NCBI GenBank assembly: GCA_011375175.1
Contig: DRME01000080.1
Span: 1 to 50,514 of the forward strand
DNA length: 50,514 nt
Direction of reading: 5' to 3'
DNA from: Deltaproteobacteria bacterium
GTDB lineage: Bacteria; Desulfobacterota; GWC2-55-46; DRME01
Shown here: one piece after another, positions 1 to 50,514 of the stretch
Position numbering within the stretch: the stretch's first letter is position 1
Layout: every line of letters begins with the position of its first letter
The notes under the pieces: model-generated
The model's input: only the letters and a program-made list of their open reading frames with translations
Database searches by the model: none
What the model was told of the DNA's origin: nothing
Translations under genes and position numbers: made by a program

Positions 1-1047
1 CCCGCCGCTCTGCTCTGCGCGGCCTGTGGTGAGGCTTGCAAGCCCGCCCATGAGCCGCTCGATCTCCCCGGCTATGAAGCGGGCCTCGGCCCTCTCGTCG
101 GCGCACTCGACCGCGCGCACCGGCTCGCCGGGCTCCCGGACAGCCCGGAGCTCACGCTCAAGCCTAACCCTGTTGTGCCGGATGAGCGAGGCCGAGGCGC
201 CCACGATGGACGCCGAGGAGCGGTAGTTGGCGTCGAGCGTCAGCACACGGGCGCCGTCGTGGCGGTTCTCGAAGTCGAGGAACCCTTCGAGATTGGCGCC
301 CCTGAAGCCGTAGATCGCCTGGTCCGGGTCCCCGATGGCAAAAAGCGTGTTCTCCGGGCCTGCGAGGAGCTCGAGCAGCGCCGCCTGCAATGGGTCTATG
401 TCCTGGAACTCGTCGACCATGACGTGCCTGAAACGGGCGCGGTAGGCCGCGAGCACTTCGGGGCGCGAGGCGAAGAGATCCACCGCCGCCGGCACGAGGT
501 CGTCGAGGTCCACGGCGTCGAGAGCTCTGCGGGCCTTCTCGTAGGCGCGGAGCAGGGGGTCGTCGTCTCCGCCGGAGAGGGGGGGCAGGGGGGGCGCGCT
601 CCTTCCCCTTCGCCCCTTTGCGGCCGAGATGCGTTCGAGGGCCGCGGCCGGGGTTTCTGCGCCGAGCTCCGAGAGGAGGGCGAGCTGGGCCTGCCTGCCG
701 AGAAGTCTCGAGGCGAGCCCCTCGGCCTTTACCACCTCCAGCGCAAAGGCGTGGAAGGTCGTGACCCGGCACTGCCCGGCCGGCCGTCGCTCTTTGCCGA
801 GTTCATCGAGAACGGCGCCCACGCGCCGTCGCATCTCGAGGGCCGCCCTGTTCGTGAAGGTGAGGGCCAGTATGCCCCCGCCGTCCCCCCGGGCCGCCAG
901 GCGGGCGCAGCGGGCCGCAAGCACGGCCGTCTTTCCGCTCCCCGGTCCGGCGGCGACGAGAAGCCTCGCCGCAGGGCACTCCACGGCCTCGCGCTGTGCC
1001 CCGTCAAGCCTCACCGCCGTCGCACCGCCTGCCGCCTTCTTCTCCAT
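1..1047 (-). CDS. UvrD/PcrA-like superfamily 1 DNA helicase, N-terminal part, cut by window edge
   Basis: ATP-dependent 3'-5' DNA helicase acting in repair or replication restart. Reading the minus strand from an ATG at 1047 gives 349 codons without a stop up to the window edge. Visible SF1A motifs are Walker A GPGSGKT (residues 34-40), motif Ia TFTNRAALEMR (63-73), motif II VDEFQDID (211-218), motif III GDPDQAIYGFRGA (239-251) and LDANYRSS (271-278). The C-terminal half (motifs IV-VI) lies outside the window. The start is uncertain: GGAG is only 2 nt from the ATG. The terminal repeat of a family A element begins at 1056, so the 5' leader of this gene is repeat DNA. Family assignment is secure; whether it is UvrD, PcrA or a fused variant cannot be told from the N-terminus. 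Confidence 0.9.
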   Translation of the reverse strand, partial: MEKKAAGGATAVRLDGAQREAVECPAARLLVAAGPGSGKTAVLAARCARLAARGDGGGILALTFTNRAALEMRRRVGAVLDELGKERRPAGQCRVTTFHAFALEVVKAEGLASRLLGRQAQLALLSELGAETPAAALERISAAKGRRGRSAPPLPPLSGGDDDPLLRAYEKARRALDAVDLDDLVPAAVDLFASRPEVLAAYRARFRHVMVDEFQDIDPLQAALLELLAGPENTLFAIGDPDQAIYGFRGANLEGFLDFENRHDGARVLTLDANYRSSASIVGASASLIRHNRVRLERELRAVREPGEPVRAVECADERAEARFIAGEIERLMGGLASLTTGRAEQSGG

Positions 1048-1055
1048 TTCTCCAT

Positions 1056-1290
1056 GGAAACCCGATTTAACTATCCTGGGGGAAACTTTCTGTAGAAGGG
1101 CCACAGGCCCACGTTTCCCCCAGACCCCCTTCCAAGACTTTCAATACGAGTTGGTTTCCCCCTGTTTTGCTTGGCAAAACAGGGGGAAACCAACTCGCGT
1201 TAATTTGCTCTTCGAGCCGCGTTGGCTCTCATGATCGCTGATGAAACGAGGTTCTTCAGCCCAAGTCAAAAGTCTTTGGAGGGGGTATAT
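1056..1290. repeat. Family A modular palindromic element (composite copy)
   Basis: Starts with a degenerate terminal repeat at 1056, beside the helicase start codon, followed by the GGGGGAAACTTTCT hairpin sequence. Two central modules follow in series. The first is a perfect palindrome at 1147-1197 (24-bp arms, loop TTG) matching copies at 24373-24423 and 50419-50469. The second, at about 1206-1262, is the reverse complement of the 37733-37795 module. The inner-repeat remnant AAAAGTCTTTGGAGGG ends the recognisable part. The right terminal repeat is not seen, so this is a rearranged copy. Confidence 0.8.
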
Positions 1291-1313
1291 TACCTGCTGC
1301 AGCCGCATTTGGG

Positions 1314-1389
1314 GGCGGTCCCCGGGAGGTTCGACCCGCAAGGGCGTAAATATCCCGCCCGGCGCGTGTCGAACCTCCCGGGGACCGCC
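1314..1389. repeat. Family B stem-loop element, copy 1
   Basis: Arms of 22 bp beginning ggcggtccccgg and ending ccggggaccgcc enclose the conserved core (CGCAAGGGCGTAA ... CCCGCCCGGCGCG). The sequence ACATACG follows at 1391-1397; its complement CGTATGT flanks the copies at 11592, 11766, 11943 and 37538. No coding potential. Confidence 0.8.
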
Positions 1390-1435
1390 GGACATACGAA
1401 GACCATATATTATATGGAGCCCCCGCCAGGGCCGA

Positions 1436-1506
1436 GGCGCTCCTGTGGCGCGGTCCGCAAAGGCGTAACAACCCCCGCCTTGCGCGGACCGCGCCACAGG
1501 AGCGCC
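1436..1506. repeat. Family B stem-loop element, copy 2
   Basis: Arms of about 23 bp (ggcgctcctgtggcgcggtc and its complement) surround the core GCAAAGGCGTAACAACCCCC. The arm sequence is unrelated to copy 1 but equally self-complementary. A degenerate family A half-copy (GGGGAACCGTGGGCCTGCGG through AAGCTTCCCCCAGGG) follows at about 1533-1577. The gap 1048-1606 holds repeats only; I see no gene in it. Confidence 0.8.
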
Positions 1507-1606
1507 GTGAAGGGGATACAGGTGGGGAACCGTGGGCCTGCGGCCCTTCTCCAGAAAGCTTCCCCCAGGGTAAGGAAAGGGGCGGAGACCCGCGTCCCCC
1601 GCGACC

Positions 1607-2458
1607 TCAGACCGGATCGATGTGGATGAAGGCCTTTTCTATGGCCTCTATGCGGTCTACGGCCTCTTCCACCCTCTTGCCTATCTCGTGGGAATCGAGG
1701 GTGGAGAGGTCCTTGTCGACCTTGACCGGTATCTCCACGTGGATGAAGTTGCCCACGTAATGGGCCTTCACGTCTCCCACGTCGCGCACGCCGTCGACTG
1801 AGCGGGCCTCGTGCTCTATGGCCTCGAGCATCCCCCTGGGCGGGGACTTGCCCATGAGGTAGTCGATGTTCTCCATCCCAATGCTGTAGCCCGTATAGAT
1901 TATCCAGCCGCTTATGACGAGCCCCGCCAGCGGATCGAGCAGCGGGTACCCGGCCCGCACCCCGATTATGCCCGTGAGCGCGGCGGCCGAGACCCATACG
2001 TCGCAGAGCGAGTCGGCGGCGCTGGCCGTTATGGCCGGGCTGCCCGTGCGCCTGCCCACGCTGCGGAAGTACCAGGCCATGGCCCCCTTCACGGCCATGG
2101 TGACGGCAAGGGCGGCGAAGGCGAAGGGCCCGGCCCTCACCTCCCCGTCGGAGACGAGTCTCTGGACCGACGCCTTTATGACCTCGAAGCCCAGGATGCC
2201 GGCAAGCACGGCTACGACTATGCCCGCTATGGGCTCGGCCCGCGAGTGGCCGAAGGGATGGCCCTCGTCGGCCTCCTTCTCCGATATCCTCACGCATATG
2301 AAGACCGCCGCCGACGAAACCATGTCGGTCAGGGAGTTGAAGGCGTCGGAGAGCAGCGCTATGCTGCCCGATAGGAGGCCTGCCGCGAGCTTGAGGGCGA
2401 AGAGAAGGGTGTTGCCCGCCATATTGACGACGGTGGCCCTGAAGGCGGAAGGTCTCAT
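1607..2458 (-). CDS. Cation diffusion facilitator (CDF) metal exporter
   Basis: Inner-membrane divalent metal/proton antiporter of 283 aa, the usual CDF length. It has six predicted membrane segments and a C-terminal cytoplasmic ferredoxin-like domain (from about residue 205, with HVEIPVKVDKDLS). The family signature GSIALLSDAFNSLTD is at residues 31-45. By alignment the transport site is N41xxxD45 in TM2 and D149xxxD153 in TM5. A His in TM5 is usual for zinc/cadmium CDFs; an N/D set is associated with manganese transporters, so Mn(II) export is an inference. It is the last gene of a minus-strand run, 32 nt after the GH15-like gene. The ATG at 2458 matches the usual N-terminus of the family; the open frame extends upstream but overlaps the neighbouring gene. 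Confidence 0.9.
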   Translation of the reverse strand: MRPSAFRATVVNMAGNTLLFALKLAAGLLSGSIALLSDAFNSLTDMVSSAAVFICVRISEKEADEGHPFGHSRAEPIAGIVVAVLAGILGFEVIKASVQRLVSDGEVRAGPFAFAALAVTMAVKGAMAWYFRSVGRRTGSPAITASAADSLCDVWVSAAALTGIIGVRAGYPLLDPLAGLVISGWIIYTGYSIGMENIDYLMGKSPPRGMLEAIEHEARSVDGVRDVGDVKAHYVGNFIHVEIPVKVDKDLSTLDSHEIGKRVEEAVDRIEAIEKAFIHIDPV

Positions 2459-2490
2459 CGCAGGGGAAACGTATTGCGGGGGAACCCTCT

Positions 2491-3804
2491 TTAGCGGCTG
2501 CCGACGGTTTCGTATACGCGGTTGAGCGTCTGGCGCGCCACGACGTAGAAGCTCTGGGCCCAGGCCAGCGGCACGTTCCAGTTGGGCTTGCCGTCGGTAT
2601 AGAGCTCGGGCACCATGCCGTCCTCGGTCATGACCGACTCGAGCTTCTCCATGTAGTGTTCGGCCCTTTCGATGTGCTCGACTATCACGGGGGTCTTGAC
2701 GCCGGACCAGAGACCTCTCTGGGCGATCTTGGCGTGGACGATGCACAGCCAGGCGAACCCCAGCGGCCACTGGGCCTCGTTGCCCACGGGGTTTTCGCTG
2801 TCGGCGCTGTAGTACTTGTCGCCGGGATAGCGGATGACGCCGTTGTGCCGTACGAGGTTCTCCTCCACGTTGCCGACGATGACGACCGCCTGTTCGTCGT
2901 CGACGATATTGTAGGGCCATATGAGGCTCAACTGGATGAAGTCGTAGGGCCGTGAGTCCGACTCGCGGGGCAGCAGTTCGTCGAGACTCCTGCGGCCCGT
3001 CTCGATGAACTCCTGCGGCACGGGCAGGAGCCTGTGGATGTCGACCTGGGTCTTGTACTTGTAATGGTAGTGGCCGTCGTCGTGCCACATGGTCAGCCCG
3101 GCGAGCACGGAGCCGATGCTCGAGGAGTGGACCTCCGGCCCCTCCTCCCAGACGCCGAAGTCGGGGTCCGAGTGCCAGCGCACGGTGGTGAGGTAGAGCA
3201 CGATGTCGCGCAGGAGCAGCAAGGTGGTGGCCTGGTCCTCGCTTATGACGTTGAAGCCCTTTTTCATGAGGTCGCCGGTCTTGTAGAGGAAGAGGCCGAA
3301 TATGTCGAGCTGGTGGTGGCCCCATTCGCAGGTTATCTCCTCGAGGGTCTGGGGATGGACGCGGGCGTGTATGACCTCGTCGGCGCAGCTTCCCGTGTAG
3401 TGGCGCTTGCGCGCCCCGCTCGTTATCTTGTGGCGGTACTTCTTGAAGATGTTGAGGATGAGCCTGTAGCTCTCTATCATCCTGTCGAAGGCGCCGACGT
3501 ACTCGTTGGCGTATGTGGCGTACATGATGTCTCGCAGCCAGAAGACGTTGTACTTGTCGCCGCCCTTCTCGCCCGTGTAGGGCGAGGCTATGTAGCCGCC
3601 GTTGAGTTCTCTGAGCCTTTCAAGGTGCATGTAGGCGACGTTGAGTTTCTCGCGGGGCGAGAGTTCGAGAAAGGGCCTGCGGCTCCGTCCCTCGATCGTC
3701 GCGTCGGGATAGGTCAGGGTGTACGGATCCATGGTGTTTGTCGTCATCTTTCGTCTGCTCTCCAGGAACTCCGCGATCTTGAGTCTTTCTTCAACGGGAT
3801 TCAT
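2491..3804 (-). CDS. Glycoside hydrolase family 15 / phosphorylase kinase alpha-like protein
   Basis: 437-aa (alpha/alpha)6-barrel-type protein resembling GH15 glucoamylases and the regulatory subunits of phosphorylase b kinase. Visible features are a WLRDIMYATYA segment (residues 89-99), FGVWEEGPEVHSSSIGSVLAG (216-236, matching the family's WE-x-G...SSxG block) and VPELYTDGKPNW near the C-terminus. No signal peptide, so probably cytosolic. The ATG at 3804 is preferred over one at 3858 because GGTGG lies 7 nt upstream and the longer form would overlap the lipid kinase gene by 68 nt; the chosen start overlaps by 14 nt. The substrate (alpha-glucan, trehalose or other) cannot be read from the sequence, and it could be a non-catalytic glycan-binding regulator. 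Confidence 0.8.
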   Translation of the reverse strand: MNPVEERLKIAEFLESRRKMTTNTMDPYTLTYPDATIEGRSRRPFLELSPREKLNVAYMHLERLRELNGGYIASPYTGEKGGDKYNVFWLRDIMYATYANEYVGAFDRMIESYRLILNIFKKYRHKITSGARKRHYTGSCADEVIHARVHPQTLEEITCEWGHHQLDIFGLFLYKTGDLMKKGFNVISEDQATTLLLLRDIVLYLTTVRWHSDPDFGVWEEGPEVHSSSIGSVLAGLTMWHDDGHYHYKYKTQVDIHRLLPVPQEFIETGRRSLDELLPRESDSRPYDFIQLSLIWPYNIVDDEQAVVIVGNVEENLVRHNGVIRYPGDKYYSADSENPVGNEAQWPLGFAWLCIVHAKIAQRGLWSGVKTPVIVEHIERAEHYMEKLESVMTEDGMVPELYTDGKPNWNVPLAWAQSFYVVARQTLNRVYETVGSR

Positions 3805-4714
3805 TGTGTCCACCGTCGGGCGCCGCGCACGGGGCGCCCGGTTCAGCCGCCAGGACATTGAGCGCTCGCGGTGCCGTCTCTATCCTCACCCTGTCGGCGC
3901 AGTCGACGGGTTCGCCGTCGATGTGTATCGGACCGGGCCTGTCTCTCTCTATCTCGAGGCTCGCCGCCCGGATGCGCCGGAAGCCCCTGGCCTCTTCGAT
4001 GCTCCCGCCGTACAGGAGCGCTATGGAGCGGGCCGTCTCCCTGAGGCCGGCCTGGGGGAGGAGGCAGAGGTCGAGCAGCCCGTCGTCGGGCCTTGCGCCG
4101 GGCGCCGCCCTTGTGCCGCCGCCCAGGCGCTCGGTGTTGGCCACGGTGAGGACGAAGGGTGTGGCGCGCAGCCTGTTCTCCTTCCACCTGATCGCCACGC
4201 GGGCGGGCCTGTAGGCGAGGAACCACCAGAGCGCAAGCGGCATGCACGAGGCGGCGCCGCGCCGGCCTTCCGCGCCGGCGCGGCGGTCCAGGAATGCCTC
4301 GAAGGCGAAGGATACCGACGAGAAGAAGTAGCGGCCCTCTATCGTGCCGGCGTCCACCTTCCGTGTCGCCCCCTTCAGGGCCAGACGCATGGCCGCCGCC
4401 GGGTCCCGGGGCAGTCCGAGGGCGTCGGCGAGGCCGTTGCCCCTGCCGGTGGCGACGATGCCGAGCGCGGCTGCCGATCCCGTCAGCGCGGAAGCGACCT
4501 CGTTGACCGTTCCGTCGCCGCCGCAGGCGTAGACCGTCCCGAACCCCCTCTCGACCGCGTCCTTTGCGTACCGGTAGGCGTCGCCGGGCTTCTTCGTGGC
4601 CTTTATGTCGAAGAGGCCGTGCTCGTCGGCGAAGACCTCCCTTACTACTTCGGTTATCTCGGCGGTTTTATTTCCCCCTCCCGCCATGGGGTTGACGATA
4701 AAGCGTATCTTCAA
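3791..4714 (-). CDS. YegS/diacylglycerol kinase-family lipid kinase
   Basis: Soluble lipid kinase, 307 aa, of the DAGK catalytic superfamily, which phosphorylates diacylglycerol or a related lipid or sphingoid substrate at the membrane face. It has the N-terminal IVNPMAGGG (residues 6-14), the nucleotide-binding GGDGTVNE (65-72), GRGNGLADALG (90-100) where most members have GTxNDxAR, and HIDGEP near residue 274. The start is set at TTG 4714 because GGAGGGG lies 8 nt upstream and the product then begins MKIRFIVNP. The ATG at 4738 would lie upstream of that ribosome-binding site. First gene of a run with the GH15-like and CDF genes. Actual substrate unknown. Confidence 0.85.
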   Translation of the reverse strand: MKIRFIVNPMAGGGNKTAEITEVVREVFADEHGLFDIKATKKPGDAYRYAKDAVERGFGTVYACGGDGTVNEVASALTGSAAALGIVATGRGNGLADALGLPRDPAAAMRLALKGATRKVDAGTIEGRYFFSSVSFAFEAFLDRRAGAEGRRGAASCMPLALWWFLAYRPARVAIRWKENRLRATPFVLTVANTERLGGGTRAAPGARPDDGLLDLCLLPQAGLRETARSIALLYGGSIEEARGFRRIRAASLEIERDRPGPIHIDGEPVDCADRVRIETAPRALNVLAAEPGAPCAAPDGGHNESR

Positions 4715-5024
4715 GCGGTGAACCCCTCCAGGATACACAAGTATATGCCAAAGAGCCGGTTTTTACAAGGGCGGCGATATCCGGAGGGCCGCCGGGGAGG
4801 CAACTTCCCTCCGCCGCTTGCCTTTCCGCCGCCGCCCCGTACCCTCCGGCCGGCGCGGGGCTCTTTCGGCCCGATGGTTGCAAAAATCTCAGGAAGGGCT
4901 AAACTAAGGATAGCTCCCGGTTATTCCACCGAGGGAACCTTTTTGAAAGGGTCCCCCGGCGTAATCAGCCGGCATTTTCTCGGGATGTGAGGTGCCGGAT
5001 CGTCATCTGGCAGGGAGGGAAGCG
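4715..5024. other. Divergent intergenic region with degenerate repeat
   Basis: 310 bp between the divergent lipid kinase and YbhB genes. No coding capacity is supported. A degenerate family A remnant is recognisable at about 4917-4982 (GAGGGAACCTTTTTG, then GTAATCAGCCGGCATTTTC in place of the right terminal repeat). A possible plus-strand promoter lies at 4878-4905. Confidence 0.5.
4878..4905 (+). promoter_or_regulatory. Possible sigma70 promoter for the YbhB-like gene
   Basis: TTGCAA at 4878-4883 and TAAACT at 4900-4905 with a 16-nt spacer, about 120 nt upstream of the start codon. The match is moderate. Confidence 0.35.
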
Positions 5025-5570
5025 GTGAAGACGAGAGCGAAGGCCCTTGCGGCGGCGCTGGCGGCCTGGGCCGCAACCTTTTTGTCGGCCGGAGAGGCCA
5101 TGGCCTTCAGTATAGAAAGCAGCGCCTTCGACGACGGCGGCCAGATACCGGCGGTCCATACGTGCGAAGGCGCCGACAGGTCGCCTGAACTGGGCTGGGA
5201 GGACGCGCCCGCCGGGACCCGGAGTTTCGCACTCATCGTCGAGGACCCGGACGCTCCGGGCGGCACCTTCATCCACTGGGTTCTCTACGACCTGCCGGCT
5301 GCGAGCAAGGGGCTGGCTGCGGGGCTTGCAAAGGAGCCGACACTTCCTGGCGGTGCCCGCCAGGGTATGACCGGTTTCGGTCGTATCGGCTACCGGGGGC
5401 CCTGTCCCCCGCCGGGCGACGGCTACCACCGGTACTTCTTCAGGCTCATGGCCCTCGACGTGGAGAGCCTGGGGCTTGCCCCCGGGGCGTCGGCTAAAGC
5501 GGTGGAAGAGGCCGCAAGGGGTCACGTCATCGGCGAGGCTACGCTCGTGGGCAGGTACAGGCGTTTTTAG
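5025..5570 (+). CDS. Secreted YbhB/YbcL family PEBP-like protein
   Basis: 181-aa phosphatidylethanolamine-binding-protein-like (Raf kinase inhibitor-like) protein. The N-terminus is a signal peptide (KTRAKALAAALAAWAATFLS ... GEAMA), so it should be periplasmic. The ligand-pocket motifs are present: DPDAPGGTFIHWVLYDLP around residues 72-89 and YRGPCPPPGDGYHRYFFRL around 124-142. The GTG at 5025 is preferred because GGGAGG lies 6 nt upstream; the in-frame ATG at 4992 lacks such a site and would spoil the signal peptide. The stop codon TAG (5568-5570) touches the left end of a short family A element. The biochemical role of bacterial members is not well defined. Confidence 0.88.
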   Translation: MKTRAKALAAALAAWAATFLSAGEAMAFSIESSAFDDGGQIPAVHTCEGADRSPELGWEDAPAGTRSFALIVEDPDAPGGTFIHWVLYDLPAASKGLAAGLAKEPTLPGGARQGMTGFGRIGYRGPCPPPGDGYHRYFFRLMALDVESLGLAPGASAKAVEEAARGHVIGEATLVGRYRRF

Positions 5571-5657
5571 GGAAGCTCTGATTAATGACCCTGGGGGAAA
5601 CGGGGGTTGTGACCCTTTTACAAAAAGGTTCCCTCAGTGCAATAAATCAGAGTTTCC
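5571..5657. repeat. Family A element, short form (87 bp)
   Basis: Bounded by GGAAGCTCTGATTAATG at 5571 and AATAAATCAGAGTTTCC ending at 5657, an inverted pair. The inside joins the left half of one hairpin (CCTGGGGGAAAC) to the right half of the other (ACAAAAAGGTTCCCTCAG). Central module and inner repeat are missing. It fills the gap between the convergent YbhB-like and deoC genes. Confidence 0.85.
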
Positions 5658-5673
5658 TTAGGGTGTGGAGCCT

Positions 5674-6393
5674 TTAAGGGACCGGGACCCGCGTACCACC
5701 CCTGGTGATCGGAGCTTTCTCAATCGGGCCGGCCGCGTCCCTGAGCTCCTCCACTATCTCCACGCCCCGGCTCGTGCCGATCCTCGTCGCTCCGGCGCGA
5801 AGCATGGCGAGGGCCTTTTCGGCGGTGTCTATGCCGGCCGACGCCTTTACGCCGATCCGTCCCGCCGCCCTGTAGCTGAGCAGCCTAACGTCCCGCTCGG
5901 TGGCCCCGCCGCCGGCAAAGCCCGTCGAGGTCTTGACGAAATCGGCGCCGCCGTAGATGACGAGGTCGGCGGCCTCCTCCTTCTCGGCGTCGTCGAGGTA
6001 TGAGGTCTCGATTATGACCTTGAGCACCGCCCCGGCCGTGACCCTTCGCAACGCCTTTATCTCGGCCTCCACGAGGTCCCTGCGGCCCGACTTGAAGAGC
6101 GCGAGGTTCATGACGGCGTCGATCTCGGCCGCCCCGGCTGTGAGGGCCTCGCCCGCCTCCGCCACCTTGGCCGCCGTCGTCGTGTAGCCGAGGGGGAAGC
6201 CCGCGACCGTGGCCGCCGCCGTGGAGCGGCCCCTGAGCATGTGGGCAAGGAGCCTCACGTGGCAGGGCGCTACGCATATGGAGGCGAAGGGGTGGTTGAC
6301 GGCAAGCTCCACCCGCCGCACGAGCTCCCGGCCGGTGAGCAGCGGGCTCAGAAGCGCAAGGTCCGTCTTTCTCGCCAGTTCGTCGGCTCTCAT
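5674..6393 (-). CDS. deoC: Deoxyribose-phosphate aldolase DeoC
   Basis: Class I aldolase (EC 4.1.2.4) converting 2-deoxyribose 5-phosphate to glyceraldehyde 3-phosphate and acetaldehyde in deoxynucleoside catabolism. 239 aa, typical of the short DeoC form. The Schiff-base lysine is K154 in DFVKTSTGF. The proton-relay residues are K183 in VKASAGI and D92 in EIDAVMN. The N-terminus has ASICVAPCHV. ATG at 6393 with GGGAG about 7 nt upstream. Transcribed singly between the outer-membrane protein gene (125 nt upstream) and a short repeat; no other deo genes are nearby. Confidence 0.95.
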   Translation of the reverse strand: MRADELARKTDLALLSPLLTGRELVRRVELAVNHPFASICVAPCHVRLLAHMLRGRSTAAATVAGFPLGYTTTAAKVAEAGEALTAGAAEIDAVMNLALFKSGRRDLVEAEIKALRRVTAGAVLKVIIETSYLDDAEKEEAADLVIYGGADFVKTSTGFAGGGATERDVRLLSYRAAGRIGVKASAGIDTAEKALAMLRAGATRIGTSRGVEIVEELRDAAGPIEKAPITRGGTRVPVP

Positions 6394-6518
6394 AGATCGC
6401 TCCCGTCCGATTCAGTGGTGGGTCTTCCGCGATTATACTGCAGAGCGCCGCCCTTGGATAGTGAATTTCTCTTCAGATGGGCGGGCGGTGAAGCCGCCGC
6501 CCGGGAGGGAGCGGACGG

Positions 6519-7736
6519 TCAGAAGAAGCAATCGAGCGTTACCTCGACGACGTCGTCTCTGCCGATGGCGTAGAGGCGGTCGTGGGAGGGGATGCCGGCG
6601 GTGGCGTAGACGTTGACGGTGAGCCTTGTGGCCTCGCCGAAGCGGCGGCTCGCCTCGACGAGGTAGAAGCGGGCCGGGCTCGACGCATCCTGGATCACGC
6701 CGAAGAGGGCCTCGGTGCCGCCCAGGTCGTTTACGACGAGCCGCGCCCCGGCCATTACGTCGTCGTCGAAGAGCATGGCGAGCGCCGGGTCCCGCTCGTC
6801 GTGGATCCATTCGGCGAGCACGCCCAGGTCCATCCTCGTGCCCAGTATGCCGTAAAAGGTGTACTCGAACCCCGAGACCCACGAGACGAAGGGGTCGCCC
6901 TGGCCGCGGCGGTATATGGACTCCGCCTTCCAGAGCCACTGGCCCGTTATGAGCTGGAGTTCGAGGCCCGTCTGGTTGACTATCTCGTAATAAGGGACGA
7001 GGACCGGCCGCCCCATGGCGTCGCTTCCCCTGAGCAGCGTCGGCTCGCGGCCCGTGCCCCGGAAGTGGGAGAGCGCCACCTCCCATGCCCCGATGCTCGC
7101 GGCGTAGCGAAGGGCCACGTCGGGATGGGACCTGCCCTTGCCGCTTTCGAAGCGGGCCCGGCTGGTGTCAACGACAAGCGGTCCCCTGAACCTGCCGCCC
7201 CTGCCGGGAAAGGTGCGGTCCCTGAACCAGGGCATGAAGTAGAGGTCCGCCGTGCCGGGGCCGAGCTGCGCCGAGAGGCTCACCATCGGCTGGCCGAGCT
7301 TCTCCTCCTCGTCTATCCTCTCCACCAGGTCCGTCTGGTTGACCACGTCGACGAGGTGGTAGCTCTCGACGACCCCCCAGAAGACCTTCCTCGCCCCCAG
7401 GCCGAGCTCGAAGCGGTCGAAGACGAAGAGGGCGTAGAGCTCCCTCACGTCCATGTGCGTGCGCGAGGAGTCGGCGGTGTCGACGCGCAGGAAGGGGGTG
7501 AAGGCGAATATGCCGCGGCCGCCGTTCCACTCGTGGTAGAACTCGGGCTGGAGGGCCATGGAGGCGCTGTTGGGCTCCTGGCCCGGCTGGCCGGGGCTGC
7601 GGGGAAAGAGCCTCGCCTCCTGGGACATGAAGCCCGTGAGCTCGAAGGCCGTCGCCTCGGCGACTAAGACGAACGACGCCGCGGCGAGAAGCGCAACGGG
7701 CAGCGCGGCCGCTCTCCGAGAGGTCCCGCGGCCCAC
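6519..7736 (-). CDS. Putative outer-membrane beta-barrel protein of an export cluster
   Basis: 405-aa protein with a signal peptide (about residues 1-30, ending AEATA) and many alternating hydrophobic/aromatic strands ending in VEVTLDCFF, a terminal Phe as in many outer-membrane barrels. It resembles the DUF1302-type or porin-like proteins found with MMPL/RND pumps; I assign this from context and composition rather than a diagnostic motif. The GTG start at 7736 follows the LolA-like gene's TGA by 4 nt, with AGGAGG further upstream. Last gene of the tetR-RND-lolA-like run, so it probably provides the outer-membrane step of the same pathway. Confidence 0.75.
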   Translation of the reverse strand: MGRGTSRRAAALPVALLAAASFVLVAEATAFELTGFMSQEARLFPRSPGQPGQEPNSASMALQPEFYHEWNGGRGIFAFTPFLRVDTADSSRTHMDVRELYALFVFDRFELGLGARKVFWGVVESYHLVDVVNQTDLVERIDEEEKLGQPMVSLSAQLGPGTADLYFMPWFRDRTFPGRGGRFRGPLVVDTSRARFESGKGRSHPDVALRYAASIGAWEVALSHFRGTGREPTLLRGSDAMGRPVLVPYYEIVNQTGLELQLITGQWLWKAESIYRRGQGDPFVSWVSGFEYTFYGILGTRMDLGVLAEWIHDERDPALAMLFDDDVMAGARLVVNDLGGTEALFGVIQDASSPARFYLVEASRRFGEATRLTVNVYATAGIPSHDRLYAIGRDDVVEVTLDCFF

Positions 7737-7740
7737 GGCC

Positions 7741-8541
7741 TCAGCGCGCCCTCCTGAGGCTGTTCCTGGTGAAGTCCCCTGGACCCAGTCCCGTGCGGAA
7801 GCGGTACCCGCTCCAGAGAAGCCTCGTGCTCTTGCCGGTCTGGTGGTTGACCATGTACATCTCGTCGGCCCGCCAGTACCTGTCGATGTAGAGTCTGTAG
7901 CCCTTGAAGGTGAGGGTCTTGAGCAGCGCCTTCTTCCTGTCGTAGTAGTCGATCTTCCTCACCCTGTACTCGTCCTTGTCGAGCCATACGACCTGGCGGG
8001 TGTAGCCCGAGTCGGGGTCCACCGGATAGCGCTCTATGACGAAGCAGTCGACCCCTTCGTACGAGTCGTCGCCCACGTAGCGGTAGGTATACTTCTCGAC
8101 CTCCTGGCTTGCGATGTCCTCGTAGGCGAACTCGCTCCCCATGAAGGAGCCGGACTTGTTGGCCGAGCTTATGCGTTTTACACGCTTCAGGGCCGGCAGG
8201 TAGAGCCACTGGTCGTCGGGGCCGCTCTTGTGGCTGAAGGAGAGAAGGGCCGTGCCCTTCACGTCCCGGGGGCTCTGGAAGACTATGAGGCTCTTGTCGC
8301 CGTCGCCCTCGACCTCGAGGGTCCGCACCGAGAGTAGCCGGACGCTCTCCTGGCCGTGGCGGTTGCGCAGTATCATGCGCATCTCGGCCGTGAAGTCTCC
8401 GAAGCCGCTGTCGCGGCGGTCGGCCTCGACGGCTATGGCGAGGCCCTTCTCCTGCGGCGTCTCGGCCCAAGAGGGGAGGGGGCCGAGAGAGCACAGGGAG
8501 ACAAGGACGGCTGCAATCGTCATCGACTGGCGTATCATCAT
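7741..8541 (-). CDS. LolA-like outer-membrane lipoprotein-sorting family periplasmic protein
   Basis: 266-aa secreted protein with signal peptide (MMIRQSMTIAAVLVSLC..., cleavage near PSWA-ETPQ). The rest fits the LolA-like family that often accompanies MMPL pumps, with segments VFQSPRDVKGTALL, DQWLYLPALKRVKRIS and FAYEDIASQEVEKYTY. The family folds as an open half-barrel that carries a hydrophobic ligand. The start ATG at 8541 overlaps the stop of the RND gene in TAATG, with GGAGGG 6 nt upstream, so translation is probably coupled. Inferred role: shuttling lipid or lipoprotein between the pump and the outer membrane. Confidence 0.85.
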   Translation of the reverse strand: MMIRQSMTIAAVLVSLCSLGPLPSWAETPQEKGLAIAVEADRRDSGFGDFTAEMRMILRNRHGQESVRLLSVRTLEVEGDGDKSLIVFQSPRDVKGTALLSFSHKSGPDDQWLYLPALKRVKRISSANKSGSFMGSEFAYEDIASQEVEKYTYRYVGDDSYEGVDCFVIERYPVDPDSGYTRQVVWLDKDEYRVRKIDYYDRKKALLKTLTFKGYRLYIDRYWRADEMYMVNHQTGKSTRLLWSGYRFRTGLGPGDFTRNSLRRAR

Positions 8542-10823
8542 TATCTTCCCTCCTCTATTTTCATGAGAAGCGGCGGCAGGAATAGGAAGTCGGCCGCCAG
8601 GGCGAGCACCAGGGCCACGGCCGAGAGAAGGCCCATGTCGGCGTTGATCGTAAAGCCCGACCTGGTGAGAACGAGGAATCCCGCCACCAGTATCGCCGAG
8701 GTGACCCAGAGGGCCGTGCCCACGGTCCTGAACGAGTACCTCACAGCCTCGGCTGCGTCGAGCCCGAGCTCCCTTCTCGCCCTCAGGTACTTTGAGAGGA
8801 AGTGGACCGTGTCGTCGACGACTATGCCGAGACACATGGCCGTCACGACCGAGAGGGCGAGCCCCACCTCGGAGAAGAGCAGCCCCCAGAGGCCGAAGGC
8901 CATGAGCGGCGGAGAGAGGTTGGGCACGAGGCTCACGAGCCCGATCCTGAGGCTGCGCAGCGCGACGACGAGTATGGCCGATATGAGCACCAGGGCGGCG
9001 GCCGTCCCCGTGAGCATGCTCTTTATGTTGCGCTCGGCTATGTGGGAGAACATTATGGACGGTCCGGCCCCGAGGGTCCGCATCCGGGGGGCGTTGTCCG
9101 CGAGCCACTGCTGGGCCCTCTCCTCGAGCCCCAGGAGCTCCTTCGTGCTCAGGTTCTCGAGGGTTACGGTAAAGCGGGTGGAGCTCTTGTCCACGTTTAT
9201 CTGGTTGTTGAGGTCGAGACCGTAGGGCAGCGACATCTCGTAGAGGAGCAGGTACTGGGCCGCCAGCTCCCGCTCTTCGGGCAGTCTGTAGAAGGCCGGG
9301 TCGTCGCCGTGCATATTCCTGTTGAGCCTCTTGAGCGTGTCGGTAATGGTGTTGACGTTCATGACGCGGGGCTGCCTGCGGTACCAGTCGGCGAAGTCCG
9401 ACACCTTTTGCAGAAAGGCGGGCTCGCTCACCCCGCCGCTCTCGCCCGAGTCGAGCGAGTACTCTATGAGATAGATGCCCGTGAGGTTCTCGGCTATGAA
9501 GTCCGTGTCGGTGCGGAAGCTGTAGCGCTCGTCGAAGTACTCGACGAAGCGGTCGTCGAAGGTGATGCGCGCAATGCCGCTCATTAGAAGCACCATGACG
9601 GCCAAGGTGCCGTAGAAGAGGGGGCGGCGGTTGCGCACGACGAAGTCGCCGAAGCGCTCCATGACGACGGGTCTGTCCACGGCGGCGCGGGCATGGACCC
9701 TCACGGGCAGCAAAGAGACGACGGCCGGCATGAAGAGGACCGAGTAGAGGAAGGCGGCCGTCACGCCCATGGCCGCGATGTTGCCGAGGTCGCGGAAGGG
9801 CTGGGCGTCGCTCCAGTTCATGCTCAGGAAGCCGATGGCGGTGGTGAGGCTCGTGAGGAAGACGGGCTTTAGGTTTATGCGCAGCGACTCGACGAGGGCC
9901 TCTGACTTTTTCAGTCCCCGCTCCATCTCGTGGGCCATGGTGATGAGTATGTGGATGCAGTCGGCCACGGCCAGGGTGATGATGATGGTGGGGGCGCTCG
10001 ACGATGGGCCGGTGAGCGGTATGCCGAGCCAGCCGGCAAGCCCCATGGCCGTGACCGGAGAGAGGACTATGACGAGCACCGTGCCGACGGTTGCGGCCCA
10101 CGAGCGGAGCAGAAGGGCGGTGACGGCCACTATCACCAGGAACATGACGGGCACGAGGGACTTCTGGTCGCCGACGGCGGCCTCGGAGAAGGCGTTGTTC
10201 ATCATGACGATGCCCGAGAGGTAGATGTCGATGTCCGGGTACTTCTCGCGCATCTTCGCGGCCAGCTCCCGCGAGAAGGCGGCCACGGCCGGCACCTCGT
10301 CGCTGTCGCGGCCGGGGAGGTTGATGGTCACGTTGACGCCCGTCACGTGGCCGCGCCGGGAGACGAGGCGGTTGACGAGCAGCGGCTCGCTCAGGGCCAC
10401 CTTTCTTATCTCTTCGATCCGCCCGTCGTCAAGGGAGGCGGCGTCCTTTACGAGGTCGCGCACCAAGAGGTCGTCGCCGTCGGCGCTGGTGTACTGGAAG
10501 TTGGTGATGGAGTCGACGCGAAGCGAGTGGGGCGTCTGCCAGGCGGCCTTTGTGAGCTCCTCGACGGCGGCGAGGGTGCGGCGCGTGAAGACGTCTCCGT
10601 CCCTGGGGGCAAGGGCGAAGAGGACGTTGTCGTTCTTGGCGTAGGTGTTCTGCAGGGCCTCGAAGGCCAGGAGCTGGGGGTTCTCCTTGCTGAAGAAGTA
10701 GCGGTAATCGGTGGAGAACCACAGATACCTTGCGCCGCTTGCGCTCACCGCCGCAGCGACGAGCGTGGCCGCAATGACGAGCCATCGGTATTCAAGGACC
10801 CAGCGGGCCAGTCCCTTTTCCAT
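8541..10823 (-). CDS. MMPL/RND family transporter permease
   Basis: 760-aa inner-membrane protein in two similar halves. Each half has one N-terminal membrane helix (first at residues 12-31), a large periplasmic domain and a bundle of five helices. Matching conserved segments are VADCIHILITMAHEMERG in the first half and LGIVVDDTVHFLSKYL in the second, as in MMPL/HpnN-like hydrophobic-lipid exporters. At 760 aa it is shorter than the about 1000-aa HAE-type drug pumps, and there is no adjacent membrane-fusion protein gene. That supports a lipid or hydrophobic-molecule exporter over a tripartite drug pump. Placed 12 nt after tetR, so probably co-regulated with it. Confidence 0.9.
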   Translation of the reverse strand: MEKGLARWVLEYRWLVIAATLVAAAVSASGARYLWFSTDYRYFFSKENPQLLAFEALQNTYAKNDNVLFALAPRDGDVFTRRTLAAVEELTKAAWQTPHSLRVDSITNFQYTSADGDDLLVRDLVKDAASLDDGRIEEIRKVALSEPLLVNRLVSRRGHVTGVNVTINLPGRDSDEVPAVAAFSRELAAKMREKYPDIDIYLSGIVMMNNAFSEAAVGDQKSLVPVMFLVIVAVTALLLRSWAATVGTVLVIVLSPVTAMGLAGWLGIPLTGPSSSAPTIIITLAVADCIHILITMAHEMERGLKKSEALVESLRINLKPVFLTSLTTAIGFLSMNWSDAQPFRDLGNIAAMGVTAAFLYSVLFMPAVVSLLPVRVHARAAVDRPVVMERFGDFVVRNRRPLFYGTLAVMVLLMSGIARITFDDRFVEYFDERYSFRTDTDFIAENLTGIYLIEYSLDSGESGGVSEPAFLQKVSDFADWYRRQPRVMNVNTITDTLKRLNRNMHGDDPAFYRLPEERELAAQYLLLYEMSLPYGLDLNNQINVDKSSTRFTVTLENLSTKELLGLEERAQQWLADNAPRMRTLGAGPSIMFSHIAERNIKSMLTGTAAALVLISAILVVALRSLRIGLVSLVPNLSPPLMAFGLWGLLFSEVGLALSVVTAMCLGIVVDDTVHFLSKYLRARRELGLDAAEAVRYSFRTVGTALWVTSAILVAGFLVLTRSGFTINADMGLLSAVALVLALAADFLFLPPLLMKIEEGR

Positions 10824-10835
10824 TGAGCGTAAACC

Positions 10836-11441
10836 TCAGGGCTTTCCGCTCCCGCCCGGCCGGGCGAGCAGGCTTGGCAGGAGCATCTCGACCATGCGCG
10901 CCGTGCCGGCGCGTATCTCCTCTGCGGTGAGGCCGATGGACATGGGAGGGGTGAAGCGGTAGAAGGCGGTGAGAAATGTCTCGGCCGCCTCTTCCGGTTC
11001 GCTCACGTCGAAGACGCCGGCGGCGTTGCCTTCCCTTATGACGGCGGCGACGATCTCCCTCTCCATGGTCTCGAACTTCTTTATGAGCTCTTCTTTTCTG
11101 GGGAGGACGGCGGTGACGATCTCCATGCCGTGGGGCGTGTCCTTGAAGATGTCGTGGTAGGCGAGGTTGCGCTCGAGGACCATGCGCCGCAGCTTCTCCG
11201 GCGCCGGCGCGTCGCCGGCCGAGGCGCGGCGCATGCGCTCCACGACGGCGAGCTTGGACTTCTCGGCGCAGGCGAGCGCTATGTCCTCCTTGCCGCTGAA
11301 AAAGGCGTAGATCGTCCCCACCGCCACGCCGGCGCGGCGGGCTATGTCCTGCATCGTCGTCTTCCTGTAACCGTAATGGAAGACGAGACTTCGCGCCGCC
11401 TCGAGTATGGCCTCCCTCTTGCCGTCTTCACGCTCAGCCAT
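10836..11441 (-). CDS. TetR/AcrR family transcriptional regulator
   Basis: 201-aa one-component regulator. The N-terminal helix-turn-helix is clear (residues about 10-55, with TTMQDIARRAGVAVGTIYAFF and GKEDI), followed by a divergent ligand-binding domain. It heads the run with the MMPL/RND pump, LolA-like and outer-membrane protein genes. A perfect 10-9-10 palindrome sits 35-63 nt upstream over the likely -10 box (11476-11504), which points to autorepression and control of the export genes. The inducer is unknown; hydrophobic substrates are usual for this family. Confidence 0.92.
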   Translation of the reverse strand: MAEREDGKREAILEAARSLVFHYGYRKTTMQDIARRAGVAVGTIYAFFSGKEDIALACAEKSKLAVVERMRRASAGDAPAPEKLRRMVLERNLAYHDIFKDTPHGMEIVTAVLPRKEELIKKFETMEREIVAAVIREGNAAGVFDVSEPEEAAETFLTAFYRFTPPMSIGLTAEEIRAGTARMVEMLLPSLLARPGGSGKP

Positions 11442-11475
11442 CGCGAATCTCCGACCAGATAAATGAACGCAATAA

Positions 11476-11504
11476 CAATGAATATATTAATATAATATTC
11501 ATTG
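11476..11504. promoter_or_regulatory. Predicted TetR operator (10-9-10 inverted repeat)
   Basis: CAATGAATAT at 11476-11485 and ATATTCATTG at 11495-11504 are perfect inverted repeats separated by 9 nt. The site is AT-rich in a GC-rich region and covers the candidate -10 box of the tetR promoter. Confidence 0.75.
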
Positions 11505-11519
11505 CAGGGTGAAAGTCAA
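11492..11519 (-). promoter_or_regulatory. Predicted sigma70 promoter of the tetR-RND operon
   Basis: On the minus strand, TTGACT (11514-11519) and TATTAT (11492-11497) are separated by 16 nt. The -10 box lies inside the operator palindrome. Confidence 0.65.
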
Positions 11520-11529
11520 GGGAAACTTC

Positions 11530-12065
11530 AATCAATCGGGGGGAAACTTTCTGAAGAAGGGGCACAGGCCCATGTTTCCGCGCCGCCCCATCGTATGTCA
11601 TTCGTGTGTGCGGCTGCACCTGGGGTTCGGGCCGCGCCAGGCGGGATTTTTTACGCCTTTGCGGCCCGAACCTCCCGGCCCAGCCGCCTGACGCAGCCTG
11701 TGTTGGCAGTCTTTGGTGGGAACTTTCTGAAGAAAGGCCAGGCCCGTGTTTCCGCGCCGCCCCATCGTATGTCATTCGTGTGTGCGGCTGCACCGGGTGG
11801 TTCGGGCCGCGCCAGGCGGGGTTTTTTACGCCTTTGCGGCCCGAACCTCCCGGCCCAGCCGCCTGACGCAGCCTGTGTTGGCAGTCTTTGGTGGGAACTT
11901 TCTGAAGAAGGGGCACAGGCCCATGTTTCCGCGCCGTCCCATCGTATGTCATTCGTGTGTGCGGCTGCACCTGGGGTTCGGGCCGCGCCAGGCGGGATTT
12001 TTTACGCCTTTGCGGCCCGAACCTCCCGGCACAGCCGTCCGACGCAGCCGGCGCGGGCAGTCCTG
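11530..12065. repeat. Three tandem units of about 175 bp, each with a family B stem-loop
   Basis: The same block recurs with TCGTATGTCATTCGTGTGTG at 11591, 11765 and 11942 (periods 174 and 177 bp). Each unit has a GGGAAACTTTCTGAAGAA or GGGAACTTTCTGAAGAA segment related to family A, then CGTATGT, then a stem-loop (11610-11687, 11784-11862, 11961-12037) with the conserved core and GGTTCGGGCC arms. Units differ by a few substitutions. Open frames across the array are translations of the repeat and I do not annotate them. Together with 12107-12346, this fills the 905-bp gap upstream of tetR. Confidence 0.9.
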
Positions 12066-12106
12066 GTGGAAACGTAGGTGGTGCGGTTGACGGCAGCAAG
12101 TAGAAT

Positions 12107-12346
12107 AGAAAGTAAGGGGGGGCGAGGTATGGTGATGAAGGCCGCTTAGAGTCCCGGCGGGACGCCGTCGCCCGTGAAGATTCATTGGTTTTTCTTTGCT
12201 TACTTTCTTTTTTCCAAAAAGAAAGTAAGGGGGGTGCGAGGTATGGTGATGAAGGCCGCTTAGAGTCCCGGCGGGACGCCGTCGCCCATGAAGATTCATT
12301 GGTTTTTCTTTGCTTACTTTCTTTTTTCCAAAAAGAAAGTAAGGGG
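12107..12346. repeat. Tandem direct repeat of about 114 bp, 2.1 copies
   Basis: AGAAAGTAAGGGG starts units at 12107, 12220 and 12334 (partial). The two full units are nearly identical and include AGAGTCCCGGCGGGACGCCG, itself a small palindrome. Each unit end has an inverted repeat, CTTACTTTCTTTT / AAAAGAAAGTAAG. On the minus strand the last hairpin lies just after the stop of the 12347-12610 gene and could act as its terminator. Confidence 0.85.
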
Positions 12347-12610
12347 TTATGGTTTGATGGGGATGTGCTTGACCGCCACGACCGAGCCCTCCTGTTTTAT
12401 GTAGACCACGTCGATGAGTGTGATCTTGTCTTCGACGATGCGGAAGAGCTCTATGCTCGAGGTCCCTGGGATGAGCATGTCCTTGATCACGACGAAGGTC
12501 TTGTCGTCGAGGGCGGTGACGGTCCTTTCCCTGTTTTTGTCACCGCCCTGGACGGGGGAAGAGACGAGCAGGAGTCCCAGAAGAAGTGTTGTTGCCGCTG
12601 TTTTTTTCAT
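12347..12610 (-). CDS. Small secreted protein of unknown function, downstream of ftsZ
   Basis: 87 aa. A clear signal peptide (MKKTAATTLLLGLLLVSSPV, cleavage near QGG) is followed by a short domain of alternating hydrophobic residues (TALDDKTFVVIKDM, ITLIDVVYIKQEGSVVAVKH) that looks like an all-beta module. I recognise no family. ATG at 12610 has AGAGGAG about 10 nt upstream. It starts 110 nt after the ftsZ stop, on the same strand, so it may be at the tail of the dcw transcript. The reading frame is convincing because of the signal peptide and ribosome-binding site. Confidence 0.7.
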   Translation of the reverse strand: MKKTAATTLLLGLLLVSSPVQGGDKNRERTVTALDDKTFVVIKDMLIPGTSSIELFRIVEDKITLIDVVYIKQEGSVVAVKHIPIKP

Positions 12611-12700
12611 GGCCTGAGCTCCTCTGGCGACTGCGCACCGCCGCAGGCGGGTCCGTCGGGCGTGCGGGCCTGGGGACGGGCGCAGGATGTGGCCGGGCCG

Positions 12701-12719
12701 ACCGGGCCGTCGGCCCGGT
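12701..12719 (-). terminator. Possible hairpin just after ftsZ
   Basis: ACCGGGCC and GGCCCGGT form an 8-bp stem with a 3-nt loop immediately downstream of the ftsZ stop. There is no T-run, so it may be only an attenuating or mRNA-protecting hairpin. Confidence 0.3.
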
Positions 12720-12720
12720 C

Positions 12721-13932
12721 TCAGTCGGCGCCCTTTCTGATGAAAGTGGGGGTGTCGAGATACTCCTCGAGCTGTGCCTGGTCCATGTCGGCCGGAAGGG
12801 CGCCGGAGGTGACGCTGCGGGCGACCCTTCTGGCCGGTCGGACACCGCCGGCCAGGGGTTCGACCACCTTGCGGTCGGCAACGACGGCCTTCTTGGGCTT
12901 GGGTCCGGGGGTGTCGGCGTCGCCTATGACGAGCGCCTGGGGGAACTTGTCCCTGAGCAGGCCTTCCTGCTGGTTCCGGCCGAAGCCGGTGGCGATGACC
13001 GTTACCCGGATCTCTTCGCCGAGGCTCTCGTCGATGACGGCCCCGAAGATTATCTGGGCGTCGTCGTGGGCCTCGTCGTGGATGAGGGTTGAGGCCTCGT
13101 GTATGTCGTGGATGGACATCTCGGCGGAGCCGGTGATGTTTATGAGCACGCCCCTTGCACCGTTTATGGATATGTCCTCGAGCAGGGGGCTTGAGATGGC
13201 CCGGCGCGCCGCCTCCTGGGCCTTGTTCTCTCCGCTCGCCGTGCCTATGCCCATTATGGCCTGGCCCATCTCGCTCATGATGGTGCGCACGTCGGCGAAG
13301 TCGACGTTGACGAGGCCGTGGATGTTGATGACGTCGGAGATGCCGCGCACGGCGTGCAGGAGCACCTGGTCGGCGAGCTTGAAGGCCTCGGTGAAGGAGG
13401 TCTTCTTGCCCGCGACCGAGAGGAGTCTCTGGTTCGGGATGGTGATGATCGTGTCTACCACGTCGCCGAGGCGCTTGAGCCCCTCTTCGGCCTGCCGCAT
13501 CTTCCTCGTCCCCTCGAAGGCGAAGGGCCGTGTGACGACGGCCACGACGAGCGCGCCCGTCTCCCTGGCCGCATCGGCGACTACGGGTGCTCCGCCGGTG
13601 CCCGTGCCGCCGCCCATGCCTGCTGTTATGAAGACCATGTCGGCGCCGTCGACGGCCTCCATTATCTGCTCTTTGCTCTCAAGGGCCGCGTTGCGTCCTA
13701 TGTCGGGGTTGGCGCCGGCGCCGAGCCCCTTTGTCAGGGATGCGCCGAGCTGGAGTTTCACCGGCGCCTCTGACTTGGCCAGCGCCTGACTGTCGGTATT
13801 GGCCGCCACGAATTCCACGCCCGTGAGCCCGGCGTCTATCATGGTGTTCACGGCGTTGCCGCCGCAGCCGCCCACGCCCACGACCTTGAGTCTCGCGCCG
13901 CGGTTGAAACCTTCGATCATCTCAAATACCAT
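12721..13932 (-). CDS. ftsZ: Cell division protein FtsZ
   Basis: Tubulin-like GTPase forming the cytoplasmic Z-ring. 403 aa. GTP-binding elements are [15 protein letters not shown] (residues 17-31) and the tubulin signature GGGTGTG (107-113). The T7 catalytic loop appears as [13 protein letters not shown] near 208-220. A variable Pro/Lys-rich linker precedes the conserved C-terminal peptide [14 protein letters not shown], the docking site for FtsA and other partners. ATG at 13932 has GGAGG close upstream. Last core gene of the dcw cluster, 114 nt after ftsA. Confidence 0.98.
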
Positions 13933-14046
13933 CTTGCACCTCCTTATGTTGCCGCCGTTAAGAGAAGTTTTCCGGTTGCGCCTTCACCTTCACTCCCGCG
14001 CCCCGCGCTCCCGTCGGCGCCGGGTGGGGGTGCTCGGCGCTCTTCG

Positions 14047-15273
14047 TCAAAAAAAGTCCTTCATCCAGCCCTTCATCCTGTGGAGGAGCTTGTAGAATAT
14101 GTTCTTGCTTCCCCTGTGGAAGCGGGGCTGGGTGGCGTGGTGTATGCCGTATTTTACGAGACCGACGCCTGTGGAGAAGGCGGGGCTTCGCACGACGTCG
14201 ACGAGCCCCTCGATGCCCGAGGGCACGGCGCGGCGCACGGGCAGGCCGAAGACCTGCTCGGCGAGCTCACTTGCCCCCTCTATGGCCGCGCTGCCGCCGG
14301 TGAGCACGATACCGGAGCTTATGAGTCCGTCGTAACCGGAGCGGACTATCTCGTTGTTGACCAGCTCGAAGAGCTCCTCCATCCTGGGCTCGATGATCTC
14401 GCCGAGCATGGTTCGCGTCACCTTGCGCGGGCCCCGGCCGCCCACGCTCTGCACCTCTATGGTCTCGTCCTCGTCTATCATGGAGACCATGGCGCAGCCG
14501 TGTTTTATCTTTATCTTCTCGGCCTCGGCGCTGGGGGTGCGAAGGCCGACGGCGATGTCGTTGGTCACCTGGTTGCCGCCCAGCGAGATGACGGTCGTGT
14601 GCTTTATCATGCCGCCCTGGTAGATGGCGATGTCGGTAGTGCCTCCTCCCACGTCGACGAGCGCCACGCCGAGGTCCTTTTCATCGGAGCTGAGCACGGC
14701 CTCGCTGCTTGCTATCTGCTGGAGGACGATGTCGGCCACGTCGAGGCCCGCCTTGTTGGCGCACTTCACTATGTTCTGGGCCGAGGTGACGGCGGCGGTG
14801 ACGATGTGGATCTTCACCTCGAGCCTTATGCCGTTCATGCCCAGTGGCTCCTGTATGCCCTCCTGGTCGTCGATTATGTACTCCTGCGGTATGACGTGTA
14901 TGACCTCGCGGTCCGGGGGGATGGCCACGGCCTGGGCGGCCTCGATGACGCGCTCTATGTCGGTGTGGCCTATCTCGCCGTCCTTGACGGCTATGACGCC
15001 GTGGCTGTTGAAGGCCCTTATGTGGCCGCCCGCGATGCCGACATAGACGTTGTTTATCTCGCAGCCGGCCATGAGCTCGGCCTCTTCGACGGCCTTGCGT
15101 ATGGAGGCCACGGTGCTCTCGATATTGACGACCACGCCTTTGCGCAGGCCCTTGGACGGATGGCTCCCGATGCCTATGATCTCGATGCCGTCCTTGGTCT
15201 TTTCGCCGACGATGGCGCACACCTTGGTCGTTCCTATGTCGAGACCGACGACTATGTTCTCTTTTTTCGCCAT
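14047..15273 (-). CDS. ftsA: Cell division protein FtsA
   Basis: Actin-like ATPase that anchors FtsZ to the inner membrane and recruits late division proteins. 408 aa. GLDIGTTKVCAIVGE (residues 9-23) is phosphate-1, VALVDVGGGTTDIAIY phosphate-2 and GIVLTGGSAAIEG the adenosine motif. The C-terminus FYKLLHRMKGWMKDFF is the amphipathic membrane-targeting helix. ATG at 15273 begins 19 nt after ftsQ ends. Confidence 0.97.
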   Translation of the reverse strand: MAKKENIVVGLDIGTTKVCAIVGEKTKDGIEIIGIGSHPSKGLRKGVVVNIESTVASIRKAVEEAELMAGCEINNVYVGIAGGHIRAFNSHGVIAVKDGEIGHTDIERVIEAAQAVAIPPDREVIHVIPQEYIIDDQEGIQEPLGMNGIRLEVKIHIVTAAVTSAQNIVKCANKAGLDVADIVLQQIASSEAVLSSDEKDLGVALVDVGGGTTDIAIYQGGMIKHTTVISLGGNQVTNDIAVGLRTPSAEAEKIKIKHGCAMVSMIDEDETIEVQSVGGRGPRKVTRTMLGEIIEPRMEELFELVNNEIVRSGYDGLISSGIVLTGGSAAIEGASELAEQVFGLPVRRAVPSGIEGLVDVVRSPAFSTGVGLVKYGIHHATQPRFHRGSKNIFYKLLHRMKGWMKDFF

Positions 15274-15292
15274 ATGTCCACCACCCCCCTGC

Positions 15293-16117
15293 TCAGGCCT
15301 GCCCCTGCGTGCCGGGAGTCACCGGCCTGAGGACGACTCCCCTCCTGGCGTTGAGATAGATGTGCTCCAAGCCTTCGAGGCCGCGGGCCCTTGCGGCGGC
15401 GACCCTGTCGAGGAGGCCGAGCTTGCGGCCGTGGCCGCCCCTGCCGAGTTCTATCCGCACGCCGTCATCGAGCGTGAATATGGTGAAGCCGTAGACCGGG
15501 TCCACGTGGATCTCCGAGACGGCGTCGGCGTTGAAGCCCTTCCTGCGGCGCAGCAGGTCGAGAAGGTCGATGAGCTCGGTCTCGAGCCCCGGGTCGCTTC
15601 CCACGCCGTCGCCGCCACGGCGGGCCAGGGCGCCGAGACCGGTCACAACGGGCAGGTCGAGTCCGTCTCCGGGCTCGGCCCTCTTGAAGACTACGCCGTC
15701 GGCGTCCATGACATAGAGGTCGTCGAGCCTGACCACTGCGACGGGCTTTCTCTCCTCGATCTCCACGATTACGCTCGACGGAAGCCGTTTTCTCACCACC
15801 GCCCGCGCTATCCAGGGGTGGCTCTCCAGGGCCTCTGCCGCCGCCGCGGCGTCGAGGGCGAGGATGTTCTCCCCCACGCCCAGTCCGCAGTAGCGGAGCA
15901 CCTCGGCGTCGTCGAGCCGCCCGGCGCCCACTACCGTTATCTCGTCCACGGCGAGATAGGGGCTGTGGAGGAGCTTCACGTAGAGGGCGTGGAGGGCCGC
16001 CGCCGAGGCGGCGACGGATGCGGCGAGCCCCAGGACCCTGGCGTAGCGGAGAAGCGGCGCCATACGCTGCGCAAGCGTCTTCTTTCTCCTGAACCTGTTG
16101 CCTTTCCTTCTCCTCAT
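15293..16117 (-). CDS. ftsQ: Cell division protein FtsQ (DivIB)
   Basis: Bitopic membrane protein of the FtsQLB divisome subcomplex. 274 aa: basic N-terminal tail (MRRRKGNRFRRKK), one membrane helix (about 29-47), a POTRA domain beginning at SPYLAVDEITVVGAGRLDD (about 52-70) and the FtsQ beta domain with the segment PWIARAVVRKRLPSSVIVEI. Its ATG overlaps the ddl stop in ATGA, so translation is coupled. Confidence 0.94.
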   Translation of the reverse strand: MRRRKGNRFRRKKTLAQRMAPLLRYARVLGLAASVAASAAALHALYVKLLHSPYLAVDEITVVGAGRLDDAEVLRYCGLGVGENILALDAAAAAEALESHPWIARAVVRKRLPSSVIVEIEERKPVAVVRLDDLYVMDADGVVFKRAEPGDGLDLPVVTGLGALARRGGDGVGSDPGLETELIDLLDLLRRRKGFNADAVSEIHVDPVYGFTIFTLDDGVRIELGRGGHGRKLGLLDRVAAARARGLEGLEHIYLNARRGVVLRPVTPGTQGQA

Positions 16118-17088
16118 GACGCTGCGTAAGGCGGTTTCGGTCCGGCGCGGCCCTCGAGGGCCGCGCCGGCCAGGATTCGCTCCACGAGCTCGTCGTAGCT
16201 CATGCCGGCCTCCTCGGCCGCCATGGGCAGAAGGCTCGTCTCGGTCATGCCCGGCACGGTATTAACCTCCAGCACCGTGGGGCCGTCGCCTGCGAGTATC
16301 ATGTCCACCCTGGCCGCGCCGCGGCAGCCCAGCGCCCTGTAGGTCCTGACGGCGAGGCGTCTTACGGCCCGCTGCGCCGCGGCCCCTATCCTTGCGGGCA
16401 CGAAGTACTCGCTTTTGCCCTTCACGTACTTGGACTCGTAGTCGAAGAGCTCTCCCGAGGGACGTATCTCCACAACGGGGAGCGCCTCGCCGTCGAGCAC
16501 CGCCGCCGTCAGCTCCCGGCCCTCCACGAAAGACTCGATCATGACGGGGCCGTAGCGAAGCGCCTCCTTCACGGCCCCTTCCAGGCCGCGGCGGCTTCTG
16601 ACCACCGCGATGCCCTTCGAGGAGCCCTGGGCCACGGGCTTTACGACGAGCGGGAGCTTGAGCCCCCGCGGTATGGAGAGGGAGCCCCCCCGTTCCACCA
16701 CCGTGAAGGGCGGCGTTTCTATGGAGTAGCTCGAGAGTATCCGCTTTGCGAGGGCCTTGTCCATGGCCACGGCGCTCGCCCTGACGCCGGAGCCCGTGTA
16801 GGGTATGGCCATGACCTCGAGCAGCCCCTGTACCGAGCCGTCTTCTCCGAGGCCGCCGTGGAGGGCCACGAAGGCCCGCTTCGCGCCGGCCCTGCGCAGC
16901 TTGGCGGCCGTGTTCCTGTCGGCGTCGACGGCCGCGACCCTGTAGCCGCGCCTCGAGAGGGCCTCCATGACGGCCCTGCCGCTGCGAAGCGATATCTCGC
17001 GCTCGGCCGACTCTCCGCCCATCAGGACCGCCGTGACGTCCTCCCTCCCTTGGCGGGCCGCCGCGTCTTCGCTCACCGCTCCGCCCAC
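16114..17088 (-). CDS. ddl: D-alanine--D-alanine ligase
   Basis: ATP-grasp ligase (EC 6.3.2.4) making the D-Ala-D-Ala dipeptide for MurF. About 324 aa. Motifs are LMGGESAEREISLRSG, ALHGGLGEDGSVQGLLE, the ATP-grasp VVKPVAQGSSKGIAVV and the metal-site ARVDMIL...VLEVNTVPGMTETS. GTG at 17088 is chosen because it follows the murB stop by 2 nt with GAGGA upstream. A second in-frame GTG at 17076 is possible. The open frame extends upstream inside murB but is not supported. Confidence 0.95.
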   Translation of the reverse strand: MGGAVSEDAAARQGREDVTAVLMGGESAEREISLRSGRAVMEALSRRGYRVAAVDADRNTAAKLRRAGAKRAFVALHGGLGEDGSVQGLLEVMAIPYTGSGVRASAVAMDKALAKRILSSYSIETPPFTVVERGGSLSIPRGLKLPLVVKPVAQGSSKGIAVVRSRRGLEGAVKEALRYGPVMIESFVEGRELTAAVLDGEALPVVEIRPSGELFDYESKYVKGKSEYFVPARIGAAAQRAVRRLAVRTYRALGCRGAARVDMILAGDGPTVLEVNTVPGMTETSLLPMAAEEAGMSYDELVERILAGAALEGRAGPKPPYAAS

Positions 17089-17090
17089 TT

Positions 17091-18032
17091 TCAGTCGTCC
17101 TCGCCTATGACCCGTATCTCGGGCTCGAGCACGACGCCCGAGTTCCTGTAGACGCGGTCCCGCGCCATGGCCATGAGCGAGAGCACGTCCCTTGCCAGCG
17201 CGCCGCCGGTGTTTATGATGTAGTTTGCGTGGACCTCCCATATGCGGGCCCCGCCCGATGCCGTGCCCTTGAGGCCGGCCTCCTCGATGAGCCTGCCGGC
17301 ATGGTCGCCCGGCGGGTTCTTGAAGATCGAGCCGGCGCAGGGGTGGCGCACGGGGGCCGAGGACCTGCGCCGCTCGGCGAAGGCGGCCATGCGCTCCCTT
17401 ATCCGCTCGGGGTCCCCCTTCTCGAGGGTCATGTGCACGCGCACTATGACGGCGTCGTCCGGTATCCGCGCGCTGCGGTAGGAGAAGCCGAGCTCTCCCG
17501 CGGGGATGAACTCCTTGGCTATCTTCCGGCCCGAAAGCCGCACGAGCTCCACTCCGTCCACTATGTCCTTTATCTCCGAGCCGTAGGCCCCTGCGTTGGT
17601 GGCCACGGCCCCTCCTATGGTTCCGGGGATGCCGGCGGAGAACTCAAGGCCCGTAAGCCCGCGCTCGCGGGCCGCGGCGGCGATCTCCTGGAGCTTAACA
17701 CCCGACCCTGCGACGAGGACCGTTCTCCCCCGCTCCCCGGCCGGCGCATCGCTCCACGCCATGTCCCTGAAGCCGTCCATCATGTTGACCACCACGCCGC
17801 GCACCCCGCCGTCACGCACCAGCACATTGGTGCCGGCGCCTATGATGCAGACGGGAAACTTCTTGGCCCGCGCGAACTTGAGCAGCTCGGCCAGGTCCCC
17901 CTCGTCGAGCGGAAAGGCCATCACGTCGGCCGGACCGCCTATGCGAAAGGACGTATGGTTGCGCATGGGCTCGTTGAAGAGTATCCTGCCCTTGAAGCGC
18001 TGTACGAAGAGTAGGGGGTACTGCTTGCTCAC
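17091..18032 (-). CDS. murB: UDP-N-acetylenolpyruvoylglucosamine reductase MurB (type II)
   Basis: FAD enzyme (EC 1.3.1.98) reducing enolpyruvyl-UDP-GlcNAc to UDP-MurNAc. 313 aa. FAD-binding motifs are NHTSFRIGGPAD (25-36) and GAGTNVLVRDGG (65-76), then GIPGTIGGAVATNAGAYG. CAGSIFKNPPG carries the catalytic Ser and is the signature of short type II MurB. EPEI near the end carries the catalytic Glu. GTG start at 18032. A short family A element lies directly upstream and separates this gene from murC, so the cluster may be processed or partly terminated here. Confidence 0.96.
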   Translation of the reverse strand: MSKQYPLLFVQRFKGRILFNEPMRNHTSFRIGGPADVMAFPLDEGDLAELLKFARAKKFPVCIIGAGTNVLVRDGGVRGVVVNMMDGFRDMAWSDAPAGERGRTVLVAGSGVKLQEIAAAARERGLTGLEFSAGIPGTIGGAVATNAGAYGSEIKDIVDGVELVRLSGRKIAKEFIPAGELGFSYRSARIPDDAVIVRVHMTLEKGDPERIRERMAAFAERRRSSAPVRHPCAGSIFKNPPGDHAGRLIEEAGLKGTASGGARIWEVHANYIINTGGALARDVLSLMAMARDRVYRNSGVVLEPEIRVIGEDD

Positions 18033-18044
18033 CGTATCACCTGT

Positions 18045-18133
18045 GGAAGCTCTGATTAATTACCCTGGGGGAAACCGTGGGCCTGTGACCCTTCTACAGA
18101 AAGATTCCCTCAGTGCAATACATCAGGGTTTCC
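18045..18133. repeat. Family A element, short form (89 bp), between murC and murB
   Basis: GGAAGCTCTGATTAATT at 18045 and its degenerate complement ATACATCAGGGTTTCC ending at 18133. The inside fuses CCTGGGGGAAACCGTGGGCC to CTACAGAAAGATTCCCTCAG, the same left/right fusion as at 5571-5657. It lies within the dcw transcription unit. Confidence 0.85.
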
Positions 18134-18159
18134 CTGTTTCTTTGTTCAGGGGGCCGCTT

Positions 18160-19560
18160 TCAGGGCTGCGCTCCGGCAGCGCCGCCGCGGCCCCTCAGAA
18201 GCCGGAGGAGCTCTTCTCCCACGGTCCAGACGTTTCCGGCCCCGAGCGTTATGACCATGTCGCCGGGCTCGACGGTGTCGGCCAGCAGGGTTGCCGCCTC
18301 TTCGAGCCGCTCGACGAAGGCCGCGTCCTTGTGGCCGTGGCGGCGCACGCCCTCATAGAGTCTTCTGCCGCTGACCCCCTCGATGGGCTCCTCGCCGGCC
18401 GGATACACCTCGGTGAGTATGAGGCGCTCGGCGTCGTTGAAGGCCGTTATGAAGTCGTCGTAGAGGTCGCGGGTGCGCGTGAAGCGGTGGGGCTGGAAGA
18501 CCGCCACCACCCGCCTGGACCAGCCGCTCTTGGCCGCCGCGAGCACGGCCCGTATCTCCACGGGGTGGTGGCCGTAGTCGTCGACCACCATGACGCCGCC
18601 TTCTTCGCCCTTTATCTGGAAGCGGCGCTCAACGCCGGCGAATTCCTCCATAGCGGTCCTGAAGTCCTCGAAGTCCACCTCGAGCTCGCGCGCCACGGCC
18701 GCCGCGGCGAGGGCGTTGTAGACGTTGTAGGTGCCGGGCATCCCGAGTCTCACCCTGCCCAGACACTCGTCGCCGACGCAGAGTTCGAAGGACGTGCTCA
18801 TGGCCTCGTGCACCACGTTGCGGCCGTGCATGTCGGCCTGGGCCGTGAGGCCGTAGGTTATGACACGGCGCTTGACGTGGGGGATGAGCCCCTGGATCAC
18901 CGGGTGATCGAGGCATATGACGGCGCACCCGTAGAAGGGGACCTTGTTCATGAAGTCGAGGTACGAGCGCCTGACCTCCTCCATGTCGCGGTAATGGTCC
19001 ATGTGCTCGGCGTCTATGCTGGTCACCACGGCTATGGTGGGCGTGAGCTTGAGGAAGCTGCCGTCGCTCTCGTCGGCTTCGGCGACGAGGTAGTCTCCGC
19101 CGCCGAGCCTTGCGTTGGTGCCTATGGAGTTGAGTCTTCCTCCGGTGACGATGGTGGGGTCGAGTCCGGCGCGTCCCAGTATGGCCCCCACCATGGAGGT
19201 CGTCGTCGTCTTGCCGTGGGTTCCCGCTATGGCGACGGCGTACTTCATGCGCATGAGCTCGGCGAGCATCTCGGCCCGCGGGATTATCGGTATCTGGAGG
19301 TCTGCGGCCTCGACCATCTCGGCGTTGGACGGACGCACGGCCGAGGAGTAGACCACGCAGTGGGCGCCGTGGACGTTGCCCGCCCTGTGGCCTATGAATA
19401 TGCGGGCCCCGAGTGAGGCGAGCCGGTCGGTGGTCTTCGAGGCCGCAAGGTCGGAGCCGCTGACGGCGTAGCCCATGTTGATGAGCACCTCGGCTATGCC
19501 GCTCATGCCGACGCCGCCGATGCCGATGAAGTGTATGTTCCTTATCCGTCCCCTGTACAT
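18160..19560 (-). CDS. murC: UDP-N-acetylmuramate--L-alanine ligase MurC
   Basis: Mur ligase (EC 6.3.2.8) adding L-Ala to UDP-MurNAc in the cytoplasm. 466 aa in three domains. The N-terminal dinucleotide-like fold has GIGGVGMSGIAEVL (13-26). The central ATPase has the P-loop GTHGKTTTT (about 113-121) and AEADESDGSFL. The C-terminal domain has VVDDYGHHPVEI and FQPHRFTRTRDL. ATG at 19560, 4 nt after the murG stop. Confidence 0.97.
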   Translation of the reverse strand: MYRGRIRNIHFIGIGGVGMSGIAEVLINMGYAVSGSDLAASKTTDRLASLGARIFIGHRAGNVHGAHCVVYSSAVRPSNAEMVEAADLQIPIIPRAEMLAELMRMKYAVAIAGTHGKTTTTSMVGAILGRAGLDPTIVTGGRLNSIGTNARLGGGDYLVAEADESDGSFLKLTPTIAVVTSIDAEHMDHYRDMEEVRRSYLDFMNKVPFYGCAVICLDHPVIQGLIPHVKRRVITYGLTAQADMHGRNVVHEAMSTSFELCVGDECLGRVRLGMPGTYNVYNALAAAAVARELEVDFEDFRTAMEEFAGVERRFQIKGEEGGVMVVDDYGHHPVEIRAVLAAAKSGWSRRVVAVFQPHRFTRTRDLYDDFITAFNDAERLILTEVYPAGEEPIEGVSGRRLYEGVRRHGHKDAAFVERLEEAATLLADTVEPGDMVITLGAGNVWTVGEELLRLLRGRGGAAGAQP

Positions 19561-19564
19561 GTCC

Positions 19565-20656
19565 TCAGAGACCGTTGCTCATGAACATCTTCATGTAGTC
19601 GTCCACGATGGCCACCGACGCTGCCGGCCTGGCGAGCTCCCTCACCCTGTGGCGCACCTGCCTCAGCTCCACGGGGTCGGCGTAGAAGCGCCTGATGGCC
19701 GCGGCGAGGGTGCTGCCCGTGAGCTCGTCGTTTCGGAGCATGACGGCCGCGCCCCTGCTCTCCAGATAGCGGGCGTTGACCTCCTGGTGCTCGTCCGAGG
19801 CGAAGGGGTAGGGGACGAGGATGGAGGGCAGCCCCAGGGCCATGATCTCGGCGATGCTCGTGGCGCCGGCCCGGCATACCACGAGATCGGCCGAGGCGTA
19901 GGCCTCGCCCATGTCTTCGATGAAGCGGTGGAGCTCGACCTTCAGTCCCTTCCTCCGGTAGGCCGCGGCCGCGGCCTCGTAGCCTTCGCTTCCCGTCTGA
20001 TGCACGACCCGGAGCCTGCTCCAGATATCGGTGAGGTACTCGGTGGCGTCCAGGAACGCGGCGTTTATGCTCGTGGCGCCCTGGCTGCCTCCGAAGACGA
20101 GCAGCGTGAACCTCTCTCCTCTGACATCCACTCTCTTGCCCATGCTTTCGAGCACCTCCCTTCTTACGGGGTTGCCGGTGAGCCGGGTCCTCTCCCGCGG
20201 AAAAGAGCGGGCCGCCTCGTCGAAGGCTATGTATATCCTGTCTGCGAACCTGCCGAGCAGCCTGTTGGTGAGCCCGGGCACGGCGTTCTGCTCCAGTATG
20301 GCGGTCTTGATGCCGAGCATGGCCGCGGCGAGGACAACGGGCCCCGAGGAGTACGAGCCGCTGCCTATGACGCCGTGGGGCCTCTCCTTTCTGAGAAGGG
20401 CCACGGCCCTCGCCGTCGAGCCCGCCGCCCTTGCCAGGGCCTTCACGAACTCCAGGCCCTTCTTCCTCTTGAGCCCCGAGACGTTGAGCAGACGGAGCTC
20501 GTAGCCGTGGCGGGGAACGACCGATTCCTCGAGCCCCCCCCTGCCTCCGACAAAGACTATCTCCACGCCCTTCACCCGTCTGCGGAACTCGTCGGCGAGG
20601 GCTATTATGGGAAAGAGGTGGCCGCCCGTGCCGCCGCCGGCCATCAGAAGCTTCAC
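19565..20656 (-). CDS. murG: Lipid II glycosyltransferase MurG
   Basis: Peripheral inner-membrane GT-B enzyme (EC 2.4.1.227) transferring GlcNAc to lipid I. 363 aa. It begins with the MurG motif GGGTGGHLFP (7-16) and has SGSYSSGPVVLAA, EQNAVPGLTNRLL, FGGSQGATSIN, CRAGATSIAEI and VPYPFASDEHQEVNA. The GTG at 20656 overlaps the ftsW stop in GTGA. The open frame runs far upstream through ftsW in another frame and is not used. Confidence 0.97.
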   Translation of the reverse strand: MKLLMAGGGTGGHLFPIIALADEFRRRVKGVEIVFVGGRGGLEESVVPRHGYELRLLNVSGLKRKKGLEFVKALARAAGSTARAVALLRKERPHGVIGSGSYSSGPVVLAAAMLGIKTAILEQNAVPGLTNRLLGRFADRIYIAFDEAARSFPRERTRLTGNPVRREVLESMGKRVDVRGERFTLLVFGGSQGATSINAAFLDATEYLTDIWSRLRVVHQTGSEGYEAAAAAYRRKGLKVELHRFIEDMGEAYASADLVVCRAGATSIAEIMALGLPSILVPYPFASDEHQEVNARYLESRGAAVMLRNDELTGSTLAAAIRRFYADPVELRQVRHRVRELARPAASVAIVDDYMKMFMSNGL

Positions 20657-21777
20657 GCCCTGTTCCCCCTGACGTGTATGTTGAGCAGCATGCCGGCCGC
20701 GGCCAGGTTCGTTATCAGCGAGGTCCCTCCATAACTCACGAAGGGCAGCGGCAACCCCTTGGGCGGCAGCATGGCGAGCACGACCGCCATGTTCACCATC
20801 GCCTGCAGGACCACCATGAAGGTCAGCCCCAGCGCCAGATAGGAGCCGAAGAGGTCCCTGGCCCTCATGGCTATGGTCGTCCCGCCGACGAGAAAGATGA
20901 TGTAAAGGACCATGATCGCGCTCACTCCGATGAGGCCGAACTCCTCGCCCACCACCGAGAGTATGAAGTCCGTATGGGCCTCCGGGAGGTAGAAGAGTTT
21001 CTGCATCCCCTCGCCGAGCCCCACGCCGCCGAGTCCGCCGGAGGCGAAGGCCACGAGCGACTGGACCGTCTGGAATCCCGCGCCCGTAGGGTCCTTCCAT
21101 GGGTCGAGGAATATGAGTATCCTGCGCATCATGTACTCGTAGCGCGTCACTACGATGAAGAGCACCGGCGCCGCTACGGCCACCAGTCCCGCCAGGTGCT
21201 TGAGCCTGGCCCCGGCCACGAAGTTCATGAGCACCACCAGCCCCCCCAGCGATACGGCCGTGCCCAGGTCCGGCTCGGCCAGGATCAGGGCGATGACCGC
21301 CCCCGGTATGAGCACGTTGGGCAGAAAGCCGAAGGCGAAGCTCCCTATGCGCCCGGCCCTGCGTGAAAGCGAGTAGGCCAGGAAGATTATGACCGCCAGC
21401 TTCGCGAACTCCGAGGGCTGAAACCCCACGGGGCCGATCCTTACCCACCTTCTCGCGCCGCCGACCTCGCTGCCCAGGCCCGGCGCGAATATGAGCATGA
21501 GCGCCGCCGCCGCCGCAATGAGAAGGGGATAGGCCGCGCGACGGTATATGGTGTAGGGCAGCCGGCTCGCCGCTGCGAAGAGGCCGAAGCCGATGATGGC
21601 GAAGAATACATGGCGCTTGAAGAAATGGTACTCGTCGCCGAGGCGCTCCATGGCCATGACGTAGCTGGACGAGTAGACCATCACGATCCCGATCCCCACG
21701 AGCAGCACGGCGGATACGGTCACCCACCGGTCGGCGTCGTCGGCCACGGCGGCCGCTATCGTCCCCCTCGTGGTCAT
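20653..21777 (-). CDS. ftsW: Peptidoglycan glycosyltransferase FtsW
   Basis: SEDS-family polymerase of septal peptidoglycan that works with FtsI. 374 aa with about ten membrane segments. Conserved parts are ARRWVRIGPVGFQPSEFAKL, LAEPDLGTAVSL, the extracytoplasmic GLGEGMQKLFYLPEAHTDFI and PLPFVSYGGTSLI. ATG at 21777 lies 16 nt after murD; the end overlaps murG by 4 nt. Confidence 0.96.
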   Translation of the reverse strand: MTTRGTIAAAVADDADRWVTVSAVLLVGIGIVMVYSSSYVMAMERLGDEYHFFKRHVFFAIIGFGLFAAASRLPYTIYRRAAYPLLIAAAAALMLIFAPGLGSEVGGARRWVRIGPVGFQPSEFAKLAVIIFLAYSLSRRAGRIGSFAFGFLPNVLIPGAVIALILAEPDLGTAVSLGGLVVLMNFVAGARLKHLAGLVAVAAPVLFIVVTRYEYMMRRILIFLDPWKDPTGAGFQTVQSLVAFASGGLGGVGLGEGMQKLFYLPEAHTDFILSVVGEEFGLIGVSAIMVLYIIFLVGGTTIAMRARDLFGSYLALGLTFMVVLQAMVNMAVVLAMLPPKGLPLPFVSYGGTSLITNLAAAGMLLNIHVRGNRA

Positions 21778-21793
21778 TCGCCGCGCTCCCCTT

Positions 21794-23194
21794 TCAGCTC
21801 CTTCCGGCCTCCGCCGCGGAGGCCTCCACCACCTCTTTGAAGTGTTCGCCCCGCTCCTCGAAGCCGCGATACATGTCGAAGCTCGCGCAGGCCGGGCTCA
21901 GAAGCACCGTATCGCCCGCGCAGGCGGCCTCTCTCGCCGCGGCCACGGCCTCGGCCATCCCCCCCGCAAGGCGCGTGGGCACGGCGCCTGAGAGCGCCGC
22001 TTCGAGCTCGCAGCGGGCCTCGCCGATGAGCACGGTCAGCTTCACCCGTCCCTTCACGGCCTCCCTCAGGGGCGAGAAGTCGCCGCCCTTGTTCCTGCCT
22101 CCGGCTATGAGGACGACGGGACCGTCGATACCTTCGAGCGTCTTCACCACCGCTCCCACGTTGGTGGCCTTGGAGTCGTCGTAGTAGCGCACGCCGCCGA
22201 ACTCGCCCACGAGCTCCATCCTGTGGGGCAGGCCCCTGAAGGCCGCGGCGGCGCGCTCGGCGGAGCGGGCCGCCGCGCCGAGCGCCATGGCGGCGGCGAA
22301 GGCGGCCGCGAGGTTCTCCCTGTTGTGGGCGCCGGCGAGTCCGAAGCGGCTCATGTCCATGGACTCCTCGCGGCCGTCGAGGCGGAAGACCACCCTGCCG
22401 CCCTCGATGACGACACCGTCCGCGCCGGGCCGGCCTCCGAAGCCTATGAGCCGCGAGGCGGGCCTCATCCGTCCGACGAGCCCCATCACCACGGGATCGG
22501 CCCTGTTGACCACGGCGAAGTCGCCGGGCCCCTGGTTCTCGAAGAGCCTCATCTTGGTGCGGGCGTAGTCGTCGAAGTCCTCGTAGCGGTCGAGGTGGTC
22601 TTCGGTTATGTTGAGCAGCACGGCAACGCGGGGCCTGAAGCTGCTTACGGTCTCGAGCTGGAAGCTGCTCACCTCGACAACGCATATGTCGGCCTTCTCC
22701 CCCGACGCGGCGTACTCGATGAGCGGTGTTCCGATGTTGCCGCCCACGAAGACCTTCATGCCCGCCGCCTCGAGCATGGCGCCGAGCAGCGCCGTGGTGG
22801 TGGACTTGCCGTTGGTTCCGGCAACGGCGGCGACGGGCTCGTCGATGCAGCGCCAGGCGAGCTCGAGCTCGCCTATCACCTCGGCGCCCGCGCGGCGCGC
22901 CTCGTCGAGCACCCCGGCATCTCGCGCAACACCGGGGCTCGTCACCACGAGCTCGGCTCCGGCGACGGTTCCGCCGCCGTGCCCCCCGGCCTCGACCCTC
23001 ACGCCCAGGGCCTCGAGCTCGTCGGCCCCGGCAAGAGTTCCGCGCGGCGCCCTGTCGGTGACCGTCACCTCGGCGCCAACGGCGCGCAGGAAGCGGGCCG
23101 CGGCCAGTCCGCTGCGTCCCAGTCCCACGACGACCACCCGCCTGCCGCAAAGCTCCTGCGCTCCCCCCGGTCTCTTCAACCCCACGGCCTCCAT
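21794..23194 (-). CDS. murD: UDP-N-acetylmuramoyl-L-alanine--D-glutamate ligase MurD
   Basis: Mur ligase (EC 6.3.2.9) adding D-Glu. 466 aa. The N-terminal Rossmann domain has VVVVGLGRSGLAAARFL (20-36), the P-loop is GTNGKSTTTALLG, followed by NITEDHLDRY, and the C-terminal domain has YYDDSKATNVGAV and SPACASFDMYRGFEERG. The ATG at 23194 is chosen because it follows the mraY stop by 5 nt with AGAGG upstream; the longer open frame reads through mraY out of phase. Confidence 0.96.
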   Translation of the reverse strand: MEAVGLKRPGGAQELCGRRVVVVGLGRSGLAAARFLRAVGAEVTVTDRAPRGTLAGADELEALGVRVEAGGHGGGTVAGAELVVTSPGVARDAGVLDEARRAGAEVIGELELAWRCIDEPVAAVAGTNGKSTTTALLGAMLEAAGMKVFVGGNIGTPLIEYAASGEKADICVVEVSSFQLETVSSFRPRVAVLLNITEDHLDRYEDFDDYARTKMRLFENQGPGDFAVVNRADPVVMGLVGRMRPASRLIGFGGRPGADGVVIEGGRVVFRLDGREESMDMSRFGLAGAHNRENLAAAFAAAMALGAAARSAERAAAAFRGLPHRMELVGEFGGVRYYDDSKATNVGAVVKTLEGIDGPVVLIAGGRNKGGDFSPLREAVKGRVKLTVLIGEARCELEAALSGAVPTRLAGGMAEAVAAAREAACAGDTVLLSPACASFDMYRGFEERGEHFKEVVEASAAEAGRS

Positions 23195-23199
23195 CGCCT

Positions 23200-24273
23200 C
23201 TACCTGAGCTTCAAGGTGCTTATTGCTATGAGCGAGAGTATGATGGCTATTATCCAGAACCTCACGATTATCTTCGGCTCGGCCCATCCCTTGAGCTCGA
23301 AGTGGTGGTGTATGGGCGCCATGGCGAAGACCCTGCGGCCGCTCAACTTGTAGGAGGCCACCTGGAATATGACCGAAAGGGCCTCGACGACGAATATGCC
23401 GCCCACCACGACGAGCAGTATCTCCTGCTTTGTAAGGAGGGCGAGGGTGCCGAGCCCCCCTCCCAGCGAGAGCGCCCCGATGTCCCCCATGAAGACCTGG
23501 GCCGGGTAGGTGTTGAACCACAGAAAGCCCAGACTCGCGCCCACCATGGCCCCGGCGAAGACCGTAAGCTCCCCGGCGTAGGGCACGTGCGTTATCTGGA
23601 GGTAGTTGGCGATCTTCACGTGACCGCTCAGATAGGCGAAGAGCATGTACGTCGCGGCCGCTATGGTCATGGGACCTATGGCGAGCCCGTCGAGCCCGTC
23701 GGTGAGGTTCACGGCGTTGGACGTCCCCACGATGACGAGCATGGCGAACGGTACGTACAGCACGCCCATCTCTATGCTCACGCCCTTGAAAAAGGGTATG
23801 CTCACGGCCGTGTTCATCCCCCCCATGTACAGGAGCACGGCGGCCGCTCCGGCCACCGCCACCTGGGCCGTGAACTTGGCGAGGGGACGAAGCCCCCCGG
23901 GGTCCCTTTCCACGACCTTCTTGTAGTCGTCCACGAAACCTATGCCGCCGAACCCTATGGTGACGAAGAGCACGATCCAGAGGTACTCGTTGCCGAAATT
24001 GCCGCAAAGGAGCACCGATACGAGCAGCACGAGCAGGATTATGGCCCCACCCATGGTGGGCGTGCCGGCCTTGCTGAAATGACGGGCCGGCCCGTCCTCG
24101 CGGATGACCTCGCCAACCTGCAGGCTCTTGAGCTTCCTTATCAGATAAGGACCTATTATGAAACTCAACACCAGAGAGGTGAGCATGGCGTAAATGGTCC
24201 TGAACGTAATGTACTGAAATACGTTGAAGACCGTGTGATACTTGGCCAGCGGATATAAAAAGTGATATAACAT
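23200..24273 (-). CDS. mraY: Phospho-N-acetylmuramoyl-pentapeptide transferase MraY
   Basis: Polytopic inner-membrane enzyme (EC 2.7.8.13) making lipid I from UDP-MurNAc-pentapeptide and undecaprenyl phosphate. 357 aa from the ATG at 24273, the family's usual length. The start [19 protein letters not shown] is typical. Catalytic motifs are [22 protein letters not shown] and [14 protein letters not shown] longer frame to 24360 would read into the family A element upstream and is rejected. The gene is separated from murF by that element (212-nt gap). Confidence 0.97.
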
Positions 24274-24306
24274 CCACCTCTCTCTATACACCCTCGCCCC
24301 GGCGCA

Positions 24307-24499
24307 ATTTCTACCCTGGGGGAAACTTTCTGTAGAAAGTTTCCCCCAGACCCCCTTCAAAGACTTTTAATACGACTTGGTTTCTCCCTGTTTTGCTTGG
24401 CAAAACAGGGAGAAACCAAGTCGCGTTAAAAGTTTTTGGAGGGAGTCTGAGGGAACCTTTTTACAAAAAGGTTCCCTCAGTGCAGTCAATCAGAGTCTT
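24307..24499. repeat. Family A element between murF and mraY
   Basis: Left hairpin GGGGGAAACTTTCT / AGAAAGTTTCCCCC, inner repeat CTTCAAAGACTTTTAA, central palindrome 24373-24423 (24-bp arms, loop TTG), inner repeat TTAAAAGTTTTTGGAGG, right hairpin CTGAGGGAACC / GGTTCCCTCAG, then the right terminal repeat AATCAGAGTCTTC. The left terminal repeat is degenerate. The right end overlaps the 3' end of murF, providing its stop codon and last codons. Relative to the 1147 palindrome, both arms carry matching substitutions that preserve pairing. Confidence 0.88.
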
Positions 24500-25943
24500 C
24501 GGTGACGAGGGTTTTTATTATTTCTTCCATGGCTGCGGCCCTTGATCCCTTTACGAGCACCGTGTCTCCCTCTTTCAGTATGGCCTTCAGGGAGCGTGCG
24601 GCCTCCCTTTTCGACGCAAAGGGGTGGAGCGCGGTCTTGCGTCCCGCCGACGCTGCTCCTTCCATGACCTGGGCGGCGTAGTCGCCGACGGCCACCACCA
24701 CGTCTATGCCGAGGTCCGCCGCCGCGGCGCCCACCTCTCTGTGGGCCGTCTCGGCCTCGTCGCCGAGGTCGAGCATCTCGCCCATGACGGCGACCTTCCT
24801 GCCTTTCGAGGCGGAGAGGGCCCGCAAGGCCTCGACGACGGATTCGGGGTTTGCGTTGTACGTATCGTCCAGTATGGTGAGCCCGCCGCTTCGCACGATG
24901 CGCATCCTCGCTCCCTCTGGGACGAAGCCGTCGAGCCCCGTCTCTATCTCGCCGGCCGTCGCTCCCAGCGCGAGGGCGGCGGCCGCGGCGGCAGCGCCGT
25001 TTGCGGCGTTGCACACCCAGGGCGAGGGGAAACGCACCCGCGCCGCGGTCCCCCTCACGTCGTAGACGACGCTGAGCGAAAAGCCATCGACCTCGACGTC
25101 CCGTACCGTCACGTCGGCCTTCCCCGGACCTGGAGAAGGGCGGAAGGTTATCCTCTCGCCCCTGAGCGCGCCGCGGCCGAGAAGGTCCTTCTCCATGCGC
25201 GCTATCCACGGGTCGTCGATGTTCACCACCCTCACGCCTCCGGTTCCGAGCGAGGCGAAGAGGCTTGTCTTGGCCCTGGCCACACCCTCTACCGAGCCGA
25301 GCCCGCCCACGTGGCCCCGGCCTATGTTGGTTATCACCGCAACGTCGGGCGCGGCTATCTCGGCGAGCCTCTCCATCTCGCCGGGCAGGCTTATGCCGAG
25401 CTCGACGACACAGGCCTCGTGCCGGGGGCTCAGGTCGAGCAGGGTAAGGGGCAGCCCTATGAGGTTGTTCCTGTTGCCCTCGGTCCTGTGGACCCGGCGT
25501 CCCGCCGAGAGGATCACGGCCGTCATGTCCTTGGTCGTCGTCTTGCCGGCCGAGCCGGTGACGGTGATCACCGGCAGCCCGTGAAGCGACCTCACGTAAC
25601 GGGCCGTATCTCCGAGGGCCCGGAGCGTGTCGTCCACCACGAGAAGGGCCGTCCCCGGCGGCAGATCAAGGTGCCGGCTCGCCACCACGCCGATAGCCCC
25701 GCGCTTTACCGCCTCGGCGGCGAAGTCGTGGCCGTCGAAGTTCCCGCCCCTGAGGGCGAAGAAGAGCTCTCCCGGGCTGATGCGCCGCGTGTCGGTCGAA
25801 AAGCCTCTGACCGCCGTCTGCCGGCGTCCGCTCACCGCGGCGTCCATTGCGGCGGCGAGCTCGTCGATCGAGTAGGTCCGGGGCCGCGGGCGGACGGCTC
25901 CGCCGCTTCCCGGTGGCGAAGGCTGGCCGCTTACGGTGGCCAC
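24486..25943 (-). CDS. murF: UDP-N-acetylmuramoyl-tripeptide--D-alanyl-D-alanine ligase MurF
   Basis: Mur ligase (EC 6.3.2.10) attaching D-Ala-D-Ala to complete the pentapeptide precursor. About 485 aa. Motifs are GFSTDTRRISPGELFFALRG near the N-terminus, the P-loop TVTGSAGKTTTKDM, EGNRNNLIGLPLTLL, ELGISLPGEM and DDTYNANPESV. The GTG at 25943 is preferred: GGGGAG lies 9 nt upstream and it follows the murE stop by 4 nt. An ATG at 25976 would overlap murE. The final residues DSD and the TGA come from the terminal repeat of a family A element, so the native 3' end seems to have been replaced or trimmed. Confidence 0.95.
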   Translation of the reverse strand: MATVSGQPSPPGSGGAVRPRPRTYSIDELAAAMDAAVSGRRQTAVRGFSTDTRRISPGELFFALRGGNFDGHDFAAEAVKRGAIGVVASRHLDLPPGTALLVVDDTLRALGDTARYVRSLHGLPVITVTGSAGKTTTKDMTAVILSAGRRVHRTEGNRNNLIGLPLTLLDLSPRHEACVVELGISLPGEMERLAEIAAPDVAVITNIGRGHVGGLGSVEGVARAKTSLFASLGTGGVRVVNIDDPWIARMEKDLLGRGALRGERITFRPSPGPGKADVTVRDVEVDGFSLSVVYDVRGTAARVRFPSPWVCNAANGAAAAAAALALGATAGEIETGLDGFVPEGARMRIVRSGGLTILDDTYNANPESVVEALRALSASKGRKVAVMGEMLDLGDEAETAHREVGAAAADLGIDVVVAVGDYAAQVMEGAASAGRKTALHPFASKREAARSLKAILKEGDTVLVKGSRAAAMEEIIKTLVTEDSD

Positions 25944-25947
25944 GGCC

Positions 25948-27465
25948 TCATCTCCCCGTCGCGGCCGCGCCTTCACCGTAGAGTTCGAGGACGGCCTCTT
26001 CGATGACGGCCCTGTCGCTGAAGGGGGTCTTGCGCCCGCCCTTTGTCTGCTGGTACTCCTCGTGGCCCTTGCCGGCGACGAGCACCGTATCGCCCTTCGC
26101 CGCCGCGGCCACGGCGCGCCTTATGGCCTCGGCCCTGTCGGCTGCGACCATGTAGCCCCTTCGGGCCTCGAGGTCGTCGGCGGCGAGCTTTTCAAGCCCC
26201 TTCACACCGGCCTCTATCTCGGCTGTTATCTCCAGCGGGTCCTCGTCGCGGGGGTTGTCGGAGGTGATGATGACGAGGTCCGAGAGCCGCGAGGCCGCCT
26301 CGCCCATGGGCGCCCGCTTGCCCCTGTCGCGGTTTCCGCCGCAGCCGAAGACCGTTATGATCCGTCCTTTCGTGAGGGGACGCACCGCCTTGAGCGCCCT
26401 TTCCAGGGCATCGGCCGTATGGGCGTAATCGACGAGCACACGGAATGGGAGGCTTTCGCCGCCTACGGCCTCGAGCCTGCCCGGCACCCTCGAAAGTCCT
26501 CTTACGCCGGCCTCGACGGCCTCCCTCTCTATGCCGAGCAGCGCGGCCGCCGCCACGGCGGCCAGTATGTTCATCAGGTTGAACTCGCCAAGAAGAGGTG
26601 AACTCACTTGCACCTTTCCGGCCGGTGTTGCGACGACGGCCTCTATGCCCGACGCCGTGACGGCGCGCTCCAGGGGGCGGACCCCGCCTTCTTCGCCGAG
26701 ACCGTATGTCAGGGCCCCGGGCAGCCGCCTTGCAAGCCTTGCGCCCCAGGGGTCGTCGATGTTGACGGCCGCCCGCGCCGGGTCGGCCAGGAGCTCTGTG
26801 AAGAGCCTGCTCTTCGCCTCGAAGTAGGCGGCCATCTCCCCGTGGTAGTCGAGGTGGTCGCGGCTCAGGTTGGTGAAGACCGCGACGCCGAAGCTCAGGG
26901 AGTCCACGCGGCGCTGGTCGAGGCCGTGGGAAGAGACCTCCATGACGCAGTGCGTAACCCCCGCGTCGACCATCTCGGCGAGCATGCGCTGGAGTTGCGG
27001 GGCCTGGGGCGTGGTCATGATCGACCGGCGGCTCGTGCCCCCGCAGCTTGTGCGCACCGTGCCCACGAGGCCGGTCTTCCTGCCCGAGGCCTTGAGTATG
27101 GACTCGATGAGATAGGTCGTCGTCGTCTTGCCGTTTGTGCCCGTCACGCCCACCAGCGTGAGCCTGTCTCCGGGGCGGCCGTGGAAGCGGGCCGAGATCC
27201 GCGCAAGGGCGGCCCTCACGTCGGGGACTATCACCTGCGCAATGTCCACGTTGCCGATTGGAGCCTCGGCGAGGATGGCCGCCGCCCCCTCTGCCGCCGC
27301 CCGGGCGGCGAAGTCGGCGCCGTCGGCCTTTGTCCCCGGCAGTGCCGCAAAGAGCGCCGACTGGAGCCCGCCTTCGCGCGTGTCGCAGCATATGCCGCCG
27401 ATCTCCGGGTTCGCGGCGTTCACCAGCTCGCACTCCATGCCTTCTATGAGCTTCTCAAGGCGCAT
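25948..27465 (-). CDS. murE: UDP-N-acetylmuramoyl-tripeptide synthetase MurE (DAP-type)
   Basis: Mur ligase (EC 6.3.2.13) adding the third stem residue. 505 aa. Motifs are the P-loop GVTGTNGKTTTTYLIE, MEVSSHGLDQRRVD, FTNLSRDHLDYHG, VDYAHTADALE and DNPRDEDP, the DNPR box that selects meso-diaminopimelate rather than lysine. ATG at 27465 is 53 nt after ftsI. Predicts a standard Gram-negative A1-gamma peptidoglycan. Confidence 0.97.
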   Translation of the reverse strand: MRLEKLIEGMECELVNAANPEIGGICCDTREGGLQSALFAALPGTKADGADFAARAAAEGAAAILAEAPIGNVDIAQVIVPDVRAALARISARFHGRPGDRLTLVGVTGTNGKTTTTYLIESILKASGRKTGLVGTVRTSCGGTSRRSIMTTPQAPQLQRMLAEMVDAGVTHCVMEVSSHGLDQRRVDSLSFGVAVFTNLSRDHLDYHGEMAAYFEAKSRLFTELLADPARAAVNIDDPWGARLARRLPGALTYGLGEEGGVRPLERAVTASGIEAVVATPAGKVQVSSPLLGEFNLMNILAAVAAAALLGIEREAVEAGVRGLSRVPGRLEAVGGESLPFRVLVDYAHTADALERALKAVRPLTKGRIITVFGCGGNRDRGKRAPMGEAASRLSDLVIITSDNPRDEDPLEITAEIEAGVKGLEKLAADDLEARRGYMVAADRAEAIRRAVAAAAKGDTVLVAGKGHEEYQQTKGGRKTPFSDRAVIEEAVLELYGEGAAATGR

Positions 27466-27518
27466 CGTTTCTCAACCTCTGAAAGGGCCTCGAAAGGGGC
27501 CGGTGAGCCCGGCCGCTC

Positions 27519-29468
27519 TCACCTGAAGGTAACCGTCACCGGACCCTCGCCGGAGAGCGGTGCGCCCGGCGGCGGGAGCTGTGTTACGGCCCTGCCGCTT
27601 CCGCGCAGCTCAAGGCGCACGCCGAGCCGTTCCGATTCCCTGAGGGCCATGCGCATGGTCTTGCCCCTGAAGTCGGGCACCACCCTTTCTCCGTCCTCTC
27701 CCTGGAAGCGGACCTCGTAGCGGCGGTCGCGGCGGGTGTCGCCCCCTGCTGCGGTGAGGGCCGCTGTCCGTATCGCCGCCTTCGCCTCCGTCTCGGGAAA
27801 GACGCCCAGGTAGGCGAGGCTCTGCGAGGCGATCTCCCGGAAGACCGGCGCGGCCACGCTGCCGCCGAATATCGTCTCCTGCGGCTCGTCTATGGCCACC
27901 ACCACGGCGAGCCGCGGCGCCCGGGCGGGCACGAAGCCTATGAACGAGGCCACGTAGGCGTCGTCGCGGTAGCCGCCCCTTTCAAGGTCGGGCTTCTGTG
28001 CCGTTCCGGTCTTGCCCGCCACTTCGAAGCCCTCTATGGCGGCCAGCGTGCCCGTGCCGCCCGGCCTGGTCACGCCGACGAGTATCTCGGCGACCTTGCG
28101 GGCCGTCGCCTCGGAGACGACCCTGCGCCTCACCCTCGGCGCCGTCGAGCGCACCACGCGGCCGTCGCGGTCGCGCAGGGCCTTGACGATGAGCGGCTCC
28201 ATGAGGTAGCCGCCGTTGGCCAGCGCCGAGACGGCGGCGGCCATCTGCAGGGCCGTCACCGATATGCCCTGGCCGAAGGATACGGTGTCCACCGTGACGG
28301 CCGACCACCGCCTGTAATGGCGCAGCATGCCGGCCGCCTCGCCGGGCAGCTCTATGCCCGTCTTCTCGCCGAAGCCGAAGCGGCGCAGGTAGCGGTAGAG
28401 CCGTCTGCCGCCGAGCATCTCTCCCACCTTGGCCGCCCCTATGTTGCTCGAAAACCTGATGACCTGCTCGAGCGAGAGCCAGCCGAAGCGCTTGAGGTCG
28501 TGAAAGACCCGGTCGGCCACGCGGTAGCGGCCGTTCTCGCAGTAAACGAGGTCGTGGGGCCCCATGACCCCTTCTTCGAGTACGGCGGCGAGCAGAAAGG
28601 GTTTCAGTATGGAGCCGGGCTCGAAGATGTCCGTTACGGCGCGGTTTCTCCATCGGTCCGGGCCGTAGCCGCCGAAGTCGTTGGGGTCGAAGCCCGGCGA
28701 GGCGGCCATGGCGAGCACCTCTCCGGTGAAGGGGTCCATGACCACCGCCGTCGCCGCCTTCGCCCCGTAGCGCGACAGCGCATCGGCGAGGGCCTTTTCG
28801 GTGATGTACTGGACGGTCCTGTCCAGGGTCAGCACCAGGTCCAGTCCCGCGGTCCGCCCGCTCGCGCTCGTCAGAAGCGGTCTTCCGCGGGCGTCGCGCG
28901 AGCCGACGAGCCTTACCGGCGCTCCGCCGAGCGTGGAGTCGTGGTAGAGCTCTATGCCCTCGAGCCCCTTGGCGTCGACGCCGGTGAAGCCTATGACGTT
29001 TGCGCCGAGCCCACCGGCGGGGTAAAAGCGCCTGCTCTCCTTGCGCACGCCCACGCCGGGGAGCGAGGAGATGACCTCGAGGCTGCGGCGGTCGAGGTCC
29101 ACCTGGCGCTTGATCCATACGAACGGTCTCTCCGAATCGATAAGCCTTCTCACCCTGCGCCGCTCCATCGAGAGCAGTGAGGCCAGGGCCGCGGCTGTCC
29201 GTTCCCTCGACTCCACGAGCCGCGGGTGGACGTACACCGAGTCGACCCATATGCTCACGGCCAGCTCCTCGCCGTTACGGTCGTAGATGTCGCCGCGCTG
29301 GGGCTTGAGCTTGCTGGACCAAGTGTGCTGCGCCTGGGCGAGCCTGGCATATCTGCCTCCGTCTATGACCTGTATGCGCAGCGCCCTGAGAAAGACGGCG
29401 ACGAAGAAGAGGAAGAAGAGGCCGAGCGTGAAGAAGACGCGGTAGCGCAGGTATGGGGGGGCGCTCAT
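27519..29468 (-). CDS. ftsI: Septal penicillin-binding protein FtsI with C-terminal PASTA domain
   Basis: Class B PBP, the transpeptidase of septal peptidoglycan. 649 aa: N-terminal membrane anchor (about 11-30), dimerisation domain with QRGDIYDRNGEELA (57-70), transpeptidase domain with the active-site S286-I-L-K289 in EPGSILKPF, the SSN motif (340-342) and KTG (486-488, in GKTGTAQKP). Residues about 590-649 (RVVPDFRGKTMRMALRES...) form one PASTA repeat, as in Spo VD/FtsI proteins of several non-gamma groups. ATG overlaps the ftsL stop in ATGA. Confidence 0.96.
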   Translation of the reverse strand: MSAPPYLRYRVFFTLGLFFLFFVAVFLRALRIQVIDGGRYARLAQAQHTWSSKLKPQRGDIYDRNGEELAVSIWVDSVYVHPRLVESRERTAAALASLLSMERRRVRRLIDSERPFVWIKRQVDLDRRSLEVISSLPGVGVRKESRRFYPAGGLGANVIGFTGVDAKGLEGIELYHDSTLGGAPVRLVGSRDARGRPLLTSASGRTAGLDLVLTLDRTVQYITEKALADALSRYGAKAATAVVMDPFTGEVLAMAASPGFDPNDFGGYGPDRWRNRAVTDIFEPGSILKPFLLAAVLEEGVMGPHDLVYCENGRYRVADRVFHDLKRFGWLSLEQVIRFSSNIGAAKVGEMLGGRRLYRYLRRFGFGEKTGIELPGEAAGMLRHYRRWSAVTVDTVSFGQGISVTALQMAAAVSALANGGYLMEPLIVKALRDRDGRVVRSTAPRVRRRVVSEATARKVAEILVGVTRPGGTGTLAAIEGFEVAGKTGTAQKPDLERGGYRDDAYVASFIGFVPARAPRLAVVVAIDEPQETIFGGSVAAPVFREIASQSLAYLGVFPETEAKAAIRTAALTAAGGDTRRDRRYEVRFQGEDGERVVPDFRGKTMRMALRESERLGVRLELRGSGRAVTQLPPPGAPLSGEGPVTVTFR

Positions 29469-29809
29469 CTGACACGGATGATCTGCTCACCGGAGGGGTA
29501 GGCGAGACCGAGTTCCCCCGAGGCGATGCGCTCAATCCTTTCCGGCGACTTTAGCCTTGTCATCTCGAGCCGCAGCCGCCTGTTCGTCTCCTCGAGGCGT
29601 GTGGCGACCTGCGTGCCCTTCGTGATCTCATACCCTATATGGACGACCATGAGCCTGCACCAGAGGTAGACACAGGTGGCCGCCACGAGCAGAAAGGACG
29701 CCACCAGCGTTATGAGGAGGAAGTCCGTGTTCCTTATGCTTCTCCTGGTCTTTACGTCCTGGCGTCCGAGCACGCCGGGGGCGTGGGACCCTGTGGCGGC
29801 ATGAGCCAT
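29465..29809 (-). CDS. ftsL: Cell division protein FtsL
   Basis: 114-aa bitopic protein: short cytoplasmic tail, one membrane helix (about 29-50, FLLITLVASFLLVAATCVYL) and a periplasmic coiled-coil segment with LEETNRRLRLEMTRLKSPERIE, the FtsL/LeuA-zipper-like region. Part of the FtsQLB complex that activates FtsWI. The position between rsmH and ftsI supports the call, since sequence conservation in this family is weak. Confidence 0.9.
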   Translation of the reverse strand: MAHAATGSHAPGVLGRQDVKTRRSIRNTDFLLITLVASFLLVAATCVYLWCRLMVVHIGYEITKGTQVATRLEETNRRLRLEMTRLKSPERIERIASGELGLAYPSGEQIIRVR

Positions 29810-29860
29810 ATCGACCTCCCTGGGCCCGGTGGGCCTCCCCGCCTCGGGCGGCGGGTCTTC

Positions 29861-30811
29861 TCAAATCCTCTCAACGACCCGGAGCCTTGCGCTTCGCGCC
29901 CTCCGGTTGCTCTCCGTCTCGGCGGGCGAGGGTCTGCGCGCCCGCCGGCCCAGGAGCCTCGCAAGGGGGCTGCGCCCGCATGCGCAGCGCGGAAGGCCGG
30001 GCGGGCAGACGCACGGCGCGGCGAGCTCCCTCAACGTCCTCTTGACGATGCGGTCCTCCAGCGAGTGGAAGGCGATGACCGCGAGCCTTGCGCCGGGCCG
30101 AAGAAGCTGCGCTGCGTCGCGGATGGCCGCGTCGAGCCCTTCGAGCTCCCTGTTGACCGCTATCCTCAGGGCCTGGAAGGTCCTCGTCGCCGGGTCTATG
30201 GACCTGGGGCGAAGGCGCGCCGGCACGGCCTCCCTGACAACGGCGGCGAGCCTTCCGGTCGTCTCTATGGGTGCGCGCTCCCTCGCCCTGACAATGGCCC
30301 TCGCTATGGCGCGGGCCGCGCGCTCCTCGCCGAAGGCGCGTATGATCCTCTCAAGCTCCCCCTCGTCGGCGCCGTTGACGAGCTCCAGGGCCGAGAGGCC
30401 GCCCTCGCGGTCCATCCTCATGTCGAGCCTCTCGTCGCGGCGGAAGCTCATGCCCCGGCCCGGCTCGTCAAGCTGCATGGACGAGACACCGAGGTCGAGG
30501 ATCACGCCGTCGACGGCCTCGACGCCGCGCCCGGCCAGCACCGCCTTCATCTCCCTGAAATCCCCCTTTACGAGCTCGACCCTCGATCCGAAGCGCGCAA
30601 GCCTTCGGGCCGCGACGGCCAGGGCCGAGGCGTCGCGGTCCATGCCGAGAAGCCGCCCCTGCGGTCCGCTCGCCTCGAGCAGGGCCTCGGCGTGGCCGCC
30701 GGCCCCGACCGTGCCGTCCACGTAGAAGCCGCCGGGGCCACGGACCAGGAGCCCCGTCACCTCCCGGACCATGACCGGCCTGTGGGGGACGGCCTGGCCC
30801 GGCTCACCCAT
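29861..30811 (-). CDS. rsmH: 16S rRNA (cytosine1402-N4)-methyltransferase RsmH (MraW)
   Basis: SAM-dependent methyltransferase modifying C1402 of 16S rRNA (EC 2.1.1.199). 316 aa. HRPVMVREV near the start, SAM-binding VDGTVGAGGHAEALLE, DLGVSSMQLDEPGRGMSFR, TFQALRIAVNREL and IAFHSLEDRIVKR are all present. The ATG at 30811 is preferred to the GTG immediately before it, since GGGGGAGG then has a 5-nt spacer. Starts 12 nt after the mraZ stop. Confidence 0.96.
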   Translation of the reverse strand: MGEPGQAVPHRPVMVREVTGLLVRGPGGFYVDGTVGAGGHAEALLEASGPQGRLLGMDRDASALAVAARRLARFGSRVELVKGDFREMKAVLAGRGVEAVDGVILDLGVSSMQLDEPGRGMSFRRDERLDMRMDREGGLSALELVNGADEGELERIIRAFGEERAARAIARAIVRARERAPIETTGRLAAVVREAVPARLRPRSIDPATRTFQALRIAVNRELEGLDAAIRDAAQLLRPGARLAVIAFHSLEDRIVKRTLRELAAPCVCPPGLPRCACGRSPLARLLGRRARRPSPAETESNRRARSARLRVVERI

Positions 30812-30823
30812 CACGGCCTCCCC

Positions 30824-31258
30824 CTAAAAGGAGAGCCTGTCGAGCATGTCGCAGATCTCCTCCTGGGACTTGTTCTTCTCCCTCTCCTCCCAGAGCTCTT
30901 TACTCCATATCTCGAACTGCCTGAAGATGCCTATGATCATGACGTCCTTGTCGAGGCGGGCGTAGGAGCGCAGCGACTGGGGCACGAGTATCCTGCCGAG
31001 CTTGTCTATGGTGCAGTCGAAGGCGCTCGAATAGAAGTCTCGCAGGAACCTTCTCGTATCGCTCTTGAACTCGGAGAGACCGGCCATCCTCTCCTCGAGG
31101 ATGGTCCACTCCTTGTAGGGATATGCTATGAGGGCGCCGTCCAGTTGCGTGATGACGAGCTTGCTTTCACCGAGCTCGGCGAGGATCTCCCGGAACTTGG
31201 AAGGTATGCTGACTCTCCCCTTCGAGTCTATGGTATGTTCGTACCTGCCTCTGAACAT
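30824..31258 (-). CDS. mraZ: Transcriptional regulator MraZ
   Basis: 144-aa SpoVT/AbrB-like DNA-binding protein with two swapped-hairpin repeats: FRGRYEHTIDSKGRVSIPSKFR (2-23) and STAFDCTIDKLGRILVPQSLR-like segment (77-97; actual SSAFDCTIDKLG). In characterised bacteria MraZ binds direct repeats in its own promoter and represses the dcw cluster. First gene of the cluster; matching boxes are visible upstream at 31303-31317. Confidence 0.96.
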   Translation of the reverse strand: MFRGRYEHTIDSKGRVSIPSKFREILAELGESKLVITQLDGALIAYPYKEWTILEERMAGLSEFKSDTRRFLRDFYSSAFDCTIDKLGRILVPQSLRSYARLDKDVMIIGIFRQFEIWSKELWEEREKNKSQEEICDMLDRLSF

Positions 31259-31302
31259 CTATAAGCCCCGGGGATGGATTGGGGAGCAAGGGAGCCGCCG
31301 TA

Positions 31303-31317
31303 CCACTATTTTCCACT
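31303..31317 (-). promoter_or_regulatory. MraZ-box-like direct repeats
   Basis: On the minus strand AGTGG occurs at 31313-31317 and again at 31303-31307, exactly 10 bp apart, between the mraZ promoter and the start codon. MraZ operators are GTGG/TGGGA-type repeats with this spacing. A weaker GGTGA lies at 31326-31330. Confidence 0.6.
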
Positions 31318-31345
31318 TTATGCCTTCACCATGCCTTGTGGACTA

Positions 31346-31374
31346 ACTATATTCCTTATTTCCCGGCTTGTCAA
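31346..31374 (-). promoter_or_regulatory. Sigma70 promoter of the dcw cluster
   Basis: On the minus strand TTGACA (31369-31374) and TATAGT (31346-31351) are separated by 17 nt, a near-consensus promoter about 90 nt upstream of mraZ. Confidence 0.8.
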
Positions 31375-31445
31375 GGGAAATATGGGTCTCCCGGCCTATT
31401 GACAGACTGTGGATACTCTTCGTTTTTGTCTTACAGTGCGTTAGG

Positions 31446-31522
31446 TTACGGCAAGTTCCCCCGGGATCGGTCCTTTGCCGTAAAGATAAAAAAAGTAACC
31501 CCGCAAGGATTGTTACCGTAAA
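31446..31522. promoter_or_regulatory. Repeated TTACSGYAA-type motif upstream of the dcw promoter
   Basis: TTACGGCAA (31446-31454) and TTGCCGTAA (31475-31483) form a 9-bp inverted repeat, and TTACCGTAA occurs at about 31514-31522. The motif set lies in the 391-bp gap between mraZ and the DUF4124 gene. Function unknown; it could be a regulator site for an upstream promoter. The remainder of this gap shows no gene. Confidence 0.35.
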
Positions 31523-31595
31523 AAAGCTCACCGCGGGTCGGCGTGACTTATCCACCGTCTTTCAACATCGCCCGGCCTCCGGTCCCTTCGAAAGC

Positions 31596-31625
31596 AAAAC
31601 GGCCGCCGCACTTCGTGCGGCGGCC
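31596..31625 (-). terminator. Rho-independent terminator of the DUF4124 gene
   Basis: A perfect 11-bp stem (GGCCGCCGCAC / GTGCGGCGGCC, 31601-31625) with a 3-nt loop, followed on the minus strand by GTTTTGCTTT. Located 25 nt after the stop codon. Confidence 0.85.
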
Positions 31626-31649
31626 GGAACGAAGAGGCTCTCCGTGCCT

Positions 31650-32183
31650 TCACTCGCCCCTTATCCTCCTCGGCACCCCCAGGGCCCGCGCCTTTCTCAC
31701 CAGCCTGTCGAGCTCCTCCCTGTAGGCTTTCAGGGTCTTCCTGTCGGCCGGGAGCTCGGCCTTGTACTTCTCGTAACGCCTTATGTACTCGTCGCTGAAT
31801 ATCTGACCGAAGCGCCGGCCGCTCTCAAAGGCCTCCACGAAGCGCTCCTTCTCCCTTATGCTCGACTCCAGGCCGGCGATCTCCTCCCTCTTCTGCCTGA
31901 AGAGGTCCTCCCACCAGCCGAGCGGCTGTCCGCCGTAGAGCCTTTCCTTTTCTTCTTCCTCTTCCGCCGGCGGCCTCCGTTGCGGCGCCGCGGGCCTGGC
32001 GGGCTTCTCCGGGGGAGGCGAGCTCTCCATCACCTCGGCCTTGCCGCGATACTCCTGCGGCACCTTGTGGAGGTCGTCCGTAATGTGCACAACCCCCTCT
32101 TCATCGACCCACCGGTATATCTCGGCCCGGGCAGAACCCGCGGGCAGCGCCAAGACCAGCAGACAGGCGATCAGAACCTTCAT
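31650..32183 (-). CDS. Secreted DUF4124-domain protein
   Basis: 177 aa. Signal peptide (MKVLIACLLVLALPAGSARA), then the DUF4124 core EIYRWVDEEGVVHITDDLHKVP (21-42), a Pro/Glu-rich linker (about 52-80) and a long charged helical tail (about 90-170) likely to form a coiled coil. ATG at 32183 has GGGAGAG 6 nt upstream. Such proteins are periplasmic and of unknown function. Followed by a strong terminator, and preceded by a short family A element that separates it from comEC. Confidence 0.85.
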   Translation of the reverse strand: MKVLIACLLVLALPAGSARAEIYRWVDEEGVVHITDDLHKVPQEYRGKAEVMESSPPPEKPARPAAPQRRPPAEEEEEKERLYGGQPLGWWEDLFRQKREEIAGLESSIREKERFVEAFESGRRFGQIFSDEYIRRYEKYKAELPADRKTLKAYREELDRLVRKARALGVPRRIRGE

Positions 32184-32202
32184 GGGACGCTCTCCCGTTT
32201 TT

Positions 32203-32276
32203 TCACCGGGGGAACCGTGGGCCTATGGCCCTTCTACAGAAAGTTTCCCCCAGGGCGATTAATCGGAATTTCCTCA
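32203..32276. repeat. Family A element, short form
   Basis: Contains CGGGGGAACCGTGGGCCTAT, CTACAGAAAGTTTCCCCCAG and the right terminal repeat ATTAATCGGAATTTCC. The left terminal repeat is not recognisable. Lies between comEC (stop at 32293) and the DUF4124 gene. Confidence 0.75.
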
Positions 32277-32292
32277 GAGTTTTCATAATACT

Positions 32293-34758
32293 CTACAAGC
32301 AGCGGTCGGTCAAACAGCTTCTCACCTCCAGCCTTTCGCCGTCGGTTATGACCGTCACCGCGCCGTCACGGTCGGTGCGAAGGACCTCGACGCCCGCGGC
32401 GGCGAACCGCCGGAGCGTCTCGGCGTGGGGAAAGCCGAACCTGTTGTCCCTTCCGGCGGAGACGACGGCGTAGCCGGGCGAGACGGCCTCGATGAAGGCG
32501 GCCGACGACGAGCCGCCGGAGCCGTGGTGGGCCGCCTTGAGCACGTCGGAGCGCAGGGCGGGGCCAGCCTCGGCGACGAGACGCCGCTCGACGTCCGAGC
32601 TTATGTCGCCGGTGAAGAGTATGCTCCTGCGCCCGTAGGTGAGCTTCATGACGAGCGAGCGGTCGTTAACATCGCCACCCGCGGGATCGGGCGAAGGGGG
32701 GTTGAAGAAGCGCAGGACCACGCCGTTTATTTCGAGGGGACCGGTCCATGCGCCGCGCGGCTCGACGACGGCCGGCGTCCCGGCCAGGGCCTCGTCGAGA
32801 CCGCAGCAGAGGGGGCCGCCCCCGTGGAGGAGGCGCTTGACGCCGAAGCTCCGCACGATGAAGGGAAGTCCCGAGCCGTGGTCTGCCTGGGGGTGGCTCA
32901 GAACGGCGTAGTCCACGGCGGATATGCGCCGGTGCCACAGGAAGGGGGCCACTATGCGCTCGCCGGCGTCGTAGCCGGGGCCGAAGCCGCCTCCGGCGTC
33001 GACGACCATGCGCACCCCGCCGGGGAACTCCACCAGAGCCGACTCGCCCTGGCCCACGCTCATGAAGGTTACCCTGAGTTCCCTGTCCGCCGCGTTCGCG
33101 CAGTAGAGGGCCGCCTGGAAGGCGGCGAGCACCGCTACGCAGGCGGCCAGAAGCGGCGGCGCCCACCCCGCGCGCCGCAGCTCGACGAGGCATACGACGG
33201 CGCCGTAGAAACAGGCGATCTCGACCGTCGTCGGTGTCGTGACCGTAAGGTAGGCGAGGGGAAGCTCCGAGGCGAAGCCGGCAAGGCGCACCACCGCTGC
33301 GACGGCCAGGTCCGCGGCCCCGAGGAGAGCGGCTCCAAGGCTCTCGGAGAAGAGACCCGCCACGGCGCCCGCAAGCCCCGCCGGCAGGGCCGCGAACCCC
33401 ACGAGCGGCACGGCCGCCATGTTGACGAGGGGACCGATGAGCGGGACCGTGTTGAAGTGGCGGGCCGTGAGCGGCCACGTCCCGGCCGAGGCGGCGAGGG
33501 AGACGAGGAAGAGGGCCGTCCCCTCCCCAAGGAGCCTTCGGCTGAGGGGCCTTCGGCTGGGGGATGAAGCGCCGCTGTCCTCGATCAGCGCCTTGAGCCT
33601 GGGCAGCAGGTATACGATGGCGATGACGGCGGCGAAGGAGAGGTGGAAGGAGGCGTCCCAGAGCGCACCGGGAGAGACGAGCAGTATGACCAGCGCCGCA
33701 AGGGCCACGGCGTTGTAGAGGGCGTGACCGCGGTCGAGGAGGTAGCCGCCGATGAGAGCCGCCGCCATGACGGCCGCCCGCTGGGCGGGCCTGGCGAAAC
33801 CGCTTGCGGCGCAGTAGAGGAGGACCGGGCCGACGGCCAACAGGGCCGCCGCCTTCCTCACGTTCAGGGCGAGCATGAGCCGTTGCGAACGGGTGAGGAG
33901 AAAGAGCGCGACCCGGTGGAAGAAGAAGGCGACGAGTCCCACGTGAAGGCCCGAGATGGCCAGCAGGTGGGCCGCGCCGCTTCGGGCCATGGCCCTCGTC
34001 ACCTCGTCGGGCACGTCGTGGCGCAGGCCTGTTACGAGGGCCTTGACGACACCGGCGTTCTCGAGGCCCGCCGCGTCGATGAGCGCCGCCATACGGCTCC
34101 TTATCGAATAGGCGAGCCTGCGAAGCGAAGCCCCGCCCTCGGAGAGCCTTTCGACGAGCAGGGGACTCGGCGCGTAAGCCTTGACGAAGACGCCCCTGCG
34201 GGCGAGCCACCACTCGTAGTCGAAGCCGCCTGGGTTTGCGAGATTCGCCGGCCTTCGCAGCGAGGCGGCGAACCTCACCGTATCACCCGGCCGCAAGCCG
34301 ACGTCGCCCCTCACGTTGAGGAGCACCGTTCCGCTCACGGCCCGCTCAACACCGTCGCCGTAAAGCCTGCGGGCCTCCACGTACAGGCGCGTCGTCGAGC
34401 GCCGTCGCGGCTCGACGGCGAGGACCTCCCCTTCGGTCACCGTATCGAAGGGGCCGCCGTCTCCACCGACAAAGCGCGCTATGTGATCGGCCGGAAGGTT
34501 CCTCTCAAGCCCCTGGGCCATGGTCCAGAGGCCGAGCATGAAGAAGACGGGCAGCACGGCCGCGGGAGCGGCCCTGCCGCCCGCGAGGGCGAAGGCCGCG
34601 GCGCAGAAGGAGAGGGCGAAGAGGAGGAGCGCCGTCCAGAGCCCGGGGTCCACGGCCCTGGCGGTCCATATGCCCGCGCCGAAGGCGAGCGCCGCCGGCG
34701 CGAGAGGGGCGGCCCGGACCAGGGCGCCGCGGCTCTGTCCCAGCTCACGGCCGAGCAC
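32293..34758 (-). CDS. comEC: DNA internalisation competence protein ComEC/Rec2
   Basis: Inner-membrane channel for transforming DNA. 821 aa. N-terminal membrane segments and an OB-like domain (about 100-200, with LRPGDTVRFAASLRRPANLANPGGFDYEWW). The competence domain follows with AHLLAISGLHVGLVAFFFHR and multiple membrane helices. The C-terminal metallo-beta-lactamase-like domain (from about residue 560) has VGQGESALVEFPGG, SHPQADHGSG, LFTGDISSDVE and KAAHHGSGGSSS, so the proposed nuclease residues appear intact. GTG start at 34758. Its presence suggests natural transformation ability, but no other com or type IV pilus genes are in the window. Confidence 0.95.
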   Translation of the reverse strand: MLGRELGQSRGALVRAAPLAPAALAFGAGIWTARAVDPGLWTALLLFALSFCAAAFALAGGRAAPAAVLPVFFMLGLWTMAQGLERNLPADHIARFVGGDGGPFDTVTEGEVLAVEPRRRSTTRLYVEARRLYGDGVERAVSGTVLLNVRGDVGLRPGDTVRFAASLRRPANLANPGGFDYEWWLARRGVFVKAYAPSPLLVERLSEGGASLRRLAYSIRSRMAALIDAAGLENAGVVKALVTGLRHDVPDEVTRAMARSGAAHLLAISGLHVGLVAFFFHRVALFLLTRSQRLMLALNVRKAAALLAVGPVLLYCAASGFARPAQRAAVMAAALIGGYLLDRGHALYNAVALAALVILLVSPGALWDASFHLSFAAVIAIVYLLPRLKALIEDSGASSPSRRPLSRRLLGEGTALFLVSLAASAGTWPLTARHFNTVPLIGPLVNMAAVPLVGFAALPAGLAGAVAGLFSESLGAALLGAADLAVAAVVRLAGFASELPLAYLTVTTPTTVEIACFYGAVVCLVELRRAGWAPPLLAACVAVLAAFQAALYCANAADRELRVTFMSVGQGESALVEFPGGVRMVVDAGGGFGPGYDAGERIVAPFLWHRRISAVDYAVLSHPQADHGSGLPFIVRSFGVKRLLHGGGPLCCGLDEALAGTPAVVEPRGAWTGPLEINGVVLRFFNPPSPDPAGGDVNDRSLVMKLTYGRRSILFTGDISSDVERRLVAEAGPALRSDVLKAAHHGSGGSSSAAFIEAVSPGYAVVSAGRDNRFGFPHAETLRRFAAAGVEVLRTDRDGAVTVITDGERLEVRSCLTDRCL

Positions 34759-34831
34759 CGGGGGGCGCCTCTACGGCCGCCGGAGAGCGCCGGGACGGTG
34801 CGGCGCGGGTGCAGCCTCCACGCCGGCCCAT

Positions 34832-36664
34832 TCAACCCTCCCCGCAGCGGCGAAGGGCGGCATGGACCGCCTCGGCCGCCGGACGGGTCATGCCGGGTAC
34901 GGCGCACAGCTCCTCCAGGCTCGCCGCGGCCACGGCCTCGACCGAGCCGAAGCGCTCGAGCAGGGCCCGGCGCCTCTTCACACCCACGCCCCGAACGCCG
35001 TCGAGCGCCGAGCCCACGGTCCTTCGCCTGCGCCGCCTGAGGTAGCCGACGGCGAAACGGTGGACCTCGTCCCTTATCCTCATGAGAAGGAGGTCTTCCG
35101 GCGAGCCCCGGCGCAGCGCCACCGGGTCCTTTCGGCCCGGCAGATATACGCGCTCGCCGGGGCCCGACGCCGCTGCGTGACGGCGGCCGGCCTTGCCCTG
35201 GGGCCTGTCCTTTGCGAGGGCCGCAAAGCGAAGCCCCGTCACGCCGAGTTCGGCGGCCGCCCGCAGCGCCATGTTGAGCTGACCCTTGCCGCCGTCTATG
35301 AGCACCAGGTCCGCCGCCGGCTCGTCGGCGTTTCGAAGCCTCCTTGTCAGGACCTCGTGCATCATGGCGTAGTCGTCGGGCCCACGGCTCCCGATCCGGT
35401 AGAGCCGGTAGCGGTCCTTGCACGGCTCGCCGTCGACGAACGTCACCATGGCGCCCACGGCCTCGTCGCCGAGGTTCGATATGTCGAAGGCCTCGATGAC
35501 CCTCGGGGCCGCGCCGAGGCGAAGCCTTGCGCCCAGGGCCTCGAGCACCGCGAGCCTCGCCGCCGCCTCGTCCCTCTCCTTTCCGAGAATGGAGCGGGCG
35601 TTGACCTCGGCCATCTCCACAAGCCGCTTCCTCTCGCCGCGGCGCGGACATATGACCTCGACCTTGCGGCCCCGCCGCTCGGTGAGCCAGCGGGCCGCAG
35701 CGTCGCCGCCCTCGACCGGCACGGGCACGATGACCTCGTCCGGTATGAAGCGTTCCCCCCGGTAATAGGCCGTAACGAAGGAGCCGACCACCTCGTCGAG
35801 CGGCAGACCCGAAGAGCGCAGCTCGTAGTGGACGCCGCCGATGAGCACGCCCCTTCGCACGAAGAGCCCCTTCACCACGAGCCTGCCGCCGGCCTCGGCC
35901 ACGGCGAAGACGTCGCGGTCACGGTCGCGGCGCGACACCACGCTCTGTTCCTCGAGCATCGACTCTATGGCCGCCATCCTGTCTCTCAGCGCCGCGGCCC
36001 GCTCGAAGTCGAGCCTGCGGGCCGCCTCCTCCATGGAGCGCTTCAGCCCCTTCACAAGCTCGGTGTTCCGCCCTTCGAGAAACATGACGGCCCCCTTTAC
36101 GAGTTCGCCGTAGTCCTTCTCGCTTATATGACCGGTGGCCGGGGAGCTGCAAAGGCCGAGCTGGTGGTCCAGGCACGGACGCCTGCGGTTTCGGAACTCG
36201 GCGGGGCTGCACACGCAGAGCGGGAAGATGCGCCGCAGAAACTTTATCGTCTCGCGCACCTGCCGGGCCGATGCGTAGGGGCCGAAGTAGCGGGCGCCGT
36301 CGCGCCTTACCCTCCGCGTCACCAGTATGCGGGGGAACCGCTCGTTGACCGTTATCTTGATGGAGACATACGTCTTGTCGTCCTTGAGGCGTATGTTGTA
36401 GCGGGGACGGTGCATCTTCAGGAGCCTGTCCTCGAGGATGAGGGCCTCCTTCTCGTTGGCCGTCACCATCCAGTCGATGTCCCTGGTCCTGTCGACGAGA
36501 AACCTCACGGCGTAGCGCGTGTCCCCGGAGCGGTGGAAGTAGGAGCGCACGCGGGAGCGGAGGTTCTTGGCCTTGCCTATATAGAGGATGCGGCCCTCGC
36601 CGTCCTTGAGCATGTATACGCCGGGGGCGGCGGGCAGCATGTCGACTTTCTCGGTCACGTCCAT
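34832..36664 (-). CDS. uvrC: Excinuclease ABC subunit C UvrC
   Basis: Nucleotide-excision-repair nuclease making the 3' and 5' incisions. 610 aa. GIY-YIG domain at 13-90 (PGVYMLKDGEGRILYIGKAK), four cysteines C150, C152, C164 and C172 consistent with the recently described 4Fe-4S site, UVR domain about 203-237 (binding UvrB), RNase H-like nuclease with DISNLGDEAVGAMV and DLVLIDGGKGQLN, and C-terminal helix-hairpin-helix motifs (VRGVGVKRRRALLERFGS). ATG at 36664 lacks a strong ribosome-binding site. comEC follows 73 nt downstream. Confidence 0.97.
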   Translation of the reverse strand: MDVTEKVDMLPAAPGVYMLKDGEGRILYIGKAKNLRSRVRSYFHRSGDTRYAVRFLVDRTRDIDWMVTANEKEALILEDRLLKMHRPRYNIRLKDDKTYVSIKITVNERFPRILVTRRVRRDGARYFGPYASARQVRETIKFLRRIFPLCVCSPAEFRNRRRPCLDHQLGLCSSPATGHISEKDYGELVKGAVMFLEGRNTELVKGLKRSMEEAARRLDFERAAALRDRMAAIESMLEEQSVVSRRDRDRDVFAVAEAGGRLVVKGLFVRRGVLIGGVHYELRSSGLPLDEVVGSFVTAYYRGERFIPDEVIVPVPVEGGDAAARWLTERRGRKVEVICPRRGERKRLVEMAEVNARSILGKERDEAAARLAVLEALGARLRLGAAPRVIEAFDISNLGDEAVGAMVTFVDGEPCKDRYRLYRIGSRGPDDYAMMHEVLTRRLRNADEPAADLVLIDGGKGQLNMALRAAAELGVTGLRFAALAKDRPQGKAGRRHAAASGPGERVYLPGRKDPVALRRGSPEDLLLMRIRDEVHRFAVGYLRRRRRRTVGSALDGVRGVGVKRRRALLERFGSVEAVAAASLEELCAVPGMTRPAAEAVHAALRRCGEG

Positions 36665-36739
36665 GATTTCTTTTTACCACTTATTTCAGGGCGCCGCAAG
36701 GCGGTGCGCCGCGCCGGCGGCCGCCCGTGAAAAAGAGGC

Positions 36740-36767
36740 TTGCAATCCTGGAAATTATGACTATAAT
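36740..36767 (+). promoter_or_regulatory. Sigma70 promoter of the NTF2-like gene
   Basis: TTGCAA (36740-36745) and a perfect TATAAT (36762-36767) with a 16-nt spacer, on the plus strand in the divergent gap between uvrC and the 36942 gene. Confidence 0.65.
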
Positions 36768-36941
36768 AACCATCCTCGATGAAGTCCACGGAGGAGAGGA
36801 GGTGACGGAAGAGAACGTTCAGCCTGGAAAGGTTCGCCGAGAGATTCAGTAAGCGCCTTTGATGAGCCGACTGTGAAGTGTGACCCACGGGGAAGCCCCC
36901 GGTTTCCCCCGGAAAAACCCCTTAAGCAAGAGGAGGTCGAG

Positions 36942-37472
36942 ATGAAAAGGTTCATCGTACCAGGTTGTGTCCTTGTCTTCGCGCTTGTCTTCTTCGTTTC
37001 CGACAGGGCGGCGGCCGATATCAAACTGCCGAGCGACTCGGCTTACAGAACCGTCAAGAAGGACTCCCCCCAGTATCGAGACATCGTTTCGCTCTTCGCC
37101 ACCGCCATCGAGTCGGCCAAGCAAAAGGACCTCGACTCGGTCCTCTCCCTCTACGCCACGAAATACCTCAACTCCGGCTACAGCAAGGCCGACGTGCGCC
37201 GCCAGTGGGAGCAGATATTCCGCCACTTCGATCAGCTCGACATGGATCACAGAATTTACGAGATCGAGGTCTCTGGCGACTACGCGAGGATGAAGTGCGG
37301 AGGGCTGCTGCTGGGCGAGCCTGCCGTGCCGTCGGCCGATGAGGGCACGGTCGGTGTCATAGACTCGTGGAAGTTCGCCACCCACCAGCTCGTGCGCGAA
37401 AACGGAGAGTGGAAGATCCTGGGCAACCAGGTCCCTTACGACTCGGGAGAGGAACACCACCCGCTCTTCTGA
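36942..37472 (+). CDS. Secreted protein with NTF2-like fold
   Basis: 176 aa. Signal peptide (MKRFIVPGCVLVFALVFFVS, cleavage near AAA-DI), then a domain resembling SnoaL/DUF4440 NTF2-like proteins: FATAIESAKQKDLDSVLSLY, FRHFDQLDMDHRIYEIEVSG and the C-terminal LVRENGEWKILGNQV, which is the typical end of such a fold. ATG at 36942 has AGGAGG with a 5-nt spacer; an earlier ATG at 36873 would hide the signal peptide. Function unknown. Monocistronic, followed by repeats. Confidence 0.8.
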   Translation: MKRFIVPGCVLVFALVFFVSDRAAADIKLPSDSAYRTVKKDSPQYRDIVSLFATAIESAKQKDLDSVLSLYATKYLNSGYSKADVRRQWEQIFRHFDQLDMDHRIYEIEVSGDYARMKCGGLLLGEPAVPSADEGTVGVIDSWKFATHQLVRENGEWKILGNQVPYDSGEEHHPLF

Positions 37473-37479
37473 GGCCGAT

Positions 37480-37876
37480 GTTCCGGGGGGAACTTCCTTG
37501 ACAAGGGCCAGGGGTCAGTGTTTCCCCCTGCCCCATCGTATGTTATTCGGTTCTTCGGCTGTACCGGGGGTTCGGCCCGCGCCAGGCGGGATTTTTACGC
37601 CTTTGCGGCCCGAATCCCCCGGTACAGCCCCCCCGAGGCAGCCGGCGCGGGCAGCCTGGGGGAAACTTTCTGCAGAAGGGCCATAGGCCCACGGTTCCCC
37701 CCAGACCCCCTTCAAAGACTTTTAACTTGGGCTGAAGAACCTCGTTTCATCAGCGAGCATGAAAGCCAACGCGGCTCGAGGAGCAAATTGAAAGTTTTTG
37801 GAGGGAGTCTGAGGGAACCGTGGGTCCATGACCCTTTTACAAAAAGGTTCCCTCAGTGCAGTTAATCGGAATTTCC
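37480..37876. repeat. Composite of family B and family A elements (fills a 404-bp gap)
   Basis: Begins with a degenerate hairpin (CCGGGGGGAACTTCCTTGAC), then CGTATGT at 37538 and a family B stem-loop at 37557-37629 (arms GGCTGTACCGGGGGTTCG and complement). A long family A copy follows (about 37655-37872) with left hairpin, inner repeats, the non-palindromic central module at 37733-37795, right hairpin and the terminal repeat TTAATCGGAATTTCC. The efp stop codon begins a few nt beyond. No gene. Confidence 0.85.
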
Positions 37877-38440
37877 CTATTCCTTGGCCCTTTCAAGGTA
37901 CTTGCCCTCCACAGTGTCGATGCGGACCAAGTCGCCCGGTTCGATGAAGGACGGCACGTTGAGCACCAGGCCGGTCTCGAGGGTGGCCGGTTTCTGCGAG
38001 CTCGCCGCCGTGGCGCCCTTGAGGTTGGGCGGCGTTTCAACGACCTTTAGCTCCACGACCTTGGGCGGCGCGACGCCTACGGGCCTGCCCTCGAAGAACT
38101 CGACCATGAACTTGACGTTGGGCACCAGGTAACTGGCGGCGTCGCCGAGGTCCTCGCCGGTGAGCACCGTCTGCTCGTAGGTCTCGGTGTTCATGAAGTG
38201 GTAGCCCCCCTCGTCGGCGTAGAGGTACTCCATCTCGTGCTGCTCCAGCACGGCCCGCTCCACCTTGTCGTCCGAGCGGAAGCGATGGTCGAAGCTCACG
38301 CCGGTGTGGAGGTTGCGCAGCTTGGTCTGCACCAGCCCGCGCTTGTTGCCGGGGGTGAGATGCTGCACGGCCCACACCTTGTGGGGCTCGCCCTTGAAGA
38401 TGATGTTCATGCCTACACGTAACTGGGTCCCTGAAAGCAT
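37877..38440 (-). CDS. efp: Translation elongation factor P
   Basis: Binds between the P and E sites and relieves ribosome stalling at polyproline. 187 aa in three beta-barrel domains: KOW-like 1-65, OB 66-128, and C-terminal OB with VELKVVETPPNLKGATA and IDTVEGKYLERAKE. The tip loop reads LTPGNKRGLVQTK: aligned to the E. coli loop PGKGQAFARVK, residue 32 is Asn where Lys34 is modified in E. coli, with Lys33 next to it. No EpmA, EpmB, EarP or YmfI genes are in the window. ATG at 38440; 104 nt downstream of the aldolase gene on the same strand. Confidence 0.95.
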   Translation of the reverse strand: MLSGTQLRVGMNIIFKGEPHKVWAVQHLTPGNKRGLVQTKLRNLHTGVSFDHRFRSDDKVERAVLEQHEMEYLYADEGGYHFMNTETYEQTVLTGEDLGDAASYLVPNVKFMVEFFEGRPVGVAPPKVVELKVVETPPNLKGATAASSQKPATLETGLVLNVPSFIEPGDLVRIDTVEGKYLERAKE

Positions 38441-38543
38441 AACCCTCCAACCGCTCCTTTCTATCGATCTCCCGGCGGAGCCTCCCGGTGAAGGGAGGCG
38501 CCTTTGCCGCGCCCCCTCACTGCGGGACGCCCCACCGGCCGTC

Positions 38544-39893
38544 TCATTGACCCGTTATATATTTCTTGACGTACCGGGCCGTTCCCACGGCCCTGAGTTT
38601 CTTGAAGAGGAAGTCGAAGCGCTCCTCCAGCTCCCGGCCTATGGCGGCCCGTCTTTCGGCGTCGAGGCTTAGCAGTTTCGCCTTGAAGGGTCCGAAGGCC
38701 TTCTTCCTCGTCTTGTAGATGAACTGCTCTTCCGTCTGTCCCTCCTTGCGCTCGTCGGCGTGTTTGTCCATGAGGTAGCGGTACATCTCGTCGCGCAGCC
38801 CGGAGGGCAGGGCCTCGCTCTCGTAGATTATGTTCTGGAAGCCCGTGGCCAGGTGCACCTCGGCCGTGCCCCGCTCGGGAAAGATGTGGAAGGCGTCGTC
38901 GGGGAGGGTGGAGGCGCCGTGCTGGACCACGCCTGCAAGGCCGTAGTCCCTGCGGGCCACCTCCGAGAGCCTCTCGATGGTGTCGAAGTCGACCTTGACC
39001 TGCGCTATGGAGCCGTCGGGCAGGACCACGCCGCCGTGGGAGGTGCCCGTCTGGATGCTGATCTTGCTTATGCCCTTGAAGCGGCCCGCCGTAGTGCGCA
39101 GGAAGCCGTCCATGAAGGCGCGCAGCTCCTCTTCGGTCGAGTTCTTTCCGCCCACCTCGCCTATCTCGCCGCCCACCGAGACGGTTACGCCCTCGGGCTC
39201 TATGTCTCTTATATAGCCGGTCAGCGTCGCCGTCGTCTCGTAGTTGGGGCGCTGCTGCTCGTCGACCGAGGGCTTGGAGAGGTCTACGACCGTGGAGGCG
39301 TCTATGTCGATGTTGTAGAACATGGCGTCCACGGCCTCCTTTATGAGGGCCTTGAGGGAGTCCACCTCGGCGGCGCTGTCGGCGGCGAACTTCTTGGCGT
39401 TTACCTGGAAGTGGTCGCCCTGGATGAAGACCGGCTCGCCGTATCCCTCCTTCACGGCGGCGGCGAGCACCTGGGAGGCGTACTCCGATGGACGCTGGTC
39501 CGTATAACCTATCTCGCTCTTGGCGATCTCGAATATCACGGCGCCCGTGTCGTTGCGCTCGGCCGCCCTGATGACGGCCCTGGCGCTGTCGTAGGTGAGC
39601 CCCCTCAGGTTTATGGCCGGCACGGTGAAGCCTCCGCACTCGCCGCGGCCCATGGCCTCGTAAAGCCCCTGTATGGACGCCGGGCAGACGCCGCACTTGC
39701 AGGCCGCGGCCGTGATTATCCGCTGCGCCGCCGCCTTGACCTCCGGATCCCCGGCGGCCGCCGCGTTGTAGGCCAGGATGTCCATGTCCGTCGAACGCAG
39801 CCTCGCCTCGTCGACCACCTCGACCCCTTCACCCTTCTCCCTCACCGATCCGCTCACGGCGTCAAACAACGCTCCAACGCTCCTGCACTCCAT
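38544..39893 (-). CDS. Class II fructose-bisphosphate aldolase-family protein
   Basis: 449-aa protein of the zinc-dependent class II aldolase fold, longer than typical FbaA (about 350 aa). Catalytic-type motifs are FTVPAINLRG (near 88-97), FIQGDHFQVNAKK (about 152-164, carrying the D-H pair), VGGEIGEVGGKNS (about 243-255), QTGTSHGGVVLPDG and VVQHGASTLPDD. The family includes fructose-1,6- and tagatose-1,6-bisphosphate aldolases. The exact substrate is not determinable, but FBP is likely. ATG at 39893 has GGGAGGTG about 5 nt upstream. Followed by efp. Confidence 0.85.
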   Translation of the reverse strand: MECRSVGALFDAVSGSVREKGEGVEVVDEARLRSTDMDILAYNAAAAGDPEVKAAAQRIITAAACKCGVCPASIQGLYEAMGRGECGGFTVPAINLRGLTYDSARAVIRAAERNDTGAVIFEIAKSEIGYTDQRPSEYASQVLAAAVKEGYGEPVFIQGDHFQVNAKKFAADSAAEVDSLKALIKEAVDAMFYNIDIDASTVVDLSKPSVDEQQRPNYETTATLTGYIRDIEPEGVTVSVGGEIGEVGGKNSTEEELRAFMDGFLRTTAGRFKGISKISIQTGTSHGGVVLPDGSIAQVKVDFDTIERLSEVARRDYGLAGVVQHGASTLPDDAFHIFPERGTAEVHLATGFQNIIYESEALPSGLRDEMYRYLMDKHADERKEGQTEEQFIYKTRKKAFGPFKAKLLSLDAERRAAIGRELEERFDFLFKKLRAVGTARYVKKYITGQ

Positions 39894-39903
39894 ATGAACA
39901 CCT

Positions 39904-39986
39904 CCCGTTTAATTATCCTGGGGGAAACTTTCTGCAGAAGGGCCATAGGCCCACGCTTCCCCCGGACCCCCTTCAAAGACTTTTAA
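39904..39986. repeat. Family A element, left-half copy
   Basis: TTTAATTATCCTGGGGGAAA, hairpin half with GGGCCATAGGCCC, then CCCCCTTCAAAGACTTTTAA, ending directly against the full copy at 39987. The right half is missing. Confidence 0.75.
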
Positions 39987-40204
39987 GGAAGCTCTGATTA
40001 ATTACCCTGGGGGAAACTTTCTGTAGAAAGTTTCCCCCAGCCCCCCTTCAAAGACTTTTAATTCCCTGCGGATCACCCCGATTTTGCTTGCAAAATCGGG
40101 GTGATCCGCAGGGCGTTAAAAGTTTTTGGAGGGAGTCTGAGGGAAGCGTGGGTCTATGACCCTTTTTCAAAAAGGTTCCCTCAGTGCAATAAGTCAGGGT
40201 TTCC
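39987..40204. repeat. Family A element, full reference copy (218 bp)
   Basis: GGAAGCTCTGATTAATT at 39987 and AATAAGTCAGGGTTTCC ending at 40204 are the terminal inverted repeats. Inside, in order: hairpin GGGGGAAACTTTCT / AGAAAGTTTCCCCC; inner repeat CTTCAAAGACTTTTAA; central palindrome 40064-40113 (23-bp arms, CTTG loop); inner repeat TTAAAAGTTTTTGGAGG; right hairpin with CTGAGGGAAG / GGTTCCCTCAG. The 48064-48281 copy has the same length and central module in the opposite orientation. No coding sequence. Confidence 0.9.
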
Positions 40205-40244
40205 TCGGGGATATATTATCCGACAAAAACGACCCTGTGCGCAA

Positions 40245-40501
40245 GGAAATTGCCGGGGGACCTTTTGCGAGGGGGCCGGGGGCCCGCACGGCCCGGCCTT
40301 CCTTAGCACGTCAGTCCCCTTTGCGGCGTCCCGGCGACTCCGGCCGCAAAGGCGTAACAAGCCCGCCTGGCGCGGCCGGACTCCCCGGGCCGCCGCCGCA
40401 AGGACGCGCCTGCGCGGACACGTCCTCCGGCAGAGGCCCTGGATACCCCGGTGGAGCGCCCGGCGCGAATCTCTCCGGAAGGGCCAGGGGCCGCGGTTCC
40501 C
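40245..40501. repeat. Degenerate repeats including a family B stem-loop
   Basis: A family B element lies at 40323-40396 with core GCAAAGGCGTAACAAGCCCG and arms around GACTCCGGCC / GGCCGGACTC. The flanks carry degenerate family A pieces (GGGGGACCTTTTGCGAGGGG at about 40256 and CCGCGGTTCCCTCAAGG at 40491). With 39904-40204 this accounts for the whole 608-bp gap. Open frames here have no ribosome-binding site or homology that I can recognise. Confidence 0.65.
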
Positions 40502-41206
40502 TCAAGGCAGCCTGTCGGCGCTTTCCCGAAGATATCGCTCTCCGCCGTAGTAGAGCCTGTAGAGGGTCTTAGGGGAGACGCCCGCGTAGTACATGGCGAG
40601 GTAGAGCCAGTTACGAAGCGTCGCCCTGTAGAGCCCTCTCTCTTCCCAGCGCCTCGGCGAGGTGACGGCCCGCTCGGCGAGTAGCGCTATGCGGCCCCGG
40701 CGCGCAAGCCTTCTCATGCAGTCCACGTCCTCCATGAGCGGCAGTCCCCCGAAGCCGCCGGCCTCGACAAAGACCGCTCGCCTTGCGAATATGGCCTGGT
40801 CGCCGTAGAGGAGGTTGAACCTGGAGCGCAGGCTTACGGCGGCCTCGACGACGCGGAACCAGCGCCTCGGCGAGTCGATGGCCAGGGAAAAGCCCCCGGC
40901 CACCACGCGCCGGTCACTGAGGGCGGACTCGACGGCCGCCTTCCAGCCTGGAGCGAGCCTCGTGTCGGCGTGGAGAAAGAGGAGCACCTCGGCCTTTGCG
41001 GCCCTGGCCCCGCAGTCCATCTGGGCGCCCCGGCCGCGCGGAGCGCGCAGCACCTCGGCCCCCAGGGCGCGGGCCGCGGCGCGGGTGCCGTCGGTGCTGC
41101 CCCCGTCGGCCACGATCACCTGCGACGCCTCGCCGGCCACGGAGCCGACGGCGCCCGCGATGCCGGCCGCCTCGTTCAACGTGGGGATTACGACCGATAC
41201 GTCCAC
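40502..41206 (-). CDS. TIGR04283-like family 2 glycosyltransferase
   Basis: GT-A glycosyltransferase, 234 aa, without membrane segments. VSVVIPTLNEAAGIAGAV at the start, VIVADGGSTDGT (about 32-43), PRGRGAQMDCGARAA, FLHADTRL (the DxD-like site) and LLYGDQAIFARRAVFVEAGGF match the 'rSAM/selenodomain-associated transferase 2' family. The GTG at 41206, 5 nt after the kinase stop, is chosen; an upstream ATG would lie deep in the kinase gene. The stop codon lies in degenerate repeat DNA. The acceptor is unknown, and none of the usual partners are in the window. Confidence 0.85.
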   Translation of the reverse strand: MDVSVVIPTLNEAAGIAGAVGSVAGEASQVIVADGGSTDGTRAAARALGAEVLRAPRGRGAQMDCGARAAKAEVLLFLHADTRLAPGWKAAVESALSDRRVVAGGFSLAIDSPRRWFRVVEAAVSLRSRFNLLYGDQAIFARRAVFVEAGGFGGLPLMEDVDCMRRLARRGRIALLAERAVTSPRRWEERGLYRATLRNWLYLAMYYAGVSPKTLYRLYYGGERYLRESADRLP

Positions 41207-41211
41207 CGCCG

Positions 41212-43530
41212 TCAGACAAGGAGCCTGCCCACGAGATCGAGCAGCTCTTCGGGCTTGCAGGGCTTGAGCAGGTAGGGGCTGCCGCAGCTTTCGAGAAAGT
41301 CCTTGACGTCGCTGCTGCACACGTCGCCGGTGAGAAGGATCACCTTCCCCTCCAGGTACCTGTGTTTCTTCAGTATGGTGTCGTAGAGGGCCGTGCCCGC
41401 CACTCCGGGCATCTTTATATCCGTTATGACGAGCGAGAACTTCCTGGTGTCGAGCGCCTCGAGGGCCTCCCGGCCGTCACGGGCTATGGCCACGTCGAAC
41501 CCCCGTGCGACGAGGATGTCGTGGAGCGACTCGCGGATGCTCTTCTCGTCGTCTACGATGAGGATGCGTTTCCCGGCGAGTTTTGAGAGCCTCTCCTCGC
41601 CGGCCGGGGGCGCCGTTGCGCGCCGGGTCTGCTCCTCCGGGGCGAGCTCGTCCCGTCTTATGACCGGCAGCACGACGGTCACCGTCGTGCCTTCGCCGTC
41701 GGCGGTCCTTATGTAGATGTCGCCGCCGTGCTCCTTGAGGATACCGTGGGAGATGGACAGCCCCAGGCCCGTGCCCTTGCCCACGTCCTTTGTCGTGAAG
41801 AAGGGGTCGAAGACCTTGTTTATCACCTCGCGGGAGATGCCCGGACCGTCGTCGCGGAAGACGGCGTGGATCTTGCCGGCCACCAGGGCCGTGGATATCT
41901 GGAGCGTGCCCTGCGGCCTGTGGGAGGCTATGGCGTCGGCGGCGTTGTTTATTATGTTGATGAAGACCTGCTGGAGCTGGAAGAGGTCGACCATGGTCCT
42001 GGGCAGGTCCGGGGCCAGGTCGACGCGGACGTCGATATTGTTGGTCCTGAGCGAGTACTCGCGCAGCTCGAGGGTTTCGCGCAGTATGTCGTTTACGCTG
42101 TGGTATTCCCGCTCGGGCTTTCTGGCCCTTGCGAAGGTGAGCAGGTGGCGCACTATCTTGGCGGTGCGCATGGACTCCTGGTATATCTTGCGCACCTTCT
42201 CCTTCACGTCCTCGACCTTCTTCTCGCCCGGCGTGTCCATGAGTATCTGGCTGAAGCCCATGATGCCCATGAGCGGGTTGTTGAGCTCGTGGGCTATGCC
42301 GGCGACGAGCTTTCCCACGCTGCTGAGCTTTTCCGAGTGGAGGAGCTGTTCCTTGAGGAGCTTTTCCTGTGTGATGTCGCGGGCGAAGTGGACGGCGGCC
42401 GAGAGGACGCCCTCGTCGTTGTATACGGGGAAGGCCGTGACCTGGAAGGTCCCTCCGAGCACCTCGCTCTCGATCTCCACGCTGCGAAGCCCCGTCCTCT
42501 CGTCGACACCCGTCAAGGGGCACCTCTCCGCGCCGCTCCCCTCGCCGAAGAGCTCGTGGCAGCTTCGGCCCACGAGCTTTTCGGGCTGGGTGGAGAGCTT
42601 CGAGGCCAGCGCCTTGTTGACCTTGACGACCTTGTAGTCCATGTCGTGGATGATGATGTAGTCCCGGATGGCGTCGAAGGTGGCGATCCACTCCTTGCGG
42701 CTTCTCGTGACGAGCTCGAGCAGGCGCTTTTTCTCCTCGTCGCGTCTTTTCATGGTGTCGAGCATGTCGTTGAAGGCCCTGGAGAGGTAGCCTATCTCGT
42801 CCTCCGAGGCCGTGTCGAAGCGCAGCGCCCCGTCGCCCTTGCCCTCGGTTATCTGCTCGATGACGCGCACGGTCCTCTCTATGGGGCCGGTGATGGACCT
42901 CCTTATTATGATGGAGAGGACCGCCCCTCCCGCGGCGACGAGCAGTACGCCGAGGACGAACCACCGGAGAACGCTTTTGTCGAGGTAGGAGTAGACGTCG
43001 CCGAGCGGGAGCGAGACCATGAGCACTCCGCCGGCCTCGTCGGCCGTGTGGCAAGCCAGGCACCGTTTCTCGACGCGGATCGCCTCCAGATAAGTGAAGA
43101 GGCGCTCGTCGCCAAGGTCCTCCACGTACCAGACGCTGCCTCCGCCCTCTCCGCCCTCGAGCGCCGAAAGGGCCTCGGCGAAGGCCGCCGTGTCCGTCCC
43201 GGCGGGCGGGGCGGAAGCGGTCCCGACGCTCTCGGGGGCGCGGAAGGCCTCCCCGGCGCCGCCCTTTCTCAACACCTGTATGCGGCGGACACCTTCGCTC
43301 TCCCTGAGCCCCTCTATGAGGTGGCGGGCCATGTGGGATCCGCCGTCCTGCATGTCGCGGTATATGGCGCTCATCAACGAGCGGGAGAGGAACTTGACGT
43401 CCCGGACCTTGTGCTCGAGAAGCGAGCCCTCGAGGCTGCGGTATTCGCAGAGGGCCCACAGCGACATGCCCATCACCACGATGCCTATGAGGAGGCCGAG
43501 TATCTTGTAATGGAGACTGTTTTTCACCAT
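41212..43530 (-). CDS. Hybrid sensor histidine kinase with periplasmic c-type haem motif
   Basis: 772-aa membrane kinase. TM1 at about 9-28, a periplasmic domain (30-185) containing the haem motif CLACH (157-161), TM2 at about 188-209, HAMP (210-262), PAS (about 283-390), HisKA with SSVGKLVAGIAHELNNP (phospho-acceptor His414), HATPase with NIINNAADA, DDGPGISRE and GTGLGLSISHG, and a C-terminal receiver (654-772) with phospho-acceptor Asp704 and Lys756. The periplasmic part resembles Tll0287-like haem sensor domains. It should detect a redox or gas signal in the periplasm. No cognate separate regulator is adjacent; the output partner is unknown. ATG at 43530. Confidence 0.93.
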   Translation of the reverse strand: MVKNSLHYKILGLLIGIVVMGMSLWALCEYRSLEGSLLEHKVRDVKFLSRSLMSAIYRDMQDGGSHMARHLIEGLRESEGVRRIQVLRKGGAGEAFRAPESVGTASAPPAGTDTAAFAEALSALEGGEGGGSVWYVEDLGDERLFTYLEAIRVEKRCLACHTADEAGGVLMVSLPLGDVYSYLDKSVLRWFVLGVLLVAAGGAVLSIIIRRSITGPIERTVRVIEQITEGKGDGALRFDTASEDEIGYLSRAFNDMLDTMKRRDEEKKRLLELVTRSRKEWIATFDAIRDYIIIHDMDYKVVKVNKALASKLSTQPEKLVGRSCHELFGEGSGAERCPLTGVDERTGLRSVEIESEVLGGTFQVTAFPVYNDEGVLSAAVHFARDITQEKLLKEQLLHSEKLSSVGKLVAGIAHELNNPLMGIMGFSQILMDTPGEKKVEDVKEKVRKIYQESMRTAKIVRHLLTFARARKPEREYHSVNDILRETLELREYSLRTNNIDVRVDLAPDLPRTMVDLFQLQQVFINIINNAADAIASHRPQGTLQISTALVAGKIHAVFRDDGPGISREVINKVFDPFFTTKDVGKGTGLGLSISHGILKEHGGDIYIRTADGEGTTVTVVLPVIRRDELAPEEQTRRATAPPAGEERLSKLAGKRILIVDDEKSIRESLHDILVARGFDVAIARDGREALEALDTRKFSLVITDIKMPGVAGTALYDTILKKHRYLEGKVILLTGDVCSSDVKDFLESCGSPYLLKPCKPEELLDLVGRLLV

Positions 43531-43550
43531 CTGTCGAGGAGGGGAGGTCG

Positions 43551-43623
43551 GGAGTCTGAGGGAACCGTGGGTCTATGACCCTTTTTCAAAAAGGTTCCCT
43601 CAGTGCAATAAATCAGAGTTTCC
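43551..43623. repeat. Family A element, right-half copy
   Basis: GGAGTCTGAGGGAACCGTGG, CAAAAAGGTTCCCTCAG, then AATAAATCAGAGTTTCC. Left hairpin and central module absent. It lies in the 5' leader of the sensor kinase gene. Confidence 0.8.
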
Positions 43624-43631
43624 CTAATAAC

Positions 43632-43637
43632 ATTATA
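43632..43637 (-). promoter_or_regulatory. Possible -10 box of the sensor kinase promoter
   Basis: TATAAT on the minus strand, about 100 nt upstream of the kinase start and on the far side of the half-repeat. No good -35 match at the usual spacing. Confidence 0.3.
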
Positions 43638-43665
43638 GCACGGACAAGGTTCCGGGAAACAACGC

Positions 43666-43686
43666 AAAAAACGCCGGCGCCCCGGC
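43666..43686 (-). terminator. Rho-independent terminator of aspS
   Basis: On the minus strand a GCCGG / CCGGC stem with a 4-nt loop is followed by GTTTTTT. Located about 30 nt downstream of the aspS stop. Confidence 0.65.
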
Positions 43687-43715
43687 AGGAGACGGCTGAT
43701 CGTTCCGGTCGGGGG

Positions 43716-45515
43716 CTACCCTTGAGGCGCCGGCCTCTCTTTCACGACGGTCCTGATGGAGAGTTCGTCAAGCTGGGCCTTGTCTATGGCGGAAGGCGCC
43801 CCGCTCATGAGGCAGGTCGCCTTCTGGGTCTTGGGGAAGGCGATACAGTCGCGGATCGATGCCGAGCCCGTCATCACGGCCACGAGGCGGTCCAGGCCGA
43901 AGGCTATGCCGCCGTGGGGAGGGGTGCCGTAGCCCAGGGCGTCGAGGAGAAAGCCGAAGCGCGCTTGCGCCTCGTCGTCCGAGATGCCCAGGAGCCTGAA
44001 TATCCTCGACTGCACGTCGCTGCGGTGGATACGTATGGAGCCGCCGCCGATCTCGGTGCCATTGAGGACAAGGTCGTAGGCCTTGCTCCGCACCTCGAGC
44101 GGGGCGCTCTCGAGCCTGTCAAGGTCCTCGTCGAAGGGGGCGGTGAAGGGATGGTGCACGGCCTTGTAGCGCTTCTCTTCGTCGTCGTATTCGAACATGG
44201 GAAAGTCGGTCACCCAGACGAAGTCGAACCTGTCGCCGTCGATGAGGCCGAGTCGCCTGCCGAGCTCGAGCCTGATGCGGCCGAGCACCGTGTTGGCCAC
44301 CGCGGCGGAGTCGGCCGAGAAGAGCAGCAGGTCTCCGGGCTCGGCGCCGAGCACGACGTCGATCTCCGCCGTCACATTCTCGCCGAGGAACTTGGCTACG
44401 GGCGACTGCCAGCCCTTTTCCGTAACCCTGGCCCAGGCCAGCCCCCTGGCGCCGAGTTCGACGGCCATGGCGGTGAGCTCGTCGATCTCCCTGCGCGAGA
44501 AAGAGGCGCAGCCCTTGGCGTTGAGTCCCTTGACGACACCGTCTTTCGCCACCGCGTCGGCGAAGACCTTGAAGCCGCAGCGCCCGGCGACCTCCGACAG
44601 GTCCCGGAGTTCGAGACCGAAGCGGGTGTCCGGGGCGTCGAGGCCGTAGCGGGAGAGCGCCTCCCCGTAGGTGAGCCTCGTAAAAGGCCTTGCAGGCTCC
44701 ACGTCGAGCACCTCGCGGAATAGGGCGGCGATGAGCCCCTCCATGAGATCGACCACGTCGTCGCGGTCCACGAAGCTCATCTCTGCGTCTATCTGGGTGA
44801 ACTCGGGCTGACGGTCGGCCCGCAGGTCCTCGTCCCTGAAGCATCGGGTTATCTGGAAGTAGCGGTCGAAGCCCGAGACCATGAGTATCTGCTTGAAGAG
44901 CTGGGGGGACTGGGGCAGGGCGTAGAACCGGCCCGGGTTGAGCCTGGATGGGACGAGAAAGTCCCTTGCGCCCTCGGGCGTGCTCTTTGTGAGCATCGGT
45001 GTCTCTATCTCGATGAACCCCTCTGCCGAGAGGTAGTTGCGGGCGCTCATGGCCGCCCTGTGGCGGATGAGGAGGTTGCGCTGCAGCACCGGCCTTCTCA
45101 GGTCGAGGTAGCGGTGGCGCAGCCGCAGGGACTCGGCCACGTCGGTGTCGTCCTCTATGACGAACGGCGGAGGTTCGGCCTTGTTGAGGACCTTCAGCTC
45201 CCGTACTACGATCTCGACCTCGCCCGTTGCGAGATCGGGGTTCTCCGTACCCTCGGGTCTGCGCGAGACCTCGCCCCTGGCGGCGAGCACGTACTCGTTT
45301 CGCACGTCGTGGGCGGCCCTGTGGGCCTGCGGCGAGTGCTCGGGGTTTATGACGAGCTGCACGATCCCCTCGCGGTCGCGCAGGTCTATGAAGACCAGGC
45401 CGCCGTGGTCGCGGCGGCGCTGGACCCAGCCAGCGACCACCACCTCCTCGCCCATGCGCCCGGGGCCGACCTCCCCGCAGTAACAGCTCCTCTTCCAGTC
45501 GCCAAGTTCTTCCAA
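43716..45515 (-). CDS. aspS: Aspartate--tRNA ligase (bacterial type)
   Basis: Class IIb aminoacyl-tRNA synthetase (EC 6.1.1.12), about 599 aa. N-terminal OB anticodon-binding domain ([21 protein letters not shown]), class II motifs 2 ([20 protein letters not shown]) and 3 ([15 protein letters not shown]), with the bacterial GAD insertion between. The DHGG in the anticodon domain is the form seen in non-discriminating enzymes, which also charge tRNA-Asn; E. coli has DLGS. That reading is an inference. The TTG at 45515 has GGAGGT 10 nt upstream; the GTG at 45527 overlaps that site and is the alternative start. Confidence 0.95.
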
Positions 45516-45634
45516 GTTTCGGGCCACCTCCGATGGTGATCAGTTACGTATACCACAAGACGTGGGCCTTTTCAAATTCAAAGATGGCCTGGCCGGGGCG
45601 CGCGAAACACCGCCTGCGCCGTCCTCATTTTGTC

Positions 45635-45662
45635 TTGACAAACCGTCATTAGCGACTATAAT
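45635..45662 (+). promoter_or_regulatory. Strong sigma70 promoter of the triheme cytochrome operon
   Basis: TTGACA (45635-45640), 16-nt spacer, TATAAT (45657-45662). Both hexamers are consensus. It lies 55 nt upstream of the first cytochrome gene, suggesting high expression. Confidence 0.85.
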
Positions 45663-45716
45663 ACAACAATCGTTTTACCCCATGGTGGCAGAAATACAAC
45701 AAAAGGAGGTCAGTCA

Positions 45717-46058
45717 ATGGCAAAAAGCAGCGTTTTGATGCTCTTTTTGGTCGCCGCTGCAGCGGGTCTCATATTCGCCGGCCCGAGCTACGGTGAGTAC
45801 GGGGACATTGTCCTCAACTCCAAGACGGAGAGCATGAACAAGGCTGGTGTCAAACCTGTCGTATTTCCACACTGGTTCCACAGGATCAGGTTCAAGTGCA
45901 AGGTCTGCCACGAAGACATCTTCATCCTCAAGAAGGGCGCCAACGACATCAACATGGCGGCCATCATGAACGGGGAGTTCTGCGGCAAGTGCCACAACGG
46001 CCTCATCGCCTGGGAGCCCCTCTACTGTGAGCGCTGCCACTCCTACGAGGGCAAGTAA
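45717..46058 (+). CDS. c7-type triheme cytochrome 1
   Basis: 113-aa periplasmic cytochrome. Signal peptide (MAKSSVLMLFLVAAAAGLIF, cleavage near SYG), then three CxxCH motifs: CKVCH (61-65), CGKCH (89-93) and CERCH (104-108). Extra histidines (H52, H55) preceding the first motif fit bis-His ligation. The spacing matches the c(7)-type triheme domain (TIGR04257-like) found in metal- and nitrogen-cycling bacteria. Expected role: low-potential electron carriage across the periplasm. AAAGGAGG precedes the ATG. First gene of three, 45 nt before the second. Confidence 0.92.
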   Translation: MAKSSVLMLFLVAAAAGLIFAGPSYGEYGDIVLNSKTESMNKAGVKPVVFPHWFHRIRFKCKVCHEDIFILKKGANDINMAAIMNGEFCGKCHNGLIAWEPLYCERCHSYEGK

Positions 46059-46103
46059 GAGACTTTGCACCCATAAGGTACCTGTGAAAGGAGGTTTACG
46101 TTA

Positions 46104-46814
46104 ATGAAGGCGACTTTCAAAGATACGTTTTTCAAGGCCGCCCTCCTCGTTGCGCTGCCCGTATGCGCCTTTATCTTCGGAACCGGTCCGGCCAGCAAGG
46201 CTTCTGACAAGAACGGCGCCGTCATGGTCGCCCAGGCCGAGGAGGCCGCGCCGGCCGCCGAGACGGCTGCTCCCGAGGGCGAGAAAGTTAGCCCCATACT
46301 CGACCCCAACGACCCGCGCAGCGTTCTCTATCTCGACACGGCGGGCAAGCCCGCCGGTATCGGCGACCCCAACAAGCCCGCCAGCGAGGCGATAAAGGCC
46401 GGCCGCGGCTGGCACCCGGCGGCCCTCTCGGCGGCGGGACTCCCCAAGGACAAGTACGGTCTCGTCGACTGGGCCAAGCTCGTGCGCGAGAACCTCATCG
46501 CCCCCAAACACTCGCTCGACCCCGAGGAGGAGGAGTTCCCTCCGCTGGACATGGACATAGTCATACACGCCAAGGGCGATTTCACCAACGATGTCCTCTA
46601 CCCGCACTGGATCCATACCTACTGGCTCAAGTGCGAGGTCTGCCACCCCAAGATATTCCTCCCCGAGAAGGGTAAGAACAACATGACCATGGCCGGTATA
46701 GCGCAGGGCAAGTGGTGCGGCAGGTGCCACGGCAAGGTGGCCTTCCCGCTCACCGACTGCGCAAGGTGCCACACCGTGCCAAAGGAGGCGGCCAAGGAAG
46801 CTACGGCCAACTGA
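46104..46814 (+). CDS. c7-type triheme cytochrome 2 with long N-terminal extension
   Basis: 236 aa. An N-terminal signal/anchor segment (about 9-29) is followed by an Ala/Glu/Pro-rich linker (45-62), a unique region (about 63-150, DPNDPRSVLYLD ... GRGWHPAALSAAG ... YGLVDWAKLVREN) and a C-terminal triheme domain with CEVCH (177-181), CGRCH (205-209) and CARCH (219-223). The PHWIH before the first motif parallels PHWFH in the first cytochrome. The extension may dock to a membrane partner or tether the cytochrome. Good ribosome-binding site (AAAGGAGG). Twelve nt separate it from the third gene. Confidence 0.9.
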   Translation: MKATFKDTFFKAALLVALPVCAFIFGTGPASKASDKNGAVMVAQAEEAAPAAETAAPEGEKVSPILDPNDPRSVLYLDTAGKPAGIGDPNKPASEAIKAGRGWHPAALSAAGLPKDKYGLVDWAKLVRENLIAPKHSLDPEEEEFPPLDMDIVIHAKGDFTNDVLYPHWIHTYWLKCEVCHPKIFLPEKGKNNMTMAGIAQGKWCGRCHGKVAFPLTDCARCHTVPKEAAKEATAN

Positions 46815-46825
46815 CCGCCGTGGAT

Positions 46826-47170
46826 ATGCGAAGGTTCATCATCATAGCGACCCTGGTCTTCACGGCGGCGCCGGTTGCGGCCGTGGCGGCGGACAGGAAC
46901 CTGGGCGACATGGTCTTCGACGACAAGATCGAGTCCATGAAGAAGGCCGGCGTCGGTCCCGTCATCTTCCCGCACACAAAGCACGAGCAGACCAACAAGT
47001 GCGACGAGTGTCACCCTAAGGTGTTCAAGGAAAAGCGCGGGGCCAACGACGTGACCATGAAGAAGAACATGTCCCAGCAGTTCTGCGGGGCGCCCACATG
47101 CCACAACAGCTCGCAGGCCTTTCCGCTGTACATGTGCGCCAACTGCCACACCAAGGTCACCGCAGAGTAG
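46826..47170 (+). CDS. c7-type triheme cytochrome 3 with one CX4CH haem motif
   Basis: 114 aa. Signal peptide (MRRFIIIATLVFTAAPVAAV), then CDECH (59-63), an unusual CGAPTCH (87-93) and CANCH (104-108). CX4CH is a known alternative haem-attachment motif in tetraheme cytochromes c3, so the protein is probably still triheme. ATG at 46826 (GTG 46820 possible) with a weak ribosome-binding site, so it may be translated by coupling from the previous gene. The paralogy of the DKIESMKKAGVGPVIFPH segment with SKTESMNKAGVKPVVFPH in the first gene shows local duplication. Confidence 0.9.
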   Translation: MRRFIIIATLVFTAAPVAAVAADRNLGDMVFDDKIESMKKAGVGPVIFPHTKHEQTNKCDECHPKVFKEKRGANDVTMKKNMSQQFCGAPTCHNSSQAFPLYMCANCHTKVTAE

Positions 47171-47245
47171 GCCGAAGAGGGCATGGGCGCAGGCGGCCCC
47201 GCCGCCGCCTCCGCTCACGGCCGCGGCTTTCTGCGCTTCCAAAGG

Positions 47246-47280
47246 GAAAAACCGGACCATACGGTCCGGTTTTTTCTTTT
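47246..47280. terminator. Bidirectional rho-independent terminator
   Basis: ACCGGACC / GGTCCGGT (47251-47270, loop ATAC) is preceded by AAAAA and followed by TTTTTTCTTTT, so it can end both the cytochrome operon (plus) and pgl (minus), which converge here. Confidence 0.9.
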
Positions 47281-47288
47281 CCGCCGCC

Positions 47289-48035
47289 TCACCGTGAGCT
47301 GAGAAGCCCCGCCGCCTCCCTGTCGAGAAGCCACAGGGGCGGACCCGAGAGCGGCGCAATGAGTCCCGCCGGAAGGCGTCCGGCGCCGTCCCCCTCGAGC
47401 ATCTCCCTCACGATCCCGGCCTTGGCGGAGCCGGTGACGAGAAAGACGACCCTTCCCGCCCCGTTTACGAGCCTCGGCGTCATGGTCACCCGCCAGGCGC
47501 CGAGTCCCTCCACGTAGTTCTCCACGACGAGCCGCCGCCGCTCGCAAAGGGCCTGTGAGCCCGGAAAGAGCGAGAGCGTATGGCCGTCAGCGCCGAGACC
47601 GAGCAGGACGAGGTCGAGGGGCGGAACGCCTGGGCCGCCCTCGCCGCCGCCGAGGACCCGCACTATCTCCGCTTCGTAGAGGCGCGCCGCCTCGCCGGGG
47701 TCGAGCTCGCCGCGTATGCGGTGGACGTTGCCGGGGGGGACGCCGACCCTGGAGATGAACCCTTCCCATGCGGCCCTGTAGTTGCTCTCCTCGTCTTCGG
47801 GCCCGACGCAGCGCTCGTCGCCCCAGAAGAGATGGACCGCCGTCCAGGGGACGGCCTCTCTCCAGGGGGCGCGGCCCAGCAGGCCGTAGAGGCGCCGCGG
47901 CGTGGAGCCGCCCGATAGGGCCGCGGCGAAGCGCCTTCCCCGCGCCGCCGCCTCCCGCGCAAGGCCGGCAAAGAGGCTCGCCGCCTCGGCCGCCACGGCG
48001 CCCTCGTCCGCAACTATCCGCACCTGCCGCCGCAT
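47289..48035 (-). CDS. pgl: 6-phosphogluconolactonase
   Basis: Second enzyme of the oxidative pentose phosphate pathway (EC 3.1.1.31), DevB/SOL type, 248 aa. SGGSTPRRLYGLL, VHLFWGDERCVGPEDEESNY, NVHRIRGEL, LVLLGLGADGHTLSLFPGS and the C-terminal PLWLLDREAAG are typical. The ATG at 48035 with GGAGG 5 nt upstream is preferred over GTG 48047. A family A element lies 28 nt upstream of this start, between pgl and glk. Confidence 0.94.
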   Translation of the reverse strand: MRRQVRIVADEGAVAAEAASLFAGLAREAAARGRRFAAALSGGSTPRRLYGLLGRAPWREAVPWTAVHLFWGDERCVGPEDEESNYRAAWEGFISRVGVPPGNVHRIRGELDPGEAARLYEAEIVRVLGGGEGGPGVPPLDLVLLGLGADGHTLSLFPGSQALCERRRLVVENYVEGLGAWRVTMTPRLVNGAGRVVFLVTGSAKAGIVREMLEGDGAGRLPAGLIAPLSGPPLWLLDREAAGLLSSR

Positions 48036-48063
48036 GGGGGCCTCCACCGCTCTCTTTACATAA

Positions 48064-48281
48064 GGAAACTCTGATTAATTACCCTGAGGGAACCTTTTTG
48101 TAAAAGGGTCACAGACCCCCGGTTCCCTCAGACTCCCTCCAAAAACTTTTAACGCCCTGCGGATCACCCCGATTTTGCTTGCAAAATCGGGGTGATCCGC
48201 AGGGAATTAAAAGTCTTTGAAGGGGGTCCGTTGGAAACTTTCTACAGAAAGTCTCCCACGGTGCAATAAATCAGAGCTTCC
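48064..48281. repeat. Family A element, full copy (218 bp)
   Basis: GGAAACTCTGATTAATT at 48064 and AATAAATCAGAGCTTCC ending at 48281. The order of hairpins is reversed relative to 39987-40204, with the same central palindrome at 48155-48204. Located between glk and pgl. Confidence 0.9.
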
Positions 48282-48322
48282 ATAAGGCTTCCGGAGGGAG
48301 TCTCCGTCAGTGGATGAGTCCT

Positions 48323-49327
48323 TTACAGGAACGCTGCTTCGAGGCCGGCCGAGCAGTAGCGCGCCGCTCCGAGGAGCGCGGTCTTCGGGTTCATGACGAC
48401 GTGGACCGGTATCCTGGAGAGCACGTCGCGGAAGCGGCCCTTGTCGGTGAAGGCCTCGATGAAGGGGCCGTTCCTCAGGGCCTCGATTATCCTCGGCGCT
48501 ATGCCGCCGCCCACGTAGAGACCGCCCGTTGCCAGTGACTTGAGCGCCAGGTTTCCGGCCTCGGCGCCGTAGACGGAGACGAAGATGCGGAGCGCCTCTA
48601 CGCAGATGGGGTGGACGCCCCTTATGGCCTCGTCGGCTATGACGGAGGGCGGGTCCTCGCCGGCGAGCCTGCGGGCGAGCTCCTCCGGTTCGTCCAGGCC
48701 CTCCACGGTGCGCAGGAAGTCGTAGATGTTCTTGAGCCCCGGCCCGGAGACGACCCTTTCGTAGCTCACGTGGCCGAAGCGCCCTTTGAGGTAGGCGAGC
48801 AGCTCCGTCTCGGTCTCGTCGCGCGGCGCGAAGTCGCAGTGACCGCCCTCGGAGGCCGAGGGTATGAGCCTCGAGCCGTGCCGGAAGAGGATCGCCTCGC
48901 CGAGACCTGTGCCGGCGGCTATGAGCGCCGCGTTGCCTTCGCGGGCAGGGGCCTTCTGCAGGGGTTCGAGGTCGTCCTCACCCAGTCCCTCGAGGCCCCA
49001 GGCCGTGGCGGCGAGGTCGTTGAGCAGCGCGACGGGGCCGAGCCCGAAGCGCCGCGAGAGCGCTTCGCCGTCGATGGCCCAGTCTATGTTTACGAGCCTG
49101 CACCGGGAGCGGTCCTCGACGGTGGCGGCGACGCCGAAGGCGCAGGCCGTGAACTCGATGCCGCGGGCCGCGTCGGCGAGGAAGCGGGCGAGCAGGTCCT
49201 CGAAACCGGCGTACTCTCCGTTGGAGTAGCGCCGCTCCTCGACCGGCACCGGACCGGCGCCGCCGAGCTCGAAGACACCGAGATTGGTCTTCGTTCCGCC
49301 TATGTCTCCGGCAAGAATGTACTTCAC
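48323..49327 (-). CDS. glk: Glucokinase
   Basis: ATP-dependent glucokinase (EC 2.7.1.2) of the bacterial Glk/ROK-related fold, 334 aa. Phosphate-1 motif [14 protein letters not shown] (7-20), [40 protein letters not shown] and [11 protein letters not shown] are seen. The GTG at 49327 ([11 protein letters not shown]) is chosen; the frame stays open upstream but without homology. With pgl 287 nt away in the same orientation this supports sugar entry into the oxidative pentose phosphate route; a glucose-6-phosphate dehydrogenase gene is not in the window. Confidence 0.93.
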
Positions 49328-49456
49328 TTCTTCGGCGCCGATGACGCACCTCCCGCTTCCGGCCCCGCTGGAATGGAGTGCGGGGCCTCCACGGCAAAAG
49401 CCTATCAGAGCCGCCGTCTTTTTGCAAGTCCCTCCCGCCGCCGGCCACAAATTGGG

Positions 49457-49485
49457 TTGACTGGACCGCGCCGAATTGCTATCTT
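49457..49485 (+). promoter_or_regulatory. Sigma70 promoter of the LsrF-like aldolase gene
   Basis: TTGACT (49457-49462), 17-nt spacer, TATCTT (49480-49485), 77 nt upstream of the start codon. Confidence 0.65.
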
Positions 49486-49561
49486 ATCGCAAGTTCCGTT
49501 TATGACGGGGCTTTTCAGGGATATCTCGCAGCAAGGTTGCGTAAACAAGGAGGAATTCGCC

Positions 49562-50356
49562 ATGGATTGGGGTATGCAGAACCGTTTGAGCCGCGTCATA
49601 AAGCCCGATACGGGCCGTACCGTCATGCTCGCCGTGGACCACGGCTACTTCCTCGGTCCCACGACGGGACTGGAGGAGCCTGCCAGGATCATAAAACCCC
49701 TCCTGCCCTACGCCGACACGCTCATGCCCACCCGCGGCGTGCTGCGCGCCTGCGTGGACCCCGACACCGATATCCCGGTGGTGCTGCGCGTCTCGGGCGG
49801 CACGTCGATCCTCGGCAATCTCGCCGACGAGGCGACGACTGTCTCCATGCGCGACGCCCTGCGCCTCAACGTCGCCGGCGTGGCCCTCTCCATATTCGTG
49901 GGCTCGGAGCTCGAAAAGCAGACGCTCAAGGCCCTGGCCGACCTCGTGGACGAGGGCACCGACTACGGCGTGCCCGTGCTGGCCGTGACGGCCGTGGGCA
50001 AGGATATGGCCCGCGACGCAAGGTACCTGGGACTGGCAAGCCGCATAGCCGCCGAACTCGGGGCCCACTTCGTCAAGACCTACTACTGCGAGGACTTCGA
50101 AAAGGTCGTGCGAAGCTGTCCAGTGCCCATCGTCATAGCGGGCGGAAAGAAGATACCGGAGCGCGACGCCCTGGAGCTTGCCTACAACGCCGTGCGCAGC
50201 GGCGCCGTGGGCGTTGACATGGGCCGCAACATCTTCCAGTCCGACAACCCCGTGCCCATGATCCGGGCCGTGCGCGAAGTGGTGCACAACAACGCCACGC
50301 CGGACCAGGCCTACGACCTCTATAACACCCTGGCAAACGAAAAAAAGAGCGCTTGA
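49562..50356 (+). CDS. LsrF / class I fructose-bisphosphate aldolase (DhnA-type) family protein
   Basis: 264-aa TIM-barrel Schiff-base aldolase. [11 protein letters not shown] (23-33), the lysine K172 in [19 protein letters not shown] (191-198) and [14 protein letters not shown] (217-230) are shared by archaeal-type class I FBP aldolases, the aminotransferase-pathway ADH synthases and LsrF. The length and N-terminus closely resemble LsrF (3-hydroxy-5-phosphonooxypentane-2,4-dione thiolase, autoinducer-2 degradation), but no other lsr genes are present, so a general aldolase role is equally possible. AAGGAGG precedes the ATG. The TGA stop lies in the terminal repeat of a family A element. Confidence 0.85.
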
Positions 50357-50514
50357 TTACCCTGAGGGAACCTTTTTGTAAAAAGGTTCCCTCAGACTCC
50401 CTCCAAAAACTTTTGACGCGAGTTGGTTTCCCCCTGTTTTGCCAGGCAAAACAGGGGGAAACCAACTCGTATCGAAAGTCTTTGAAGGGGGTCTGGGGGA
50501 AACTTTCTACAGAA
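50354..50514. repeat. Family A element, truncated by window end
   Basis: TGATTACCCTGAGGGAACC, the hairpin with TTTTTGTAAAAAGG, inner repeat CTCCAAAAACTTTTGACG, central palindrome 50419-50469 (24-bp arms, loop CAG), inner repeat AAAGTCTTTGAAGGGGG and the beginning of the GGGGGAAACTTTCT hairpin. Confidence 0.88.

Follow-up and report, generated by a model that had tools for sequence, protein, structure and literature searches.

The repeat at 39987-40204 of the window, by which we mean the whole 50,514-nucleotide stretch of DNA analyzed here, is real and is mostly explained as an IS5-type MITE whose cargo consists of paired half-units, each a hairpin with a mirror tail. We put at roughly 80% the probability that it represents a non-autonomous MITE family driven in trans by an IS5-family DDE transposase and carrying an older cargo of triplex type. 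As a kind of element the shell is unremarkable; what is new lies in the cargo and its variable, self-complementary centre. The initial annotation had described four nested levels of inverted symmetry and no named family. Terminal inverted repeats (TIRs), two different hairpins, an inner repeat, and a central palindrome are all present, but they do not form one architecture: an IS5-type shell surrounds an older repeat. The lack of a name holds for this combination and for Rfam but not for the ends, which are of IS5 type.

Copy number and anatomy of the repeat

A blastn search of the window and of the genome it belongs to, with the 218-bp copy as query, gave a match at every site listed in the initial annotation; all of the listed copies are real. 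A 445-kb sample, made up of 20 sampled stretches (395 kb) and the window, contains 112 merged repeat loci that occupy 18.7 kb (4.2% of bases), and the reversed sample contains none. With up to two mismatches allowed, 419 TIR 16-mer ends were counted in the 2.49-Mb genome, compared with 0 in a backwards-read control. The description of a modular, MITE-like, high-copy element with no transposase in the window is therefore borne out. Extrapolation from the sample gives about 600 loci genome-wide and is fair because TIRs are about as dense in the sample (180 per Mb) as in the whole genome (168 per Mb). The earlier figure of hundreds to over a thousand copies is right as to the hundreds, but a thousand is not reached. 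Many contigs of this genome (G000; assembly 98.6% complete) begin about 130-165 bp from a TIR (e.g., C32, C33, C43, C45, C51, C59, C69, C110), which indicates that the assembly breaks inside the repeat and that copies are undercounted. One transposase family would account for about 4% of the genome and probably for much of its contig breakage. A copy had been thought to lie in most intergenic gaps; by our counts, which rest on a crude gene caller, 78 of the 177 gaps of at least 60 bp in the sample hold one (44%; 10 of 25 in the window), and only 6 of the 112 loci lie mostly within a called gene. Insertions in genes would presumably be selected against, leaving the copies between them.

Complete elements fall into a short class of 74 or 88 bp, arranged as TIR-hairpin-TIR, and a long class of 204, 218, or 232 bp, arranged as TIR-hairpin A-tail A-central palindrome-tail B-hairpin B-TIR (Table 1). 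The 14-bp step in length is an optional small hairpin (about GGGCCAYAGGCCC) within either flanking hairpin. The centre is of four types, three of them palindromic and one not, and each half is complementary to the other at 86-88% over arms of 56 nt. The two 218-bp copies in the window share 90% identity and lie in opposite orientation. Terminal repeats had been attributed to all copies; at up to three mismatches they are recognizable at 5571, 18045, 39987, and 48064 and at the right end at 43623, whereas the remaining copies are truncated or have decayed ends. The entries at 39904 and 39987 are two abutting elements.

Table 1. Elements and modules of the repeat in the window
Feature	Position	Strand	Remark
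Complete 218-bp element	39987-40204	+	cargo in A-to-B orientation
Left TIR	39987-40004	+	GGAAGCTCTGATTAATTA
Hairpin A	40007-40040	+	16-bp perfect arms
Mirror tail A	40042-40061	+	CCCCCTTCAAAGACTTTTAA
Central palindrome	40064-40113	.	type I stem, 24-bp arms, loop TT
Mirror tail B	40116-40136	+	TTAAAAGTTTTTGGAGGGAGT
Hairpin B	40137-40184	+	long form with extra 14-bp hairpin
Right TIR	40187-40204	-	diverged
Complete 218-bp element	48064-48281	-	ATAA duplicated on both sides
Short element, TIR-hairpin-TIR	5571-5657	+	TTAG duplicated on both sides
Short element, TIR-hairpin-TIR	18045-18133	+	CTGT on both sides
Cargo copy, type II centre	24312-24500	+	left TIR lost
Left end, hairpin A, tail A, central palindrome	1056-1203	+	other sequence replaces right half
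Partial copy	32198-32273	-	hairpin and one diverged TIR
Cargo copy, non-palindromic 68-nt centre	37655-37876	+	37524-37876 including neighbouring repeat
Older half copy	39905-39986	+	ends at TTAA where the 39987 element abuts
Right end	43550-43623	+	hairpin B and right TIR
Cargo copy, type II centre	50353-50514	-	cut by contig end; 50350-50514 as repeat locus

Other repeats are also present. Members of a second palindromic family lie at 1317-1390, 1436-1507, 11539-12061 (tandem), 37565-37640, and 40325-40400 of the window. Their apical part (about CCGCAAAGGCGTAACAANCCCGCCTGGCGCGG) is conserved and sits atop a long stem, the sequence of which is copy-specific yet complementary. This family is often fused to the MITE, and at L052:3788-4015 it too lies between IS5-type ends. 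Two tandem 114-bp copies at 12116-12343 of the window (98% identity) have no relation to the MITE.

IS5-type ends and target duplications

The element ends, GGAARCTCTGATTAATT, are near-identical to those of the IS5 family. Exact 4-bp duplications flank 12 of the 32 TIR pairs in this genome, where 1.5 would be expected with shuffled flanks; 18 of the 32 match with at most one mismatch, and 20 have no exact duplication. In other genomes, exact 4-bp duplications were found at 48 of 90 TIR pairs (12 expected). The duplicated target has the consensus YTAR, the target rule of the IS5 family. Comparison with repeat-free gaps, as the initial annotation had proposed, yielded one empty site: the joined flanks of a 74-bp element (L049:9380-9453) align with an uninterrupted stretch of the same genome (L054:15318-15437), in which TTAA is present once, which marks TTAA as the duplicated target.

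Many named MAGs of Gamma- and Deltaproteobacteria, as well as Microbulbifer thermotolerans, have this TIR together with YTAR duplications. In other members of the order, the start of an IS5-family transposase gene lies about 71-75 bp inward from such a TIR, frequently where a contig ends. L081 is an IS5 element that has lost internal sequence but retains its two ends. In Nitrospira sp. RSF1, a complete IS5 element of 1178 bp (L303:1432-2609) is flanked by CTAG on either side, and its transposase scores 365 bits against NF033581; a further Nitrospira copy (L306:555-1773) has TTAA on both sides. Both flanks fit the YTAR rule. The ends of these two elements are 1-2 of 17 bases off the MITE ends and surround an IS5 transposase ORF or its remnant, whereas the elements studied here are 74-232 bp long and have no transposase ORF. 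A transposase family with matching ends, which the initial annotation had suggested seeking, is thus found in other genomes.

Searches of this assembly with PF01609 and IS5 proteins gave no IS5 transposase gene, an absence that is not proof because the assembly breaks at repeats; the acting enzyme may be encoded by an unassembled multicopy IS, or may have been lost. With no IS5 gene here and near-identical ends on IS5 elements elsewhere, the outer layer is, on sequence grounds, an IS5-type MITE presumably mobilized in trans, and as such of a known kind. Its assignment to the family rests on the ends and duplications and does not depend on an autonomous partner in this genome, which bears on present activity. 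No sequence common to the interiors of the MITE and of IS5 could be demonstrated. Two other candidates were rejected. L185:2448-3484, considered as a long TIR-bounded IS, has a hydrolase-like ORF between MITE ends and no transposase, and the IS1182-like and IS4-like transposases (G034, G044) have no matching pair of ends.

We propose that an IS5-family DDE transposase would recognize the TIR at both ends and insert the element at YTAR sites, generating the 4-bp duplication. Any sequence between two such ends would be mobile, which would give rise to the modular lengths: 74/88 bp with a single hairpin and 204/218/232 bp with the full cargo. The cargo itself is an older repeat of the order, composed of two inverted half-units of hairpin and mirror tail around the central palindrome.

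Cargo half-units and the central stem

When genomes of the order were searched with the full element, 29 of 48 gave matches, mostly over query positions 21-183; except in a few copies (e.g., in G017), the similarity does not extend into the TIRs. In a one-contig genome of this set (G009), nearly every copy of the cargo has a central stem of its own. Matches to parts of the cargo, for the most part half-units and sometimes alone, were also found in 14 sampled genomes from other orders of the phylum. In family f5 the cargo lies, judged by eye, within a different set of imperfect outer inverted repeats (about GCTGAAAAA). The presence of the cargo without TIRs across relatives marks it as older than the shell; it seems to be a pre-existing repeat that was captured by IS5 ends. 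A shell of this kind around a distinct and older structured repeat implies that capture, in addition to IS decay, can give rise to modular MITEs. A literature search on repeats of this kind in Desulfovibrio found no paper.

Several cargo copies in G009 (L258, L259, L260, L261, L263) have another palindromic module (TGTTAGGTCCGATGGATGC...GCATCCAACGGCTC) in place of hairpin B. Cobalamin riboswitches lie at L234:1646-1836 and L245:198-371, the former directly after a cargo copy.

Each half-unit consists of a hairpin and a tail that mirrors the hairpin's own arm, with a 3-nt linker. What had first been described as an inner inverted repeat corresponds to the mirror tails of the two hairpins. In the purine orientation, tail B and hairpin B include AGGGAGTCTGAGGGA, which is the same when read backwards; the counterpart in relatives is AGAGAGTTTGAGAGA, and for tail A the sequence is CCCCCAGACCCCC. 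Tails vary with their arms from lineage to lineage: for 13 different half-units with tails of about 17 nt, 0 of 20,000 permutations reached the observed match between tail and own arm under a strict mirror rule, and likewise 0 of 20,000 under a G-opposite-C-tolerant rule itself derived from the data; these figures, we stress, are not clean probabilities because the half-units are related and were hand-picked. The half-units have the layout of intrastrand triplexes (PIT/TM) and, judging by this layout, may form them. The tails could instead be conserved only through pairing of tail A with tail B in the long palindrome, with no role as triplex strands, and the complementarity of the two halves agrees with this. 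Such pairing does not, however, predict that a tail mirrors its own hairpin arm, and mirror scores lie far above direct, complement, and reverse-complement scores. Furthermore, T-run length, CC/C, and GAGGG/GAGAG vary jointly in tail and arm, and lone half-units outside the order (L243, L247) retain the mirror. We consider conservation through tail pairing alone rather doubtful and prefer the triplex layout.

In this genome, the type I central stems have 23 both-arm changes, compared with 12 unpaired cells among 648; the corresponding figures for type II are 16 and 16. Private changes in type II stems affect both arms in 9 cases and a single arm in 12; private both-arm changes this close in frequency to single ones are not expected from independent mutation. 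The loops of one stem occur in either orientation with respect to the outer modules (AA/TT, CCAGG/CCTGG), and relatives have 25 different centres, nearly all well paired. The central stem varies between copies while being almost perfectly palindromic, which suggests arm-to-arm copying at the DNA level. Most likely, a single strand would fold back and one arm would template the other, so that the stem could drift with its palindrome kept; the same copying would also flip the loops.

Strong pairing with both-arm changes would also be seen in a structured regulatory RNA or transcription terminator under selection, the central stem of which covaries to preserve pairing, and a T run does follow one lone half-unit elsewhere (L243). 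We regard selection of this kind as improbable. Tandem, divergent, and convergent gaps are occupied alike, and in tandem gaps copies have the same orientation as the flanking genes in 19 cases and the opposite in 14, which is no bias. The loops occur in both orientations, the element has been mobile recently, and Rfam at gathering score gave 0 matches in the window and only cobalamin riboswitches at other loci. (Weak miRNA and Dictyoglomi-1 matches, far under gathering scores, were rejected as generic long hairpins.) Because there is neither a gene-orientation bias nor an RNA family match, we infer arm-to-arm copying on folded single strands in preference to selection on RNA. It is very improbable that the hairpins are REP sequences spread by a RAYT (Y1) transposase on single-stranded DNA, with the IS5-like ends secondary: they are indeed short, intergenic, abundant, and arranged in inverted pairs, and RAYT-like PF01797 genes occur in 23 of the 48 genomes of the order, but a search found no PF01797 in this genome, no cargo half-unit lies in the 2-kb stretches that surround 20 of the order's RAYT genes, and TIRs with 4-bp duplications are DDE-type features.

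More tentatively, and with less confidence than we attach to mobilization of the family by IS5, the cargo may be an unnamed order-wide repeat, with half-units elsewhere in the phylum, in which two strand-switching triplex half-units enclose a stem that is rewritten in one copy after another and stays self-complementary. Fold-back copying still under way at these sites, or a barcode-like role of the stem, would turn the copies into natural recorders of template-switch replication. The variable palindromic stems, with many copies in many relatives, offer a data set for fold-back template switching, and the same stems and half-units offer one for three-strand covariation in a putative DNA triplex.

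Comparison with known systems

Bacterial MITEs, including Correia, ERIC, and Chunjie (Geobacter), have been reviewed (PMC10969869), and MITECca01 of Cardinium reaches 169 copies and 3.5% of the chromosome (PMC9769881). Like these IS-mobilized elements, the repeat is short, has no ORF, shares its TIRs with complete IS, makes a short target duplication, and is mostly intergenic in 100 or more copies. It differs in that its interior is a separate, older repeat found without TIRs in relatives rather than an IS remnant, and in that its lengths step by modules. With IS5-family elements (NF033581 type; Nitrospira L303/L306) it shares ends of the GGAA-N-STCTGATTWATT type and 4-bp YTAR duplications; unlike them, it has no transposase gene, and none was found in the assembly. 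REP/BIME/REPIN elements (PMC3116915, PMC2817692) are likewise intergenic inverted pairs of short hairpins in high copy number, but the present repeat has DDE-type TIRs and 4-bp duplications; this genome has no RAYT gene, and the 20 RAYT genes examined have no cargo next to them.

The closest parallel to the half-unit is found in PIT elements and TM_ECO, in which a hairpin is followed by a mirror-image third strand with a 3-nt linker; these are intergenic, high in copy number, and without strand bias, and no transposon association was found for TM_ECO (Holder et al., 2015, PMC4666352). The cargo has the same half-unit layout and linker and the same intergenic, high-copy, unbiased distribution. 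By inspection, its sequence is different from the TM_ECO consensus CCCTCNCCCN3-6GGGNGAGGGN3GGGNGAGGG. It is further set apart from PIT/TM_ECO by a mirror that runs beyond the purine tract into a pyrimidine part (strand-switching), by the arrangement of half-units as inverted pairs around a variable palindrome, and by IS5-type ends that would mobilize the whole.
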